Source: Gemmatimonas phototrophica
Lineage (GTDB): Bacteria; Gemmatimonadota; Gemmatimonadetes; Gemmatimonadales; Gemmatimonadaceae
Assembly: GCF_000695095.2 (NCBI RefSeq)
Contig: NZ_CP011454.1
Location: 1,364,001-1,428,000, forward strand
Direction: 5' to 3'
DNA length: 64,000 nucleotides
Part shown: one piece after another, positions 1 to 64,000 of the stretch
How positions within the stretch are numbered: position 1 is the stretch's first letter
How the letters are laid out: every line of letters starts with the position of its first letter
Position numbers and translations under genes: made by a program
Notes under the pieces: model-generated
Seen by the model: the letters and a program-made list of their open reading frames with translations, nothing else
Told to the model about the DNA's origin: nothing
Database searches by the model: none

Positions 1-2138
1 TCGGAGACGGCCGTGGAATAGGGATCTACCCCGGGGTGTCCGGATGCCACGGAGGCGAAACGGGAGCGCTGGGCGCTGGGCAGTGAGATGCCGACCCGAG
101 GTTGCAGGATCCCGTAGCCGTGGATCATGCGTCCCTGCTGTGAATCGAACACGGCGCGATTGAGCGGGTGCGCCATCGCTCCTATGAGCGAGGGTGCGGC
201 ATCCGGCGGGAGCGCGGTGTCCGCATCGAGCGTGATCACGTATCGCGCCGTGCGCAGGATGGCGATATCGTCGCTCTGCACAGCAAACGCCGGCGTGGTG
301 GCCCCACGCAGCAGTCGATTGAACTGCAAAAGCTTTCCGCGCTTACGCTCCCATCCCATCCACACGCCCTGTTGGGCATTCCACTCACGCGATCGGTGCA
401 ACAGAAAAAATACGGCCGCCGTGTCCGGGGCATGGCGTGCGTTCAGGAGTCGGATGCCGGCGAGGGCCGCCTCGATAATCCCATCATCCTCGGCCTCCGA
501 TTCGGTCGGTGCGTCGGTGAAGTCGCTCAGGAGGACGAACTGCAGGTGTGCCTCCCGGTTTGCCAGAAACTGCACCTCGAGATGTTCAAGCGCAATTCGT
601 ACATCGCTTTCATTGCCGAGCAGCGTCGGAACCACCACAGCGGTCTGATGCTCCGCTTGGACCCCGTGCTCATGCAGATCCAATCGTGGCAACTGGTGTG
701 GAGGCAGGACGGTCGTGACGACGTGATGCAGCGCCGTCACGGCGAGATCCAGTGCCGGGAGAGCCATGAACAGCAGCACCAGCCACGGAGCTGATCGGGC
801 ATCCCGGCCCAGCAGCATCATGGCCAGCAGCAGCGCGATGCCGGTCAAGGCCACGAGCCCCCCGAGGAACATCAAATCGGGCGCACGGCGGGCCCACCGC
901 TGGAGCCGTTCAACAGGCCAGAGCGTGTACCCCGTGGCATCTTCAAGGGCCGCCAGTCCCTCGTCCACCAGATAGTATCCCACATGGGTTCGACGGGCTG
1001 CGGCGGCATCAAGGGGACGCAACGCCGCAATCTCCTGTACGTTGCTCTGCTGCAGGGCCATTTCGATGGCCAGGTGGGCTACCGCCACCTCACTGCGTCC
1101 CGTCCGTTTCGCAATGCGCTCCACGACGTGGCGGTACGCATCACGCGTGGTAAATGTCATACGAGGATACGCCTGGGCGGGATCCTCACGAAGCACCTGT
1201 TCCATGACGCTCTGGTGCTCGACGAACTCTCGCCAGTCGCGACGGCCAATGTCCCGCAGGCTCATGACGCTATTGGCCATGATGAGCTGCGTGAGGGTGA
1301 GGCGGTTTGTGGATTCCGCCACCGCACGCTCAGGGCTCACGCCTACCTCGCGCAGCCAGTGTTCCAGCCACTCCAGCGACACGGAGGCGCCTTCCGTCTG
1401 GCGAACCGTCTGCAGAAAACGCGAGACAAAGTGGGGAGTAAGCGGAGGCTCGGCGTTCGCAAAGTCCTTCAGGGCAGCTCGGAGCTCACGTCCACCGAGA
1501 CTCCCGGCCTGTCGGATGCGGTCGGCCCAGTCAACGGCGAGGTCAATTTCGTCCAGCCGTTGCACTGTCCGGAGGGTCATTCGGCGAACGCTCTCAATGA
1601 GCCCAAGGCGCAGCATGGCGGGAATGGCCCACAGCTCCCCGATCGACAGCGTCGAAACGCTCTGAAATGCGCTGACATACACATCAACGTTGTGCAGATC
1701 AATGCGAGCTTCGGAGTGCGATATGAGCGAGATGGCAATCTCGTATACCCGCGGATAGCCTGTCAGCGGGCCGCTGGAGAGCTCCGGTAGTTCGCGGTAA
1801 TAGCCACGGGGGAGACTGTCCCGAACTTCGAGGAGCTGTTCCTGCACGACATGAAAGTTGTCGAGCAGCCATTCTGCGGCGGCCCCCCCATCTAGCCCGC
1901 GGTTGGCACCAACGTGCAGCCGAGCGTGTGCATCGGTCAGAATCCCGCGGGTTTCGGCCAACCGGGCCAGCAGGCGGGCTGGTCGGAGTGGCCGCGTGGC
2001 GCCCGCGAGCCGTTGTGCGCGGGCAACGGTACGCGCCCGTGCCGCGAGATGATCGGCCCCCAGCAGTTCGCCACGGATGGGCCCCGCCAGCAGCTCGTCA
2101 GAGGCTTCGGCCCGTGATCGCTCAGCGCGTCCACTCAC
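1..2138 (-). CDS. Cyclic beta-1,2-glucan synthase (GT84), 5' part only
   Basis: The frame is open from a stop at 2211-2213 to the left edge, so only the N-terminal ~712 residues are present. It would use UDP-glucose to build cyclic beta-1,2-glucan at the inner membrane. Seen: an early GPIRGELLGADHLAARAR segment typical of this family, a long helical stretch, two hydrophobic segments encoded near 770-900, then GWERKRGKL (330-356) followed by a DAD motif (219-227), the usual order in GT84 glycosyltransferase domains. The rest of the GT84 domain and the C-terminal GH94-like phosphorylase part, expected in the family, lie outside the window. The start is uncertain: GTG at 2138 is the first plausible codon before the conserved N-terminus, with no clear ribosome binding site. 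It is divergent from the M14 peptidase gene. Confidence 0.85.
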   Translation of the reverse strand, partial: MSGRAERSRAEASDELLAGPIRGELLGADHLAARARTVARAQRLAGATRPLRPARLLARLAETRGILTDAHARLHVGANRGLDGGAAAEWLLDNFHVVQEQLLEVRDSLPRGYYRELPELSSGPLTGYPRVYEIAISLISHSEARIDLHNVDVYVSAFQSVSTLSIGELWAIPAMLRLGLIESVRRMTLRTVQRLDEIDLAVDWADRIRQAGSLGGRELRAALKDFANAEPPLTPHFVSRFLQTVRQTEGASVSLEWLEHWLREVGVSPERAVAESTNRLTLTQLIMANSVMSLRDIGRRDWREFVEHQSVMEQVLREDPAQAYPRMTFTTRDAYRHVVERIAKRTGRSEVAVAHLAIEMALQQSNVQEIAALRPLDAAAARRTHVGYYLVDEGLAALEDATGYTLWPVERLQRWARRAPDLMFLGGLVALTGIALLLAMMLLGRDARSAPWLVLLFMALPALDLAVTALHHVVTTVLPPHQLPRLDLHEHGVQAEHQTAVVVPTLLGNESDVRIALEHLEVQFLANREAHLQFVLLSDFTDAPTESEAEDDGIIEAALAGIRLLNARHAPDTAAVFFLLHRSREWNAQQGVWMGWERKRGKLLQFNRLLRGATTPAFAVQSDDIAILRTARYVITLDADTALPPDAAPSLIGAMAHPLNRAVFDSQQGRMIHGYGILQPRVGISLPSAQRSRFASVASGHPGVDPYSTAVS

Positions 2139-2361
2139 TGGTGCCGGTCGCAGTCGTTGTATCTGTTCGTGGTGCGAGGGTCCTGCATCACATGCCTGGA
2201 GAGAGGTCAGCTATACGGGGCTATTTCGCCGCCATCGTTCCATGCACAGTTCGTGCGCGAATCGGCGAGCTGGGGTATTCCACGCCGCATTCTCGCCCTG
2301 CGCTTGCGCAGGATGCATGTTTGACGGGCACAGCCGTTCCTCACTACCACCGGATTTGCCT

Positions 2362-4695
2362 ATGCTGCCGTTGTTCTGGAACCGTGTCCGTCAATTGGCG
2401 TCAGGCGCCGCCACTGTAGCACCGCTGGTGCTGGGGGTGAGCGGTCTCCTCGGACGACCAATGGGGGCTCAAACTGCCGCCGCTGTTCCCACGCCCGCGA
2501 GCGTGCTCGGTTGGGAGCCCGGCGCCGATCGCAAGCTGCCCACCTGGAAACAGGTCACGGACTATTTCGCGGCGGTGGACAAGGCCAGTGCGCGGGTTAC
2601 GGTGCGAACACTGGGCAAGACGACGCTGGGGCGTCCATTCATTGTGGCGTTCATCAGTGATTCGGCGACGCTGGCCAATCTTCCGCGGTATCAGCGTATT
2701 CAGCATCAGTTGTGGGATCCGCGGCAGCGGGCAAATGCCACCCGTGATTCGCTCATTGCGCAGGGGAAGAATGTCATTCTGATCACGTCGAGCATTCATT
2801 CCACTGAGGTTGGCGGTTTTCTCACGCCGCTGGTGGTAGCGGACCGGCTGGCGCGTGCGGATACGCCGGAGGCGCGGTCGATTCTGGCGAATACCATCAT
2901 CATGCTGGTGCCCAGTCAGAATCCCGACGGTGTTGATATCGTGGGCGATTGGTACCGGCAGACACTGGATACGCCGGCCGAGGGGACCAATCCTCCCGCG
3001 CTTTACCACTTCTACACAGGGCACGACAACAACCGTGACTGGTACGCGTTTACGCAGAAAGAAACACGTTACACGGTGGACTCCCTGTACACGCCGTGGG
3101 TGCCGCAGATTGTGAACGACGTGCACCAGCAGGGAGCCAACGCTGGACGCATTTTCATTCCGCCGTATATGGATCCGGTGGAGCCGAATATTGATCCCGT
3201 GCTCACTGCCAGCACCAATGCGTTGGGAATGTCGATGGCGTGGCGCATTATTGCCGACGGAAAGACGGGGGTGGCAACCAATGCGTCGTACGATCAGTGG
3301 TCACCGGCGAGACAGTACTCCCTCAATCATCGCGGGGCGCGCATTCTCACCGAAACGGCAAGTGCGCGATTGGCGACGGCCGTCAATCTCCCCTTCGAGT
3401 TGCTGGGCACTGGACGCGGCTACGATGCCAAGGTGGCTTCGTGGAATTTCCCCGCGGTCTGGCCGGGTGGGCGGTGGGGGATTGGGGATATCGTGAGTTA
3501 TCAGGTGAGTGCCACCTGGGCGTTGTTGGTGGAGGCGGCACGCGATCGTGCCGCGTGGCTTACCAGCTATGCGGCGCTGGGAGAACGCGCCCTCGATCCG
3601 GCGCATCCATGGACCACCAGTACGACCCCGGCCGCCTATGTCATTCCCAAGGCGCAGAAGGATCCGGCCGCACTGGCCCGTTTGGTCTGGTCACTGCAGC
3701 ACGGACAGGTGCAGCTGTTTGAAAGCATTCCGGCTGGCCACTACATCGTGCCCATGGTGCAGCCGTTCGGGTCCTATGCCAAGGCACTGCTGGAGCGACA
3801 GGTCTATCCCAACCTGCGCGAGTATCCGGGAGGGCCGCCCAAGGCGCCGTACGACGTCACCGCGCACACGCTGCCGTTGCTCTTTGGCGTTGACGTCCGG
3901 GCAGAACAGTCGCTGTCCCTCCAGACAGGGGCCCTGGTGCCACCGGTGGCTGAGCCGGCGTACCAGGTGCCCGGATTGAGCGGGGCCCCCCGCAAGCGCA
4001 TCGCGATCTATCAGAACAATCAGTCGTCGATGGACGAGGGGTGGACGCGCTGGGTCTTTGATGCACACCAGATTCGGTTCACCTCGGTCCGCGATGCCGA
4101 CATGCGCGGTGGCAATCTGCGGGCTCGCTTCGATGCCATCATTCTGCCGGATCAATCGGCGCTGCAACTGCGCCGCGGGCTGGGCGCTCCCTATCCCGAC
4201 TCTCTCCGTGGCGGGCTGGGTGAGGCCGGCGCGGCCGCACTCAAGGCGTTCGTTGAAGCTGGCGGCACCTTGCTCGCCTTCAACGAAGCGAGCAATTACG
4301 CCATCGAAACGCTGGCACTGCCGGTACGCAACGTACTCAACGGTGTGCGAAGCACCGAGTTCTATGCGCCTGGGTCGCTCTTCGGCGTGACGGTGACTTC
4401 GGGCCATCCGTTGGCGGCAACATACACGGCACCGGTTCCGGCCATCTGGTTTGAGGACAGCCCAACGTTCGAAGTCACCGATCCTGCGAAGGCGACGGCC
4501 GTACTGACCTATCAGTCCACCGGCAATCCGCTCCTCTCCGGTTGGCTGCAAGGTGCCGAAAAACTGCTCGGCAAGGCAGCCATGGTGGATGTTCAGATGG
4601 GGCAGGGGCATGTGGTGCTGTACGGCTTCCGACCGCAGTATCGCGCGCAGAGTAACGCCACGTGGCCGTTGATCTGGAGCGCGCTGCTGCGGTGA
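2362..4695 (+). CDS. Secreted M14-family zinc carboxypeptidase
   Basis: A 777-residue exported zinc peptidase. The hydrophobic N-terminus (LFWNRVRQL, then an Ala/Val/Leu stretch ending near GAQ) looks like a signal peptide. Zinc ligands are visible as HSTE (H146, E149) and the distal H255 in DVHQQG; NPDGVD and the DNNRDWY segment also match large M14 peptidases. The C-terminal half (about residue 480 onward) resembles a glutamine-amidotransferase-like fold that often follows this M14 subtype. Reading continues upstream to 2077 without a stop, but that part has no family similarity, and ATG 2362 gives the signal peptide. The next gene overlaps its stop codon, so the two are probably cotranscribed. 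Likely role: removal of C-terminal residues from peptides in the periplasm. The exact specificity is unknown. Confidence 0.9.
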   Translation: MLPLFWNRVRQLASGAATVAPLVLGVSGLLGRPMGAQTAAAVPTPASVLGWEPGADRKLPTWKQVTDYFAAVDKASARVTVRTLGKTTLGRPFIVAFISDSATLANLPRYQRIQHQLWDPRQRANATRDSLIAQGKNVILITSSIHSTEVGGFLTPLVVADRLARADTPEARSILANTIIMLVPSQNPDGVDIVGDWYRQTLDTPAEGTNPPALYHFYTGHDNNRDWYAFTQKETRYTVDSLYTPWVPQIVNDVHQQGANAGRIFIPPYMDPVEPNIDPVLTASTNALGMSMAWRIIADGKTGVATNASYDQWSPARQYSLNHRGARILTETASARLATAVNLPFELLGTGRGYDAKVASWNFPAVWPGGRWGIGDIVSYQVSATWALLVEAARDRAAWLTSYAALGERALDPAHPWTTSTTPAAYVIPKAQKDPAALARLVWSLQHGQVQLFESIPAGHYIVPMVQPFGSYAKALLERQVYPNLREYPGGPPKAPYDVTAHTLPLLFGVDVRAEQSLSLQTGALVPPVAEPAYQVPGLSGAPRKRIAIYQNNQSSMDEGWTRWVFDAHQIRFTSVRDADMRGGNLRARFDAIILPDQSALQLRRGLGAPYPDSLRGGLGEAGAAALKAFVEAGGTLLAFNEASNYAIETLALPVRNVLNGVRSTEFYAPGSLFGVTVTSGHPLAATYTAPVPAIWFEDSPTFEVTDPAKATAVLTYQSTGNPLLSGWLQGAEKLLGKAAMVDVQMGQGHVVLYGFRPQYRAQSNATWPLIWSALLR

Positions 4696-5897
4696 GTGCC
4701 AACGTATCCGCGCTTTGGCACCAGCCGCTCTCCCGACGGGGATTTCTGGCCACCTCGACCTTCGCCACGCTCGCCTGCGTGGATCGGCCGGATCGCGAGG
4801 CGTCGTTCGCACCAGCCGACGACGCCCGGTGGCCGTTGTACGTTGGAACGTATACCAATACGGGGAAGAGTCGCGGCATTTACCGGATGCATGTCCGTCA
4901 GGATACGCTGGCGCTGAGTGTTCCCGAGCTGGTTGCGGAGACACCGGATCCATCGTTCCTCGCGCTTACACCAGACCGGCGCACCTTGCTGGCCGTCAAT
5001 GAACTGACGACCTTCGCTGGGAGTGCGTCTGGTGCACTGTCGGCCTTTACGCGAGATCCGGCGACCAACAACTTGGTCCCGTTGGCACCGATGCGTGCCT
5101 CACGCGGTGCGGCGCCCTGTTATGTATCCGTAGATCGGACGGGACAGTTCGCGTTCGTCGCAAATTATGTGGGTGGGAATGTCGCGGCGTTCCCACTTGA
5201 TGCCAACGGCGTGCCCGCCGAAGCGAATTTGGTGGTGGCACATCCGGGTCGCGGGCCGCATCCGCGCCGGCAGGCATCTGCCCACGCGCACTGCATTCTG
5301 CCGGACGCAACAAATCAGTTTGTGCTGTCGGCTGATTTGGGGACCGACTGCATTTATGTGTTACGCTTCGATGCGCGGACGGGTGCGCTCATACCAGCGG
5401 AGATCCCCGAGTTTCAGCTCGCAGCCGGTGCTGGTCCACGTCATCTCGCGTTCAGTCCGGATGGGCGAACGCTGTACTGCGTGAACGAACTCAATTCCAC
5501 TCTGGTCGCACTGGCCTACGATGCCACGCGTGGTCGCCTTACGGAACAACAGGTGGTATCCACTCGACCAGTGGGGGCGACTGGTGAGAATTCCCCGGCC
5601 GATCTTCATGTGCATCCCGATGGACGGACCGTGTATCTCTCCAACCGCGGCGACAATACCATTGCCGTGTTTACGGTCCATCCCACCACGCAACGCCTGA
5701 CGCTGGTGCAATCGATGCCCACTGGCGGCGACTGGCCGCGCAACTTTGCGCTCACGCCAGACGCCAGCGGTTTGTTGGTCGCTCACCAGCGCTCAGATAC
5801 GATTACGGCGTTCCGTATCGACCAGACGGGCGGCACACTGGCGGAGACGGGCCAAAAGCAGAGCGCAGGCGCGCCGGTGTGCCTGTTGTTCCCCTGA
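4692..5897 (+). CDS. Exported lactonase-family seven-bladed propeller protein
   Basis: A 401-residue protein of the 6-phosphogluconolactonase/3-carboxymuconate cyclase-like family (PF10282). Seen: repeated propeller signatures such as YVGTYTNTGKSRGIY, PSFLALTPDRRTLLAVNE, GPRHLAFSPDGRTLYCVNE and PADLHVHPDGRTVYLSNRG. GTG 4692 overlaps the TGA of the M14 gene (GTGA), which favours it over the upstream in-frame GTG 4662. The N-terminus carries SRRGFL followed by a hydrophobic run ending in LAC, so it may be a Tat-exported lipoprotein. The cytosolic enzyme of the pentose pathway is not exported, so this copy probably acts on another lactone or is non-enzymatic. It is followed by a strong hairpin terminator. 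Confidence 0.85.
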   Translation: MSANVSALWHQPLSRRGFLATSTFATLACVDRPDREASFAPADDARWPLYVGTYTNTGKSRGIYRMHVRQDTLALSVPELVAETPDPSFLALTPDRRTLLAVNELTTFAGSASGALSAFTRDPATNNLVPLAPMRASRGAAPCYVSVDRTGQFAFVANYVGGNVAAFPLDANGVPAEANLVVAHPGRGPHPRRQASAHAHCILPDATNQFVLSADLGTDCIYVLRFDARTGALIPAEIPEFQLAAGAGPRHLAFSPDGRTLYCVNELNSTLVALAYDATRGRLTEQQVVSTRPVGATGENSPADLHVHPDGRTVYLSNRGDNTIAVFTVHPTTQRLTLVQSMPTGGDWPRNFALTPDASGLLVAHQRSDTITAFRIDQTGGTLAETGQKQSAGAPVCLLFP

Positions 5898-5943
5898 GCC
5901 GTACGTTGCAGCGCCGCACGCGTCTTGCGGGATAGGGGCCACG

Positions 5944-5985
5944 AAAACGGCCGACCGGATGCTGCTGCATCCGGTCGGCCGTTTG
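5944..5985. terminator. Bidirectional rho-independent terminator
   Basis: Perfect 16-bp stem (5947-5962 with 5967-5982), four-base loop, flanked by AAA on the left and TTT on the right. It serves the convergent lactonase-family and epimerase-family genes. Confidence 0.85.
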
Positions 5986-5997
5986 CTCTGGTCGTGA

Positions 5998-7116
5998 CTA
6001 CTTGCCCGGTCGGGCCTTCCAGAGCGCGAGCAGCGCCTGCTCCCGCTCGGGGGTGAAGCCGGTCTTGATGGCCGCCTGGCGTTCCGCCGGCAGCGTTTTC
6101 CACCAGGCCAGCGTGTCGCGCGCCGTGTCTTCCATGGGGCGCACCGTCAGTCCCGCATTGATTTCCGGTGTGATGTCAAAGCGCGCAAATCCCGCCGTCC
6201 GTCCACGCATCACCTGAAACACCGGCAACTCACGGCCATACGGATTGGCGCCATTGGCGCGCAGGAAGTCGGCATCGACCCAGGTATACGTCGGGTTGCT
6301 GCCCACGCCCTTCTGAATGCGCGACACAAACTCGCGAAACGGCTGTCCCATTTGCGGTCCAACGCCGTTGAACACGCCAAAGGTGCGGTTCTCCACCAGC
6401 GTGACGCAGAACTTCACGAGGTCACGTACGTCGATGATCTGCACATGGTCGCTGCCATCGCCGGGGACCAGCACTTCGCCGCCTCGCGCAATGCGAACCG
6501 GCCAGTAGGTAAATCGATCCGTGTCATCCTCGGGGCCAACAATCAGCCCGGGGCGTACCACCGTGACACGTCCCGGCATGGCCGCGTGCAGCGCCTTCTC
6601 GGCGTAGGCCTTGGCATGTCCGTAGCTGAGCGGCTTACCGGCCTCAATGGGGGAGTTCTCAAGGGTCAGCACGGGCGCCTCAATGGACATGGGCACCCGA
6701 CTCAAATCGAAATACGTGGAGCGGGTCGAGATGAACAGGTACTGGTCCACATTGTCGCGCAGCAGGTCGGCCGAGAGTTTCACCCACTCCGGCGCGCTCG
6801 AGAGCGATGCAGACTCGTCGATGACCGCGTCCCACTTGCGTCCCTTCAGCGCGCTCAGATTGCTCGCGCGGTCGCCGGCCAACTCTTCGACATCCTTGCC
6901 GAACATTCCCGGCGCACTACGGCCGCGGTTGAAGATCGTAACCTGATGGCCACGCTTGAGCGCCTCCCGCACATCATGCGGGCCCACAAACCCAGTGCCA
7001 CCGAGAATGAGGATGCGCTTGGCTGCCTTGGCCGGCACCAGGATGCGCGGGTCGAAGGCAGAAGCAGCGCCGAGGGCGGTTAGCCCGGTGGCAATGAACT
7101 CACGACGGCTGTACAT
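5998..7116 (-). CDS. Tat-exported NAD-dependent epimerase/dehydratase-family protein
   Basis: A 372-residue extended-SDR protein. It starts MYSRREFIATG, a twin-arginine signal, followed by a Rossmann start RILILGGTGFVG. Other visible family segments are the NRG turn after the second strand, YLFISTRSTY, YGHAKAYAEKAL (the YxxxK position appears as Y-G-H-A-K) and TVVRPGLIVGP. Members of this family act on nucleotide sugars or isoflavone-like substrates. Export through Tat would fit a folded cofactor-bearing enzyme in the periplasm. No neighbour indicates a substrate. It is monocistronic and ends at the shared terminator. Confidence 0.85.
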   Translation of the reverse strand: MYSRREFIATGLTALGAASAFDPRILVPAKAAKRILILGGTGFVGPHDVREALKRGHQVTIFNRGRSAPGMFGKDVEELAGDRASNLSALKGRKWDAVIDESASLSSAPEWVKLSADLLRDNVDQYLFISTRSTYFDLSRVPMSIEAPVLTLENSPIEAGKPLSYGHAKAYAEKALHAAMPGRVTVVRPGLIVGPEDDTDRFTYWPVRIARGGEVLVPGDGSDHVQIIDVRDLVKFCVTLVENRTFGVFNGVGPQMGQPFREFVSRIQKGVGSNPTYTWVDADFLRANGANPYGRELPVFQVMRGRTAGFARFDITPEINAGLTVRPMEDTARDTLAWWKTLPAERQAAIKTGFTPEREQALLALWKARPGK

Positions 7117-7231
7117 GGTGAACTCGGCTTGGGGGCGGACGCATGGTATGGCACTGTAATCACCGGAAAGGTTACCGCTTTATCCGGTTGCCGGCCAGCC
7201 AAGGCATCGCCATGCCTACCGCGATTACGTC

Positions 7232-7813
7232 CTATTGTCGCTGTTGGCCCAACGCAAACCGCACAATGGCCCACCGCCCGCGCGGATCCAGCGCGAGCGT
7301 CACCCCTTGCGGGAGCGTCGCCGCTTGCCAACGCTCATGTGGCATCGCGCCAACAATCCCACCAACGACCACACCGATCCCGGTGCCCACAGCAGCGCCA
7401 ATGCCCACTTCGATACCGTCGAGGAACCGTTGACCGTTGGCACAGTTTGGGGCGCACAACGCGTCGGCCTCCCGGTCAGCGGACTGATCAAGCGCAACGC
7501 CCACCAGCAGTCCGCCCACCGCGCCGGCGGCACCACCGATCAGCATGCCTGGCAGTATTCGTCGCTGCCTGCCGCGACTGACATCCAGTCGCATGGTGCC
7601 CCCAAGCGGCAACACGCGCACCCATCCCTGCGCATCGCGCACGGCTACGGAGTCTGCGTTGAGACGCTCGAGGACGCCAACCTGCAGCACATGGGTGCCT
7701 GGCGTTCGCACGACGCGCACGCGGGTACCCGGTGTCGTTATTGCCTGGGCGCCGAGTACGGTGGCGGACGCGGCGATCAGCATCGCGATCGTCAGAACAT
7801 GGTACCGGCGCAT
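7232..7813 (-). CDS. Small secreted protein with glycine-rich membrane-like segments, unknown function
   Basis: A 193-residue protein not recognised as a named family. ATG 7813 is chosen because AGGAG lies eight bases upstream and it gives a clean signal peptide (MRRYHVLTIAMLIAASATVLGAQA). The middle looks like a small beta domain (VRVVRTPGTHVLQVGVLERLNADSVAVRD), followed by two glycine/alanine-rich hydrophobic stretches (GMLIGGAAGAVGGLLVGVAL and GAAVGTGIGVVVGGIVGA) resembling glycine-zipper segments of envelope proteins. A four-residue CAPNC motif separates them. It may be an envelope-anchored protein. It is divergent from the SDR gene. Confidence 0.75.
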   Translation of the reverse strand: MRRYHVLTIAMLIAASATVLGAQAITTPGTRVRVVRTPGTHVLQVGVLERLNADSVAVRDAQGWVRVLPLGGTMRLDVSRGRQRRILPGMLIGGAAGAVGGLLVGVALDQSADREADALCAPNCANGQRFLDGIEVGIGAAVGTGIGVVVGGIVGAMPHERWQAATLPQGVTLALDPRGRWAIVRFALGQQRQ

Positions 7814-8072
7814 GTTATCTCCTGCGGAGCAGTGCGTTGTTTGCCGCACAACGTGGGCGTACAGACATACGGTGGTGCCACCGGCGCGTGGGGGCATGGG
7901 GGAGAGCCTCCCAACTGCGTCAGGTAAAGTCCCGAGGTGGCATCGAGTTTTGCGGGCGAGCTGGTGCTATGAGGTCACTACGCGGAGACGATATGCCCAC
8001 CGGAAGAGGCCGTCCGATGGGGGCATGAGGGAAGGGCGGGGCGCCCACTGCCCGGCTCGATTATGCTTGGGG

Positions 8073-9716
8073 ATGGAGAACTTGACCTCGTCCAACCCCC
8101 AGCGTCTGGACCACCAGATCACCGATCCAGCGGCCGTCGATCAATTTTGTGATGAGTTGCGGTCGGCCACGCGCCTGCTGGAGCGGGTCATCGCCGATCG
8201 CACCCTGCTCATGTTGCCGGCACAGGAAGATCGTCGCCGTTTTGATGAGGCGGTGGCGGCGGTCTTTCAGCCGGATGTCCGGGCGCGTCGGGCCATGGTG
8301 AAGGCAACCGCGCGCCAGCGCAAGCTGGAAGCCGCGCAGCGCGATGACAGCGTGTTGCAGGAGACCGGTATCCGGGCCCTGCGGCGCAAGCCGGTCTTTA
8401 CGACTCCCAACGTATATCTGCTCGGTGATCCCGCCGCCGGTACGTCGTCAGTTGCCGACGAGACTGATGACGCCGACGTGGGTGAGCGTCCGGAAGCCGT
8501 GGTGCCGCAACACTGCTACATCTGCAAGCAGAAGTTCACCACGATTCACCACTTCTACGACCAGATGTGCGCATCGTGTGCCGACTTCAATTTCCGGAAG
8601 CGCACGGAACTGGTGGATTTGCGTGGCCGCACCGCGCTGCTCACCGGTGGTCGGGTGAAGATTGGCTATCAGGCCGGGCTCAAGTTGCTGCGCTGCGGCG
8701 CACGGTTACTCGTCACGACGCGATTCCCGCGTGACTCGGCCATGCGCTACGCCGCGGAGCCTGATTTTGGGGAGTGGAAAGACCGGCTGGAGATTTTCGG
8801 GCTCGACCTGCGGCATACGCCAAGTGTGGAAGCGTTCTGCCGTCAGCTACTGCAGACGGAGCCGCGGCTGGACTTCATTGTGAACAACGCGTGTCAGACC
8901 GTGCGTCGGCCGCCCGCGTTTTATGCGCACATGATGGAGGGGGAGCGGGCGGCCGCCGTCACGTTGTCAGAGGGGGCGCGCCTATTGCTGCGGAGCTATG
9001 AGGGCATGCGTGCCGCCGATGGTGCGCATGGAGGGGCACCCGCTGCCCTGCTGACCACGAAAGGCTTGGACACCCGGACCGACGACGAACGGGCGTTGGA
9101 GCGTGTGGGGCTGACGCACGCGGCCGCGCTGTCGCAGGTGGCGCTGTTGCCGGAAGATCACGATGTGGGGCAGGAGCTGTTCCCGGCGGGCAAGCTGGAT
9201 CAGGATCTGCAGCAGATTGATTTGCGCACGCGTAACTCGTGGCGCCTCCTGCTGGATGAGGTGCCCAGCGTGGAACTGCTCGAGGTGCAGCTGGTGAACG
9301 CCATTGCCCCGTTCCTGCTCAATGCGCGGCTCAAGCCGCTCATGCTGCGCACTGAAAACCGTGACAAGCACATCGTGAATGTGTCGGCCATGGAAGGGCA
9401 GTTCTATCGGAACAACAAGACCACGCGTCATCCGCATACCAACATGGCGAAAGCGGCGCTGAACATGATGACGCGCACGAGTGCGGCCGATTATCAGCAG
9501 GACGGGATTCACATGAACAGTGTGGACACCGGGTGGATCACCGACGAAGACGTGGCGGAGATTGCGGCACGGAAGGTAGAGAACCATCGCTTCCATCCCC
9601 CGCTCGACATCGTGGACGGGGCCGCGCGCATTGTGGATCCCATCATTTCCGGGGTGGCCACGGGGACACATGTCTGGGGACAGTTTTTGAAGGACTACGA
9701 GCCGACGGACTGGTAG
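8073..9716 (+). CDS. SDR-family protein with a zinc-ribbon insertion and no catalytic tyrosine
   Basis: A 547-residue protein; most SDR enzymes have about 250. The N-terminal ~140 residues are helical with many charged residues. A zinc-ribbon-like set follows (C148-X2-C151-X14-C166-X2-C169), then a Rossmann fold with TGGRVKIG (191-198) and NNAC in place of NNAG. The catalytic Ser is at about 438, but the YxxxK site reads T456-N-M-A-K460, so the usual tyrosine is replaced. ATG 8073 is chosen because the long upstream in-frame reading has no family-like sequence. A large insert (residues ~295-415) lies between NNAC and the Ser strand. Function unknown; it may be a non-classical reductase or a regulatory NAD(P)-binding protein. 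Its 3' end overlaps the convergent gene by 74 bp. Confidence 0.85.
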   Translation: MENLTSSNPQRLDHQITDPAAVDQFCDELRSATRLLERVIADRTLLMLPAQEDRRRFDEAVAAVFQPDVRARRAMVKATARQRKLEAAQRDDSVLQETGIRALRRKPVFTTPNVYLLGDPAAGTSSVADETDDADVGERPEAVVPQHCYICKQKFTTIHHFYDQMCASCADFNFRKRTELVDLRGRTALLTGGRVKIGYQAGLKLLRCGARLLVTTRFPRDSAMRYAAEPDFGEWKDRLEIFGLDLRHTPSVEAFCRQLLQTEPRLDFIVNNACQTVRRPPAFYAHMMEGERAAAVTLSEGARLLLRSYEGMRAADGAHGGAPAALLTTKGLDTRTDDERALERVGLTHAAALSQVALLPEDHDVGQELFPAGKLDQDLQQIDLRTRNSWRLLLDEVPSVELLEVQLVNAIAPFLLNARLKPLMLRTENRDKHIVNVSAMEGQFYRNNKTTRHPHTNMAKAALNMMTRTSAADYQQDGIHMNSVDTGWITDEDVAEIAARKVENHRFHPPLDIVDGAARIVDPIISGVATGTHVWGQFLKDYEPTDW

Positions 9717-10251
9717 ACGAGGCGTACAGCGCCCCCGCGTCATGGCCGACGCGGGGCAGGTTGTGCGCGTCGTTGTCGTTGGGCAGGGCAGGGGCCCGGC
9801 GTGACGCACGGCGAGCCAAGAGCAATGACAGGGCGGCGGACAATGCACTGAAAAACATGAGCGGACCGGCAATGGCCACCGTGAGTCCCAGCTGTCCGCG
9901 GCCCCCGGGGGCGAGTGTGGCCAAGCCAACACTGACCATGCTGGCCGGCACGAGGCTGAGGAGCGCTCCCCCCAACGCGCCCCAGGCGGTCATGCGCCGG
10001 AGCGGGATGGCGGTGAGGGGTGTCCCGCGAGCCGCGACGCTGAAGACCCCGGCAAAGAGCAGCCCGGCGAAAAACCCGGGGACGGCCAGCGCTGGCAGCG
10101 GCGCGTCAAAGAGCTCAAAAAAGACGGTCCAGGGGAGCCATGGCAGCAGCAGACTGCTCACCCCGATGCATACTCCACCGACCGCCCAGCCGGCGGCCCA
10201 GGTGAGCCCGATCCCCACCACGCCCCGCACTCGCTTCATCCACAACGGCAT
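9643..10251 (-). CDS. Integral membrane protein, unknown function (palindrome-controlled locus)
   Basis: A 202-residue protein with about four hydrophobic segments (GIGLTWAAGWAVGGVCIG, LPALAVPGFFAGLLFAG, ALGGALLSLVPASMVSVGLA, GLTVAIAGPLMFFSALSAAL) and a basic, disordered C-terminal tail. ATG 10251 has GGAGGAG just upstream. It is transcribed away from the regulator operon, and a 21-bp palindrome (10270-10290) sits between the two starts, so both are probably controlled by the same regulator. No family was recognised. The last 74 bp overlap the 3' end of the SDR gene on the other strand. Confidence 0.8.
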   Translation of the reverse strand: MPLWMKRVRGVVGIGLTWAAGWAVGGVCIGVSSLLLPWLPWTVFFELFDAPLPALAVPGFFAGLLFAGVFSVAARGTPLTAIPLRRMTAWGALGGALLSLVPASMVSVGLATLAPGGRGQLGLTVAIAGPLMFFSALSAALSLLLARRASRRAPALPNDNDAHNLPRVGHDAGALYASSTSPSARSPSKTVPRHVSPWPPRK

Positions 10252-10269
10252 CGTCTCCTCCGGTTCTTG

Positions 10270-10290
10270 GTACTTTATAGCATAAAGTAC
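10270..10290. promoter_or_regulatory. Perfect palindromic operator between divergent genes
   Basis: GTACTTTAT (10270-10278), a three-base centre AGC, and ATAAAGTAC (10282-10290). All nine positions of the arms match. The site abuts the -35 of the rightward promoter and overlaps a TATAAA-like -10 on the leftward strand. The winged-helix protein encoded two genes downstream is the natural candidate to bind it. Confidence 0.75.
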
Positions 10291-10319
10291 TTGACGGAAA
10301 GCCCGGTGCGGTCGATACT
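10291..10319 (+). promoter_or_regulatory. Sigma-70-type promoter of the membrane protein-regulator-uppS operon
   Basis: TTGACG (10291-10296), 17-base spacer, GATACT (10314-10319), seven bases before ATG 10327. The short distance implies a near-leaderless transcript. The -35 touches the palindromic operator, so binding there should block RNA polymerase. Confidence 0.6.
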
Positions 10320-10326
10320 CCTCCGT

Positions 10327-10959
10327 ATGTCCGCTCATCCCTCCGGCCCTCCCGCTCTGCACGACCGGGCGATTCAGGATCTGTTGTTCATTCGTCGCAC
10401 CATGGAAGGGGCGGCGTCGTTCACCGACGTGCCGGGATGGGGCTTGGTGGGCATTGGGGCCACGGCCATCGCGGCGGCTCCCGTGGCGGCCCGCCAGGGA
10501 ACGCCGGAAGGGTGGCTCGCCGTCTGGATCGTCACGGCCATCGTGGCCGGGAGCGTAGGCGGGGTGACCATGTGGCGCAAAATGCGTCGTCGGCTGCCTG
10601 CCCCGGGGCCGCTGCTGCTCAGTGCGCCCGCCCGAAAATTTCTGCTCAGCTTCTGGCCGGCACTCTTCGCGGGTGCCCTCCTGACGCTAGCGCTGGTGGA
10701 TCCGTTTACCCCCGGGATGGCGCCACGGCTCGCCTCGCGGGTGCTGCCGGGGCTGTGGCTCATGATGTACGGTGTCGCCATCACGACCGCCGGCGCCTTC
10801 TCGGTGCGGGCGGTGCCCCTCATGGGCGCCGGCTTCATGGCGCTGGGAGCCATTACCCTCTTCCTGCCGGCCGCCGATGGGGATCTCATGATGGCCCTCG
10901 GGTTCGGCGCCCTGCAGATCGGCTTTGGCGTTCACATTGCCCGGAGTCACGGTGGGTAA
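10327..10959 (+). CDS. Integral membrane protein, unknown function (operon with regulator)
   Basis: A 210-residue protein with a short polar N-terminus (HDRAIQDLLFIRRTMEGAAS) and about five hydrophobic segments. It is encoded directly behind the palindromic operator. ATG 10327 is chosen over 10267 because the latter lies inside the operator. The N-terminal IRRTMEGAASFT segment before the first membrane helix recurs in small membrane proteins that precede winged-helix regulators in other genomes, but no characterised family is recognised. The regulator start overlaps its stop, so translation is probably coupled. Possible role: a membrane partner or target of the regulator. Confidence 0.8.
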   Translation: MSAHPSGPPALHDRAIQDLLFIRRTMEGAASFTDVPGWGLVGIGATAIAAAPVAARQGTPEGWLAVWIVTAIVAGSVGGVTMWRKMRRRLPAPGPLLLSAPARKFLLSFWPALFAGALLTLALVDPFTPGMAPRLASRVLPGLWLMMYGVAITTAGAFSVRAVPLMGAGFMALGAITLFLPAADGDLMMALGFGALQIGFGVHIARSHGG

Positions 10960-11359
10960 GCGCCCCGGCTCAGCGGCCCGGGCCAAGTCGGCCCCCGAAC
11001 TGCCCCCCTCCGGGGACTCAGAGGAGCGCCCGACATTGACGTCCATTGCCGGAGAGGCCACGACCCCGCTCGCTCTGGACCGCCTTATTCACGAGCGCAT
11101 CCGACTGGCCATTGTCAGTGCGTTGGCGGTGCACCCGGCGCTCAGTTTCAACGAGCTCAAGGCGCTCCTGGACACCTCAGACGGCAATGTCTCGGTCCAT
11201 GCGCGCAAGCTCGAAGATGCCGGCTATGTGGCCTGTTCCAAGGGCTTTGACGGGCGGATTCCCCGCACGGAGTATCGTCTGACCCCCGCTGGTCGTCGTG
11301 CCCTCGAACAATATCTCTCTCACATGGAAGCGCTCATCCGGCGCGTAGGAGGACAGTGA
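10952..11359 (+). CDS. Winged-helix transcriptional regulator (PF13601-like)
   Basis: A 135-residue DNA-binding protein. Residues from LDRLIHERIRLAIVSAL onward form a winged helix: recognition-helix region SFNELKALLDTSDGNVSVHARKL, wing DAGYVACSKGFDGRIPRTEYRLT, and a C-terminal helix AGRRALEQYLSHMEAL for dimerisation. This pattern is that of the HTH_34/MarR-like group. GTG 10952 follows GGAG by six bases and overlaps the upstream stop; an in-frame TTG at 10925 is possible. It is the likely ligand of the palindrome at 10270-10290 and so would regulate itself, both membrane genes and uppS. No sensor domain is visible. Confidence 0.9.
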   Translation: MGKRPGSAARAKSAPELPPSGDSEERPTLTSIAGEATTPLALDRLIHERIRLAIVSALAVHPALSFNELKALLDTSDGNVSVHARKLEDAGYVACSKGFDGRIPRTEYRLTPAGRRALEQYLSHMEALIRRVGGQ

Positions 11360-12051
11360 TGGCCAAAGCCAACGTGCCGGGGCACCTCGCGATCATCATG
11401 GACGGGAACGGTCGCTGGGCCAGCCGCCGCGGTCGTCCCCGGTGGATGGGCCATGTGCGAGGGGCGCATACGGCGCGTGAGGTGGTGGCGCACTGTGCCC
11501 GCGTGGGAGTGACCGATCTGACGCTCTATGCCTTTTCCAGCGACAACTGGAAGCGTCCCCGGGAAGAGGTCGGATTCCTCCTCGACCTCTTTACGTCGCA
11601 CCTGGATCGCCAGCTGGCGGCGTTGCTGAGCAACGGCATTCGCCTGTCCATCATTGGCCGCCGTGACCGGTTGCCCCCCGCGCTGGTTGCGGCCATTGCC
11701 GATGCCGAAGCGCGCACGGCGCACGGTACGCGCATGCATTTGCGGGTCGCGATCGACTACTCGAGCCGCACGGCCATTGAAGAGGCGTTTTCGCGCCGGC
11801 AGGAAGGGCAGGTAGATGCACCGCTCGACTCGCTGCTGCCGCAGGTGGACCTGCTTCTGCGCACGGGTGGGGAACGACGCCTGTCCGACTTTCTGCTTTG
11901 GGAGTGCGCCTACGCCGAACTGGCGTTTCTGGATGTGCACTTCCCCGATCTCAGCACCGCCGACCTCGATACCGTTTTTGCCGACTACGCCAAACGCGAA
12001 CGCCGCTTTGGCGACGTGGGCGCGTCGGGGCAGCTGGCGCCGGTGCCCTGA
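11359..12051 (+). CDS. uppS: Isoprenyl transferase (undecaprenyl diphosphate synthase family)
   Basis: A 230-residue cis-prenyltransferase that condenses isopentenyl diphosphate onto an allylic primer to make polyprenyl diphosphate carriers for wall synthesis. Seen: HLAIIMDGNGRWA with the catalytic Asp at residue 15, RGAHTAREVV, LYAFSSDNWKRP, and the C-terminal RTGGERRLSDFLLWE block. Two usual residues differ (SDNW for SENW, SDFLLWE for SNFLLWQ). ATG 11359 overlaps the regulator stop and AGGAGG lies upstream. The normal neighbours (frr, cdsA, dxr) are absent, so this may be a second, regulated copy making a different chain length; that is inference. Confidence 0.92.
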   Translation: MAKANVPGHLAIIMDGNGRWASRRGRPRWMGHVRGAHTAREVVAHCARVGVTDLTLYAFSSDNWKRPREEVGFLLDLFTSHLDRQLAALLSNGIRLSIIGRRDRLPPALVAAIADAEARTAHGTRMHLRVAIDYSSRTAIEEAFSRRQEGQVDAPLDSLLPQVDLLLRTGGERRLSDFLLWECAYAELAFLDVHFPDLSTADLDTVFADYAKRERRFGDVGASGQLAPVP

Positions 12052-12055
12052 GGCG

Positions 12056-12763
12056 TTAGCCGAGACGTCGCAACGGGTGAATGCGCACGTTCACCGGTGA
12101 CGCGGCCAATACAGAGTCCGGTGCGCCGGTCAGCGGAAACCCGGCGAGTGCCGCCGGGGCGGTAGTATGGGCCAGCAGCGTGGGCGTGTGAATGTGATAC
12201 GGCGTGTGTGATACGCGACCACGGTACAGCTGCCCGCGCGCATCGGCAGCGTACAGCACGTAGCGCTCCACCAGAAAATGCTCCAGCGATTCCGGCGCGG
12301 CCGGTGCGGATCCCGCGTGTTGCTGCCACCGATAGCGCCACGGGGCATGCACGGTGCCACGCCGCTGGCTGTAAAAGTCCACGGCACCGCCCGCGTGCGT
12401 CGCGTGCATGCGGGCGTGTACGTACGGCAAATGAAAGAACCGCTGCGCGATGGCCACACCGATGGGCTGATTGCAGTCCAACGAATAGAACCACACGCCG
12501 GGAACACCAGCGGCATCACGCACATAGGTGCGCACGTTGAGCTCCAGAAACCAGGAGAGCCACGGCACCGGCGGCAGGAACGCCGGTCGCACACGGTCCA
12601 TGAAGAACGGTACGATACCCAGGTAGCCCTGCCCCTCATGCGTGTCAACGAACAGACCAGGCGGTAGGGTGGCCTGCACCGCAGCCGCGCTGACCCGCCA
12701 GTGCAGGAACAGCAGATCACGCCACCGCTGTGTCCCCACCACCGGGTTCGGCGGGGGCGACAC
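12056..12763 (-). CDS. DUF2071 (YqjF-like) family protein
   Basis: A 235-residue protein of the DUF2071 family. Visible family features: QRWRDLLFLHWRV near the start, LPPGLFVDTHEGQGYLGIVPFFM, ELNVRTYVRD, GVWFYSLDCNQPIGVAIAQ, and the conserved ERYVLYA region. The biochemical role of the family is not established. The fold is related to acetoacetate-decarboxylase-like barrels. It starts with GTG immediately after the TAA of the VOC gene, so the two are translationally coupled. It converges on uppS with a four-base gap and no visible terminator. Confidence 0.88.
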   Translation of the reverse strand: MSPPPNPVVGTQRWRDLLFLHWRVSAAAVQATLPPGLFVDTHEGQGYLGIVPFFMDRVRPAFLPPVPWLSWFLELNVRTYVRDAAGVPGVWFYSLDCNQPIGVAIAQRFFHLPYVHARMHATHAGGAVDFYSQRRGTVHAPWRYRWQQHAGSAPAAPESLEHFLVERYVLYAADARGQLYRGRVSHTPYHIHTPTLLAHTTAPAALAGFPLTGAPDSVLAASPVNVRIHPLRRLG

Positions 12764-13129
12764 TTACTCCTTCACCTCACACGCTTCCAGCGGATTGCCA
12801 TCGAGATCGCGGAAGCGGAAGTAGATCACCCCGGGCGTTTCGCTCAGCGAGTCTACGGCAACGTCGTTCGCCGACAGCGCTGCGTGGGCAGCCTTGGCAT
12901 CCGTACACGCCAGGATGGGATACGTACCGGATGCCACGAACTCGGCGCCGTCCGCGAGTTGCCACAACGTCAACGTGGAGCCGCCGCTGAACTCAATCAC
13001 CGCCAGCCGTTGTTCATCATCCTCGTACACCTGCTCACCGCCAAGATGCTGCGCGTACCAAGCACAGGCGGCGCTGATGTCGCGCACCCGCAGGATGATG
13101 GTGTCGATGCCAGTGAAATGCGATGTCAT
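12764..13129 (-). CDS. VOC-family (glyoxalase/bleomycin-resistance fold) protein
   Basis: A 121-residue single VOC domain pair. It begins with the typical GIDTIILRVRDISAACAWYAQHLG and ends with VIYFRFRDLDGNPLEACE, where the final Glu is a usual metal ligand. Such proteins bind a divalent metal and act as glyoxalases, dioxygenases or binding proteins for toxic compounds. Nothing here fixes the substrate. It lies 53 bp after recQ and directly before the DUF2071 gene on the same strand, so the three may share a transcript. Confidence 0.9.
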   Translation of the reverse strand: MTSHFTGIDTIILRVRDISAACAWYAQHLGGEQVYEDDEQRLAVIEFSGGSTLTLWQLADGAEFVASGTYPILACTDAKAAHAALSANDVAVDSLSETPGVIYFRFRDLDGNPLEACEVKE

Positions 13130-13182
13130 GGGTGTGGGAGACGGTAATGGCAGTGTAACGCACGAGTCGGCGTGCGGTTCCC

Positions 13183-14748
13183 CTACGTCGAGTACATGGC
13201 GAGGACTTCCAGAAACGCGTCGCCGTAGCGCTCGAGTTTGGCCTGGCCGACCCCGGGGACCTGCAGGAGTGCCGCATGGCTGTCCGGTTTTCGCTCCACC
13301 ATCTCCAGCAGCACGCGGTCACCAAAAACGATGTAGGCCGGCACGCCCGCCTCATCGGCCAATTCCCGACGCATGGCCCGCAGGGCATCAAAGAGCTCGC
13401 GGTCGTCGGCGTCGAGTTCGTTGACGTCCAGCGCCGCGCGTGATGGCAGTCGAACCCCCGGCGTGGACTTGCGCCACCCCGCCACGGCTACGCGCTCAAG
13501 GTCCGCCGCCTCCGCCAACCGCGTGGCCACCGATTGACCGGTGCACTGATCGCACGATGTGCCACAGTTGTCGATGGCTTCGTCAAAATGCCTCACCAGC
13601 GCCTGATGACGACAGGAAGCCCGCTCCACCAGATTGAACAGCGCCACCGTGGCGGCACGCGTGCGGGTCCGCAACGCCTCGTCCTCAAGTCGGTCGAGAA
13701 ACCGCTCGTGCTGCATGACGTCGGCCCACGAATAAAACATGACGCAGTCGCTTGGCAGCCCATCACGTCCGGCACGCCCGATTTCCTGATACCACGACTC
13801 GATATCCTTGGGCATGTCGCGGTGAATGACGAAGCGCACATTGGATTTGTCGATCCCCATGCCAAAGGCGACCGTCGCCACCACCACGTCCACATCGTCA
13901 CGCTGGAAGGCGTCCTGATTGCTGGCGCGCTCCTCGGCGCTCAGACCGGCGTGATACGACAGCGCACGGACACCCTGCGACACCAGAAATTCCGTGGTCT
14001 GCTCCACGCCTTTGCGACTCTGGCAATACACAATGCCACTCTCGCCCGCATGTGAGCGAATCAGCGCAAGGATTTCGTTGCGGGTGTTTCCCCCTTGCCC
14101 CTTCTTGCGTACGCCGATGCGCAGATTGGGACGGAAGAACGACCCCTTGAATCCGGCCGGTTTTTTCATGCCCAGCTGGCGCAGAATGTCACGCGCCACC
14201 TCGCGCGTGGCCGTAGCGGTCAGGGCAAGCACGGGCACATCGAGCTGCTGCTTCAGCCCCTGCAGTCGCCGGTACGATGGACGGAAATCGTGCCCCCACT
14301 GACTGATGCAGTGGGCTTCGTCCACCACCAGCAGGGAAATGGGGCACCCCTGCACAAAATCGCCGAGGTAGCCGTCGAGGGCTTCCGGGGCGAGGTACAC
14401 CAGCTCATACGCGCCGGCCCGGAAGGCGTCGAGTCGAGTGCGCCGCTCCTCGGGGTCGAGGGTGGAATTGATGGCCGCCACCTTGAAGCCCAGACCGGCC
14501 ACGGCATCCACCTGGTCCTTCATCAGCGAAATGAGCGGTGAGATCACCAGCACGGTGCCGCCCAGCAGCCGCGCCGGCAACTGGTACGTGAGCGACTTGC
14601 CCGCGCCGGTGGGCATCAGTGCAATACAGTCCCGTCCCTCAAGCACGGCGTCAATCACCAGACGCTGCCCAGGGCGGAACGCATCGTACCCGAAGACCTC
14701 GCGCAGGATGTCCTCGGGTGTGCGATGGGCGGGCGAAGTGACAGTCAC
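13183..14748 (-). CDS. recQ: RecQ-type ATP-dependent DNA helicase without the RQC winged helix
   Basis: A 521-residue 3'-5' DNA helicase for repair and fork processing. Seen: [10 protein letters not shown], Walker [24 protein letters not shown], the aromatic-rich loop, TATATREV, the second RecA domain with GRAGRDG, and the zinc-binding cluster (SCRHQ...CGTSCDQC). After the zinc cluster the sequence goes within about 60 residues to an HRDC domain ([30 protein letters not shown]...[17 protein letters not shown]). The ~100-residue winged helix found in E. coli RecQ (609 residues) is not seen. It is the first gene of a run with the VOC and DUF2071 genes. Confidence 0.95.
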
Positions 14749-14869
14749 AGAGAGGGCAGGGCGTCGGCGGTCGCAGGGGTGATCGTTGGCTCACCCCTGC
14801 ATCATCGTTGCATGATAATCGACGGTACAAATCCTTCCCACCGCCGCGCGTCCGCATAGCTTCTGCTGC

Positions 14870-15832
14870 ATGTCCATGCACACGCCTGCGGCGTCTCCGC
14901 CTCACCTGCTCTCCGCCCTCACGCTCGTGCTGGGACCGCCGCGCGAGCCGTCGCCCCTGTTCACGGAGTTTCAGGCCGGCGCGCAGCAGGGCGTCTCCGT
15001 GGCCGATCATGCCTGGGCGCACCACGAGCACGAGGCGCTCACCGCCCTGACGCATCGTGACGGCTCGATCAGTACGCACACGCTGCTGGAAACTCTGCTG
15101 GGTGGTGTACTGCAGATCGGGGTGTTGGTGGCGGACGTGGAACGATCCTGGGTGCGGCATGCCGATGGGCAGCTGTATGCGGCTGTGACCATTGTTTCTG
15201 AGGACGTCCGCCCCCGGGCCGGAGGACTGGCGCTGCATGACCCCTCATTGGTGGAGGCGCTCAATGCCGTCAGCGACACCATTGCCACCCTTGATGGGCG
15301 GGCGTGGATGCAGTGGAGCAGTCGCTCCTGGCTTGATCCGGAGGATCCGGCGCAACTGTCCCGCAGCGCCGCGCTAGTGGGAAAGATGGCAGAGGTGGTG
15401 ATCCAAGATTCCCCTGCCGGGCTCGAGTCCGCAGGGGACACCGAAGTGGAACTCGAAGCTGAACTGCTCGTCGCCATCCGGTACGGGCGCGCGCATGCGG
15501 ACCTTCCTTCGGCCGCGTTGACGCGGGAATTGCGGGCCCTGCGACATCTCGATCCCATGCGACCGGAATGGACACGCATCGTGATGGACGCGTTCTTCCT
15601 CGGTGCGCTCGATACGGCGCAGCTGCAGGAACGCGTCCGTACGCATGATGCGGCTGGGCTCGCCTTCCTGTACCTCGGCAAAGAACGGTCGGATCGCCTG
15701 AAGGTCAGTCCAGAGGTCTCCCCGCGATTCCGTGGTGAAATTGCCGCCAAAACGTTCATGACGGCCTATGCGCTGGAACGGCTGGCGCCCGTGGTTTCGG
15801 CCGCGTTACTGGACGTGATGACGGCCCAATAG
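14870..15832 (+). CDS. Conserved-looking cytoplasmic protein of unknown function
   Basis: A 320-residue protein with no signal peptide or membrane segment. I do not recognise the family. Composition is acidic and helical, with alternating patterns such as EVELEAELLVAIRYGRAHADLPSAALTRELRALRHLDP in the C-terminal half and a beta-rich middle (GVLQIGVLVADVERSWVRHADGQLYAAVTIVSE). A second ATG lies six bases inside; the first is used here. It has its own divergent start against recQ and is followed by a structured 126-bp gap before the kinase gene. Codon usage matches its neighbours. Confidence 0.7.
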   Translation: MSMHTPAASPPHLLSALTLVLGPPREPSPLFTEFQAGAQQGVSVADHAWAHHEHEALTALTHRDGSISTHTLLETLLGGVLQIGVLVADVERSWVRHADGQLYAAVTIVSEDVRPRAGGLALHDPSLVEALNAVSDTIATLDGRAWMQWSSRSWLDPEDPAQLSRSAALVGKMAEVVIQDSPAGLESAGDTEVELEAELLVAIRYGRAHADLPSAALTRELRALRHLDPMRPEWTRIVMDAFFLGALDTAQLQERVRTHDAAGLAFLYLGKERSDRLKVSPEVSPRFRGEIAAKTFMTAYALERLAPVVSAALLDVMTAQ

Positions 15833-15865
15833 AACAAGAGATATGACATAATCGAAAAATCCCGT

Positions 15866-15914
15866 CCCATCCCGACAAATCTCCCTGAATGTCGGACACT
15901 GCTTGCGGGATGGG
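15866..15914. promoter_or_regulatory. Overlapping inverted repeats upstream of the kinase gene
   Basis: CCCATCCCG (15866-15874) is complementary to CGGGATGGG (15906-15914). CCGACA (15872-15877), sharing three bases with the first arm, is complementary to TGTCGG (15890-15895). The two hairpins cannot both form fully, as in attenuator-type leaders. It lies 45 bp before the kinase ATG. Confidence 0.4.
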
Positions 15915-15958
15915 CTTCACGGTGTGCAACATGAGCGCGAGCACAGCTCCTCACGCGC

Positions 15959-18736
15959 ATGTCACTCCCCCAACTGCCACGCCGAATGGGCGACGCCGCC
16001 TCCGACGATCTCGCCCTGCTCGCCCCTTTGCTGGAGGCGGCGTTGACCGTCACCGGCGAGAAGCGCGAACAGTGGCTGGCGGACTTGCGCCAGGCCCAGC
16101 CAGACGTGGCCCGGCGACTCGAAGCGCTCATGGCCGACGAAGCGTCGCTGGACGCTGCCCGCTTTCTCGTGCGGACTTCCGCACCGCAGCTGGTGCGGGA
16201 GGCTGTCTCCAATTCCGCCGCGTTGAGCGCTGCAGCCGGGCGCCGGATGGGCGCCTATACCCTCGAGCGTGAACTCGGGGAAGGCGGCATGGGAAGCGTC
16301 TGGCTGGCGCGTCGCAGTGATGGTCGCTTTGATGGCGTTGCGGCGCTCAAGCTGCCGCATCTGTCGCGGCTCTCCACCGAAGGCGCGCGCCGCTTTGCGC
16401 GCGAGGGCAATGCACTGGCCCGCCTCACCCACCCCAACATTGCTCGGCTCACCGATGCGGGCGTCGCTGAAGATGGGCAGCCGTTTCTGGTGCTCGAGTA
16501 TGTGGACGGTGATCGCATCGACCACTGGTGTGACGCGCGCAAGCTGAGCGCCGAGCAGCGGCTGGAGTTGTTTCAGCAGGTGCTGGCCGCGGTAGCCCAT
16601 GCGCATGCGTCGTTGCTGGTGCATCGCGATCTCAAGCCCTCCAATATCCTCGTCACCAGCAATGGGACGGTCAAACTGCTCGACTTCGGCATCGTGAAGC
16701 TGCTGGAAGCCGAGCCGGGTGATGAGGCGCCCACGGAGCTGACGGGTGTTGGCGGGGGACCGCTGACACCGGAGTATGCGGCACCGGAGCAGGTGTCTGG
16801 CGGCACCATCACCACGGCCACCGATGTGTACGCATTGGGTGTGTTGCTCTACCGGTTGCTCGCCGGGCAGCATCCCACCGCCAACAACGTCCGCGGGGCC
16901 ATGGAGGTGATGCAGGCGGTGGTCGATACCGCGCCGCGTCGCCTGAGTACCGTGATCACCCAGGAGGCGGCGCAGCAGCGCAGTGCCCCGGTGGAGCGTC
17001 TGCAGCGGTTGTATGCGGGCGATCTGGAAGTGATTGTGGCCAAGGCGCTCGAAAAGGAACCGGCGCAGCGCTACACGTCGGTGACCGCGTTCAGCGAAGA
17101 CATTGCCCGCTTTCTACGGCATGTACCCGTACATGCACGACCGGCATCGGCAGGCTATCGTCTCCAAAAGTTCGTGCGGCGCAACCGGGTGGCGGTGTCC
17201 GCCGCTGTACTCATGGTGGCCGCTCTCGGCGCCGCTACCGCCGTGACGGCGCGCCAGTCGGTAGTGGCGCGTCAGGAGCGCGACGAGGCCAGGCGGCAAC
17301 GCGACCGGGCCGTGCAGGAGGAACGTCGCGCCACGGCCGCCAACGGGTTTCTGCAAACGCTGATGCAGGCGGTACCCACCGGCGAACCGTTTACGCCGGC
17401 GACACTGCTGCTCAAGGCCCGTACGCTGATCGAAGCGGACTACGCCACCGATCCGCGGTTCGCCGCCCGCATGCTGCTCGATCTGGCCGCAAGCTATGAG
17501 GCTCTCGATGATGCAACCGCCGAACGCACCCTGCTGGATCGCGCGCGATCAATCGCGAACGCCAGCGGTGATGCGGAGTCGGAAGGCCGCGCCCTGTGTG
17601 CGCTGTCGCTCTGGACATCGCGTGATCCGGACAGTGCGGCCGTGGCCCGCCCGTTCGTGGATGATGCCGTAAGGGCCACCAGGAATCTCAAGCCCGTGCC
17701 GGCGTCGGTGCAGGTCCCCTGTCTCATGGCGCGCGCACGTATCGTGGGCGAATTGGGGCCGGCAGACAGTGCGGTCGTTTATGGCGAGCAAGCGCTGGCC
17801 GTGGCCATTGCGTCGGGTGATACCTCGTCTGCGACGTTTGCGTCGCTGCTGTCCGATCTGACGGATACATACCACAACAACAATCGCATTCGCGACGCGT
17901 ACAATGCGGCGCGACGCTGGGAGGCCGCACTGGAGCGGGCGGGGCGTAGCAGCAGCGTACCGATGCTGCGGGCGCGCCAACGTGTTGCCTCCGACCTGCG
18001 CGATCTGGGCGAAATGCAGTCCGCCGACTCGGCATTGCAGGGGGTGCTCTTGCTGGCGAAGCGCATTGACTCCACCAGTGTCCCGCCGTACGTGACCGTG
18101 CTGGCGGGTGAGGTGGCGCGGCAGTTGCTCGGCGCCGATTCGGCGGCTCGCCTGTTTCAGGCCGCGGTCGTGAACGCGCGAAAGAGCGGCGATGATTTTC
18201 GTACCCGGTGGGCGCTGGCCAACCTTGCCAATTCCCAGGCCGATGCCGGGCAACCCGCTGCCGCCCAGCGCACGCGCGATGAATTTGAAAAGGCCGGCGC
18301 TCTTGGGCCCGGGAGCGTGGCCATGATTGACGCCCGCATCGATGATGCGCGCGGTCAACCAGCTCGGGCTCTCACGGCGTATTTGAAATCACTGGCGGAA
18401 CGTGATTTCCCATTCGGGCGGAACGCGCCACCGTATCATCGGATCGTGTACCGTGCCGCGCGCGCGGCGCTGGCCGCCGGCGATGGCACGGCCGCCGATA
18501 CGTTGGCTGGACACGCCATTCGGCTGGAACAACAGATGGGGCATAATCCGGCGCGCAGCGCCGACATCGGGTTGTCGTATCTGGTGCAGGGGAGGGCGCG
18601 GGCGCTGTTGCGCGATACCGTCAATGCGCGCCTACTGGCGGGGAAGGCAGAGCTGGCGTTGCGGGCTGGCTTTGGCGCGGCGCACCCAGCCACCCGCGAC
18701 CTCGTGGCATTTCAACAGCAGTTGGTGGCACGCTGA
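15959..18736 (+). CDS. Membrane-anchored Ser/Thr protein kinase with TPR-like sensor domain
   Basis: A 925-residue Pkn-type kinase. An N-terminal ~95-residue helical region precedes the kinase domain: glycine loop GEGGMGSVW (from G107), catalytic Lys131, HRDLKPSN (H222), DFG (D242) and APEQVSG activation-loop end. One membrane segment (VAVSAAVLMVAALGAATAV, about 411-430) is followed by an Arg-rich coiled coil (RQERDEARRQRDRAVQEERR) and ~450 residues of TPR-like helical repeats, presumably outside the membrane. Its TGA overlaps the ATG of an ECF sigma-factor gene, so kinase and sigma factor are translationally coupled. The kinase likely controls that sigma factor by phosphorylation, as known for related ECF/kinase pairs. 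Confidence 0.93.
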   Translation: MSLPQLPRRMGDAASDDLALLAPLLEAALTVTGEKREQWLADLRQAQPDVARRLEALMADEASLDAARFLVRTSAPQLVREAVSNSAALSAAAGRRMGAYTLERELGEGGMGSVWLARRSDGRFDGVAALKLPHLSRLSTEGARRFAREGNALARLTHPNIARLTDAGVAEDGQPFLVLEYVDGDRIDHWCDARKLSAEQRLELFQQVLAAVAHAHASLLVHRDLKPSNILVTSNGTVKLLDFGIVKLLEAEPGDEAPTELTGVGGGPLTPEYAAPEQVSGGTITTATDVYALGVLLYRLLAGQHPTANNVRGAMEVMQAVVDTAPRRLSTVITQEAAQQRSAPVERLQRLYAGDLEVIVAKALEKEPAQRYTSVTAFSEDIARFLRHVPVHARPASAGYRLQKFVRRNRVAVSAAVLMVAALGAATAVTARQSVVARQERDEARRQRDRAVQEERRATAANGFLQTLMQAVPTGEPFTPATLLLKARTLIEADYATDPRFAARMLLDLAASYEALDDATAERTLLDRARSIANASGDAESEGRALCALSLWTSRDPDSAAVARPFVDDAVRATRNLKPVPASVQVPCLMARARIVGELGPADSAVVYGEQALAVAIASGDTSSATFASLLSDLTDTYHNNNRIRDAYNAARRWEAALERAGRSSSVPMLRARQRVASDLRDLGEMQSADSALQGVLLLAKRIDSTSVPPYVTVLAGEVARQLLGADSAARLFQAAVVNARKSGDDFRTRWALANLANSQADAGQPAAAQRTRDEFEKAGALGPGSVAMIDARIDDARGQPARALTAYLKSLAERDFPFGRNAPPYHRIVYRAARAALAAGDGTAADTLAGHAIRLEQQMGHNPARSADIGLSYLVQGRARALLRDTVNARLLAGKAELALRAGFGAAHPATRDLVAFQQQLVAR

Positions 18737-19293
18737 TGTCGATCCGTCTGCTGGTGGACCAGGCCGCCACTGGTGACCCGGCCGCTGCTGGCGCGCTGTT
18801 TTCAGCCTTGTATCACGAACTGCGTGTGATCGCGGAGAAACATCTTCGCGGGCAGCGCGACGGCGTCTCTCTGGGTACCACGTCGCTGCTGCACGAGGCC
18901 TATCTCAACATGCGTGATCGTGAGGCGGGGCAGTTTCCGGACCGGGCCCGTTTCCTGGCGTACGCCTCCCGCGCGATGCGGGGGTTGGTGATTGACTACG
19001 TGCGGAACCGTCAGGCCAAGAAGCGCGGCGGGGAGTTTCAGCTCATCACCATGGACGATGGGCAGATCCCGGGAGATCAATCCGAAGTGCAGTCATTGGA
19101 GTCGCTGTCAGAAGCACTGGATGTGTTGTCGTCGGTGGATGCCATGCTCGCGGAATTGGTGGACCTGCATTTCTTTGGCGGGTTTTCCTTCATGGAGATT
19201 GCTCATCTCCGCAACGTGTCGGAGCGCACTGTCCAGCGTGACTGGCGAAAGGCTCGCCTGCTGCTGCACCACCATTTGCAGCAGGACAGCTAA
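18736..19293 (+). CDS. ECF-type RNA polymerase sigma factor (TIGR02999-like)
   Basis: A 185-residue sigma factor with region 2 (LFSALYHELRVIAEKHLR, LLHEAYLNM, FLAYASRAMRGLVIDYVRNRQAKKRGG) and region 4 (ELVDLHFFGGFSFMEIAHLRNVSERTVQRDWRKARLLL). The RDW in the region 4 helix is typical of the TIGR02999/Sigma70_ECF group, which lacks classical anti-sigma factors and is commonly encoded next to Ser/Thr kinases. The ATG overlaps the kinase stop (TGATG). Here the kinase comes first, whereas the sigma gene often precedes it. The target promoters are not evident in the window. Confidence 0.93.
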   Translation: MSIRLLVDQAATGDPAAAGALFSALYHELRVIAEKHLRGQRDGVSLGTTSLLHEAYLNMRDREAGQFPDRARFLAYASRAMRGLVIDYVRNRQAKKRGGEFQLITMDDGQIPGDQSEVQSLESLSEALDVLSSVDAMLAELVDLHFFGGFSFMEIAHLRNVSERTVQRDWRKARLLLHHHLQQDS

Positions 19294-19301
19294 ACGCACG
19301 T

Positions 19302-20558
19302 TTACCGTGCAGCGCCAACGCGCTGTCCACCAATCCACACCGAGTGCTGCCGCCGGATATTCGCAATGCGTGCGAGTGGCGAGGCCTCCAGCACCACAAA
19401 GTCGGCCCACTTTCCGGTCTCAAGCGTGCCGACTTCCCGGTCGATCTGCATGCACTTGGCCGCGTCGCGCGTGGCGGCGCTGATCGCCTGCGCGGGCGTG
19501 AGTCCGGCGTCCACCATCATCTCCAGTTCCATCAGTTCGAAATAGCCCTGGAAGCGACCAAGCGGGCCGGTGTCTGTTCCCATGGCAATGGGCACCCCAG
19601 CGTCATGCAACGTCTTGAGATTCTTCGTGGCTACTGGCAGTTGGGCTTTGTAGCGCTGCGCGCTGGCGCTCGTGCGCGTGGCTTCCTGACGAGCCGGCTG
19701 CGTGACCGTCGTCATCCAGGCGCGATTGGCGTGCGCCAGAAACTGGGAGTCGGCAAAGAACGCCGGTGTGCTTTCGTACACATACGTGGAGACTTCCCGC
19801 ATCAAGGTGGGGGAGTAACACACCGTGCTCGCGGACAGCGCCTTCACAAACGACGCATCGACCGGCTGATCGCGTACGCTGTGGGCAATGAAATCGGCGC
19901 CGGCGGCCAGCAACGCCTTGGCGTCGTTGAGGTAGTACAGATGCACTGCGACCCGCTTGCCGCGGGCATGCGCTTCCTGAATGACCGCCGTATACACGTC
20001 GGGCGACATCTTCGGTGTGGTGCCAAGATTGTCGTCCACCCGAATCTTGACAATGTCTACGCCCTGTGCGACCACGGCCGCCACCTGCGCGCGTGCCTCG
20101 CTCACGCTGGAGGGATTGAGCACCGGCCCCGCCACAAAGACTCGCGCGTGCGGAGGTGAGACGGTGCGTTGCGCTTCTCTCGCCGCAAATACGTCCGCGG
20201 ACTCATCGCCGAGGGAGTACACGGTGGTCACACCATACGCCGCATAGGTGGCGAGATTGGCGACCGAGGACGCGTGCCCATGCGCATTGATGATCCCCGG
20301 CATGATCACTTTCCCGGCCAGTGAGATACGCTCGGCGTTCGCTGGAGCGGTCACCTGCGACGCAGGCCCGACCGCGGTAATGCGCCCGTCGGTCACGACG
20401 ATGGTGGCGTTCTGCTGCGGCGCCTTGCCGGTGCCATCAATGATGGTCGCTCCGGTAAAGACGCGGGTGCCTGCCGCCGGCTGCGCGAGGAGCGGGCAGG
20501 GAAGTGACAGGATGCCCGTGAGGAATGCCGTGAGAACTGTCTGGTGATGGAGCCGCAT
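19302..20558 (-). CDS. Secreted amidohydrolase-family protein
   Basis: A 418-residue metal-dependent hydrolase with a signal peptide (MRLHHQTVLTAFLTGILSLPCPLLAQ). Seen: composite beta-domain start TGATIIDGTGKAPQQNATIVV, metal site GIINAHGHAS (HxH), Lys-containing strand VDIVKIRVDD, H in RVAVHLYYL and IAHSV, and GTDTG metal-binding Asp. The order is that of imidazolonepropionase/prolidase-like amidohydrolases. ATG 20558 has AGGA upstream and a clean signal; a GTG at 20579 is possible. The substrate is unknown, perhaps cyclic amides or N-acylated peptides. It is the last of four closely spaced minus-strand genes (22959-19302). Confidence 0.88.
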   Translation of the reverse strand: MRLHHQTVLTAFLTGILSLPCPLLAQPAAGTRVFTGATIIDGTGKAPQQNATIVVTDGRITAVGPASQVTAPANAERISLAGKVIMPGIINAHGHASSVANLATYAAYGVTTVYSLGDESADVFAAREAQRTVSPPHARVFVAGPVLNPSSVSEARAQVAAVVAQGVDIVKIRVDDNLGTTPKMSPDVYTAVIQEAHARGKRVAVHLYYLNDAKALLAAGADFIAHSVRDQPVDASFVKALSASTVCYSPTLMREVSTYVYESTPAFFADSQFLAHANRAWMTTVTQPARQEATRTSASAQRYKAQLPVATKNLKTLHDAGVPIAMGTDTGPLGRFQGYFELMELEMMVDAGLTPAQAISAATRDAAKCMQIDREVGTLETGKWADFVVLEASPLARIANIRRQHSVWIGGQRVGAAR

Positions 20559-20588
20559 ATGTATCCTGGGTCTGTGCACAGAGTGAGG

Positions 20589-21740
20589 CTACCAGCGAAA
20601 GCGCGTGATGGCACCGGCTCGTGGGGCCGTCCACCGATTTCCGACAAACGGCGCCAGTCGCGCCACCAATTCAGAGGCGCGAATACCCCGCACGACCCGT
20701 TCTGCAGCGTCCGACGAGCGAAAGAAGTCGTCCCAGTGTCCGAGGATCACGTGTACCGGGGCGAGATGCGCGAGCAGAATATCGGGGTACTTCGCCGGCT
20801 GATCAAAATTGGCCGCGGTAATCATTGCGATTGTCTGATGAGCCGGTGGCATGGTGGCGATCACCTCGCCGGTGCGGCGCTGAACATCGGCATTGGCGGC
20901 GGCGTCATGAAACACCAGGCGAAAGGCCACGCTGCTGTCCGCCGCGAGAATATCGATCACGTAGCCATACACGGCGCCCATCTTCCAGCCATGCACGGTC
21001 CGCGGGAGCGTGCGTCGCGGCGTGCGCTGATGGCCGGGCGAAATGGTGATCGTGCCGATGTTTGGTGCGTGCGCCCATTGGATGGCGCGGAGGCGGACGG
21101 CGGAGCCCACGGCATACGACGTGCCCGGGCGGTTGGCATCACGCCCAGCCGTGCTGTCCACGATGACTCGCCGAGTGCGAAGCGCAGATACCGGCGCCAG
21201 CAGATTGGCCACCGTTTCGCTGCCGTACACGCGGGCGTTTGGCAATCGCGACACGAGCGGTGGGATGTCCATGAGATGGTCGTAGTGACCATGCCCCACC
21301 ACAACTGCTGCCACCCGCGACAGCCGGTCGGCGTTGGCGGCGGGCATCGCCTGCAGCCGGCGCGTGATGGTGGCGGTATCTGGTTGTGTGCCGAAGAACA
21401 GATCCCCGAACATCATCCACGGCACCGAGGGATTGCTGAAGAGGGGGGCCGTGAGCACCAGCTGCGTGGTATCGCGCCATGGTACCACCAGAAACCCGGC
21501 GACCCCCATGGCGACCACATCGACCGAGTCCGTGCAGGTTGGTGTGCAATTGCCCACCACCTGAATGGCCCCCGGTGCGGTTGGATGCAGATCTGCGGGA
21601 TCACCCGTTTGCAGGAAGCGGCAGGATGCCAACAGGAGCGCGGCCAGCATCCACCACAGGCGATGATGGCCACGGTGGCGGAACTGTTGACCGGAAGCTC
21701 GGGCGGGCCCCGCAGAATGTCGGGTGTTGATCACCCGCAT
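20589..21740 (-). CDS. Metallo-beta-lactamase-fold lipoprotein (UlaG/NAPE-PLD-like)
   Basis: A 383-residue MBL-fold hydrolase. The N-terminus has basic residues, a hydrophobic run and LLASC, a lipobox. The metal motif is HGHYDHL (HxHxDH), with further ligands likely in FHDAAAN and VILGHWDDF. This resembles the UlaG/NAPE-phospholipase D branch, which cleaves lactones or phosphodiesters. The first ATG (21740) leaves about 30 residues before the hydrophobic core, long for a lipoprotein, so the true start may be further in. It is followed after 30 bp by the amidohydrolase gene. Confidence 0.82.
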   Translation of the reverse strand: MRVINTRHSAGPARASGQQFRHRGHHRLWWMLAALLLASCRFLQTGDPADLHPTAPGAIQVVGNCTPTCTDSVDVVAMGVAGFLVVPWRDTTQLVLTAPLFSNPSVPWMMFGDLFFGTQPDTATITRRLQAMPAANADRLSRVAAVVVGHGHYDHLMDIPPLVSRLPNARVYGSETVANLLAPVSALRTRRVIVDSTAGRDANRPGTSYAVGSAVRLRAIQWAHAPNIGTITISPGHQRTPRRTLPRTVHGWKMGAVYGYVIDILAADSSVAFRLVFHDAAANADVQRRTGEVIATMPPAHQTIAMITAANFDQPAKYPDILLAHLAPVHVILGHWDDFFRSSDAAERVVRGIRASELVARLAPFVGNRWTAPRAGAITRFRW

Positions 21741-21766
21741 ACGTTACCGGACGATCGCGCGCGTGG

Positions 21767-22210
21767 TCAGGGGAGCGGCTTGAGCGACACCCACGCACGA
21801 TATCGCGCGGCGGGGATGGGCGCGCCGGGAACTTCCAGCGTTGGCGTCAGCGAATCGAACACCACCCGCACACGATCAATGAGCGTATCCCGTGGCGCCG
21901 TGTTCAGCTGCAGCACAAACGGGACCGTGGCGCCACGTCCAAAGCGATAGCCAAAGCGCACGGTGGCATCGCCCTCCCACACGCATTTCACACGGGTTGG
22001 ACAGCGCGAGTCACTCAATACCTCGAGGAACGAAACGAAAAACACGCCGTTCCCCGCCGGGCTGACCTCGTCACCGGCCGCCAGTCCGCCAGCGGGAGAG
22101 TCGGGCGGCGCGGCCGGTGAAGCGCAGGCGCCGAAGAGCACCACGGCGGCGGCCGTGGCCGCACGCCGCGCATGCAATCGGCACAGCGCCGGGACGGGGA
22201 AGGAGATCAT
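21767..22210 (-). CDS. Small lipoprotein of unknown function
   Basis: A 147-residue exported protein. The hydrophobic run ends in VVLFGACAS, a lipobox. The mature part is beta-rich: GDEVSPAGNGVFFVSFLEVLSDSRCPTRVKCVWEGDATVRFGYRFG, then a second beta stretch ending PAARYRAWVSLKPLP. The pair of cysteines in SRCPTRVKC probably forms a disulfide. Similar small lipoproteins with a DSRCP...CVWEG motif occur beside other secreted proteins, but no function is assigned. ATG 22210 is chosen over 22246 because the signal starts there. Confidence 0.72.
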   Translation of the reverse strand: MISFPVPALCRLHARRAATAAAVVLFGACASPAAPPDSPAGGLAAGDEVSPAGNGVFFVSFLEVLSDSRCPTRVKCVWEGDATVRFGYRFGRGATVPFVLQLNTAPRDTLIDRVRVVFDSLTPTLEVPGAPIPAARYRAWVSLKPLP

Positions 22211-22275
22211 ATCTCGAGTGTACCCCGCCCACGGCGCGTCCGTCACAACGCGTTTACCGGTCTGGCGCTACCTGC

Positions 22276-22959
22276 TTACGGGGTAATCCGCATGGCCAGA
22301 TGTTCGCCCTTCTGAATACGGAGGGCCTGGGTGGCCAGGTCCAATCCGCCAGCCGGTCGGGCAAACACCCGAATGCTGTTGTCGCTGCGAATGATGGCCA
22401 CCGGGAAACGCAGATTCACCTGCGAACCTGGGGCCACGTCCCCCAAGCGCACCGAGAAATTCCCCTGTTCGGCGAATACCGTGACGGCCTTGGACCGCTC
22501 ATTCGCCACGGTCAGTGTCGTGCTGGCCAACTCGTCCTTTGACAGCGAGATGCCGAGGCTGTCGCAGTTGGCCAGCCCTTCCTTGGGAGGGATGAGCATA
22601 CCGAGTCGGTTGGTGCCGCCCAGAGGCAGCGAAATGGTGCTGAAATCTCCGGACTCGCCGTCGGCGCGGGCGAACACCTGCACCGATCGCTGTCCGCGCA
22701 CGGCCCAGGCAGGCAACGTGAGCGTGCCCGTCTTTCCTGCTGGGACGACGCCAATCCGGCGGTCAAAGGCTCCGGATTCAATGAAGACGGTCACCGCACT
22801 GGCGCGGTCGTTCTGCACGGTCAGCAGGTTCGTGGTATCCCCGGTAACCCGTGTGGTGGGGAGTCGGGTAGGCGGCTGGGTGCCCTGCCCTTGAACCGTG
22901 GAGGCACCGGCACAGGTAAGTACGGCCACACCAATGATGACGATCGGGAGCAGGCGCAT
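22276..22959 (-). CDS. Secreted protein with two tandem copies of one beta domain
   Basis: A 227-residue protein with signal peptide MRLLPIVIIGVAVLTCAGAS. Two ~65-residue repeats follow. The first runs NLLTVQNDRASAVTVFIESG...GVVPAGKTGTLTLP...RSVQVFARADG; the second runs TLTVANERSKAVTVFAEQG...GDVAPGSQVNLRFP...NSIRVFARPAG. Identical positions are spread over the whole unit, so this is an internal duplication. The domain is not recognised; its strand pattern resembles immunoglobulin-like or transthyretin-like modules. It is the first gene of the minus-strand run ending at 19302. Confidence 0.78.
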   Translation of the reverse strand: MRLLPIVIIGVAVLTCAGASTVQGQGTQPPTRLPTTRVTGDTTNLLTVQNDRASAVTVFIESGAFDRRIGVVPAGKTGTLTLPAWAVRGQRSVQVFARADGESGDFSTISLPLGGTNRLGMLIPPKEGLANCDSLGISLSKDELASTTLTVANERSKAVTVFAEQGNFSVRLGDVAPGSQVNLRFPVAIIRSDNSIRVFARPAGGLDLATQALRIQKGEHLAMRITP

Positions 22960-23309
22960 GGATGGATCCTCTCGAAAAGTCGCGGCGGTATCGCGATGAG
23001 CACCGCTGCCATGGCGGCGCGGTCAATGCAAACGTGCGTCGTCCGGTCCCTCGGGGGCGTAGGGCAAAGCCTCCTCTCGGCGCCCGGTTACCTGACGGGG
23101 ATGTGGGAAATCGCCCCGCCCCACCTGTCGCCACCGACCGGACAGGCGCCTTCGTCCGTTTCAGATCTGGGAAATCGAAACGAACCACCCCTCAGTTCGT
23201 ACGGGATATCATCGCTCACATCCCGATCCGTTTGGCGCTATGCTCCCTGTCTCTGCTGGGGCCGGTTCTGCCGACGTCGCAGTTTTCCCTCCCTTTCCAT
23301 CTCACCGAC
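22960..23309. other. 350-bp divergent intergenic region
   Basis: It holds the starts of two divergent exported-protein genes. A 10-bp direct repeat, TGGGAAATCG, occurs at 23104-23113 and 23168-23177. The frame upstream of 23310 is open but has no protein-like composition. No clear promoter or terminator is visible. Confidence 0.4.
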
Positions 23310-25280
23310 ATGCACGCTTTCCGATCGCGCGCGTTCCCGTTGCTGGCGTTGGCAACGGCCACGTTTGCCGCTTGCGCTCCTGCCCGCAAACCCGATACGG
23401 CCCCGTCACCGGCCACCGATCCTCGCAACGCGCTCAAGGCCGGTCTGTTTGATGCTGGTGAAGCGGTGTCGAACATGCGGGTGTTGGCCCGCGCGCAGTC
23501 GCCCAAGGGTTTTCTTGGCGAGACGAACTCCGACCTCGCGTTCACGGGCAACTACGTCATTCAGGGCAACTACAACGGCCCGGTCGTGTGGGACATCAGC
23601 AACCCGTCCAGCCCGCAGCTGGTGGTGGCTTACGAGTGCCCGGCGTCGCAGAACGACGTGTCGGTGTACAAGAATCTGATGTTCATGTCGGCGGAAGCGC
23701 TCAACGGGCGTATCGACTGCAAGCCAGGGGGCAACTCCCAGGCGGTGAGCAAGGAGCGCCTGCGCGGCGTGCGTGTCTTCGATATCAGCAATATCCGTGA
23801 GCCCAAGCTCGTGGCCAATGTGCAGACCTGCCGTGGGTCGCATACGCACACGGTGCTGGAAGATCCGAAGGACAAGGAGAACGTGTACATCTATGTCTCC
23901 GGCTCCTCGGGCATTCGTCCGGCGGGAGAATTGCCCGAGTGCAGCAACGCGGCCAGCAGTGATCCCAATTCGTCGCGTCTGCGCATCGAGATCATCAAGG
24001 TGCCGCTCGCTGATCCGAGCAAGGCGGCGGTGGTGAACCGCGCGAACATCTTCGCTGGGCTGCAATCGCCCGCCGGGCATGGCGAATCGCCGGCCGACAA
24101 GGCGGAAATTGCCGCGGCCAAGGCGAAGGGCGCGTTTACGGCGTTCATCCCCATCATGTCGCAGGAAATCGTGTTGCCGCCGCAAATGACCAAGCCGATC
24201 ATTGACAGCATCATGAAGGCGCGTGGTGCCACGGCGCCCAACGCGGCTGACTCGGCGGCGGCGCGTCCGGTCGTGGACGGTGTGGTCAAACGCATGCTGG
24301 CCGCGCAGGGTGCCGATAAAGCACCGCCGGCGCGTGCGGCGAATGCCCCGATCAGCGAAGGAACGCAGTGTCACGACATCACGGTGTATCCGGCGCTTGG
24401 TCTGGCGGGTGGTGCCTGTGAAGGACACGGCCTGCTGCTCGATATCAGCAACCCCGTGAATCCCACGCGTCTTGATGCCGTGGCCGACTCGAACTTTGCC
24501 TACTGGCACTCGGCCACGTTCAACAATGACGGCACGCAGATTCTGTTCAGCGACGAATGGGGCGGCGGTGGCGCTCCGAAGTGCCGTCCGCTCGACAAGC
24601 CGGAATGGGGAGCGAACGCCATCTTCGAGATCGTGAACAAGAAGATGGTGTTCAAGAGCTACTACAAGATTCCCACGTACCAGACGTCGAACGAAAACTG
24701 CGTGGCGCACAACGGCTCGCTCATCCCGATTCCGGGGCGCGACGTGATGGTGCAGGCGTGGTATCAGGGCGGCATCTCGGTGTTTGATTGGACGGACGCG
24801 GCCAACCCGAAGGAAATCGCCAGCTTTGACCGCGGCCCGGTTGACGGTACGCGCATGGAGATGGGCGGCTCGTGGTCGGTGTACTGGTACAACGGCCACA
24901 TCGTCAGCTCGGAAATCGCGCGTGGCATGGACGTGGCCGAACTTACGCCCAGCGAGTTCATCTCCCAGAACGAAATCGATGCGGCGAAGACGGTGAAGTG
25001 GGACCAGCTCAACGCACAGGGACAGCCGAAGATTTCGTGGCCGCCCAGCTTTGCGCTGGCCAAGGCGTTCACCGATCAGCTGGAGCGCAAGCAGTGCGCG
25101 TCGGGCGTGGTGGGTACGCTGCGCTCGCAGATTGCCGCGGCCGAAAAGGCGAGTGGCGCGGCCCGTAACACGGCCTTGCAGGCAGCGGTGAGCGCGGCCG
25201 AAGGTGCCCGTGGCTGTGATGGCAAGAAGACGGATCTGCTCAAGAAGGCGTTGCAGGATTTGCAGGCGCCGGCCATGTAA
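23310..25280 (+). CDS. LVIVD-repeat propeller lipoprotein
   Basis: A 656-residue exported lipoprotein (signal ending TFAACAPA). The body carries LVIVD-type propeller repeats, for example GPVVWDISNPSSPQLVVAYE, GVRVFDISNIREPKLVANV, GLLLDISNPVNPTRLDAV and GISVFDWTDAANPKEIASF. Conserved His/Trp segments (GSHTHTVLED, CHDITVYP, YWHSATFNNDG, ENCVAHNGSLIP) suggest metal or ligand contacts in the propeller. The C-terminal ~90 residues are helical with two cysteines. ATG 23310 is chosen over earlier in-frame codons because it begins the signal peptide. Role unknown; such proteins are frequent as surface or periplasmic propellers. A very long hairpin follows its stop. Confidence 0.85.
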   Translation: MHAFRSRAFPLLALATATFAACAPARKPDTAPSPATDPRNALKAGLFDAGEAVSNMRVLARAQSPKGFLGETNSDLAFTGNYVIQGNYNGPVVWDISNPSSPQLVVAYECPASQNDVSVYKNLMFMSAEALNGRIDCKPGGNSQAVSKERLRGVRVFDISNIREPKLVANVQTCRGSHTHTVLEDPKDKENVYIYVSGSSGIRPAGELPECSNAASSDPNSSRLRIEIIKVPLADPSKAAVVNRANIFAGLQSPAGHGESPADKAEIAAAKAKGAFTAFIPIMSQEIVLPPQMTKPIIDSIMKARGATAPNAADSAAARPVVDGVVKRMLAAQGADKAPPARAANAPISEGTQCHDITVYPALGLAGGACEGHGLLLDISNPVNPTRLDAVADSNFAYWHSATFNNDGTQILFSDEWGGGGAPKCRPLDKPEWGANAIFEIVNKKMVFKSYYKIPTYQTSNENCVAHNGSLIPIPGRDVMVQAWYQGGISVFDWTDAANPKEIASFDRGPVDGTRMEMGGSWSVYWYNGHIVSSEIARGMDVAELTPSEFISQNEIDAAKTVKWDQLNAQGQPKISWPPSFALAKAFTDQLERKQCASGVVGTLRSQIAAAEKASGAARNTALQAAVSAAEGARGCDGKKTDLLKKALQDLQAPAM

Positions 25281-25300
25281 ACGCGGTCTGTTGGCGTTGT

Positions 25301-25392
25301 GCCGCCGGGCCAGGGTACGGATGGACGAGCCACTTCGGGGCGCTTTGGCGCCCCTGCCAGATGCTCGTCCATCCGCACCCTGGCCCGGCGGC
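25301..25392. terminator. 92-nt nested hairpin after the LVIVD gene
   Basis: Outer arms 25301-25330 and 25363-25392 pair at 29 of 30 positions. Inside the loop, GGGGCGC (25337-25343) pairs with GCGCCCC (25348-25354) around TTTG. No T-run follows, so it is not a standard intrinsic terminator, but its place between a stop codon and the next gene suggests transcription termination or mRNA 3'-end protection. Confidence 0.6.
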
Positions 25393-25444
25393 ACTTCATG
25401 CATCTGATACTTGTCATGGTCGGCCCCCGGCGTTGATTGGAGGC

Positions 25445-26971
25445 ATGACACAGAACATCTCGCGACGTGCATTCATGCGTGGGGCTGCCGCCGCCTCGTT
25501 GGTGCCGGTGCTGGGCACGGCAGGGTTGGTAGGGGCGCAGCCCCCGTCTCCCGAGGGTGCCCGCCTTGCGCGTCGCTTGAAGACGCGAGACTTCGTGGTG
25601 GAGGCGTCGTACGGGTTGCTGTGGCGTAATGGTCGCCCTGAGGTGGTGCCCGATGTCTTTGTGCGGGTACGTGGCAATGACATTGTGGAGGTGGGTACCG
25701 GCCGCGCGCGGGGTACGATGGAGCGCATCAATGCGGAGGGGCAGCTGCTGTTGCCGGGGTTCATTTCGGGGCACACGCATGCGGCGTCGGGAAGTCCCAC
25801 GCGCGGGCTTATTGAAAGCGGGCGTTCCTATCAGCGCCCCATTGAGCTGGTGGAGCAGCTCCCCGAGGACCAATTGGATGCACTCACGGCGTACAACATC
25901 GCCGAGCTGGTACGCTCTGGCTGTACGAGTCATGTGGAGATGAGCCTCAGCCTGCGTCAGGCCCAGAGCTACGTGCGCGTGGCGCGCCAATGGCATGTGC
26001 GCGGCTTTCCGGGGGGCATGGTACCGGGGACGGCGCGTCTGTTTCCCATCTGGCGTCGCAGTAACGACGCGATCCTTGCCGAAAGCGTCTCGGCAACGCT
26101 GGCCGAGATTGATGCGAATCGTGTGTATGCCCTGAGCATTCGTGGTGCGGAGGACGGCCTCATCATGCCCATGATGACGCCGCACGCGGCGGATACACAC
26201 ACGCCGGAAACGATGCGAGCGGTTGTTGCCGCCGCCAGGGAACTCGGGACGGGCATTCACACCCATCTGGCGCAGGGCAGTGGTGAGGTGCGTACGGTGC
26301 AACGGGCGCATGGCGTCTCGCCCGCACAGTGGTTAGCGACGCTGGGCGCGTTTGATGGGCCGTTTTTTGGGGCCCACATGACCGCGGCCACGGCCGACGA
26401 CTGGTCGCTGCTGCAGCAGCGTGGCGGTGTGTACGTACACTGTCCGTCGGGTGGCGGCGCCGGCAATTCAAGCGGATCGCAGCCGTATCCGGAAGCGCTG
26501 GCGGCCGGTGCCGCGACGAACGTGGGCATTGATACGCACTCCAATGACTACGTGGAGAACCTCAAGCTGGCCGTGATTTGCGGGCGTGCGCGGGCGCGGC
26601 TGGTGAACCAGCTCTCGGGCACAAAGCTCCCTCTGCCGAGCGTCATGCAAGCGGTGGCGGGCGCCACGCATGGCGCGGCCGATGGTTTGCGCCGACCCGA
26701 TCTCGGGCGCATTGCCGTGGGGGCCAAGGCCGATCTCTGCACCATCGAGGTAGGCGGTCTGCTGGTGGGCAGTGGCGCTGCGGGTCCCGAACCACTGCAC
26801 AATCTGCTGTACGCGAATGGGCACAGCGTGCGCCATGTCTTCACGCAGGGCTATGCGCAGGTGCTGCACGGGCAGTTGGTGGTGGCCGATGAGCAGCAGT
26901 TGCTGCGTGACGGGGGCAAGGTGGTCCAAACGATTTGGGCGCAATTGCGCGCCGAAGGCTGGTTTTCCTGA
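25445..26971 (+). CDS. Tat-exported amidohydrolase-family enzyme
   Basis: A 508-residue metal hydrolase of the deaminase-like amidohydrolase group (AtzA/TrzN, SsnA). The signal MTQNISRRAFMRGAAAASL is twin-arginine. Seen: LLLPGFISGHTHAASG (HxH metal site), SHVEMSLSL, IHTHLAQGSGEVRTV, the AHMTAATADD His, HCPSGGG and GIDTHSND metal-binding Asp, then the C-terminal GRIAVGAKADLCTIE that completes the small beta domain. This group removes amino groups or halogens from heterocycles. Export is unusual for it. An alpha/beta hydrolase gene follows one base after its stop, so the two may act on the same compound. Confidence 0.9.
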   Translation: MTQNISRRAFMRGAAAASLVPVLGTAGLVGAQPPSPEGARLARRLKTRDFVVEASYGLLWRNGRPEVVPDVFVRVRGNDIVEVGTGRARGTMERINAEGQLLLPGFISGHTHAASGSPTRGLIESGRSYQRPIELVEQLPEDQLDALTAYNIAELVRSGCTSHVEMSLSLRQAQSYVRVARQWHVRGFPGGMVPGTARLFPIWRRSNDAILAESVSATLAEIDANRVYALSIRGAEDGLIMPMMTPHAADTHTPETMRAVVAAARELGTGIHTHLAQGSGEVRTVQRAHGVSPAQWLATLGAFDGPFFGAHMTAATADDWSLLQQRGGVYVHCPSGGGAGNSSGSQPYPEALAAGAATNVGIDTHSNDYVENLKLAVICGRARARLVNQLSGTKLPLPSVMQAVAGATHGAADGLRRPDLGRIAVGAKADLCTIEVGGLLVGSGAAGPEPLHNLLYANGHSVRHVFTQGYAQVLHGQLVVADEQQLLRDGGKVVQTIWAQLRAEGWFS

Positions 26972-26972
26972 C

Positions 26973-27686
26973 ATGAACGCATCTCCGCAAGACGACATCC
27001 GCCTCCGCACGCGGCCGACGGCGCGTACGGCCCGCTATGCGGTATTGGGAACCGAACCTGCCGAGGCACAACGCGTGTGGTTTGTGCTGCACGGCTATGG
27101 TCAGCTTGCGCCCCGGTTTCTGCGACATTTCGCGGGCGCTGTACCCCCCGATACATGCATCATTGCGCCCGAAGGGCTCTCGCGCTTCTACGTGGACATG
27201 CCTCGGACCGACGGGGCTCACCTGCAACGGGTCGGCGCCACGTGGATGACCCGGGAAGCCCGTGAGGATGACATTGCGGATACCCTGCGGTGGCTGGATC
27301 TGCTCTCCGCCGAGACCTTGGCCGCCACGGGGAACGTGCCGGTGGGAGTGTTGGCCTTTTCGCAGGGGGTGGCGACGGCAACCCGCTGGCTGGCCCACGG
27401 CGGGCTGGCGCCCGATGCGTTCGTGGCCTGGGCTGGTGGGGTGGCGCACGACGTAGACGATCAGCGCATGCGTGATGTGCTGCACAACACGGCGGTCACG
27501 CTGGTGGCCGGAACAGACGATGGTTTCGTTTCGCCGGAAACGCGGGCGGCCATGCTGGCGACACTGCAGCAATGGCAACCTGCCGCGCAAACGGTGGCGT
27601 TTGCCGGTGGCCACCACCTTGATCGGGTCGTGCTCGCCGATCAGTTGGCTGCACTTACGGCTCGCCGCCTCCGCGCAAGCGAGTAA
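26973..27686 (+). CDS. Alpha/beta-hydrolase (phospholipase/carboxylesterase-like)
   Basis: A 237-residue cytosolic serine hydrolase. Seen: oxyanion-hole turn VWFVLHGYGQ, nucleophile elbow LAFSQGVATA, acid VAGTDDGFVSP and final His in FAGGHHLD. These are the usual order of the PF02230-like esterases. ATG 26973 lies one base after the upstream TGA; no signal peptide is present. It is probably cotranscribed with the exported amidohydrolase and may cleave an ester or amide product after uptake. The substrate is not deducible. Confidence 0.87.
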   Translation: MNASPQDDIRLRTRPTARTARYAVLGTEPAEAQRVWFVLHGYGQLAPRFLRHFAGAVPPDTCIIAPEGLSRFYVDMPRTDGAHLQRVGATWMTREAREDDIADTLRWLDLLSAETLAATGNVPVGVLAFSQGVATATRWLAHGGLAPDAFVAWAGGVAHDVDDQRMRDVLHNTAVTLVAGTDDGFVSPETRAAMLATLQQWQPAAQTVAFAGGHHLDRVVLADQLAALTARRLRASE

Positions 27687-27867
27687 CGCGCTCGTTGAGC
27701 CATGATGGCATCAACAGGCGATGGACAATCGCGGCAATTTCTCGGGCATCTTTCCACGGTCTCATTACTCCCGAAGCGATCACTGCAATACAGACAGGCG
27801 GAGTACATGGCTATACGATAGCCCCATCTGCTGTGGCCGCGAAACCCGACGGGAAGTTCCGGAAGCG

Positions 27868-27893
27868 GTGAGGCGAATCGCGTGCCGCCTCAC
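27868..27893. terminator. Weak hairpin in the gap before the iminopeptidase gene
   Basis: GTGAGGCG (27868-27875) pairs with CGCCTCAC (27886-27893), ten-base loop, no T-run. It is the only structure seen in the 290-bp gap 27687-27976. Terminator function is uncertain. Confidence 0.3.
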
Positions 27894-27976
27894 ATGCGGC
27901 ATGCCCAGACCGGACGCATCCTCGGGTTGGGATGCGCGGGCAGGCAGGGGGACGCGTCACGCTGTAGCTTCAGCGC

Positions 27977-28966
27977 ATGGAACGGCTTCTGATTGGCTTC
28001 GGCCTCGCTATCGCGGTGGGCGCTTGTGCCCCCGCCTCCGATGCAGCGCGCACTGATTCACTCCCCTCGGTTGCAACCGATACGGTGGTGTCGGAAGAGG
28101 GGATGATTGAGGTGCCGGGCGGCAAGGTGTGGTATCGCAAACTCGGGAACGGACCGGGCATTCCGCTGCTGGCGCTGCACGGTGGTCCGGGCGGTACCTC
28201 GTGTCGTTTTGAAGTGCTCGCCCCGTTGGCCAGGGAGCGGCCCATCATTTTCTACGACCAGCTGGGCTCGGGGCGTTCGGATCACCCCACCGACACCTCG
28301 CTCTGGAACGTCCCGCGCTTTGTGCAGGAGGTCGACGCGGTGCGCAAGGCACTCAAGCTCGATACGCTGCACCTGCTGGGGCATTCGTGGGGCGGGGCGC
28401 TGGCTGCGGAGTACATGATTGCGGCCAAGCCCACCGGCGTGGTGAGTGTGGTGTTCAGCAGCCCGCTCATCTCCACGCCGCGCTGGATTGCCGACGCCGA
28501 TAGCCTGCGGGCGGAGTTGCCCGCAACGATTCGCGCTGTGCTGGACGCGGAAGAGCAGAAGGGGACGCTCGACTCCCCGGCGTACAAAGCCGCTACCGAT
28601 TCGTTCTACGCGCGGCATGTGACGCGCTTGCCCGTCCCTACTGAACCGCGCTGTGCCGGGGTGGCAGGGAACGACACCATCTACCAGCAGATGTGGGGAC
28701 CGACGGAGTTCAAGAGCACCGGGTCCCTGAAAACGTGGACACGCGCTGCCGACATGGATGACGTGCTGCAGCCGTCGTTGTTCATTGCCGGGGAGTTTGA
28801 CGAAGCGCGTCCTACCACGTTGGAGGAGTTCCGCCGCACCATGCGCAATGCGCAGCTGGTCGTCATTCCTGGCGCGGCTCACGCGGCGATGCGCGAAAAG
28901 CCGACGGAGTACATGGCGGCGCTCCGCGCATTTCTCGCGGGCGTGGAAGGCGGGGCAGGGAAGTGA
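27977..28966 (+). CDS. Exported proline iminopeptidase-family lipoprotein
   Basis: A 329-residue alpha/beta hydrolase of the prolyl-aminopeptidase group (S33). The N-terminus MERLLIGFGLAIAVGACAPA is a lipoprotein signal. Seen: LALHGGPGG (the HGGPG motif of the family), FYDQLGSGRSD, nucleophile GHSWGGAL, Asp in GEFDEARP and His in GAAHAAM. It would remove N-terminal proline or other residues from small peptides in the periplasm, complementing the M14 and M1 peptidases in this window. The small downstream gene overlaps its stop (GTGA). Confidence 0.9.
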   Translation: MERLLIGFGLAIAVGACAPASDAARTDSLPSVATDTVVSEEGMIEVPGGKVWYRKLGNGPGIPLLALHGGPGGTSCRFEVLAPLARERPIIFYDQLGSGRSDHPTDTSLWNVPRFVQEVDAVRKALKLDTLHLLGHSWGGALAAEYMIAAKPTGVVSVVFSSPLISTPRWIADADSLRAELPATIRAVLDAEEQKGTLDSPAYKAATDSFYARHVTRLPVPTEPRCAGVAGNDTIYQQMWGPTEFKSTGSLKTWTRAADMDDVLQPSLFIAGEFDEARPTTLEEFRRTMRNAQLVVIPGAAHAAMREKPTEYMAALRAFLAGVEGGAGK

Positions 28967-29289
28967 CGCACGATACCGCGCCCACCAATCTCGCTCGGCT
29001 CACGCTGCCGATATTGGTGGCGCAATGGTCGCGTATTGTAGACTATGTGGAACGGCATCAGGTGGCCGAGCACGATTTCCGCACGGATGTGGACGTTCGC
29101 CACGAAATTGCCTTGCGGCTGCGCGCGAAGCCCACGACGCGCGAGACGCGCGAGATGCTGGTCGATCTGGATGAGCAGTTCCGCGGGGCGACGGTGGCGA
29201 GCGAGGTGTGCCTGCACGGCGCGGAGCGGGCCACGGAGGAAGGGTGGAGTCCGGTCCGGGAGTGGTATTACTGGCGAACGACGGGGTGA
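28963..29289 (+). CDS. Small soluble protein of unknown function
   Basis: A 108-residue protein starting with GTG that overlaps the iminopeptidase stop by four bases, so translation is coupled. No family recognised. It is helical and charged (LPILVAQWSRIVDYVERHQVAEHDFRTDVDVRHEIALRLR), with a TRETREMLVDLDEQFR segment and a C-terminal EGWSPVREWYYWRTTG. No signal or membrane segment is seen. The overlap and matching codon usage support a real gene. Confidence 0.65.
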   Translation: MTHDTAPTNLARLTLPILVAQWSRIVDYVERHQVAEHDFRTDVDVRHEIALRLRAKPTTRETREMLVDLDEQFRGATVASEVCLHGAERATEEGWSPVREWYYWRTTG

Positions 29290-29332
29290 ACGGTCGAGGA
29301 GGGGGGATCACAAAAGTGCTCTCCCATTCATC

Positions 29333-29350
29333 TTGTGAAACTTTTCACAA
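29333..29350. promoter_or_regulatory. Perfect Rex-type operator upstream of ndh
   Basis: TTGTGAAACTTTTCACAA: the exact TTGTGAA-N4-TTCACAA consensus of the redox repressor Rex, with one extra base pair extending each arm. It lies 41 bp before the ndh ATG and overlaps the likely -35. Rex leaves DNA when NADH rises, which would induce NADH dehydrogenase. Confidence 0.85.
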
Positions 29351-29369
29351 GGCCAAGCGTATGTATAGT
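29342..29369 (+). promoter_or_regulatory. Likely ndh promoter
   Basis: TATAGT (29364-29369) fits a -10. TTTTCA (29342-29347), 16 bases upstream, is a weak -35 inside the Rex site. Repression by blocking polymerase would follow. Confidence 0.5.
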
Positions 29370-29391
29370 GACCTAACCGACCGAGCTGCCA

Positions 29392-30801
29392 ATGCCATTT
29401 CGTACCGCCGCCAGTACCGACCAGAGCCTTTTGGACCACGCCGGTGTCACCGATCTCCGCGTGCATCACTCGCTCACCGGCACGGGCACCCACCTCGCTG
29501 ATCCACGTCCGCATGTCGTGATCGTGGGCGGAGGGTTTGCCGGACTCGCGGCGGCGCGAACGTTGGCCGATGCGCCGGTGCGTATCACGTTGCTGGATCG
29601 CACCAATCATCACCTTTTTCAGCCGCTGCTGTACCAGGTGGCCACGGCTGTGCTCAACCCGGCCGACATCAGCGTGCCAATCCGGTGGCTGCTGCGGAAG
29701 CAGCAGAACGCCACGGTGGTCATGGCCGATGTCGATCGCATTGACCCGGCCGACAAGACGGTGTCGCTCGATGGCGGCAGTGTCTTGCTGTCGTTCGACT
29801 TCTTGCTGCTGGCGGCCGGTGCGCGACATGCCTATTTCGGTCATCCGGAGTGGGAGCAGTTTGCGCCGGGGCTCAAGAACATTGAGGATGCGCTGGAGAT
29901 GCGCCGCCGCTTTTTGTTGTCGTTCGAAGCGGCCGAGCGGGCCAGTGCGGTGGGAGAGCGCGACGCCCTGCTGACGTTTGTGATTGTTGGGGGTGGCCCC
30001 ACCGGTGTAGAGCTCGCGGGGATGATCCCCGAAGTCACGCACCATGCGCTCAAGGGGGAATTCCGGCGCATCGACCCCAGCAAGGCGCGTGTGCTGTTGC
30101 TCGAAGGCGGTCCACGTATTCTGCCGGCGTTTCCGGAAGAGCTTTCGGCGCAGGCGCAGCGGGATCTGGAGGCCCTTGGTGTGGAAGTGCGCACCAACTG
30201 TGTCGTTACCACAGTAGACGCCGATGGTGTCGTGGCCGGTGGTGAGCGCATTGATGCGCACACGGTGTTCTGGGGCGCCGGCAATCAGGCTTCGCCGCTG
30301 GCCAAGCAACTTGGCGTGCCCCTCGATCGTGCCGGCCGCGTCTCGCTCAACGCCGATCTCAGCGTGCCGGGGTACGAGTACATCTTCTGTGCCGGCGACG
30401 TTGCCTCCACCACCACCGACGATGGCAAGCCGGTCCCCGCGGTGGCGCCAGCCGCCAATCAGATGGGAGAGTTGGTGGGGCGCAATATTGCCCATACGGT
30501 GGCAGGTTCGTCGCGCGAAACGTTCCGCTACTTCAACAAGGGTGACCTGGCGACCATTGGGCGGCACAAAGCCGTCGCCGTAATTGGCGGCGCCAAGCTT
30601 CGTGGCCTCTTTGCTTGGCTGACGTGGTTGTTTGTGCACATTTTGTATCTCGTAGGCATGCGCAATCGCCTCACGGTGGTGGTGCAGTGGGCGTATCAGT
30701 ATCTCACATTCCAGCGCGGCGTTCGGCTCATTACCGGCACCACGGTGCACCGTTTGCTCAAGGCCAGCAAAGCGGCCAACGACAAGCGGCGCGCCGCCTG
30801 A
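29392..30801 (+). CDS. ndh: Type II NADH:quinone oxidoreductase
   Basis: A 469-residue single-subunit, non-proton-pumping NADH dehydrogenase at the inner membrane. Seen: FAD-binding VVIVGGGFAGLAAARTL, LLDRTNHHLFQPLLYQVAT with the conserved quinone-site region, NAD-binding FVIVGGGPTGVELAGMIPE, the AAGARHAYFGH segment, IFCAGDVAS before a second flavin contact, and AVAPAANQMGELV. A C-terminal hydrophobic/amphipathic region (LFAWLTWLFVHILYLVGM, YQYLTFQRG) anchors it. The first ~40 residues are an unusual N-terminal extension. It stands alone behind a Rex operator and ends at a perfect hairpin. Confidence 0.95.
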   Translation: MPFRTAASTDQSLLDHAGVTDLRVHHSLTGTGTHLADPRPHVVIVGGGFAGLAAARTLADAPVRITLLDRTNHHLFQPLLYQVATAVLNPADISVPIRWLLRKQQNATVVMADVDRIDPADKTVSLDGGSVLLSFDFLLLAAGARHAYFGHPEWEQFAPGLKNIEDALEMRRRFLLSFEAAERASAVGERDALLTFVIVGGGPTGVELAGMIPEVTHHALKGEFRRIDPSKARVLLLEGGPRILPAFPEELSAQAQRDLEALGVEVRTNCVVTTVDADGVVAGGERIDAHTVFWGAGNQASPLAKQLGVPLDRAGRVSLNADLSVPGYEYIFCAGDVASTTTDDGKPVPAVAPAANQMGELVGRNIAHTVAGSSRETFRYFNKGDLATIGRHKAVAVIGGAKLRGLFAWLTWLFVHILYLVGMRNRLTVVVQWAYQYLTFQRGVRLITGTTVHRLLKASKAANDKRRAA

Positions 30802-30827
30802 CGGATACGCCCGTTGGTACGATGCAT

Positions 30828-30865
30828 TACGGCCCCGGAGAAACTTCACGTTCTCCGGGGCCGTA
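30828..30865. terminator. Terminator hairpin between ndh and the YccF gene
   Basis: Perfect 15-bp stem (30828-30842 with 30851-30865) and an eight-base loop. Only a weak T-run follows (ATGTTAT). Confidence 0.65.
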
Positions 30866-30874
30866 TGTTATCAC

Positions 30875-31258
30875 ATGATCTTCCTCATCAATCTGCTCTG
30901 GTTCATCTTCGGCGGCTTTTTCGCCTGGCTGGGATGGATGCTGGCCGGTGCGCTGCTTGCCCTCACGGTGGTTGGACTTCCGTGGGCCTTTGCCGCATTT
31001 CGTATCGCCCCCTTTGCGGCCTGGCCATTTGGTCGCACGCTGGTGGACGCGCGCGAGGTTGGGGAAGAGCGCATCGTGGGGACCGGTATTGCCAATGTCC
31101 TCTGGATTCTCTTCGCCGGACTGTGGCTGGCTATCGCCCACATCACCGCTGGCGTTGGGCTCTGCGTGACCATCATTGGTATTCCCTTCGGTCTTGCGCA
31201 CTTCAAGCTGGCGATGGTCTCCTGGGCGCCGCTCGGCAAGCGTATTCGCGACGCGTAA
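30875..31258 (+). CDS. yccF: YccF-family inner-membrane protein
   Basis: A 127-residue membrane protein with the paired YccF segments: NLLWFIFGGFFAWLGWMLAG...TVVGLPWAFAAFRIA and NVLWILFAGLWLAIAHITAG...TIIGIPFGLAHFKLA. The two halves are clear repeats, each with a W-P/I-P-F turn. The biochemical role of YccF is not established. It starts ten bases after the ndh terminator stem. Downstream lies an inverted-repeat element. Confidence 0.92.
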   Translation: MIFLINLLWFIFGGFFAWLGWMLAGALLALTVVGLPWAFAAFRIAPFAAWPFGRTLVDAREVGEERIVGTGIANVLWILFAGLWLAIAHITAGVGLCVTIIGIPFGLAHFKLAMVSWAPLGKRIRDA

Positions 31259-31268
31259 AGTGAGACAA

Positions 31269-31416
31269 CAGCACCACGGATAGAAATTGATGGGTCACTG
31301 ATGGAGCGCGGATACAACGGGCGACGTTAGCCAGCTCCGTTACCGATACAGGTCCATGGCCGTTTGGCTGGATCCTCGTTCCCTCTGTGACCCATCTGTT
31401 CCTGTCTGTGGTGCTG
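31269..31416. repeat. Imperfect long inverted repeat (about 48-bp arms)
   Basis: Arms 31269-31316 and 31369-31416 match at roughly 80 percent with a shared exact block, GATGGGTCAC. The arms begin CAGCACCAC. The 13-mer CAGCACCACGGAT at 31269-31281 also forms the terminator stem at 57874-57907. It fills the gap between the convergent YccF and permease genes and probably belongs to a dispersed palindromic family. Confidence 0.7.
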
Positions 31417-31426
31417 GTGCCGCTGT

Positions 31427-32743
31427 TCAGGTCAGTGCGCGGCGGCGCGCCATCACGATATACAGCGGGATGCCGGCTGCGGTGAGCACGAGCCCCCACA
31501 GTACGGCGTCGCGGCCGGCGCCAGCGTACGCGGAGAGCGCAAAGGCAATGGCGCCCACCGCCGCAATGACCAGTCCAGCCGACCGTGGCACCACACCGCG
31601 ACGGGCCAGCACCAGGGCGCCCACCGGGGCCAGCAAATACAGAATGAGCGACGTGCTGGTGGAGAGCAGCAGAACAAACTGGTACGCGTTCGAAAGTCGT
31701 GGGCTCGCGCTCAGCGCAATCAGGATACTGGCCAATACGCCACTTACCACAACCGAGTTCGTCGCCGCTCCGCGCGCATTACGCACGCCCCACCACGGTG
31801 GCAGCATCTGCTGATCGGCCAGGGCGGCCGGGAGTTCCGCCACCACCAGGACCCAGCCGTTCAACGCGCCAAAGGCGCCGATGATGACGCACACCGTAAT
31901 GACCACGCCGAACGCGCTGCCAAGCGTGGGTGTGACGAAATCCGCCAAGGGAGCCGCCGACAGCGCCAGCTGTGCCGCCGGCATGAGCAGCACCAGCGCC
32001 CCTGTGACAGCCAGACTGAGCAAACCACTCAGAATGGTCCCCAGCATCGTGGCGCGCGGCACCGTCCGTTCCGGATTGTTGACCACATCCGCCGGCATGG
32101 CGGCACACTCCAGCCCCAACATGGAGTACAGCGTGAGGGCGGCCGCACCGGTGGCGCCTGTCCACGTCAATGTGGACGCATCAAACGGGGCAATGGAGGC
32201 CATCCCGTTGGTGAACAACAGCAGCATCGTGACCAGAATGACCATCACAAACGGCAACAGCTTCACCACCGTGGTGATCACCTGCGTGGCACCGGATGCT
32301 TTGAGCCCGCGAGAGTTGAGTGCGGTAAGCAACCACAGCACGGCGCACCCGGTTATCGCCGAGAGTGTTGGCGACTGCGCGAGCGGTGGAACCAGCCGCC
32401 CGAGATAGCTCACACCACCAATGCAGATGGCCGCGTTGGAAACGGCCGCCGAGACCCAGTACCCCCACGCCGTCACAAAGGCGGGAGCGGGACCCAGCGC
32501 CATTCCCAGAATTCCCGTGGCGCCCCCCGCGTGCGGCAGATGACGCGCCAGCACCGCGAACACCCAGGCCAGGCACAGCGACCCGCTGAGTGTTATCCCC
32601 CAGCCCGTGATGGTATTCCAGCCGAACGGTGCCAATGAGGCGGGGAGCATGTACACGCCCACGCCAATGATGTTGCCCATGACCAGAGCCGTGGCGCCAA
32701 TGAGGCCCAGCTTGTGCTTCGGTGCGGCAGATGGCAGCGTCAT
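31427..32743 (-). CDS. APC-superfamily amino-acid permease
   Basis: A 438-residue transporter with about 12 hydrophobic segments. The first contains the APC signature GATALVMGNIIGVGVYMLPASLAPFG; YSMLGLECAAMPADVV matches the helix-6 region with its Glu. Members exchange or import basic amino acids, agmatine or neutral amino acids with protons. ATG 32743 is chosen because the conserved start follows directly. It is divergent from a dimethylarginine dimethylaminohydrolase gene 71 bp away, so methylated arginine, arginine or citrulline is a reasonable substrate guess. Confidence 0.9.
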   Translation of the reverse strand: MTLPSAAPKHKLGLIGATALVMGNIIGVGVYMLPASLAPFGWNTITGWGITLSGSLCLAWVFAVLARHLPHAGGATGILGMALGPAPAFVTAWGYWVSAAVSNAAICIGGVSYLGRLVPPLAQSPTLSAITGCAVLWLLTALNSRGLKASGATQVITTVVKLLPFVMVILVTMLLLFTNGMASIAPFDASTLTWTGATGAAALTLYSMLGLECAAMPADVVNNPERTVPRATMLGTILSGLLSLAVTGALVLLMPAAQLALSAAPLADFVTPTLGSAFGVVITVCVIIGAFGALNGWVLVVAELPAALADQQMLPPWWGVRNARGAATNSVVVSGVLASILIALSASPRLSNAYQFVLLLSTSTSLILYLLAPVGALVLARRGVVPRSAGLVIAAVGAIAFALSAYAGAGRDAVLWGLVLTAAGIPLYIVMARRRALT

Positions 32744-32814
32744 GGGCAGAATGTAGAGCACCAGTTCCAGTCCCGCTCATGTCGCGTTCCTCACCCACCA
32801 GCTTTCCGGCCCTC

Positions 32815-33582
32815 ATGCCCTTTATTGCGCTTACACGAGCGGTAAGCCCCAGCATCGTGGACTGCGAGATTACCCACATCGATCGCACGCCCATCAATGT
32901 GGCCCGCGCCGATCGTCAGCACCTGGAATACGAGCGGGCTTTGGCCGCACTTGGCTGCGACATCCGGCACGTTGAGCCTGCCCCGCAGCACCCCGATGCC
33001 GTGTTCATTGAGGATACCGCGGTGGTGCTGGACGAAGTCGCGGTCATCACCAGACCTGGTGCCGACAGTCGTCGCGGTGAAACGGCCGGCGTGGTGGCCG
33101 CGCTACAGCCGTTCCGGCCATTGGTGTTCATCGAGGGCCCCGGCACTGTCGATGGTGGCGATGTGCTGGTCGTGGCGCGCCGAATCTACGTTGGTCGTAC
33201 CGACCGCACCAACGATGACGGCATTGCCCAGTTGGCCGCGCTTACCGTTCCATTCGGCTACACGGTGATCCCGGTGAACGTGCGCGGGTGTCTGCACCTC
33301 AAGACCGCCGTGACCGCGCTCGACGACGGCACGGTCCTCGTCAACCCGCAGTGGGTGGATGCCGAGGCACTGGCCCCTTTGGACGTCGTGCCCGTACACG
33401 CAAACGAACCCATGGGCGCCAATGTGGTGCGACTGGATGATGCCCTGCTCTACGCCGACAGCTATCCGCGCACGCTCGAGCTGTTGCGCGCGCGCGGATA
33501 TCGCGTGGTGACGGTCGCCGCCGACGAACTGGCCAAGGCCGAAGGCGCCGTCACCTGTTGCTCGCTGCTGGTGCGCGTGTAG
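32815..33582 (+). CDS. ddaH: Dimethylarginine dimethylaminohydrolase (DDAH) family
   Basis: A 255-residue amidinotransferase-superfamily enzyme that hydrolyses methylated arginine to citrulline plus an amine. Seen: VFIEDTAVVLDEVAVITRPG, FIEGPGTVDGGDVLV, GCLHLKTAVT with catalytic His161, and the C-terminal TCCSLLVRV with Cys249, the same spacing as in Pseudomonas DDAH. Length equals that enzyme. ATG 32815 opens the conserved MPFIALTRAVSPSIV; an in-frame ATG 32779 would add 12 residues without similarity. It is divergent from an amino-acid permease. Confidence 0.92.
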   Translation: MPFIALTRAVSPSIVDCEITHIDRTPINVARADRQHLEYERALAALGCDIRHVEPAPQHPDAVFIEDTAVVLDEVAVITRPGADSRRGETAGVVAALQPFRPLVFIEGPGTVDGGDVLVVARRIYVGRTDRTNDDGIAQLAALTVPFGYTVIPVNVRGCLHLKTAVTALDDGTVLVNPQWVDAEALAPLDVVPVHANEPMGANVVRLDDALLYADSYPRTLELLRARGYRVVTVAADELAKAEGAVTCCSLLVRV

Positions 33583-33591
33583 CGCCGTCCG

Positions 33592-36500
33592 CTACGGCAC
33601 GATGGTCCGGTTGGGCAGGGCAATCGCCCCCAGCTTGAGCTGGCTCGCTGCTGCGTTGAGCGCCGGAATGTCCTTGTTGAGGATCTCCGTCCACTGGGCG
33701 CGCAACACCGCCCACCGCTTGGTCAGTTCCGTGAGCCGCTCTACCGCGCCCTTGGTGGGGCGCCCATCCACACCGCCGTTAATGTAGCCGTTACTGCCGG
33801 TGAGATTGCCGTAGAGTTCCGCCCACTGGTTATCCAGCTGACCGGCAAACCGAATGGGGTCCTGGCCGCTCTTGCTCTTCACTTGCGAGAGCTGCACCTC
33901 CAGCTTCGTGAGCTTGCTGGCGAGCGTGTCAGCCAGTGCGCCAATGGCGGCTTCGGCCCCCGCCCGTTTCGCAGCGGCCAGCAAGGCATCCTTCTGCTTC
34001 TGGACGTCACGCAAGTCGCCCAGCGTGGTGCTCAACACATTCATGGAGTCACGCACCAGACTCGCCGCGCGGAACTGTTCGGCGTAATCCGCCGCCGACA
34101 CGTTCGACAATCGCGGATCGGGCAGCACCTTGAACGGTTTGCGCATGGTGACACCGTTGGCCACGAGTACCGCTTCGTAATCGCCCGGCGGTGCCTTCAC
34201 GCCACCCAGATAGCCCCAGGTTACCACGCCTTCCACACGCAGCGGCCCGGGATACGTAATGTCCCAGACAATCCGGTGCAGACCACGCGCCGTTGGCAAG
34301 CGGCTGCTCTGAGCGCGGCGCGCCTCGGCGCTGTCCGAGCTGAAGTGCTGCACCACCCGCTTCTGCGCGTCCACAATATCCAGCGTAATGGGTGCCGTGG
34401 CGGCAGTACCAAGCCAGAGGTGTATGGCCGCCCCGTTGTCGGCCATATCCGGCACTTCGGGAATAGGATCGAACGACTCGCCACCGCGCTGCGCACGAAT
34501 GACGTTGCTCGGCGTGAACAAATGGGCAGCCGATGCAACAATGGACGACGAAAGCTCTCGCAGCGGGGCCAGATCATCCACGATCCACAGCGAACGACCC
34601 TGCGTGGAGAGCACCAGATCGTCGTGCCGCGCTTCCAGATCGGCGATGGGCGTGATGGGGAGGCGCCCCGGCATGCGCTGCCACGCTTTTCCCGCATCGA
34701 AGGAAACGTAGAGCCCGTACTCCGTACCGGCGTAGAGCAGTGACGCGACCTTGGGATCTTCCGCCACTGAACGCAGGGGATGATCGGCCGGAATGCCGTT
34801 CAGTCCATCAGTCAGCTTCACCCAGCTGCGGCCATAATCGTCGGTGCGCCACAAATGCGGACGGAAATCGTCCATGCGGTACGCCTGCACGGCGAGATAG
34901 GCACGTCCGGGCGCGTGCGATGAGAGCGCGATTTCCTCCACCGTGCCGTACTTCGGCATCCCCGGCGGCGTGATCTCACTCCACGTGCCCCCGCCGTCGC
35001 GGGTAATGTGCACGCGGCCGTCATCGGTGCCGGCCCAGAGCGTCTTGGCATCCTTCCGGTCTTCGGCCAGCGCGAAGATGGTGTTGAAAATTTCCACGCC
35101 GGTCACATCGTTGTTGATGGGGCCACCACTGGCCACCTGATGTTCGGGCGTGTTGGTCGTGAGGTCAGGAGAGATTCGATCCCAGGACAGTCCGCCGTCC
35201 TGCGTGCGCAGCAAATACTGGGCGCCGTGGTACACCACATTGCTGTTGTGCCGCGATACCAGAATGGGGGCCACCCACTGGAAGCGATACGTGAGATCCT
35301 TGGCCGCCTGTCCAAGCTGCAGCTGCGGGTACACAATGACGTTGCGCCGATCGTCGGTACGGGTGTCCCAGCGGTTGATGGCGCCACCATAGCACCCGCC
35401 CCAGATCACATCGGGTTCGTCGGGGTGCAGGGCCACGGGGCCGGTCTCACAGCCGGACGCGTATCGATAATCCGTAAACGGGTGCAAGGCATTGGACGAT
35501 GACCAGCTGGGAACACTGATGGTCGTGTTGTCCTGCTGCGCCGTGTACACGCGATACGGAAACCGGTTGTCCGTAATCACGTCGTAGAACTCCGCCGTTG
35601 GCTGGTTCCAATACGTGCTCCACGTGCGACCTCGGTTGAGCGTTACCTGCGCCCCGCCGTCGTCCGCCACAATCATGATGCGCTTGTCGGCGGGATTGAT
35701 CCATAGATCGTGTACGTCGCCGTGTGGCACGCGCACTTCGCTGAACGTGACACCGCCATCGATGCTTCGGTACAGCGAGGTGTTCAGTGCATACACCACG
35801 TTTTCTTCGTCGGGATCGGCGCGCACGTGCGTGTAGTACCAGGCACGCTGCCGGAGCTTGTTCTCGCTGTTCGTGCGGGTCCAACTGGTACCGCCGTCAT
35901 CGCTGCGATACACCCCACCGGCGGGTTCGGCTTCAATGAGCGCCCAGAGGCGCTGCGGGTTGGCCGCCGACACCGTGAGGCCGATCTTCCCGGTGAGTCC
36001 CGTGGGGAGTCCACCGGCCAGCTTGATCCACGTATCGCCGCCGTTGGTGGAGCGCCAGATGCCTCCCTCCGATGAGCCGGAGATCATCGTCCAGGGCTTG
36101 CGCTCGGCGCGCCACATGGCGGCGTACAGGATGCGCGGGTTCTTGGGGTCCATCGCGATGTCCGACGCGCCCGTGGAATCGTTTAGGAACAGCACCTTGT
36201 CCCAGCTCCGGCCGCCGTCGCGCGTGCGGAATACACCACGCTCGGCGCTGCGGCCAAAGGGGCGTCCAAGCACCGCGGCATAGGCCACGTCGGCATTGGA
36301 CGGATGCACCTGAATACGTCCTATCTGACCGGCACCCTTGAGGCCAATGGACTGCCAGCTGCGGCCGCCGTCGGTGGAGCGCCACGCGCCACGCCCCATG
36401 GAGGTGTTGCCACGCAGGTCAATGGAGCCTTCGCCCACATACACCACGTTGGGGTCGCCAGGGGCCACGGCCACGGCGCCAATGGCTCCGCCGAAGTATC

Positions 36501-36792
36501 CATCCGAGACGTTGCGCCACGTGGCGCCGGCATCGTCGGTGTGCCAGAGGCCACCACCGGTGCTGCCCATGAAGAACGCATGGGGCTGTCCGGGAATGCC
36601 GGCGACAGCGGTGGACCGGCCGCCGCGGAAGGGGCCCAGCATGCGGACCTTGAGTCCGGCGAGGGCGGCGGAATCAAACGGGGCCGCGTTGGCGGCGGGG
36701 GCGGCGCCAGCGCGGGGCGCACGCTGGGCCTGCCCCACGAACGGCAGGACCGCGCCAATCAGGACGGCACGGAGAGCTGGGGAATAACGCAT
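33592..36792 (-). CDS. Secreted BNR/sortilin-type propeller protein
   Basis: A 1066-residue exported protein. After the signal (MRYSPALRAVLIGAVLPFVGQAQ) come many Asp-box repeats (S-x-D-x-G-x-x-W): HTDDAGATWRN, STDGGRSWQS, TRDGGRSWDK, STNGGDTWIK, SDDGGTSWTR, RTQDGGLSWDR, TRDGGGTWSE. They form two or more propellers over residues ~45-720, as in VPS10/xyloglucanase-like proteins. The last ~300 residues include a beta domain (PITLDIVDAQKRVVQHF, YPGPLRVEGVVTWG) and a helical tail. No sialidase catalytic residues are evident. Similar proteins are numerous in related bacteria, function unknown, perhaps binding of glycans or peptides at the surface. Confidence 0.9.
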   Translation of the reverse strand: MRYSPALRAVLIGAVLPFVGQAQRAPRAGAAPAANAAPFDSAALAGLKVRMLGPFRGGRSTAVAGIPGQPHAFFMGSTGGGLWHTDDAGATWRNVSDGYFGGAIGAVAVAPGDPNVVYVGEGSIDLRGNTSMGRGAWRSTDGGRSWQSIGLKGAGQIGRIQVHPSNADVAYAAVLGRPFGRSAERGVFRTRDGGRSWDKVLFLNDSTGASDIAMDPKNPRILYAAMWRAERKPWTMISGSSEGGIWRSTNGGDTWIKLAGGLPTGLTGKIGLTVSAANPQRLWALIEAEPAGGVYRSDDGGTSWTRTNSENKLRQRAWYYTHVRADPDEENVVYALNTSLYRSIDGGVTFSEVRVPHGDVHDLWINPADKRIMIVADDGGAQVTLNRGRTWSTYWNQPTAEFYDVITDNRFPYRVYTAQQDNTTISVPSWSSSNALHPFTDYRYASGCETGPVALHPDEPDVIWGGCYGGAINRWDTRTDDRRNVIVYPQLQLGQAAKDLTYRFQWVAPILVSRHNSNVVYHGAQYLLRTQDGGLSWDRISPDLTTNTPEHQVASGGPINNDVTGVEIFNTIFALAEDRKDAKTLWAGTDDGRVHITRDGGGTWSEITPPGMPKYGTVEEIALSSHAPGRAYLAVQAYRMDDFRPHLWRTDDYGRSWVKLTDGLNGIPADHPLRSVAEDPKVASLLYAGTEYGLYVSFDAGKAWQRMPGRLPITPIADLEARHDDLVLSTQGRSLWIVDDLAPLRELSSSIVASAAHLFTPSNVIRAQRGGESFDPIPEVPDMADNGAAIHLWLGTAATAPITLDIVDAQKRVVQHFSSDSAEARRAQSSRLPTARGLHRIVWDITYPGPLRVEGVVTWGYLGGVKAPPGDYEAVLVANGVTMRKPFKVLPDPRLSNVSAADYAEQFRAASLVRDSMNVLSTTLGDLRDVQKQKDALLAAAKRAGAEAAIGALADTLASKLTKLEVQLSQVKSKSGQDPIRFAGQLDNQWAELYGNLTGSNGYINGGVDGRPTKGAVERLTELTKRWAVLRAQWTEILNKDIPALNAAASQLKLGAIALPNRTIVP

Positions 36793-36912
36793 GACTGGGC
36801 TCGGAGCAGAGGGAATGAGTCTTCTGAATTACTACCTGAACAGCGCCCTGTCCAATGTCCGCGTCGCTGCCGAGGTCTGTTGGGCGAGGCGCCGCCATGA
36901 CAGCTTGTCGTG

Positions 36913-37965
36913 ATGCGAAATTTCCTGCTGCTGTGCGCGCTGTGTGTGACTGGTCCAGAGCTGGCGGCCCAGCGATCGTTGGAGGCCATCTGGTACATCC
37001 GGAACGACAGCGCCGGAATTGCCAGCTTTGCCACACATGCGGCGTCGGTGAGTATCGTTGCGCCGCAGGTGTACGCGTTTGACAGTACCGGTACGCTCCG
37101 GGGTGGCACCGATGCCCGCATTGTCGCCATTGCGAAGGCGCACAATGTGAAGCTCATGCCTCTGGTCATGAATCCCGGATTTGACGCGGCGGTACTGCAT
37201 ACGTTGGTAAGCAACCCCGCCGCCCGCGCGCGTGCCGCGTCGGAAATGGCTCGCATCTGTCGCGAGGAACGCGTACACGGCATTCAGCTGGATCTGGAGA
37301 ACTTGCATGTCAGTGATCGCGATGCCTTCACCAACTTCGCGCGCGTGGGGGCCGATTCGGTGCACGCGGCAGGCTGTTCGCTGTCCGCCGCGGTCGTTCC
37401 CAGTACCGGCAGTGGACGCGGCGTGTTGCCCTATCATCACTGGATGCACGACATGTGGCGGGCGGCCTACGATTACAAGGCGCTTGCCGGGGTCCTCGAT
37501 TTTCTCAGCTACATGACGTACGCCCAGCATACTGGTGGATCGACGCCGGGGCCGGTGGCGGGGTACCCGTGGATGCTGGCGAGCGTACAGCATCTGCTGT
37601 CGTTGGGTGTTGCGCCGGAGAAGATTTCCCTTGGGTTGGCCAGCTACTCGGACTACTGGTATCCGCACTATGACCCGCGCACCGGTGACGCGCGCGCCCG
37701 TGGCGACGATATCGGCTATGCGGCCGTCATGCGCATTGTGCGCGACGCCGGGGCCACGCCACGCTGGGATGACACCCAGAAAGCCTGGGTCGCCATGTGG
37801 GAACGCGCAGGCGTTTTTGAACACGCCTGGATTGAAGACGCCCGCGCGTTTCGGGAGAAGCTGCAGCTGGTGCGACGCTTCGGGTTTCGGGGCTACTCGG
37901 TCTGGCTGATGGGGCTCGAGGACCCAGAGACGTTTCGCATAGTTGGCCCTGTGCGCAAAGACTGA
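36913..37965 (+). CDS. Secreted GH18-family glycoside hydrolase-like protein
   Basis: A 350-residue exported TIM-barrel protein (signal MRNFLLLCALCVTGPELAAQ). It carries HGIQLDLENL, corresponding to the GH18 catalytic DxxDxDxE with the terminal Asp-x-Glu kept but the first Asp replaced. Other matches to the YaaH/SpoVS-type GH18 branch are IVAPQVYAFDSTGTLRGG, NVKLMPLVMNPGFD, LDFLSYMTYAQHT and FRGYSVWLMGLEDP. It may cleave N-acetylglucosamine polymers such as peptidoglycan or chitin. GTG 36910 directly precedes ATG 36913; the ATG is used. It is divergent from the BNR protein gene. Confidence 0.85.
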   Translation: MRNFLLLCALCVTGPELAAQRSLEAIWYIRNDSAGIASFATHAASVSIVAPQVYAFDSTGTLRGGTDARIVAIAKAHNVKLMPLVMNPGFDAAVLHTLVSNPAARARAASEMARICREERVHGIQLDLENLHVSDRDAFTNFARVGADSVHAAGCSLSAAVVPSTGSGRGVLPYHHWMHDMWRAAYDYKALAGVLDFLSYMTYAQHTGGSTPGPVAGYPWMLASVQHLLSLGVAPEKISLGLASYSDYWYPHYDPRTGDARARGDDIGYAAVMRIVRDAGATPRWDDTQKAWVAMWERAGVFEHAWIEDARAFREKLQLVRRFGFRGYSVWLMGLEDPETFRIVGPVRKD

Positions 37966-37977
37966 CCGGCGTCAGTC
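37960..37977. terminator. Short hairpin at the convergent GH18/DUF5916 gene ends
   Basis: GACTGAC (37960-37966) pairs with GTCAGTC (37971-37977), loop CGGC. The left arm includes the GH18 stop codon. No T-run. Confidence 0.35.
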
Positions 37978-37985
37978 CGCGCGCA

Positions 37986-40241
37986 CTACAGTTGCCCCAG
38001 CCACGACAGCTTTACAATGAGTGAACGGGCCAGGGGGGTGTTGCCACTCTGTACCGCCTGTCGGTCGTTATAGACGATGTACAAGAACGACAACGGGAGA
38101 AACTCCCAGCTGAAGCGCGCGTTGAGCGTGGCACGCTCCGCGGCCGTGTTGTACTGATAGAACGCGCTCCACTGGATACGCGGATTGAGAAATACCCGCA
38201 GCTCCGGCCCAGCCAGGTGCGTGATGAAGCTGGAGTCGCGCGTGCCCAGCGATCGCAGGCGGTTGACTTCATAGGCACCCCGCACCGAGACGTACGGGCT
38301 GGGCGACCATCGCGCGGTGAGTTCCGCCCGATCAAGCGACCCGTCGAAAAAGGCGCCCGTTGTCGTCGTGAGCGTGGTGGCCAGTTTCGCACTCTGATCG
38401 CTGCGGAACGTCAGTCCGCCGCGTTGGTAGCTGTAGTCCCCGGGAGCGATCTGCACATTGGGAAAGAGCGTAACCGGCAGGGTGGGACGCTGGACGTTGT
38501 ACTCCACCGCGGGCGAAATCGTGGCTCCATTGCGGAAGAGCACTTCCCCCGAGTAGGTGACATTGGCCTCCTGCAATGCTCCCGACTGCGGATCGTTGAA
38601 GGCAATGGCATTGGGGCCATGGCGCAGCCACACAATCGCGGTGGGGAGCCGTCGGGGTTGCAGCGTCCAGGTGATGAACGGATTCGTCATCACGACATCC
38701 GGACGTGACACGAACCCCATTTGCGGATTGTAGTCTTTGGTGACCACCGCGCCGAGCACGCCAACCAGCGATGTAGCCGTATTGCGGGTGATGCCATAGG
38801 TTCCGGCCAGTCCCGTGCGTCCATTTTCGTTGGAGGCCGAGAGCATGCCGGTGAATTGCGTGAGCTCGCCGATGCGCGACAGCGCATCAACGGCCACCAT
38901 GACATTCCGGCGACCGCTCACGAGACCGTTCACGTCGGTGACATCACCGTCTCGCAGTGCGAGGGTACTGCCCAGGCGGGTGGAGCGTCCAAAGAACTGG
39001 CTACCGCGCACGACGCCAAAGGTGGTAGCGCCCTGAGTGCCCAGCGCGGCCGTACGCATGGCCAACGCCCCCGCCGTGGTGCGCCCGGACCGATACGCGT
39101 AGCGTGCGCCGGCATCGATGGGTTGAGGTGTGCCGTCGTCACCCAGGCCAATGCGCCGCGTAAAGAACGGCTGCACGAAATAGCGCCCCGACACACCGCC
39201 AATGCCGCCAATGGTGCCCGAGCCCAGTCCGCCGGCATTCAGCAGATCCGCATTCTCCAGAAAGAACTGTCGGCGTTCCGGGAGGAACACGTTGAAGCGC
39301 GTGAGGTTGACTACCTGGCGGTCAACATCTGCCTGTGCAAAGTCGGTGTTGACGGTGGCCTCAAACAAACTGTTGGCCGTGGGGGCCCAGATGACTTCAC
39401 CCCCGACATCCCCCAGACTGCCGTTGAATGCGGCGGATGATTTATCGGTGACCCGCTGCCCCAATACATAGGGGCGCACCCGCACGTTGGTGCGTGGGGG
39501 GGGAGGCTGAATGGAGTCGAGCACGCCGCCGTACGAAATACGCCACGACGACAGCTGCCGCGGGTACGGCATCCACGCACTCCACTGCGCCACGCGCCGC
39601 GTGTTGCGCACAAAGTTGATATCCCACGAGGTGAGTCCCGGGGCATAGCGCAGCGAGCGCCAGGGGATGGCAAACTCGGCAATCCACCCACTGTCCGCGC
39701 GCGTGGTCCGCACGCGCCAGAGGGCATCCCAGTTGAAGTTGAAGGCATCACCGCCGTCAAAGGCCTGCACATCGGCCTGCGACCCCAACGGGGTGGTGCT
39801 GAACTGCAGGACGGTTCGGCGGTCGCCCATGGGGCCGATCGTCACGCCAAAGACATCGTTTTCGGGGGGCTCGAAGTCGCGGCGCAGATCGGGCATACGC
39901 AGTGACGACATGCCGGCGCTGTCGCGATTGAAGGCGGCCACGTACAGATGCTCATTGTCGTAGAGCACCCGCACTTCCGTGGGGTAGCGGGTGGTGGGTA
40001 GAAAGTCGGGGCGCGCCTGGGCAAAATCTCCGGCCACGGGCGCACTGCGCCAGTCGGCCTCGTCGAGCCGCCCGTCAACGGTGATCCGACCCAGCGCCCG
40101 CCGGGCCACGAGGCGCCGGCGACTTTCTTCGGTGGGCTCCGGAACGGTCGGGGTTTGGGCCGAGGCGGCTCGGGGGGACACCCCGGCCAGCAGAGGGAGC
40201 GCCAGCAGTGCGCTAATCAGGTGAAGCGAAACCTTTCGCAT
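37986..40241 (-). CDS. DUF5916 outer-membrane protein with N-terminal CBM9-like domain
   Basis: A 751-residue exported protein (signal MRKVSLHLISALLALPLLAG). Residues ~50-240 form a carbohydrate-binding-family-9-like domain: ITVDGRLDEADWRSAPVAGDF, TEVRVLYDNEHLYVAAFN, GWIAEFAIPWRSLRY, WDINFVRN. The rest is a beta-barrel: alternating strands, NVFLPERRQFFLENADLLN (a family signature), RRIGLGDDG, and a last strand ending LIVKLSWLGQL. Members occur as single outer-membrane proteins beside peptidase genes. The ligand is not known. It is convergent with the GH18 gene. Confidence 0.9.
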   Translation of the reverse strand: MRKVSLHLISALLALPLLAGVSPRAASAQTPTVPEPTEESRRRLVARRALGRITVDGRLDEADWRSAPVAGDFAQARPDFLPTTRYPTEVRVLYDNEHLYVAAFNRDSAGMSSLRMPDLRRDFEPPENDVFGVTIGPMGDRRTVLQFSTTPLGSQADVQAFDGGDAFNFNWDALWRVRTTRADSGWIAEFAIPWRSLRYAPGLTSWDINFVRNTRRVAQWSAWMPYPRQLSSWRISYGGVLDSIQPPPPRTNVRVRPYVLGQRVTDKSSAAFNGSLGDVGGEVIWAPTANSLFEATVNTDFAQADVDRQVVNLTRFNVFLPERRQFFLENADLLNAGGLGSGTIGGIGGVSGRYFVQPFFTRRIGLGDDGTPQPIDAGARYAYRSGRTTAGALAMRTAALGTQGATTFGVVRGSQFFGRSTRLGSTLALRDGDVTDVNGLVSGRRNVMVAVDALSRIGELTQFTGMLSASNENGRTGLAGTYGITRNTATSLVGVLGAVVTKDYNPQMGFVSRPDVVMTNPFITWTLQPRRLPTAIVWLRHGPNAIAFNDPQSGALQEANVTYSGEVLFRNGATISPAVEYNVQRPTLPVTLFPNVQIAPGDYSYQRGGLTFRSDQSAKLATTLTTTTGAFFDGSLDRAELTARWSPSPYVSVRGAYEVNRLRSLGTRDSSFITHLAGPELRVFLNPRIQWSAFYQYNTAAERATLNARFSWEFLPLSFLYIVYNDRQAVQSGNTPLARSLIVKLSWLGQL

Positions 40242-40342
40242 CCCCCTAAGGTACGGCTCGCCAGGGGTGGGTGTCCAATGGGCCGTGAGGGCGCTAGCGT
40301 ACCCCTGAGCACCCCTTCATCGCTGTTCTGCCCATTCTCCGC

Positions 40343-40840
40343 ATGTCCCGACGCAACCTGCTGGCTTTGGCCCTGTCCCTCGTGTCCCTGGCGCTGCTCT
40401 GGCCCGGGCTGGTGGAGCCGGTGTTGACCATTCGCGCCACCATTGAAATGTTCGGTACGGAGCGCGAACTCACCAATGAGACACGAAGTGTGGTGGGCGC
40501 CATTCGCAGTCTGCACGATTCGGGCAATGATTTTGTGGCCGGCCTGATTCTCCTGTTCAGTGTGCTGGTTCCACTGACCAAGGCCGCTCTTCTCGTCCCC
40601 ATCTTCGCCTGGCGGAACTCCCCGGTGGCCTATCGGCTCTACCGCGTGGTTCAGGCCATCAGCAAGTGGTCCATGGCCGACGTATTCGCCGTGGGGATGC
40701 TCATTGCGCTGCTGGTGGCAAAGGGCACGGCCAATCTTTCAGCCGTGGCCGGCCCCGGATTCTACTTCTTTGCGGCCTACTGCCTGGTGTCCAACGCGGC
40801 GTTTCAGCTGCTGAAGGTAGAGAGGCACCCCGCCGCCTGA
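40343..40840 (+). CDS. PqiA-like inner-membrane protein (single domain)
   Basis: A 165-residue membrane protein matching one PqiA domain: WPGLVEPVLTIRAT (the conserved first-helix exit), GNDFVAGLILLFSVLVPLTKAALL, ISKWSMADVFAVGMLIALLVAKG with the family WSMxDVF motif, and a fourth hydrophobic segment. E. coli PqiA has two such domains plus zinc motifs; this form has one and no cysteines at the start. PqiA proteins feed lipid-transport (MCE) complexes, but no MCE gene is nearby. It ends four bases from the convergent small secreted protein gene. Confidence 0.88.
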   Translation: MSRRNLLALALSLVSLALLWPGLVEPVLTIRATIEMFGTERELTNETRSVVGAIRSLHDSGNDFVAGLILLFSVLVPLTKAALLVPIFAWRNSPVAYRLYRVVQAISKWSMADVFAVGMLIALLVAKGTANLSAVAGPGFYFFAAYCLVSNAAFQLLKVERHPAA

Positions 40841-40844
40841 CGGA

Positions 40845-41348
40845 TCAGAACACACCGCCGCGGGGCTTGTTGGGGGCCCCAGACGGCTTTGAGGCCCCCT
40901 TGGGGGCGGCCAGCGTTCCCGGGGCGATCTTGAACTTTGCGACGGGCTTGTTGTCGAGATTCACAAACCCTTCAATGCTGCCGTTCGCGGCAATAACGCC
41001 GTCGTGCTCCAGCAGCTTGTTCTCAGGCGCGGTGACCCGGAAGCGCAGCTTTTGTCCGTCGCGCACGACATGGCTAATGGCACCCGTGCCCTGGCCGGGG
41101 ACCATGGCGGTTCCCCCAATGGTCGGGCCCGCTCCCGTGAACAGGTAACTCACGGGCACCACAATCGTGCTGTCGCCCAACGGGACCATGGCCGTACCAG
41201 CATAACTACCCGTGATGTCCGCGGCCTTGGCTGATGCGGCGGCCTTGGCCCCGGGCTTCCCCGGCGTCTGAGCCGCCAGGCGTGTGGGGCTGAACGGCGC
41301 CATAGCCAGTGCGCCGGCGGCAACGAGGGTGGCAAACAGAGTACGCAT
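40845..41348 (-). CDS. Small secreted protein of unknown function
   Basis: A 167-residue exported protein with signal peptide MRTLFATLVAAGALAMAPFSPTRLAAQ. The mature part is a single beta domain: ITGSYAGTAMVPLGDSTIVVPVSYLFTGAGPTIGGTAMVPGQGTGAISHVVRDGQKLRFRV, followed by IAANGSIEGFVNLDNK and a low-complexity Lys/Pro/Gly tail. No family recognised. ATG 41348 is chosen for the signal peptide; earlier in-frame starts give a non-signal N-terminus. Confidence 0.75.
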   Translation of the reverse strand: MRTLFATLVAAGALAMAPFSPTRLAAQTPGKPGAKAAASAKAADITGSYAGTAMVPLGDSTIVVPVSYLFTGAGPTIGGTAMVPGQGTGAISHVVRDGQKLRFRVTAPENKLLEHDGVIAANGSIEGFVNLDNKPVAKFKIAPGTLAAPKGASKPSGAPNKPRGGVF

Positions 41349-41473
41349 AGGACAAGCGGGGCTGGACGATTGGACAGCAGGTTCCCGAACCCGATAAGCT
41401 ACACCGAAGCCGCGGCGCGGGTCCGCCACGCCGATTTCGCGTATTCTGGGTGCCTTGACCACGTCGTCCGCCT

Positions 41474-42586
41474 ATGGCTGAGCCTTTCAAGACGTTCATC
41501 AACGCCGACGGAGTGCAGGCCGCCGCCGGCCATTTGGCCCGCACCAGTGCGGACTTTGATGCGGCGCGGTTCTGCGCTGACGTGGTGCCGCAGCTCGACG
41601 CCCTTGAGCTCAAGGCGCGCGCCATGTGCATCGCGACCGCGCTGGAAGAGCACCTCGCCACCAACTTCGACGAGGCCGCCGCCCACTTGGAACGGGCCCT
41701 GGCCCCGCACGGTGCTCCTGACCAGGGACTCACCGGATGGTTCCTCTGGGCGGCGGGTGAATTCGTGGCCCGTCGCGGCCTCGAACATCCCGTACGCAGT
41801 CTCGCCTGTCTGCAGCACATGACCCAGCGCTTCACCGCGGAGTTCGCCATCCGGCCGTTCATTGTCGCACACCCACGGCTGGTGTTCGATACGCTGCAGC
41901 AATGGATTCATCACCCCAGTGAACATGTGCGACGGCTAGTGAGCGAAGGAACACGCCCACGACTGCCGTGGGGGCTCCAACTCAAGGCTCTGATCGCCGA
42001 TCCTTCGCCTTCGCTGCCATTGCTCACCGCGCTGCTCGATGATGACAGCGAGTATGTACGACGGAGTGTCGCCAATCACCTCAACGATATCGCGAAGGAT
42101 CACCCGGAGCTGGTGGCGGAGTGGGTGGAGCGCTATTTGCCTGATGCGTCGGCACCACGACGGGCGCTCCTGCGACACGCCAGCCGCACGCTCATCAAGC
42201 AAGGACACCGCCGGGTGATGCACGCGTGGGGTACCGGCGCCACTTTCGCCGGCACCGCCGCGATAACCCTGACACCAGCACGCATTGTGCTCGGCGAGCA
42301 CATCGGCATCAGCGTCACGCTCCAGAGTCACGCGTCGCAGGATCAGGTGCTCACGATTGACTACATCGTGCACCATGTGAAAGCCGACGGCACGACGTCA
42401 CCCAAAGTGTTCAAGGGGTGGCACCTCACGCTCTCCGCCGGACAGACCCATACGGTCACTCGGCGTCACGCGGTGAAACCAATCACCACGCGCCGCTATT
42501 ATCCCGGCAGACACCTCGTCACCATTCAGGTGAATGGGCACCCCGTTGCTGACGCCTCCTTTGTGCTGCAGTGCATCGACGGATAA
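41474..42586 (+). CDS. AlkC-like DNA alkylation repair protein
   Basis: A 370-residue HEAT-repeat DNA glycosylase of the AlkC/AlkD superfamily, removing alkylated bases such as 3-methyladenine. Residues ~1-245 form helical repeats (ACLQHMTQRFTAEFAIRPFI, VFDTLQQWIHHPSEHVRRLVSEGTRPRLPWG, LLTALLDDDSEYVRRSVANHLNDIAKDHPELV, RALLRHASRTLIKQGHRRVM). The RRLVSEGTRPRLPW and RRSVANHLNDIAKD motifs are AlkC signatures. Residues ~265-370 form an Ig-like domain (ITLTPARIVLGEHIGISVTLQ...HLVTIQVNGHPVADASFVLQ), typical of AlkC rather than AlkD. It precedes the glutathione peroxidase gene by 41 bp on the same strand. Confidence 0.9.
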   Translation: MAEPFKTFINADGVQAAAGHLARTSADFDAARFCADVVPQLDALELKARAMCIATALEEHLATNFDEAAAHLERALAPHGAPDQGLTGWFLWAAGEFVARRGLEHPVRSLACLQHMTQRFTAEFAIRPFIVAHPRLVFDTLQQWIHHPSEHVRRLVSEGTRPRLPWGLQLKALIADPSPSLPLLTALLDDDSEYVRRSVANHLNDIAKDHPELVAEWVERYLPDASAPRRALLRHASRTLIKQGHRRVMHAWGTGATFAGTAAITLTPARIVLGEHIGISVTLQSHASQDQVLTIDYIVHHVKADGTTSPKVFKGWHLTLSAGQTHTVTRRHAVKPITTRRYYPGRHLVTIQVNGHPVADASFVLQCIDG

Positions 42587-42627
42587 CAGCTAGTCGAACA
42601 CCATCTCATCTTCTCGTCCATATTTGC

Positions 42628-43113
42628 ATGTCTACGCTGACCGATTTCGATCTTGTGGCGCTCGATGGCGCGCCACTCCCGCTCGCTCCCTTGGCAGGGC
42701 GTGTTGTGCTGCTGGTGAATGTCGCCAGCATGTGTGGGTTTACCCCGCAGTACGCGGGACTGGAGAAGCTCTGGCGTGACTACGAAGCCAAAGGGTTGAC
42801 CATCATTGGCTGTCCGTGTGACCAGTTCGGGCATCAGGAGCCTGGTTCCGCCGACGAGATCGCCAGCTTTTGCAACGTGCGCTACGGGGTCACGTTCCCG
42901 CTGTCGGCAAAGCTGGACGTGAACGGCGACCAGGCGCATCCACTATGGCAGTGGATGCGTGAAGCCGAGCCGGGTGTCCTCGGCACGACCGCGGTAAAGT
43001 GGAATTTCACGAAGTTCCTCATTGGGCGGGACGGACAGGTCATGAAGCGCTACGCGCCCACGGCGACTCCTGAATCACTGGTCGCGGACATCGACGCCGC
43101 ACTGAAGGCGTAA
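42628..43113 (+). CDS. Glutathione peroxidase-family thiol peroxidase
   Basis: A 161-residue cytosolic peroxidase that reduces peroxides, in bacteria usually with thioredoxin. Seen: VVLLVNVASMCGFTPQY with the peroxidatic Cys at residue 36, GCPCDQFGHQEP (the Gln of the catalytic tetrad; the usual Asn is replaced by Asp, CDQF) and VKWNFTKFLI with the catalytic Trp/Asn. ATG 42628 is chosen over the upstream in-frame start because the fold begins there. The next gene's ATG overlaps the stop codon by one base. With the AlkC gene upstream this may be a stress-response unit. Confidence 0.93.
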   Translation: MSTLTDFDLVALDGAPLPLAPLAGRVVLLVNVASMCGFTPQYAGLEKLWRDYEAKGLTIIGCPCDQFGHQEPGSADEIASFCNVRYGVTFPLSAKLDVNGDQAHPLWQWMREAEPGVLGTTAVKWNFTKFLIGRDGQVMKRYAPTATPESLVADIDAALKA

Positions 43114-45446
43114 TGGGATACGTCGGGATGGCGCTGCAGCGAATTCTGGTGCTGGCTGTCGCCTTCGCGGCCCTGGTGTTCGCGCCGCTGACGGCGCAGG
43201 GACAGGGGCAGGGCACCGGAGTGATCACTGGCCGTGTGCTCGAGGCGGTCACGGAGGCCCCGGTGCTCGGCGCCACGATCAGGGTCGTCGGGCAGGGAGC
43301 GGTGGCCCAGAGTGACTCCGTCGGGCGCTTCACCCTGCGCGGGGTTGCGGTGGGCATCGTGACCGTTGAAGTGCGCCGCCTGGGGTTCGCCCCAGTGTTG
43401 CGCGGTGACATTGCCGTGTCGCCCGCCAAACCCGCAGAATTGACGATCACGCTGCGCGCCATCGATGTGCAGCTTGACGCGGTGACCGTGCGTCCGGAGG
43501 CGTTTCCCGCTCAGATGCCGGCGTCCACGCCCGTTTCCACGCAGCGCTACGACGCGGAAGAGGTTCGACGTCAGCCCGGTGCCCAGGAAGACGTGCTGCG
43601 CGCCATCTCCATTGCCCCCGGCGTCGGGGTGACCAGCGCCGCGCGCAATGACATCGTGGTGCGTGGCGGGGCACCCTTCGAGAATCTGTTTGTCGTGGAC
43701 AACATCGAAGTGCCCAACATCAATCACTTCGGATCACAGGGCTCCACCGGCGGGCCCATCTCGCTGATCAACATCCGGTTTATCGAGAGCGCTCAACTTT
43801 CCGCTGGAGGCTTTGGCGCGCGGTTGGGCGATCGCACGTCGTCTGCCACGACGCTCACGCTCCGTGAAGGCAATCGGGAGCGCGTGGCAGGAGAAGTGAA
43901 CGTGGCGGCCTCGCAAGTTGGCGCCGTGCTGGAGGGGCCACTTGGTTCGCGCGGTTCGTTCATTGCCAACGTCCGGCAGAGCTATCTCGATCTGCTCTTC
44001 AAGGCGATTGGGCTGAGCTTCATTCCCAGCTACACCGACGCCACGCTCAAGGCCACGTGGCGACCCACCAGTCGTGACGCGTTCAGTGCGCTCACGATTG
44101 CCGCACGCGGCACGATTTCCTTTGACAATAGCAGTGACTCCAATCGCGTGGACAACTCGCAGGTGCTCGCACCCACGCAGGATCAGTACTTCAGCGGACT
44201 CACGTGGAAACGCCTGTTGCCCCGGGGCGTGGTGACGACGACGCTCGGTCGTACCTGGACGCGCTATGTGACGGCGCAGCGCGACAGTCTGTTGTCGCCG
44301 ATCTTCGAAAGTCGCTCCACCGAAGGGGAGAACTCGCTCCGGACCGACGTAACGATGCTGGCCGGCAAGGGGCTCGAGTTGGAAACCGGCACCATTTTCA
44401 AGTACGCCAGCGACCTGCGCTACAACGCCACACTGGCCGGCTTCACCCGTCGCGACCCAAACGGGACGCCGCAACCGTTTGGGGTGGACACCAGTTTCAC
44501 TGCGCTCCGCAATGGATCGTATGTGCAGGCCACCTGGCAGTGGCGCCCTCGATTGCGCCTCTCCGGTGGCCTTCGCGGTGATTGGTATGGCTTCCTGGAG
44601 AATGCGGTACGCGTTGCTCCCCGACTGAGCGTAAGTGCTCAGGTCACGCCCAGCACGACCGTGTCGTTGTCCGGTGGACGGTATTGGCAGGCGCCCAGCT
44701 ATATCTGGCTGGTGGGGGATGCGGGCAATGCCTCGCGTCTCAAACCGTTCCGTGCCGATCAGGTCGTGGCTGGCGTTACGCGTGTGATTGGCAGCGATCT
44801 CAAGGTGCAATTGGAGGTGTACGGGAAACGCTATGGCGATTATCCCGCTCGGATATACCGGCCGCAGGCGGTACTGAGCCCCAGTGGATTTGATGACGCC
44901 ACGACCGATATTCCTTTTGGCCTTGAACCGTTGCAGAGCTCCGGGACCGGCAGTGCCTTCGGGGCAGAAGTCTTTCTGCAAAAGAAGCTGGGAGCCTCGC
45001 CCTTCTACGGGCAGCTCAGTGCCAGCGTGAATCGCACACGCTTTACCGGCATTGATGGCACCGCGACGCGCGGCGCCTTTGACACGCCGGTGTTGGCCAA
45101 CGGCGTTCTGGGGTGGCGTCCGAATGCGCGCTGGGAAGTGGCCACGCGTATCCGCGGCTCCAGCGGGTTGCCGTACACGCCGTTCGTGTTGAATGGTAAT
45201 CTGGCCGGTACGCTCGACTTTGCACGCTACAACGCCGAACGGGTGCCGCTCTTTTTTGCGGCCGACGTGCGGGTGGATCGGCGCTTTCTGCTGTGGAATC
45301 GCCAGCTGATTGCGTTTCTCGATCTGCAGAACATTACGAACCGCGAGAACAGTACGGCGCCGCAGTGGAATCCACGGCTGCGCCGCCCGGAGCCCAACGA
45401 GAGTATCGGTTTGCTGCCGTCGATCGGGTTGAACTTCGAGTTCTGA
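43113..45446 (+). CDS. TonB-dependent outer-membrane receptor
   Basis: A 777-residue receptor importing a ligand across the outer membrane. Signal peptide (MGYVGMALQRILVLAVAFAALVFAPLTAQ), then a carboxypeptidase-regulatory-like domain (ITGRVLEAVTEAPVLGATIRVVG...GRFTLRGVAVGIVTVEVRRLGF), a plug domain (SIAPGVGVTSAARNDIVVRGG, ENLFVVDNIEVPN) and a beta-barrel ending IGLLPSIGLNFEF with the C-terminal aromatic residue. The ligand is not evident. It is translationally linked to the glutathione peroxidase gene upstream, an odd pairing. A strong terminator follows. Confidence 0.92.
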   Translation: MGYVGMALQRILVLAVAFAALVFAPLTAQGQGQGTGVITGRVLEAVTEAPVLGATIRVVGQGAVAQSDSVGRFTLRGVAVGIVTVEVRRLGFAPVLRGDIAVSPAKPAELTITLRAIDVQLDAVTVRPEAFPAQMPASTPVSTQRYDAEEVRRQPGAQEDVLRAISIAPGVGVTSAARNDIVVRGGAPFENLFVVDNIEVPNINHFGSQGSTGGPISLINIRFIESAQLSAGGFGARLGDRTSSATTLTLREGNRERVAGEVNVAASQVGAVLEGPLGSRGSFIANVRQSYLDLLFKAIGLSFIPSYTDATLKATWRPTSRDAFSALTIAARGTISFDNSSDSNRVDNSQVLAPTQDQYFSGLTWKRLLPRGVVTTTLGRTWTRYVTAQRDSLLSPIFESRSTEGENSLRTDVTMLAGKGLELETGTIFKYASDLRYNATLAGFTRRDPNGTPQPFGVDTSFTALRNGSYVQATWQWRPRLRLSGGLRGDWYGFLENAVRVAPRLSVSAQVTPSTTVSLSGGRYWQAPSYIWLVGDAGNASRLKPFRADQVVAGVTRVIGSDLKVQLEVYGKRYGDYPARIYRPQAVLSPSGFDDATTDIPFGLEPLQSSGTGSAFGAEVFLQKKLGASPFYGQLSASVNRTRFTGIDGTATRGAFDTPVLANGVLGWRPNARWEVATRIRGSSGLPYTPFVLNGNLAGTLDFARYNAERVPLFFAADVRVDRRFLLWNRQLIAFLDLQNITNRENSTAPQWNPRLRRPEPNESIGLLPSIGLNFEF

Positions 45447-45545
45447 ATACTGCTTGTGGTGTTCTTAGCTGAACGGACACGAACCGATGGCACGAAGGCA
45501 TCCAAGGCTTCCAATGACTGGCAGCCTTTCAACGTGTGAATAGCA

Positions 45546-45582
45546 AAACGCCGCCGGATGCATCGAGCACCCGGCGGCGTTT
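45546..45582. terminator. Bidirectional terminator between the TonB receptor and SusD genes
   Basis: Perfect 12-bp stem AAACGCCGCCGG (45546-45557) with CCGGCGGCGTTT (45571-45582), giving A- and T-tracts on both sides. It ends convergent transcripts. Confidence 0.85.
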
Positions 45583-45599
45583 GTCTGTTCTGAAGCCGA

Positions 45600-46844
45600 T
45601 CAGCGAAGATTCGGATTCGTTTCGAGTTCCGACAGCGGAATCGGGAAGCACAGGTTGCGCCCCGTCATGTCGTCGGAGACACCAGGACGGTTCAAGGTGG
45701 CCCAGCGACGCTGGTCACCCATGCGACGCCCTTCGAGCCACAGCTCAATGCCACGTTCGCGCTTGAGGGCTACCCACGCGTCCGTAGCGTTGGCTGCGGT
45801 GAGCAACGGCAGGTTGAGTGCCGTGCGGCGGATATTCATCTTGGCCAGTGCGCCGTTGATGTCGCCACCAACGAGCAGTGCTTCCGCCTCGATGAGCCGC
45901 ATTTCCCAGCCGCTGGCCAGGTTGATGGAAGACTCACGGACCGGATACTTGGTCTGGAAATACCACCGCACCTGTCCGCCCAGACTTGCCACCGCCGCAT
46001 CGCCGAAGCGGATGGTGAGGCTGGAGTCGAACGGCACGCGCGGATCGCGCGTGGTGCGACGATAGTTCTCGTAGAACGTGCCCCACACCGTATGGGCCCG
46101 ATACGGCTGGCTGGCCGACGCCCAATAGATGCGGTTGTACTGAGCGACGGTGTTTACGTAATACGGCATCCGGTACACGAACGCGTTGTTCGTGATCAGC
46201 GCGGCATCGGCCGAGGCGCCCGAAAGGTTACCGCGCAGCAGGCGTACCGAGGCACGGCCAGCTGTCGCCACATCCCGCAGCGTGGCGTTGTTGGCTGCCG
46301 TGGCCACCGTAATGGCCTCGGAGAAAGCCGCCTCCGCCCGCTCGAAGTACACGGTGTGCGCCTGCTTGGCGCCACCGTCGATGACGCAGTCGCAGAAGTT
46401 CTCCCCCAGATGTCGATTGGAGAATCCCACCCAGATGAGTCCCTGAGCCAGCGTAGCGCTGGTGGCACTGGTCGGCAGGACTTCCTTGATCCGCGCCACG
46501 CCATTCTCGGCGGTCCATCGTGCGCGTTGCGCCTGGTTCCACCAGTCACCGCCGTCGTCGTTGGACAGTACACCCAACTGCTGGCGCACCGAGATGCCAA
46601 ACGCCGCCGTCGAACCGGACGGCAATACTTCCTTGGTGACGGCCGCACCAGTGTAAGCTGTCCAGTTGAGCGCTTCGGCCAGGTCACGCCCGGCGCCGTT
46701 CACCACGGCCGTCAGGGCCGCCGTGTTGTCGAGGAACTCGGCCTGGATAGGGCCGGGGTTGGTCACCTTCAAGTCGCAGCCGGCAAAAAGAGCCAGAACC
46801 GCGACGGGAGCTGTGCGCACAAGGGCGCGAAAATTCATCGTCAT
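45600..46844 (-). CDS. SusD/RagB-type outer-membrane lipoprotein
   Basis: A 414-residue surface lipoprotein (signal ending LALFAGCDLK). Seen: the SusD start VTNPGPIQAEFLDNTAALTAVVNGAG, helical TPR-like repeats, and the C-terminal NIRRTALNLPLL, ERGIELWLEGRRMGDQRRW and NLCFPIPLSELETNPNL, which are family hallmarks (ERxxELxxEGxRxxDxxRW, then PIPxxExxxNP). It caps the SusC channel and helps capture ligand. It starts 11 bases after the SusC stop. No glycosidase is linked, so a peptide-like or other substrate is possible. Confidence 0.95.
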   Translation of the reverse strand: MTMNFRALVRTAPVAVLALFAGCDLKVTNPGPIQAEFLDNTAALTAVVNGAGRDLAEALNWTAYTGAAVTKEVLPSGSTAAFGISVRQQLGVLSNDDGGDWWNQAQRARWTAENGVARIKEVLPTSATSATLAQGLIWVGFSNRHLGENFCDCVIDGGAKQAHTVYFERAEAAFSEAITVATAANNATLRDVATAGRASVRLLRGNLSGASADAALITNNAFVYRMPYYVNTVAQYNRIYWASASQPYRAHTVWGTFYENYRRTTRDPRVPFDSSLTIRFGDAAVASLGGQVRWYFQTKYPVRESSINLASGWEMRLIEAEALLVGGDINGALAKMNIRRTALNLPLLTAANATDAWVALKRERGIELWLEGRRMGDQRRWATLNRPGVSDDMTGRNLCFPIPLSELETNPNLR

Positions 46845-46855
46845 GGTTATAGGCC

Positions 46856-49717
46856 TCAGAACGAGATGCGCAGGGAGGTCAGGAACAGCGCGGGCGCCGG
46901 AATGTGCTCCGAGATATAGCGCGCGCCCACGTTGAATCCGTCGTTACCCGACATTTCGGGGTCGAAAAGCGGCATGCCGATGTTTTTCCGGAAGATGTTC
47001 TGGGCGGAGAACACCAGTGAGCTGCTCGCCGTGTTCGGGATGAGCTTGCCCAGCGGCACCGTGACGGTGATGTCGCGGATCTTGAAGAAGTCCGCCGGGA
47101 AAATGAACATGTCCTGACGGGCGTTCCGCGGAATGCAGGTCAGCGTTTCACGTGGCGTGAGCGGCTGTGACGCGGCAATGGCGGCGTAGGCACGCGTGCA
47201 GGTGGGCCAGAGCACCGAACGGGAGAGCGCCTGGAACGATGCGTCTTCGTTAATGAAGGCGCCACCCTGGTACTCGCCACGCGCCGAGATGCTGATGCCC
47301 TTCCACGTGGTGATGTTGAGCGAGGGCGACAGAATGAGCGTCGGCTGCGACGGACCAAACGTGTGATTCACGGTGGTGTCAATCGGAGCCCCGATCTCGT
47401 CTTCGTTCTTGATGAGGCGTCCACGAAGTACCGGGGCCGGCTGGCCCTCGATCACCCAGCCAAAGTTGCCGATGCTGAACGACGGGGTGCCGCCCAGGTC
47501 GAGGACCTTGCTCTGGTTGGTGCTGACGTTCAGGCCAACCCGTATGCCAAGGTTCTCCTTTTCCAGCAGCGTGGCGTTAATGGCTGCTTCCACACCACTC
47601 TTCTGGATCTTGCCGGCGTTGCCCAGCGAGCTGTTGAGGAAGCCACTGGACGGGACGTTGCGCACGAAAAAGAGTGCGTCGTCCGTGACGGCCTTGAACC
47701 ACGTGAAGTCGATGCTGAAGCGGCCGTTGAACAGGGTGTTGTCAAAACCGATTTCGGTTTCGGTGGTGCGCTCGGGGCCGAGGTTCGGGTCACCGAGGTT
47801 GAGCGGACGCACCGCGGGGGCGGTACCCCAACCAACCGGATCCCACGTCTGTACGGCAGCAAACGCCGTGGGCGCACGGCCGGCCTGTCCATAGGCGGCT
47901 CGCAACTTCAAGGTGCCGAGCTTTTCACCCCAGAAGCCTTCGTCGGAGACCACCCACGAGGCGCTCGCCTTGGGATAGGTCTGGAAGCCGAAGTCTTCAC
48001 CGAAGGCGCTGTTGCCGTCCACACGGGCGCCAACGGTTACGAAGTACTTGTCCTTGAAGCCGAACAAGGCCTGGCTGAAGGCGCCGCCGGTGATGTTCTT
48101 GAGGCGGTTTTCGTCGGCGTTGCGCAGGGAACCGGAGGCCACCGTGGGGTTGGTGGGCGCCGGATAGTTTTCCGAGTAGGCGACGACGTCACCCACCATG
48201 GAGTTGATGTACTGCGTACCCGCCGAGAGCGTCGCCTTGAAGTCGCCCGTCGTGTATTCGTAGTTATTGGCCCAGTCCAGGCTGATGATCTTGTTGGACC
48301 AGACCTGATTCTGAATAATGCCCAGCACGGCGCCCGGGAATCCGTAGGGGCGCACATTCCGGTTTTCAATCGCGGAGCGATCGAAGCCGACGGTAAGCCG
48401 GCTGGAGAAGCGCTCAAGGGGCGTCCACGTAGTGGTGGCGCCAAGCAGCAGGCGATCAATGTTGCTGGTGAGCTGCTGGCCGTACACCAGTTTGATGGTG
48501 TCGGGATTGGCCGTGCCGAAGTAGTTGCGGTTCTGCCGGAACGCGTTGAGCGTCACACCCTGCGCGTTGTTGCCGGCCGGCGTCTGCGTGATGAGCGAAT
48601 TGTTGTAGGCCGTGTTCCAGCTGAACTGCATGTTCTTCATCGGGCTGAAATCGACGTTCGCGCGCAGCTGATACTTGCGTTCGTTGTCGAGTTCCAACAC
48701 GCCGTCGCTGTTGTCGGCGCCGAAGGAGAACAGGTACTTCACGTTGTTCTGCGTGCCGCCGGCTACCTGGGCCTGCATGCCCAATCGCCCACCATCGCGC
48801 ACGTAATCATCCATGTTGAGCAGGGGCACGGAGTCCGTACCAAACTGCTGCAACCGCTGGAAGCCGGAGTTGATTTGTGTGGTCCACTTGGGCGCGCCTT
48901 GTGAGCCACGCTTGGTGAAGATCTGGATCACACCCGCCGCCGCGTCAGTACCAAACAACGTGGTGGCCGCCGCGCCCTTCACGACTTCAATACGCTCGAT
49001 GTCGTCGGGGTTGATGTCGTTGAGCGGGCTACCGTAGGAATTGGCACCGCGCTGCGTGGCACCCTGAAAGATACCATTGCGCGGATATTCATCGGAACGG
49101 GTACGCACACCGTCCACGTAAATGAGTGGCTGATTGCTGAGCGCCAGCGACGTGGCACCGCGCAAACGAATGGCACTGCCGCTACCGGCGTTGCCCGTGC
49201 CGCCGGAGATCTGCACACCGGCTACGCGACCAGCGAGCAGGTTGGACACGTTGGTGGGGACTTCCGGGAGGTCGGCCGTGGAGACCTGTCCAATGGAGTT
49301 ACCCACTTCGCGCTTGCGCGCCGAACCGGCGGTACCGGTGACGACAACCTGATCGAGGGAAACCGCCGACGTTTTCAGGGAGAAGTCCACCGTCGCCGTC
49401 GCGCCGGCGGCCACGGTCGCCACCTTTTCGGTGGGCTCGTAGCCGATCATGCGTACACGAACGGTTACGGTGCCGACGTTGACGCGGGTGATGGAATAGC
49501 TACCATCGGCGCCCGTCTGCCCGCCGTTTTGCGTCCCGGCAATGAATACCTGCGCGTTGGGGACGGCCGCGCCGGCGGCATTCGTCACCTTGCCCCGGAT
49601 GGTTCCGGTGGCAGCCTGCGCGTGGATCGAGCCGTGTGGCCCGAAGGGGGTAACGAGCAGGCTTGCAACGACGGCACATGCCGACATCGCCCGACTCCAC
49701 GTTCGTGAACCAAGCAT
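46856..49717 (-). CDS. SusC/RagA-type TonB-linked outer-membrane channel
   Basis: A 953-residue channel partner of SusD. Signal peptide, carboxypeptidase-like domain (GTIRGKVTNAAGAAVPNAQVFIAG, MIGYEPTEKV), the VVVTGTAGSARKREVG linker, plug with LLAGRVAGVQISGGTGNAGSGSAIRLRG, LIYVDGVRT and IEVVKGAAATTLFGTDAAAGVIQIFTKRG, then a large barrel ending FLTSLRISF. ATG 49717 is chosen over GTG 49723 because AGGAG lies at proper distance only for the ATG. Its transcript has a ~400-bp unexplained leader region shared with the divergent gene. Confidence 0.95.
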   Translation of the reverse strand: MLGSRTWSRAMSACAVVASLLVTPFGPHGSIHAQAATGTIRGKVTNAAGAAVPNAQVFIAGTQNGGQTGADGSYSITRVNVGTVTVRVRMIGYEPTEKVATVAAGATATVDFSLKTSAVSLDQVVVTGTAGSARKREVGNSIGQVSTADLPEVPTNVSNLLAGRVAGVQISGGTGNAGSGSAIRLRGATSLALSNQPLIYVDGVRTRSDEYPRNGIFQGATQRGANSYGSPLNDINPDDIERIEVVKGAAATTLFGTDAAAGVIQIFTKRGSQGAPKWTTQINSGFQRLQQFGTDSVPLLNMDDYVRDGGRLGMQAQVAGGTQNNVKYLFSFGADNSDGVLELDNERKYQLRANVDFSPMKNMQFSWNTAYNNSLITQTPAGNNAQGVTLNAFRQNRNYFGTANPDTIKLVYGQQLTSNIDRLLLGATTTWTPLERFSSRLTVGFDRSAIENRNVRPYGFPGAVLGIIQNQVWSNKIISLDWANNYEYTTGDFKATLSAGTQYINSMVGDVVAYSENYPAPTNPTVASGSLRNADENRLKNITGGAFSQALFGFKDKYFVTVGARVDGNSAFGEDFGFQTYPKASASWVVSDEGFWGEKLGTLKLRAAYGQAGRAPTAFAAVQTWDPVGWGTAPAVRPLNLGDPNLGPERTTETEIGFDNTLFNGRFSIDFTWFKAVTDDALFFVRNVPSSGFLNSSLGNAGKIQKSGVEAAINATLLEKENLGIRVGLNVSTNQSKVLDLGGTPSFSIGNFGWVIEGQPAPVLRGRLIKNEDEIGAPIDTTVNHTFGPSQPTLILSPSLNITTWKGISISARGEYQGGAFINEDASFQALSRSVLWPTCTRAYAAIAASQPLTPRETLTCIPRNARQDMFIFPADFFKIRDITVTVPLGKLIPNTASSSLVFSAQNIFRKNIGMPLFDPEMSGNDGFNVGARYISEHIPAPALFLTSLRISF

Positions 49718-50133
49718 CCGCACTCTCCTGATGTCTTTCGTACTGCTGCACGGACCCGCCCGGATGGACGGGGAGGAACTCGGGGGCTGGCAGGGGGCGC
49801 GTTGTCGCGACGAACGCCCTGCGGGTGTTACGGACCTGCAGCTGTCGGTGCCTGGGCATGAACGCCTCGCAATGAAGCTGGAGGGACAGGACGTTCAAGG
49901 GCGTGACGACGTCGCAGAGAATGCACCTCAGCGGCGTGTGTGGCAAGCATTTCACGCGGAAAAATTCGATCAGGCGCTCGGCCGAGACGCCGTACTTGCC
50001 CTCGGCCGCCCCAGGGCACAGAATCGTGCGACCCGGCGTCCTCGTATCCCGGCCGTTACTGAAACGCACGCTCAGGGTGTGGAGCGGTGACGGCGGCGGG
50101 GTCGAGGCTTGCCGCCCCACTTCAGGAGACTAC
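49718..50133. other. 416-bp divergent intergenic region
   Basis: Between SusC and the propeller-amidohydrolase gene. Open frames exist on both strands but none has protein-like composition or a start signal. On the minus strand TTGCCA, 17 bases, CATTCT is a weak promoter candidate. No repeat or clear hairpin seen. Confidence 0.4.
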
Positions 50134-53100
50134 GTGCGTCTGCGCCCCCTCAGTCTTGTCGCTGCCTGTCTGGCGGCCTCCTCTCTTGGCGCCCAGGCGC
50201 CAGCCCCTCGCGGCGGCGCCCCGGCCGGGAAACCGCTCCCCCTTGAGGCCACCCGGCGGTACGCCCTCGACACCAGGGAAGGGACGTGGCTGTCGCTCGA
50301 TGTCAGCCCCGATGGGCAGTCGATCGTATTCGACATGTTGGGCGACTTGTACCTCTTGCCGATCACGGGTGGTGATGCCGTACGGCTCACCTCCGGGCTC
50401 GCCTACGATACGCAGCCGCGCTACAGCCCCGACGGAAAGACACTGGTGTTCATCTCCGATCGGCAGGGGGCGGACAACGTGCACACATTCGACCTGGCCA
50501 CGAAGGAGATAAAGGAAGTCACCCGCGGCCGTGCCAATGTGTACCTCTCTCCCGAATACTCGCCCGATGGCAAATACATCGTGGCGAGCAAGGGCGGCTT
50601 CCGAGGCGGTTTGCCCACGCTATGGATGTATCACGTGGATGGTGGCAACGGGGTAGCCCTAACGACATCGCCAACCCCCGCGCCGGCTGGCGCGCCAGCC
50701 GTGCAGCAGGCCGGTGCGGCGTTCACCAGTGACGGCCGTTTTGTGTACTTCACCCAGCGCGCCGGAGCCTGGAACTACAACGCGCAATTCCCGCAGTACC
50801 AGATCTGGTCGTACGATCGCGAGAGCGGTGATCGCGAACCGCTCTCCTCGCGGTACGGCTCCGCGGTGCGTCCCACGCTCAGCCCTGATGGCAAGTGGCT
50901 GGTGTACGGCTCGCGCTACGAAAACAAGACCGGATTGCGGGTGCGCGACCTCGCCACCGGCGACGAGCGGTGGCTGGCCTACCCCACGCAGCGCGACGAA
51001 ATGGAATCGCGCGCACCCATGGATGCGCTGCCGGGAATGAGCTTTACTCCCGACTCCAAGGAGTTGGTGGCCAGCTACGGCAACAAGATTTGGCGGGTGG
51101 CCGTGGACGGCAGCGGCCAGCAGGAAATTCCCTTCCGGGTGCAGGCGCAGGTGGAGGTGGCACCGGAGTTGGCGTTCACCTATCCCGTCAGTGACAGCGC
51201 GTCCTTCAATGCGCGGCAGATTCGCGATGCGGTCCCAAGCCCCGACGGCGCACAGCTGGCCTTCGTGGCCATGGACAAGCTGTATGTCATGGATTGGCCC
51301 AGCGGTGCGCCTCGGCGCGTGTCGGCGCTGAATGCCATTGAAGCGGAGCCCGCGTGGTCGCCCGACGGCAAGACGCTGGCGTGGGTAACGTGGACGGAGC
51401 AAGGCGGACGCTTGTATAAAGCCACCATGACCGCCGGTCGTGCCACGCGGGTCGTGCCGGTGAGCAGTGGGCTCGCGACGTTTCGGCAGCCGGCCTTCTC
51501 CGCCAACGGAACGCGCATCGTGGCGCTGCGGACCCCTTCGCAGGGACGTCGTGATCAGACCGGCGTGACTGGCACCTCGCAGTTGGTGTGGTACAACGCG
51601 GCGCCGGTTGGCAACGACGGGAGCGCTCCGACGGTCATTGCGCGGGCATCGGGACGCACCAAGCCACACTTCACCACCGACAGCTCGCGCATTTACCTGT
51701 CATCGAGCAATGGCCTGGTGTCCGTTCGCTGGGACGGTACGGATGAACAGCGTCACCTGCGCATCGTGGGCGCTGGAACAGGCGGCCCTGGTAACGATGA
51801 TGGGCACGGCCACAACGACCATACCTTTAACGAGTCAGAGCTCCAGGGCGACCACGAGGAGCCGGGGCTGCAAGGACCGCCGGCGCAGCTCGTCCTGGCT
51901 TCGCCAAAAGGGGATCTGGCGCTCGCGCAGATCGGTGGTGATTTCTACACCGTGGTGATTCCGCCGCGCGGCACGCAGGCCACGGTGAACGTGGCCGATC
52001 CCAACGCCGCTGCTTTTCCCGCCCGCAAGCTCACCGATATCGGTGGACAGTTCCCCACCTGGTCGGCCGATGGCAAGCGTGTGCACTGGTCCATTGGCAA
52101 CGCGCACGTAGTGTACGATCTCGCGGCGGCCACTGCCCGCGATGTTGCCATTGCGGCCGCGCGGCGCGACAGCACCATTCCCGAAAGCGCCCGCCCGCGT
52201 CCGTACACACCGTCTGAGTCGCGCGTGCTGGTGCCCACGGTGCGCGACACACCAACCGGTACGGTGGTGCTGCGCAACGCCAAGCTCGTCACCATGAAGG
52301 GCGACGAAATCATTGCCAAAGGCGATGTGGTCGTGAAGAACAACCGCATTCTGGCCGTTGGAGCGTCGGGCACTGTTGCCGTACCCGCCGGCGCCACGGA
52401 GATGGACCTCGCTGGCGCCACCGTGGTACCGGGTTTCGTTGATACCCACGCGCACCTGCGCGCTGAACGCAACACCATTCACGAAACACAACCGTGGGCG
52501 TATCTCGCCAATCTGGCGTACGGCGTCACCACCACGCGCGACCCGCAAACGGCCACCACCGACGTGCTCACCTATCAGGATATGGTGGACGCCGGGCAGA
52601 TTATCGGGCCCCGCATCTACAGCACGGGCCCCGGTGTTTTCAATACCGACAACATTCGCGATCAGGAGCACGCCCGCAGTCTGCTCAAGCGCTACAGCAG
52701 CTACTACGACACCAAGACCATCAAGATGTATGTGGCCGGTGTGCGTCAGGTGCGGCAGTGGATTATCACCGCGGCGCGCGAACAGCAGCTGATGCCCACG
52801 ACCGAAGGCTCGCTTGATGTGAAGCTCAATCTCACGGAAACGCTCGATGGCTATCCGGGACTTGAGCACTCCATGGGCATCACCCCGCTTGGCACCGACG
52901 TTACAGGCTTCATGGCGTGGTCGAAGCGGACATACACCCCCACGCTGCTGGTGAACTACGGCGGCCCGTGGGGTGAGAACTACTTCTATACGAAGGAAAA
53001 TCCCTGGGCCGATCCCAAGCTGCAGCGCTTTACGGCCTATGAAGAGCTGGCACTGAAAACGCGCCGTCGCATGGCCAGCATGCCCAATGGTGGCACCGCC

Positions 53101-53544
53101 GGTGGCTGGTTCCGCGATGAAGAGTATGTCTTCCCGCAGCTTGCCGCCGACGCCACCAAGATCCTGCGCGCTGGTGGCCGGTTGGGCATTGGCAGCCACG
53201 GACAGTTGCAGGGACTTGGCTACCATTGGGAGCTGTGGGCCATGGCCAGCGGCGGCATGACCAACCATGAAGCCTTGCGCGTGGCCACCATCATTGGCGC
53301 CACGGCTATCGGCCTGCACACCGACCTTGGCTCCATTGAAGCGGGCAAGCTGGCCGACCTCGTCATTCTCGACAAGGATCCGCTGACCGATCTGCGCAAC
53401 ACGAACACGGTGAAGTACGTGATGAAGAACGGGCGGTTGTACGACGGCAATACGCTGGCCGAGACCTATCCCACGAAGAAGGCGGGTCCGGAAGTGCCCA
53501 ATCGTCCCATCATGCCGAGCACGAAGGCGGGTACGGGCAAGTGA
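50134..53544 (+). CDS. Exported propeller-amidohydrolase fusion
   Basis: An 1136-residue exported enzyme. GTG 50134 follows AGGAG and opens a signal peptide (LRPLSLVAACLAASSLGAQ). Residues ~40-700 are TolB/PD40-like propeller blades (WLSLDVSPDGQSIVFDMLGDLYLLP, DTQPRYSPDGKTLVFISDR, EPAWSPDGKTLAWVTW). Between blades lies a His/Asp/Glu-rich loop (H558-G-H560-N-D-H563, then several Glu/Asp). The C-terminal amidohydrolase has VPGFVDTHAHL (H772, H774), GVTTTRD, IKMYVAGV with the lysine strand, and IGSHGQLQG, GSIEAGKLADLVILDKDP. The propeller may bind polymer or peptide substrate or oligomerise the enzyme. Specificity is unknown. Confidence 0.93.
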   Translation: MRLRPLSLVAACLAASSLGAQAPAPRGGAPAGKPLPLEATRRYALDTREGTWLSLDVSPDGQSIVFDMLGDLYLLPITGGDAVRLTSGLAYDTQPRYSPDGKTLVFISDRQGADNVHTFDLATKEIKEVTRGRANVYLSPEYSPDGKYIVASKGGFRGGLPTLWMYHVDGGNGVALTTSPTPAPAGAPAVQQAGAAFTSDGRFVYFTQRAGAWNYNAQFPQYQIWSYDRESGDREPLSSRYGSAVRPTLSPDGKWLVYGSRYENKTGLRVRDLATGDERWLAYPTQRDEMESRAPMDALPGMSFTPDSKELVASYGNKIWRVAVDGSGQQEIPFRVQAQVEVAPELAFTYPVSDSASFNARQIRDAVPSPDGAQLAFVAMDKLYVMDWPSGAPRRVSALNAIEAEPAWSPDGKTLAWVTWTEQGGRLYKATMTAGRATRVVPVSSGLATFRQPAFSANGTRIVALRTPSQGRRDQTGVTGTSQLVWYNAAPVGNDGSAPTVIARASGRTKPHFTTDSSRIYLSSSNGLVSVRWDGTDEQRHLRIVGAGTGGPGNDDGHGHNDHTFNESELQGDHEEPGLQGPPAQLVLASPKGDLALAQIGGDFYTVVIPPRGTQATVNVADPNAAAFPARKLTDIGGQFPTWSADGKRVHWSIGNAHVVYDLAAATARDVAIAAARRDSTIPESARPRPYTPSESRVLVPTVRDTPTGTVVLRNAKLVTMKGDEIIAKGDVVVKNNRILAVGASGTVAVPAGATEMDLAGATVVPGFVDTHAHLRAERNTIHETQPWAYLANLAYGVTTTRDPQTATTDVLTYQDMVDAGQIIGPRIYSTGPGVFNTDNIRDQEHARSLLKRYSSYYDTKTIKMYVAGVRQVRQWIITAAREQQLMPTTEGSLDVKLNLTETLDGYPGLEHSMGITPLGTDVTGFMAWSKRTYTPTLLVNYGGPWGENYFYTKENPWADPKLQRFTAYEELALKTRRRMASMPNGGTAGGWFRDEEYVFPQLAADATKILRAGGRLGIGSHGQLQGLGYHWELWAMASGGMTNHEALRVATIIGATAIGLHTDLGSIEAGKLADLVILDKDPLTDLRNTNTVKYVMKNGRLYDGNTLAETYPTKKAGPEVPNRPIMPSTKAGTGK

Positions 53545-53566
53545 TCGCTGCTGCTGAATGATGACC

Positions 53567-53604
53567 AAAGGGGCGTGACCGTGATGGGTCACGCCCCTTT
53601 CGTT
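53567..53604 (+). terminator. Rho-independent terminator after the propeller-amidohydrolase
   Basis: Perfect 14-bp stem (53567-53580 with 53587-53600), six-base loop GTGATG, followed by CGTTTTC. AAA on the left side allows use by the convergent gene. Confidence 0.85.
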
Positions 53605-53622
53605 TTCACCGCACGACACTGA

Positions 53623-55320
53623 TTACCCCGTGATGCACTGCAGCTGCGGTGTGAGTTGCCCTTTGCGCTGACGTTCGCTGCACTCCAGTGCAAAGCTGGT
53701 CCAGCCACCGGTGAGATTCACCAGATTCGTATAGCCGTGCTGGCGTAAAATGCGCGCGGCAAGGTGACCGCGAAATCCGGACTTGCAATGAACTGCAATG
53801 GCCCGGTCACGCGGGATCTCCGAAAGCCGTGCGCGCACGTCATCCACGGGAATGTTGAGGGCGCCCTGAATGTGTGCGGCCAGATATTCGTCCGGATTGC
53901 GCACATCAAGCACGAGTGGGGGCGCCGATGACTGCAATGCATCGGCCAACTGCGACGCCGTGATGTTGGGGCTGTAGCCCGCGAGATCGTTCTCCCCCAC
54001 GAACGCCGCCACATTCACCGGATCGTTGGCGCTGGAGTACGGCGGCGCGTACGACAGATCCACCTGCGCGAGCTCGTGCAGCGTCATGCGGCCCAGCAGC
54101 GCCATGGCCAGCACATCAATGCGTTTGTCCACGCCCGCATGGCCAAACGCCTGGCCGCCAAGCAGTCGCGCATTGGTGCGATCGTACACGAGTTTGAGGG
54201 AGAGTTCGCGGGCACCGGGATAGTACTTCGCGTGATGATTGGCGTGCACGATAGCCACGCCCACATCAAAGCCGGCGGCGCGCGCTGCCCGCTCTGACAG
54301 TCCGGTCATTCCGGCCGTGGCGCCAAAGATTTTGACCACACTGGTTCCGAGGGCACCGCCGTAGGGCATGGGCACGCCCATGGCATTGGACGCGGCAATG
54401 CGCCCCTGCCGATTGGCCGGTCCGGCCAGCGGCACGCGAGCTCGGCGCCCCGAAACCAGATGCTCCACCTCAATCATGTCCCCGGCGGCATAGATGTTGG
54501 GGTCGGAGGTCTGCAGGAACTCGTTCACTACCAAGCCGCCGGAGGCACCAATTTCCAGCCCGGCCTGTCGGGCCAGCGTCAGCTCCGGGCGCACGCCCGT
54601 GGCAAACAGCACCAGGTCGGCGGGTAGTCGCACGCCGGTGGTCAGTTCCACCTCGCGTTCTGCCGTGTGGACCGCCTGGACGCCGGTGTCGGTGAGGACG
54701 TGGACCTGATGGCCCTCGAGCTCGCGCGCCACCTGTACGCCAAATTCAGGGTCCATGAGCGACATGACCGTCGGCAGCATCTCCACCACGGTGGTGGCGA
54801 TCCCACGCTCATGAAACGCTTCGGCCATCTCAAGACCAATGAAGCCGCCGCCCACTACCACGGCCGTGGCGGGGCGGTGGGTGGCAATGAACGCGTCCAG
54901 CCGGTCCATATCCGGCACGCTCCAGAGCGTGAACACATGCGGGGCGTCGCTGCCCGGCAATGGGGGGCGCACGGGAAGGCCGCCCTGTCCCAGGATGAGC
55001 CGGTCGTACGGCAGCCACTCGTCCCCATCGGGGCCGTGGATGCGAACGCGCTGCCCGGCGCGGTCCAACTCGAGGGCTTCGGTTTGGACCTTCACGCAAA
55101 TGCGGTACCGCCGGGCAAAGCTCTCCGGGGTGGCGAGGAGCAGCCGTTCCCGTTCTTCAATCTGCCGGGCAATAAAGTAGGGGAGCCCGCAGTTGGCGTA
55201 GCTCACATAAGGGCCACGTTCGAGAATGGTGATCTCGGCGTGTTCATCGAGGCGGCGGGCACGAGCGGCGGCGGTGGCTCCACCGGCCACCCCACCAATG
55301 ACAAGCAGTCGCAGGGGCAT
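53623..55320 (-). CDS. CoA-disulfide reductase-rhodanese fusion
   Basis: A 565-residue flavoprotein of the CoADR-RHD type. Seen: FAD motif LLVIGGVAGGATAAARARRL, active Cys44 in SYANCGLPYF, second dinucleotide motif AVVVGGGFIGLEMAEAF, YAAGDMIEVEHLV, a dimerisation domain (GVAIVHANHHAKYYPG, LLGGQAFGHAGVDKRID), and a C-terminal rhodanese with AVHCKSGFRGH around its active Cys. Such enzymes reduce CoA persulfides or disulfides and polysulfide with NAD(P)H. ATG 55320 opens the FAD fold; upstream in-frame codons have no similarity. It is cytosolic and single. Confidence 0.93.
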   Translation of the reverse strand: MPLRLLVIGGVAGGATAAARARRLDEHAEITILERGPYVSYANCGLPYFIARQIEERERLLLATPESFARRYRICVKVQTEALELDRAGQRVRIHGPDGDEWLPYDRLILGQGGLPVRPPLPGSDAPHVFTLWSVPDMDRLDAFIATHRPATAVVVGGGFIGLEMAEAFHERGIATTVVEMLPTVMSLMDPEFGVQVARELEGHQVHVLTDTGVQAVHTAEREVELTTGVRLPADLVLFATGVRPELTLARQAGLEIGASGGLVVNEFLQTSDPNIYAAGDMIEVEHLVSGRRARVPLAGPANRQGRIAASNAMGVPMPYGGALGTSVVKIFGATAGMTGLSERAARAAGFDVGVAIVHANHHAKYYPGARELSLKLVYDRTNARLLGGQAFGHAGVDKRIDVLAMALLGRMTLHELAQVDLSYAPPYSSANDPVNVAAFVGENDLAGYSPNITASQLADALQSSAPPLVLDVRNPDEYLAAHIQGALNIPVDDVRARLSEIPRDRAIAVHCKSGFRGHLAARILRQHGYTNLVNLTGGWTSFALECSERQRKGQLTPQLQCITG

Positions 55321-55490
55321 TGTGGTTGGGTTGGTTTTATTAAATGTGCATACGTGAATATCTGGACGGCATCGGGTATTGCCTGACGTTTCTTGTGCCG
55401 AACGGGGCGCCGGGCGGGTTGCTCCCATGCCACCAGACTCTTCGTTGCCCCCTAGCTCCCCGGCGCCCGCCCGCCGGGTAAATTGCGCCC

Positions 55491-57845
55491 ATGCCTGAGA
55501 CTCCTACGTCGTCACCGTCCACCAATACCACCACCGCCCATCTGGGCGCGCTGGCGGTATGCCTTGCGGCCGCCCTGTTGTTGCTGTGGCCGCTGCTCAC
55601 CGGCCAGATCATGTTCGGCGGGGGCCGCTCGGACATGTTCATTGCCGGCTACTCGTTCCGGTTGTTCGGTGCCGAGTGGTTCAAGGAGACGGGGAGCATC
55701 CCGCAATGGAATCCGTATCTGTTTGGCGGGCTGCCGTATATCGGCGCCATGCACGGCGACATTTTCTATCCGTCAGCGTGGTTGCGCTGGATCATGCCGG
55801 TGGATTTGGCGATCACGTATGCCATGGCGCTGCACTTTGTGTTTGCCGGCTGGTTCATGTATCGCCTGGGTCGCTCGCTGGGGTTGGGGTGGAGCGCGGC
55901 GATTATTGCAGGGGTGGCGTACGAACTCACCGGTATCGTGGCCTCACAAATGAGTCCGGGGCACGACGGCAAGTTGTTTGTATCGGCGCTCACGCCGTTG
56001 TCCTTCTGGGTACTGCTCAACGCCATTCGCCACCAGAAAACGTGGGCGTTTGGCCTGTTTGCCATCGTCGTGGCGCTGATTATTCTGGGCCACTACCACA
56101 TGGCGTATTTCCTGTTGCTCGCGCTGGGGCTCTGGGCGTTGTATCTGGTGTTCTGGGACCCGGAGCGTCCGGTCGGCATCAAGCCTGTTCCCACGTTGGG
56201 TTTGGCGGCCGCCGCCGTGGCGTTGGGGCTGGGTATTACGGCGCTGCAGGTGATGCCGTTCTTTGCGTACATCCCGTTCTCGCCGCGCGCCGATGGTGCC
56301 ACCGACCAGGGCTGGGAGTTTGCGACGAGCTATGCGTTGCCGCCCAGTGAGATCTTCACGTTCCTGTTGCCACAGTTCAACGGCGTGCTCGATCACTATT
56401 GGGGCAGCAATCCCATCAAGTTCCACACGGAATATGTGGGCGCGCTCCCACTGATCCTCGCGGCGTTTGCTTTTGGCGACAAGAAACGGCGCGTGCTGGC
56501 CTTCACGCTGGCGGGCTTTGCCGTCTTCTTCCTGCTGCTCTCGTTTGCCGGACATACGCCCTTCTACCGGCCGTTCTACGAGTTCATGCCGTTGCTCAAA
56601 AAGATCCGCGCCATGGGCATGGTGTTCTATCTGCCGGCGTTCTTCTTCAGTGTGTTGGCGGGCATTGGTGCGGAGCGTGTGTTTGCACGTGCCGTCCCCA
56701 TGCGTACGCTGTTGAGCGTGAGCGGGGCGGTGGTGCTGTTTGCGGTGTTGGGGGCCGTGGGTGCGCTGCAGGGGTTGGCCGAGTCGCTCGCCATCAACGA
56801 GCGCTACGAGGCGGTGGTGGCCAACGCGCCGTACCTGCAGAGTGGCGCGGTGCGGTTGCTGCTGTTTGCCGTAGCGGGAGCTGCGGTGTTGTGGCTTACG
56901 GTCAGTGGGAAGCTGGCGCGACCGGTGGCGACTGGGCTGTTGGCGGCAGTGGTGGCGTTCGATCTGTGGAGTGTGAACAAGGAGTTCTATACGTTCTCGC
57001 CGCGTGCCACCGAACTGTTTGCCGACGACGCCATTACGACCAAGCTGCGTGAGGTGAAGCCGCCATTCCGTGTGCTCGATGCCGGCAATGCGTATGGCTG
57101 GTCACTGCTGATGGCGTACAAGGTGCCCACGGCGCTGGGCTATCACGGCTTCGAACTGCAGCGGTTCGATGAGCTGGCCGGCAAGCAGGAAGGGTTCCGC
57201 AATCTCTTCTCGCCCAACATGCTCGACCTGATGGCCATTCGGTATCTCATTCTGGCCGAGTCGCAGCCGGTGCCGGGCTTCCACGAGGTGGTTTCAAAGA
57301 TCACCACCACGTTCGGCACGCCGGCGGTGCTCTACGAGCGTGATACGCTCCCGGCGTACGCGCGCGTGTTGCCCATGTCGGCCAAGCTCCCGAAGGATCA
57401 GGCGGTCCCCACACTGGTGGATGAGCGATTCCCGGTGAACCGTGTCGCCATCTTCGACGATTCGGCCACTGTGAGTTCACCGGCGGCGGCGCAGCCATTT
57501 GCTGAACCCAAGGCAACGGCCCAGGTGACCAGCTGGAAGCCGGGCGCCATGGAGATTGCGGTGACCGGCAGTGAAGCCGCGCCCGCGCACTTGGTGGTGA
57601 GCGAGAACTGGTACAAGGACTGGACCGCCACGGTAGACGGCAAGCCCGGTGTGGTACGCCGCGCTGATCACGCGCTGCTCAGCGTGGACCTGCCGCCGGG
57701 GGCGAAGCAGGTAAGCCTCACCTTCAATTCGCCTGAGTACGGCACGGGCAAGATGGTGAGTCTCGTTTCGCTGCTGCTCGCGCTCGGCCTGGCCGGCGCG
57801 GGGTTCATGCTCGATAAACGTCGTACCGCGGCGGCAAGTGCGTAG
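55491..57845 (+). CDS. YfhO-family polytopic membrane protein
   Basis: A 784-residue membrane protein with about 12-13 hydrophobic segments and a C-terminal extracytoplasmic domain (residues ~500-750). The N-terminal loop contains QWNPYLFGGLPYIGAMHGDIFYP and YEFMPLLKKIRAMGM, both YfhO-family signatures, and the C-terminal SENWYKDWTATVDGKPG. The architecture matches GT-C-type glycosyltransferases, with acidic residues in the first loop (GGRSDMF). YfhO of Gram-positive bacteria glycosylates lipoteichoic acid; the substrate here is unknown, probably an envelope glycan or lipid. It ends at a terminator. Confidence 0.9.
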   Translation: MPETPTSSPSTNTTTAHLGALAVCLAAALLLLWPLLTGQIMFGGGRSDMFIAGYSFRLFGAEWFKETGSIPQWNPYLFGGLPYIGAMHGDIFYPSAWLRWIMPVDLAITYAMALHFVFAGWFMYRLGRSLGLGWSAAIIAGVAYELTGIVASQMSPGHDGKLFVSALTPLSFWVLLNAIRHQKTWAFGLFAIVVALIILGHYHMAYFLLLALGLWALYLVFWDPERPVGIKPVPTLGLAAAAVALGLGITALQVMPFFAYIPFSPRADGATDQGWEFATSYALPPSEIFTFLLPQFNGVLDHYWGSNPIKFHTEYVGALPLILAAFAFGDKKRRVLAFTLAGFAVFFLLLSFAGHTPFYRPFYEFMPLLKKIRAMGMVFYLPAFFFSVLAGIGAERVFARAVPMRTLLSVSGAVVLFAVLGAVGALQGLAESLAINERYEAVVANAPYLQSGAVRLLLFAVAGAAVLWLTVSGKLARPVATGLLAAVVAFDLWSVNKEFYTFSPRATELFADDAITTKLREVKPPFRVLDAGNAYGWSLLMAYKVPTALGYHGFELQRFDELAGKQEGFRNLFSPNMLDLMAIRYLILAESQPVPGFHEVVSKITTTFGTPAVLYERDTLPAYARVLPMSAKLPKDQAVPTLVDERFPVNRVAIFDDSATVSSPAAAQPFAEPKATAQVTSWKPGAMEIAVTGSEAAPAHLVVSENWYKDWTATVDGKPGVVRRADHALLSVDLPPGAKQVSLTFNSPEYGTGKMVSLVSLLLALGLAGAGFMLDKRRTAAASA

Positions 57846-57871
57846 TGCCTGATGCTACCTGTGTAGCTACA

Positions 57872-57909
57872 AACAGCACCACGGATCTGTTGCTATCCGT
57901 GGTGCTGTT
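57872..57909. terminator. Terminator hairpin after YfhO, built from the CAGCACCACGGAT repeat
   Basis: Perfect 15-bp stem (57872-57886 with 57895-57909), eight-base loop. The stem core CAGCACCACGGAT is identical to 31269-31281. A small second hairpin (CCGC-TGTT-GCGG) follows at once. Confidence 0.75.
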
Positions 57910-58000
57910 CCGCTGTTGCGGACAAGGACCTCACCAAATCGTCATGCGTTGCTCATGGTGAGGTCATGGCCTCGGTGTTCCCTCGACGATATCCTGGGGC

Positions 58001-58795
58001 ATGGTCCATTTACGTTGTATTGCCTTGATGATGCTCCTGGCGCGCGCAACCAATATGGGTGCCCAGAACGCGCAGGAATTGTTCGGCTGCTGGGCAGCTT
58101 CGCGCCCATTGGGGTCGCGGGGCGATGCGACCGGCGTGCCCAGCGAAGCACGCTTTCAAACGCTTCGCCTCAGCGACAGCGCACGGGTGCATCTCCCGCT
58201 GCTGGAGCGTGGTGAGCGGACCATGTGGGAAGCACGCAGCGGGTGGTCTCAGCGCAGCGATTCGCTCTCACTACGTGTCTCCACGGGGCTCGCTGGCTGG
58301 CAGTTGCACCTGCGGCGGATTGACCAGCGCACGTGGCGCGGGACCGCCACGTATCTCACGGATGCCATTGCGCGCGGACGGCCGCCACTTCGCGTGCCCC
58401 TTGAGCTCACACGGGTTGCCTGCGACCCAGCGTGGTTGCTTCCGGTGTCACCCGCACCCCAGCGACGCCTCACCATGCCGCTGTACTTCGACTTTCAGGT
58501 GGAGCGGCCGGTACGGCTCCGCTCCCCGTTGCCGGTTGGCATTCGGAAGTTGGTACCACTCTCCGGCAAGGAGAGAGATACCACCCTGGTGAACGCCACC
58601 GTGGTGCAGTTTGTGGTGGATTCCGCGGGACGGCCGGACATGGGTACGCTGAAAGTGCTGCGCAGTGCGCCACCGAGTAGCGCCGTACTCGAACAGGCAC
58701 TCTCGACGGCAACTCGCGCCATGGAGTTCCGGCCCGCACTGCTGGGCAACCGGCCGGTGGCGCAACTCACGCAATGGCGCATTGAGTGGCGCTGA
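58001..58795 (+). CDS. Secreted protein with TonB C-terminal-like domain
   Basis: A 264-residue protein. The short hydrophobic start (MVHLRCIALMMLLARATNMGAQ) resembles a cleaved signal peptide rather than the TonB anchor plus proline-rich linker. Residues ~195-264 look like a TonB C-terminal/energy-transducer domain: TTLVNATVVQFVVDSAGRPDMGTLKVLRSAPPSSAVLEQALSTATRAMEFRPALLGNRPVAQLTQW. The central part is a beta domain with WQLHLRRIDQRTWRGTATYLTD. Without ExbBD partners or a linker it may not transduce energy. RBS CTGGGG precedes the ATG. The convergent M1 gene is separated from it by the twin repeats. Confidence 0.8.
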   Translation: MVHLRCIALMMLLARATNMGAQNAQELFGCWAASRPLGSRGDATGVPSEARFQTLRLSDSARVHLPLLERGERTMWEARSGWSQRSDSLSLRVSTGLAGWQLHLRRIDQRTWRGTATYLTDAIARGRPPLRVPLELTRVACDPAWLLPVSPAPQRRLTMPLYFDFQVERPVRLRSPLPVGIRKLVPLSGKERDTTLVNATVVQFVVDSAGRPDMGTLKVLRSAPPSSAVLEQALSTATRAMEFRPALLGNRPVAQLTQWRIEWR

Positions 58796-58827
58796 GCACC
58801 GGCAACGCCATGTAGCCGGCTTGATAA

Positions 58828-59040
58828 GAACTGCCTTACCAGGACTGCCCCGATGCGGCGGACAGGGCGTGCAAACGAGGACTGGCTCCGGCATGGGCCA
58901 GCGGCGTACTGCGGCCGCGAGGTTATTCATTCTTTGAATATTGATCTCGCAGAGGTGGAGAGTGCATGTCGTCCGCACCGTCGCAGTCCTCGTCTAAACG
59001 CCCTGTCCGACTAAACGGGCCAGTCCTCGCAATGCAGTTC
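58828..59040. repeat. Inverted-repeat element A (213 bp, MITE-like)
   Basis: First of two elements of identical 213-bp length. The ends are imperfect ~56-bp inverted repeats sharing GAACTGC, GGACTG, CGGACAGGGCGT and ACGAGGACT. The left end diverges slightly (GAACTGCCTTACC instead of GAACTGCATTGCG). The core contains GGCATGGGCCA, TACTGCGGCCGCGAGG and TTCATTCTTTGAATATTG. No transposase gene. No clear target-site duplication. Confidence 0.8.
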
Positions 59041-59084
59041 AGCGGTGTCTGCAACGAGACCGGTGCTAGTGGCCGGCCTCCTTG

Positions 59085-59297
59085 GAACTGCATTGCGAGG
59101 ACTGCCCCGATGCGGCGGACAGGGCGTGCAAACGAGGACTGGCTCCGGCATGGGCCAACGGCGTACTGCGGCCGCGAGGTTGTTCATTCTTTGAATATTG
59201 ATCTCGCGGAGGTGGAGAGTGCACGTCGCCCACACCGGTTCAGTCCTCATCTAAACGCCCTGTCCGACTATACGGGCCAGTCCTCGTCATGCAGTTC
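59085..59297. repeat. Inverted-repeat element B (213 bp, MITE-like)
   Basis: Second copy, offset by exactly 257 bp from copy A and over 90 percent identical in the core. The left end begins GAACTGCATTGCGAGGACTG and the right end is its imperfect complement. Both copies are followed by AGCGGTG. The two together fill the 550-bp gap between convergent genes (58796-59345) and may fold into strong hairpins. Confidence 0.8.
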
Positions 59298-59345
59298 AGC
59301 GGTGCCAGCCGCCACACCAATGCCAGAGGCCTGCCGCCCACAGCT

Positions 59346-61523
59346 TCACGGCTTGATCTGCCCCTTGAACCGCTGGAAGCGACTTTGATCGTTGCGGCGC
59401 GGCCAGGTGTTGTTGGCCAGATCGGTATCCGCGGTTTCTTCCGCCGGGTCCAGCGTAATAGCCGTAACCTTCTTGGACGTCGTGAACGCTTTGGTCACCA
59501 CGCTCGCGTTCACGCGCCAGATCTCGGCGGGAATGCGCACCATCTCGCGGGTGCCATCGTCGTATTCGAACTCCACCACCAGCGGCATCACAAGTCCGCC
59601 AATGTTCTTGAAGTCCACTTCGTACAGGTAGCGCTTACCGGAAAGGGCGGCTTTGTCGGTGGCCGGTAGGCCGGCCATGAACTTGGCCACGCGATCCTGT
59701 TCGGTGGCGCTCGCGTTACCAGCGGCGCCATCCAGACGGAATTCCATCACGGTATCAAGCGCAACATCCACGTTGTCCACGCCATAGAACCAGCCGCGCC
59801 AGAACCAATCGAGGTCCACCGCGCTCACGTCCTCCATGGTGCGGAAGAAGTCGGCCGGTATGGGATGCTTGAACGCCCAGCGCCGCGCGTACTCCTTGAA
59901 GGCGGCGTCGAACAGCTCCGGCCCCATCACGGTCTCACGCAGAATGTTCAGCGCGGTGGCCGCCTTGAGATAGGCGTTGTTCCCCAAGTTCTGCACGCTT
60001 TCGGAGTTGGTCATGATGGGCTCCTGCAGCGTCTTGTCGAGCCGCATGTAATCCACCACGTTGCGCGCCGGGCCACGGCGAGACGGGTACGTGGTGTCCC
60101 ACACTCGCTCCGACAGATATTGCGTGAAGGAGTTGAGCCCTTCATCCATCCATGTCCACTGCCGCTCGTCGCTGTTCACGATCATCGGGAAGAAGTTGTG
60201 CCCGACTTCGTGAATGACCACGCTGATGAGCCCGTACTTGGTGGCATCATCGTAGCTGCCGTCGGCGTTGGGACGCCGAGGATTGAAGCAGATCATGGGA
60301 TATTCCATGCCGGCGCCGTTCCAGTGTACCGATGTTGCCTGCGGATACGGATACGGAATGGTGGTCTTGCTGTACGTCTCCAGAGCGTGCGCCACGGAGC
60401 GGGTGCTGTATTGCCCCCACAGCGGCTCGGCTTCATTGGGGAAATACGACTGGGCAATGACGCGCGTGCCGTTGATGTTCACGCCACGGGCATCCCAGAT
60501 GAACTTGCGGCTGGAGGCAAAGGCAAAGTCGCGCACGTTCTGCGCGGCAAAGGTCCACGTTTTGGTGCCAGTGGGCTTGCCGCTTTCCGCTGCCTTGGCC
60601 TCAGCGGGTGAGACAATGTGCAGAATGCTGTCACTGGCCTTGGCGCGCGCCAACCGGGCTCGCTGCGTGGCCGACAGCACGGCCAGCGGATTCTGCAGTG
60701 TGCCCGTGGCGGCCACAATGTGGTCGGACGGTACCGTGAGGCGAACCGTGTAGTTGCCAAAGGGGAGCGTGAACTCGCCGCCGCCCATGAACTGCTTGTG
60801 CTGCCACCCCGCATCGTCGCCGTACACCGCAAGGCGCGGGAACCACTGCGCAATGGTGTACACGTAGTTGCCATCGCGTGGGAAAAACTCCTGGCCGGAG
60901 CGCGGATTCCCCTGAGCAATGGCGGTGGTGGTGGGCAACACCTTGTAGCTCCAGCCAATGCGCAGCTGTCGCGTGGCCTTGGGCGGCAGGGGCGCGCCAA
61001 GCTCCACGCGCATCATGGTGCCGTTCACCGTGTACGCGAGCTTTGCACCGGTTGCGGTGGTCACGGCCGTGAGACGATAGCCGCCGTAGTACTCGCTGCT
61101 GTCGGCACTCTGGCCGGCGTTGAGGGATATCACACTGCTCGCCCGCGCGCCTGCCCGCACGGCGCCGTTACGAGTCAGGTTCCCAATGGAGTTGGGGGTG
61201 AACAGGTTCTGGTCCAACTGCACCCACAAGAACCGCAATGTGTCCGGCGAATTGTTGTGGTAGGTAATCAGCTCGCGGCCGGTAATGCGCTGGGTCGCGT
61301 CGTCGAGCGTAGCGTCAATGTCATAATCAACGCGCTGCTGCCAGTAGTCGCGTCCCGGCGCTCCCGAGGCCGTACGGATGCCATTGGCCGTAGGGAGGTC
61401 GGGGCCGAGTTGCTTGAACTTCTCGGCGCCTCCCAGTCCACCCACGTTCTGCGCAGAAAGGGCTGGCGCCGTCGTCAACAGGGACGCGGCGAGTGCAATG
61501 GCGAGGGTCGCGGAACGGCGCAT
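59346..61523 (-). CDS. Secreted M1-family metallopeptidase
   Basis: A 725-residue exported aminopeptidase-like zinc enzyme. Signal peptide MRRSATLAIALAASLLTTAPALSAQ. Zinc site HEVGH (438-442) with third ligand E461 in MDEG, 18 residues later as required. GMEYP takes the place of the GxMEN exopeptidase motif. N-terminal beta saddle (QQRVDYDIDATLDDATQRITGRELITYHN) precedes the thermolysin-like domain. The last ~90 residues are a beta domain. ATG 61565 upstream in frame would add 14 residues; 61523 gives a clean signal. It is divergent from a DUF6702 gene, an arrangement also common in Bacteroidota. Confidence 0.93.
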   Translation of the reverse strand: MRRSATLAIALAASLLTTAPALSAQNVGGLGGAEKFKQLGPDLPTANGIRTASGAPGRDYWQQRVDYDIDATLDDATQRITGRELITYHNNSPDTLRFLWVQLDQNLFTPNSIGNLTRNGAVRAGARASSVISLNAGQSADSSEYYGGYRLTAVTTATGAKLAYTVNGTMMRVELGAPLPPKATRQLRIGWSYKVLPTTTAIAQGNPRSGQEFFPRDGNYVYTIAQWFPRLAVYGDDAGWQHKQFMGGGEFTLPFGNYTVRLTVPSDHIVAATGTLQNPLAVLSATQRARLARAKASDSILHIVSPAEAKAAESGKPTGTKTWTFAAQNVRDFAFASSRKFIWDARGVNINGTRVIAQSYFPNEAEPLWGQYSTRSVAHALETYSKTTIPYPYPQATSVHWNGAGMEYPMICFNPRRPNADGSYDDATKYGLISVVIHEVGHNFFPMIVNSDERQWTWMDEGLNSFTQYLSERVWDTTYPSRRGPARNVVDYMRLDKTLQEPIMTNSESVQNLGNNAYLKAATALNILRETVMGPELFDAAFKEYARRWAFKHPIPADFFRTMEDVSAVDLDWFWRGWFYGVDNVDVALDTVMEFRLDGAAGNASATEQDRVAKFMAGLPATDKAALSGKRYLYEVDFKNIGGLVMPLVVEFEYDDGTREMVRIPAEIWRVNASVVTKAFTTSKKVTAITLDPAEETADTDLANNTWPRRNDQSRFQRFKGQIKP

Positions 61524-61590
61524 GGCAGTGGAGACGGTGGACTGGTAATCGAGGCAGGTACGCATGGAAATATGCGCTAGATTGAGCGGT

Positions 61591-62094
61591 ATGCGCCTGC
61601 CCATGCTGCTCCTCGCGTGTGCCCTGACCCTCCCCTCCCAATGGGCGGGGGAACGCGGACACCCGATTCATGTGAGCAGCACCCAGATTGACGTCAGCCG
61701 GGACCGCCGCTCGCTCGAGATGACGGTGCGCGTGTTTACCGACGACCTGGAAGCCGCACTCAAAGCGGCGGGCATGCCGGTATCCGTAGCGCAATCTCCA
61801 GATGTGGCGGTAGACAGTGCCTTGTCCCGCTACATCGGCGCGCGATTGCTGGTGGCCGCCAACGGGGCGGCGCCCCGACGTGGCAGTATTGTTGGGCACG
61901 AGCGAGAAGACGACGCCACGCTGGTGCATCTCGAGCTACCCGTGCCGGCACCCCTTACGTCGGTACAGATAACCCAGCCGGTACTGCTCGAGCTGTTTGA
62001 GGATCAGACCAACCTGCTGCATATGACATCGGGGACCGTGAAGCGCAGCGGGTTGCTGCGCCGTGGTACCGAGCGGGTCACCTTCCAGTTCTAA
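61591..62094 (+). CDS. DUF6702-family exported protein
   Basis: A 167-residue exported protein. Signal MRLPMLLLACALTLPSQWAG is followed by the family start HPIHVSSTQIDVSRDRRSLEMTVRVFTDDLEAALK. A beta-strand series follows (TLVHLELPVPAPLTSVQITQPVLLELFEDQTNLLHMT), ending RGTERVTFQF. The domain is thought to be periplasmic and is commonly encoded next to an M1 peptidase, as here (divergent, starts 67 bp apart). A role as inhibitor, chaperone or substrate-binding partner is possible but not shown. Confidence 0.85.
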   Translation: MRLPMLLLACALTLPSQWAGERGHPIHVSSTQIDVSRDRRSLEMTVRVFTDDLEAALKAAGMPVSVAQSPDVAVDSALSRYIGARLLVAANGAAPRRGSIVGHEREDDATLVHLELPVPAPLTSVQITQPVLLELFEDQTNLLHMTSGTVKRSGLLRRGTERVTFQF

Positions 62095-62127
62095 GGGGCG
62101 CGCACGCGTGCCCCGTTCTTGCCGAGA

Positions 62128-63447
62128 ATGACGACCCGACCTTTGCGACACTTCGGCTTCGCCTCGTCCACCGCCGTGCTCATTGCGAACATGGTGGGGA
62201 CGGGAGTGTTCACGTCGCTGGGCTTTCAGGCCCTCGACCTGCACAGCGGTGGCGCGCTGTTGTCGCTCTGGATTGTGGGCGGGGTGGTGGCGCTCTGCGG
62301 CGCCGTGTCGTACGCCGAGTTGGGCGCGATGCTCCCCCGCTCGGGGGGCGAGTACGTGTACCTGGGGCAAGCGTGGCACCCGGTGGCCGGTTTCCTGGGC
62401 GGGTGGGTGTCCATGACGGTGGGTTTTGGTGCGCCCATTGCGCTGTCCAGCATGGCGTTTGGGCGCTACCTGTCGGCCATTGTCCCGGTCAATCCGCAGG
62501 TTGCGGCGTTTGCCATGCTGCTGGTGGTGGTAGGGGTGCACCTGGCCGGCTTGCACACCGCCAAACGGTTTCAGGTGGCCATTACCGCCACGCAGTTGCT
62601 GCTCGTCGCGGCCTTCATAGTAGCGGGGATGATGTATGCGCGAGCGCTGGCGTTGCCCATGGGGTTGAACGACGGGGTGGCCGTGCGGGAAGTGTTTTCA
62701 GCCCCGTATGCGGTGTCGCTGGTGTACGTGTCGTTTGCGTTTACCGGCTGGAATGCCGCCGGATACATTGCCGGCGAAATTGTCGAGCCTGAGAAAACGA
62801 TTCCGCGCGCGGTGGTGGCGAGCACGCTGTTGGTGACCGCGCTGTACCTCCTGCTCAACTTCGCCTTTCTTCGGACCGTCCCAATAGCAGAGCTCGCTGG
62901 AAAGGTTGAGGTCGGCGCATTGTCGGCGACAGCGATGTTTGGCGTTCGGGGCGGGCAGGGGATGAGCGCCATCATTGCGGCGGTGCTGGTGGCCTCCATC
63001 AGCTCCATGGTGATTGGCAGTTCACGAGTCACGCATGCCGTGGCTGAATCGCTCCCCCAGTGGAAGGTGCTGGGAAAGCGCAGTGCCGATGGGGTGCCCC
63101 GCAACGCCATTCTGGCGCAGGGGGCACTCATTCTGGTGTTGCTGCTGACCAACTCCTTTGAAGCGGTCATGCTGTACGCCGGGTTCACCCTCAACCTCAT
63201 GTCGTTGCTGACCGTGTTGGGGATGATGCGTTTGCGCTCAACGGCCGCCGCGACGCCAAGGCCATACCATGCCTGGGGCTTCCCCATCACGCCGCTCATC
63301 TATGTAGCGCTGAGCCTGTGGACCCTTGGCACGCTGCTCATGCAACGCCCCGTGGCGTCGCTGGCAGGGCTGGGAACGGTGCTCATCGGGCTCGTGGTGT
63401 GGTGGGTGGGCAACCGGTCGGTGCGCCCCCAACACGGGGAAGGTTGA
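62128..63447 (+). CDS. APC-superfamily amino-acid transporter
   Basis: A 439-residue permease with about 12 membrane segments. The first is GFASSTAVLIANMVGTGVFTSLGFQ, matching APC helix 1 with its GxG break; SYAELGAMLPRSGGEYVYLGQAWHP, YVSFAFTGWNAAGYIAGEIVEPEKTIPRA and MVIGSSRVTHAVAES also match LAT/CAT-like members. Members carry neutral or basic amino acids. ATG 62128 is chosen over TTG 62119. It follows DUF6702 by 33 bp, so it could take up amino acids released by the neighbouring M1 peptidase. Confidence 0.92.
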   Translation: MTTRPLRHFGFASSTAVLIANMVGTGVFTSLGFQALDLHSGGALLSLWIVGGVVALCGAVSYAELGAMLPRSGGEYVYLGQAWHPVAGFLGGWVSMTVGFGAPIALSSMAFGRYLSAIVPVNPQVAAFAMLLVVVGVHLAGLHTAKRFQVAITATQLLLVAAFIVAGMMYARALALPMGLNDGVAVREVFSAPYAVSLVYVSFAFTGWNAAGYIAGEIVEPEKTIPRAVVASTLLVTALYLLLNFAFLRTVPIAELAGKVEVGALSATAMFGVRGGQGMSAIIAAVLVASISSMVIGSSRVTHAVAESLPQWKVLGKRSADGVPRNAILAQGALILVLLLTNSFEAVMLYAGFTLNLMSLLTVLGMMRLRSTAAATPRPYHAWGFPITPLIYVALSLWTLGTLLMQRPVASLAGLGTVLIGLVVWWVGNRSVRPQHGEG

Positions 63448-63457
63448 GCCAGGGGCA

Positions 63458-63546
63458 GCAACGTAAGTCGTTGTGTTGCAACATCAGCAAAGCGTTTCGC
63501 GCCTGATGCAACCAATTCTGCAACGTGGCTGGTATTGATCTGCAAC
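63458..63546. promoter_or_regulatory. Cluster of five GCAAC motifs upstream of a receiver gene
   Basis: GCAAC at 63458, 63478, 63508, 63520 and 63542, three of them as TTGCAACATC, TCTGCAACGT or TCTGCAACATC. GTTGCAACATCAG and CTGATGCAAC form an imperfect inverted repeat. Spacing is irregular. It may be an operator array; no promoter could be fixed. Confidence 0.35.
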
Positions 63547-63633
63547 ATCCGTGGTACATGGCATAGTGGCCTCGTTCCTATCATCGTGGCGTCCCCATTC
63601 CGCCTACCGATGTCGGTCCAGGAGTGCCCCGCC

Positions 63634-64000
63634 ATGATTCAGGTCAACAGCTCCACCTCGCCGTTCCCTTCCGCATATACCCCGACGCCGGGCTATGGCC
63701 GCCCCAAGCGCGGCACGCCGGACTACGCGGCCAAGGTACGTCAGCAGATCGCCCGCCTGGCCGCCCTGCATGCGGCGTCCATTGTGGAGGCGCCGCCAAT
63801 GGCGCCGGTGGCTATCAAGTCGGTGCTGGTGGTTGCGGGCTGTCCCTCCATGCGCGACTGCATCCGCGAAGCGCTTCGCAGCACCTCGTGGATGCAGGTC
63901 ACGGAGGCCACGAGTGTAGAGGAAGGGCTGCAGCAACTGGCCAAGGAAGCTCCCTCGCTCATGATCGTGGACAGCGCCTGCGCCGACGTGCTGTCATCAC
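63634..64000 (+). CDS. Response-regulator receiver-like protein, 3' end missing
   Basis: The first 122 residues are visible. An N-terminal ~65-residue disordered, Pro/Ser-rich region (SSTSPFPSAYTPTPGYGRPKRG) precedes a receiver-like fold: SVLVVAGCPSMRDCIREALRS, then WMQVTEATSVEEGLQQLAKEAPSLMIVDSAC. The phosphoacceptor would be the Asp in MIVDSA. The acidic pair normally after the first strand (VDD) appears as AGC, so this receiver may not bind magnesium in the usual way. AGGAG lies 9 bases upstream of ATG 63634; ATG 63610 in frame is also possible. Cut by the window end. Confidence 0.75.
   Translation, partial: MIQVNSSTSPFPSAYTPTPGYGRPKRGTPDYAAKVRQQIARLAALHAASIVEAPPMAPVAIKSVLVVAGCPSMRDCIREALRSTSWMQVTEATSVEEGLQQLAKEAPSLMIVDSACADVLSS

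Follow-up and report, generated by a model that had tools for sequence, protein, structure and literature searches.

Architecture of the element pair

The window analysed here, a 64,000-nucleotide stretch of the Gemmatimonas phototrophica chromosome, contains two copies of a 213-bp element in the gap between two convergent genes, the second of which codes for an M1 peptidase (Table 1). The copies are 92% identical and lie 44 bp apart, and the coordinates bear out the preliminary description of the locus as twin elements of identical length between convergent genes. The long imperfect terminal inverted repeats, put at about 56 bp in that description, are likewise confirmed: each copy is bounded by 57-bp arms (81% and 79% complementary in the two copies), with 99 bp between them. 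Every arm carries two CGAGGACTG-type motifs, which run in the same direction within the arm and are inverted between arms. The GC content of the element is 61%, compared to 64% for the window.

Two points of the preliminary description held in part. The size of 213 bp applies to both copies, but the repeated unit is larger, since the true direct-repeat period at this locus is 257 bp, spacer included (58812-59068 and 59069-59325, 88% identical). The core that had been called conserved, TTCATTCTTTGAATATTG, does not differ between the two window copies; in the family as a whole, however, the AT-rich centre in which it is placed ranks among the least conserved parts and is variable in length. The length of the core shifts by single bases from copy to copy, and the core is therefore non-coding; the overlapping open reading frames have no Pfam match. 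A protein-coding element was rejected on these grounds, and the original statement that no protein gene is present stands.

Table 1. Features of the window locus, and locations of other inverted repeats mentioned in the text
Feature	Position	Strand	Remarks
Convergent neighbour	58001..58795	+
Element copy 1	58828..59040	-	213 bp; strand arbitrary, from family core orientation
Copy 1 left arm	58828..58884	.	motifs CCAGGACTG at 58839, CGAGGACTG at 58876
Copy 1 asymmetric core	58885..58983	.	AT-rich centre; conserved blocks; length differs among family copies
Copy 1 right arm	58984..59040	.	CAGTCCTCG motif twice, at 58984 and 59021
Conserved 44-bp spacer of the 257-bp tandem unit	59041..59084	.	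consensus ..GCCAGCC..CACCGGTG..GGCTGGCACCGCTG..
Element copy 2	59085..59297	-	213 bp; 92% identity to copy 1
Copy 2 left arm	59085..59141	.	CGAGGACTG motif twice
Copy 2 asymmetric core	59142..59240	.
Copy 2 right arm	59241..59297	.
Spacer-like stretch, outer flank of copy 2	59298..59336	.	15.5 bits against the array-spacer profile
M1 peptidase (convergent neighbour)	59346..61604	-
GTGCGATGGATATCGA family examples (own genome, G000)	L228:12733-12974; L045:1891-2274; L056:6759-7081; L057:3963-4226
queA-tgt repeat-type groups of congeners	L156-L175		G009/G018/G006; G015/G014/G020/G027/G025; G029/G024/G017; G004/G001; G022

Copies, repeat unit and arrays

A DNA search of the G. phototrophica genome itself (4,716,552 bp, one contig) retrieved about 30 long matches plus fragments, and a profile made from these matches, run on regions fetched from the same genome, brought the family to about 36 copies, fragments included, spread over about 25 loci. 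The family, which had been described from the window pair, is thus not confined to that locus. All of the approximately 25 loci are intergenic, with zero overlap with predicted genes. The unit is composed of the 57-bp inverted arms, an asymmetric core of roughly 99 bp and a 44-bp quasi-palindromic spacer, about 257 bp in all, with four CGAGGACTG-type motifs per copy. The arms are 75-86% complementary in most full copies, their outer boundary being approximate. Across 22 loci, 63 columns are invariant, compared to 7 expected from shuffling, and the element sequence has therefore been under constraint.

Eight of the 25 loci are uninterrupted arrays of two or three members, either units or fragments, and inspection revealed remnants adjoining the element at several further loci; head-to-tail multiplication in place is found at about 8-10 sites. 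The spacer is conserved from array to array, and the array-spacer profile also matches 11 of 50 outer locus edges versus none of 50 control stretches. It follows that the repeated unit exceeds 213 bp and that single copies carry the spacer too, mostly on one side. Identity among units is 92-99% inside arrays and 78% on average between loci, which indicates an old, roughly star-like spread, with the arrays formed or homogenised later. Array members are always most similar to their own neighbours, so that the arrays have expanded locally, not by capture. Copy similarity bears no relation to genomic distance (Mantel p 0.69), and local hopping was rejected on this ground. Slippage or unequal crossing-over could readily act on the direct spacer repeats around the unit. 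In one 61-bp deletion derivative (G000:C1:1113322-1113382, own genome), the outer arm halves are fused and the core is gone.

Distribution outside the genome and the queA-tgt site

The blastn comparison with other Gemmatimonadota that had been suggested at the outset found the family dispersed in its own genome and without a match in 29 congeners; one more distant genome gave a single weak match of 37 bp. A sequence-only covariance model applied to 395 Gemmatimonadota genomes produced weak single matches outside the own genome and no credible relative, the best of these matches being located in sequence that reads as coding. The family was not found in plasmid and phage collections. A 24-mer scan of a genome-contig collection revealed no relative, and the matches of an 18-mer scan, 40 in genomes and 2 in viruses, were all weak and chance-like by profile. 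Among the genomes searched, and as judged by sequence similarity, the family is species-specific.

The M1 peptidase matched the congeners weakly, so that the window locus provided no usable orthologous gap, and the queA-tgt gap, which is occupied by a two-unit array in this genome, therefore served for the comparison of orthologous sites. Family sequence was present in this gap in none of the 26 congeners with a readable queA end, and in 11 of them the queA stop is only 27-80 bp ahead of the aligned part of tgt, too short a distance for the element. Insertion in this lineage is therefore the simplest reading, and an orthologous site lacking the element, one of the marks of a MITE, is thereby available. 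The gap of 14 congeners is occupied by different, unrelated inverted repeats; about five types were distinguished (some by eye), most of them common to a species group (Table 1). The queA-tgt gap is possibly a hotspot for long inverted repeats, a reading biased by the choice of this gap for its resident element.

Position relative to genes and RNA structure

Gap classes, which rest on gene calls from a simple predictor of our own, are distributed 9:12:4 (convergent:codirectional:divergent) for the element, versus 79:310:153 in the background, and the ratio of convergent to divergent gaps differs accordingly (9:4 versus 79:153, p 0.015). Of 11 elements at codirectional sites, 9 are aligned with the genes in their window-strand orientation (p 0.07). 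Such placement would suit a functional RNA hairpin at gene 3' ends, either a bidirectional terminator or an ERIC-like mRNA-stability element, selected on the transcript. Folding of either strand is also strong (-112 and -119 kcal/mol, z -7.3 and -8.9). A stable predicted stem, however, must be expected of any long inverted repeat, and the avoidance of divergent gaps is also seen in REP families (PMC3733652).

The folding and covariation analysis proposed in the preliminary description thus yielded a very stable fold on both strands, but no compensatory change beyond chance: it occurs in 1 of 37 pairs, with a covariation score slightly under the shuffled mean. Nor do the arms coevolve within copies, as the arm match is 78.8% within a copy and 78.4% between copies (p 0.24). 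The arms are therefore conserved as sequence, in the way expected of protein-binding ends, rather than as pairing, and conservation resides in the sequence motifs. The Rfam search returned only miRNA matches, far under the gathering scores. A search for intrinsic terminators (stem plus U-tract) gave one weak site, at chance level, so that the bidirectional terminator put forward earlier finds no convincing stem and U-tract, though the elements avoid divergent gaps. The lack of covariation and the comparison of the arms argue against a structured RNA, which had also been proposed, and we consider a 3'-end hairpin function unlikely.

Distribution along the chromosome

Eleven loci are located inside 265 kb, and a 1.95-Mb sector is devoid of the element (p about 5e-5 each versus random placement, for window sizes picked after viewing the data). 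Together with the high conservation of the repeated motifs, this clustering would be compatible with a DNA site maintained by the host, at which a chromosome-organising or regulatory protein acts on the CGAGGACTG motifs; the constraint on the sequence could reflect such a host function instead of mobility. The family, however, is missing in all congeners searched, and its copies decay through deletion. In addition, 86 repeats have been reported outside and 4 inside a roughly 600-kb ter-proximal strand-biased region of G. phototrophica AP64 (PMC11237797), where the account of these repeats, as far as it goes, is by length class and number, with no family, structure or sequence. The present family probably contributes to that count. 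If low repeat density near ter is general in G. phototrophica, as that account indicates, the element-free sector need not be specific to this family. A host-maintained site is thus very unlikely. Reaction-centre (pufL/M-type) genes are present in the genome; a link to the photosynthesis cluster was rejected, as the puf genes, at 1.585 Mb, are outside the stretch of 0.72-0.98 Mb in which the elements are dense.

Mobility and classification

Several features of MITEs are present in the family: terminal inverted repeats (the 57-bp arms of most full copies), and a short, non-coding, multi-copy and dispersed nature. The A+T-richness that is usual, though not universal, among MITEs is absent at 61% GC. 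The two molecular hallmarks sought on the basis of the preliminary description did not appear. As regards target duplications, no shared k-mer of at least 5 bp exceeded permuted flanks at any fixed boundary of 20 loci, in a test blind to 2-bp duplications; short duplications could have decayed in copies this diverged. As regards a transposase with matching ends, two pattern searches placed all end-like 19-mers (up to 2 mismatches) inside the listed elements or adjoining remnants, with no transposase between such ends. The genome-wide search by transposase family, which covered Y1_Tnp (PF01797) only, gave no match in this genome and was positive in 5 of 14 control genomes. The REP-like assignment offered earlier therefore fails, as there is no Y1 (RAYT) transposase in the genome. 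A REP/REPIN origin was also rejected on the 257-bp unit, as opposed to 20-40 bp, and on inspection of the aligned ends, which lack the GTAG/CGTC tag.

The attC sites of integrons have RYYYAAC ... GTTRRRY ends and stems that vary in sequence. An attC array was rejected because the AAC/GTT flanks of the element misfit this consensus and its stems are conserved in sequence.

Of the three original readings, a mobile, MITE-like element is therefore the best supported, short of proof: the approximately 25 dispersed intergenic loci, the absence from congeners and the empty orthologous site speak for it, and the lack of target duplications and of an end-matched transposase against it. In view of these missing hallmarks and of the missing RAYT, we call the element MITE- or YPAL-like and stop short of classing it among proven MITEs.

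Alternatively, a repeat of satellite type could have spread without transposition, by recombination, for example through excised 257-bp circles integrating at spacer-like sites. This would agree with the head-to-tail arrays, the near-exact unit period, the quasi-palindromic spacer at the joint and the lack of target duplication, but it is highly improbable: every array member has its closest relative next to it, which points to growth in place and not to capture, and inspection of the queA-tgt gap of congeners revealed no obvious spacer-like target.

The explanation that we favor, with a probability of roughly two in three, is that of an old, non-autonomous and non-coding family of inverted-repeat elements, dispersed in trans and later multiplied in place. 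The arms would be, or once have been, bound by a DNA transposase or recombinase that acted in trans and dispersed the element across the genome. This enzyme may since have been lost, or its own element may now be without recognisable ends. With spacers on both sides of the unit, slippage or unequal crossing-over could add or remove 257-bp units, and such gain and loss would give rise to arrays, single copies and deletion remnants. The survivors are mostly at gene 3' ends, plausibly as selection purged insertions into promoters.

Comparison with known repeat families

The closest parallels are found among dispersed intergenic repeats of other bacteria. Like the present element, YPAL/RU-2 of Yersinia is a dispersed intergenic palindrome of comparable size (168 bp) that has no TA termini, is not A+T-rich and is known from filled and empty sites (PMC2229807). 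It differs in its variable target duplications of 3-26 bp and its dyad-symmetry targets, as opposed to the tandem arrays and the lack of visible duplication seen here. ERIC/IRU is similarly a dispersed, hairpin-forming intergenic repeat of about 127 bp (PMC2229807), but it occurs in an unrelated organism, has TA termini and target duplications, and differs in size, composition and the design of its arms. Classical MITEs (Correia/NEMIS, RUP) are short, mostly non-coding and multi-copy, have inverted ends and were probably moved in trans. RUP shares its ends with IS630-Spn1 and targets TA (PMC2229807), whereas the present family is GC-rich, with no matching element and no target duplication. REP/BIME/REPIN sequences also occur intergenically in inverted pairs and avoid divergent gaps (PMC3733652); REPs, however, are 20-40 bp in length, carry GTAG or CGTC tags and are mobilised by RAYTs, as opposed to a 257-bp unit in a genome without a Y1 transposase.

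The family is thus an undescribed member of a fairly ordinary, already known kind of repeat, unusual in its in-place tandem arrays and in the hairpin families that accompany it. For a phylum with few cultured members, the analysis adds a new repeat family whose unit is defined, whose copies are listed and for which an empty orthologous site is known.

Other long inverted-repeat families

The intergenic DNA of this genome hosts several unrelated families of long inverted repeats. A hairpin survey of 1.49 of the 4.72 Mb, partly chosen around known element loci, revealed 69 long inverted repeats; eight multi-copy families account for 58 of them. The present family is the largest of the eight, in part since the sample includes its known loci. 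The eight families avoid promoter-side gaps, and the avoidance is stronger among the other long inverted repeats than in the present family (23 convergent versus 2 divergent gaps, p 1.5e-8).

A view that we hold to be doubtful is that the genus Gemmatimonas possesses a large, fast-turning-over set of unrelated long inverted-repeat families, which settle independently at the same gene 3' ends (about six at queA-tgt genus-wide), implying a shared host demand or generating mechanism; the present family would then be one lineage-specific case. If it proved general that one gap is repeatedly settled by different families, it would become testable whether bacterial gene 3' ends draw in, or depend on, long hairpins.

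Members of a second family have GTGCGATGGATATCGA in common and range from 96 to 384 bp, with arms of up to 116 nt that are as much as 95% complementary within one copy; 11 members were found in the 1.49 Mb. Another family of the same genome has CTGCCACTGCAGTTTTGGACC-type arms composed of repeats of about 20 nt (L053:10613-10863 and 10864-11380), and repeats resembling it fill the queA-tgt gap in the congeners G004 (L174) and G001 (L167). The window itself contains a further 32-nt inverted repeat, 97% matched around a 32-nt loop (25298-25393), which has no relative in the hairpin survey. Among the congeners, long inverted repeats occur at 4 per 100 kb in a 400-kb sample of G029 (16 in all), compared to 6 in 400 kb of G021, and the G029 sample (L184-L203) includes hairpins of CGCAGAG and CGCGAAG repeats.
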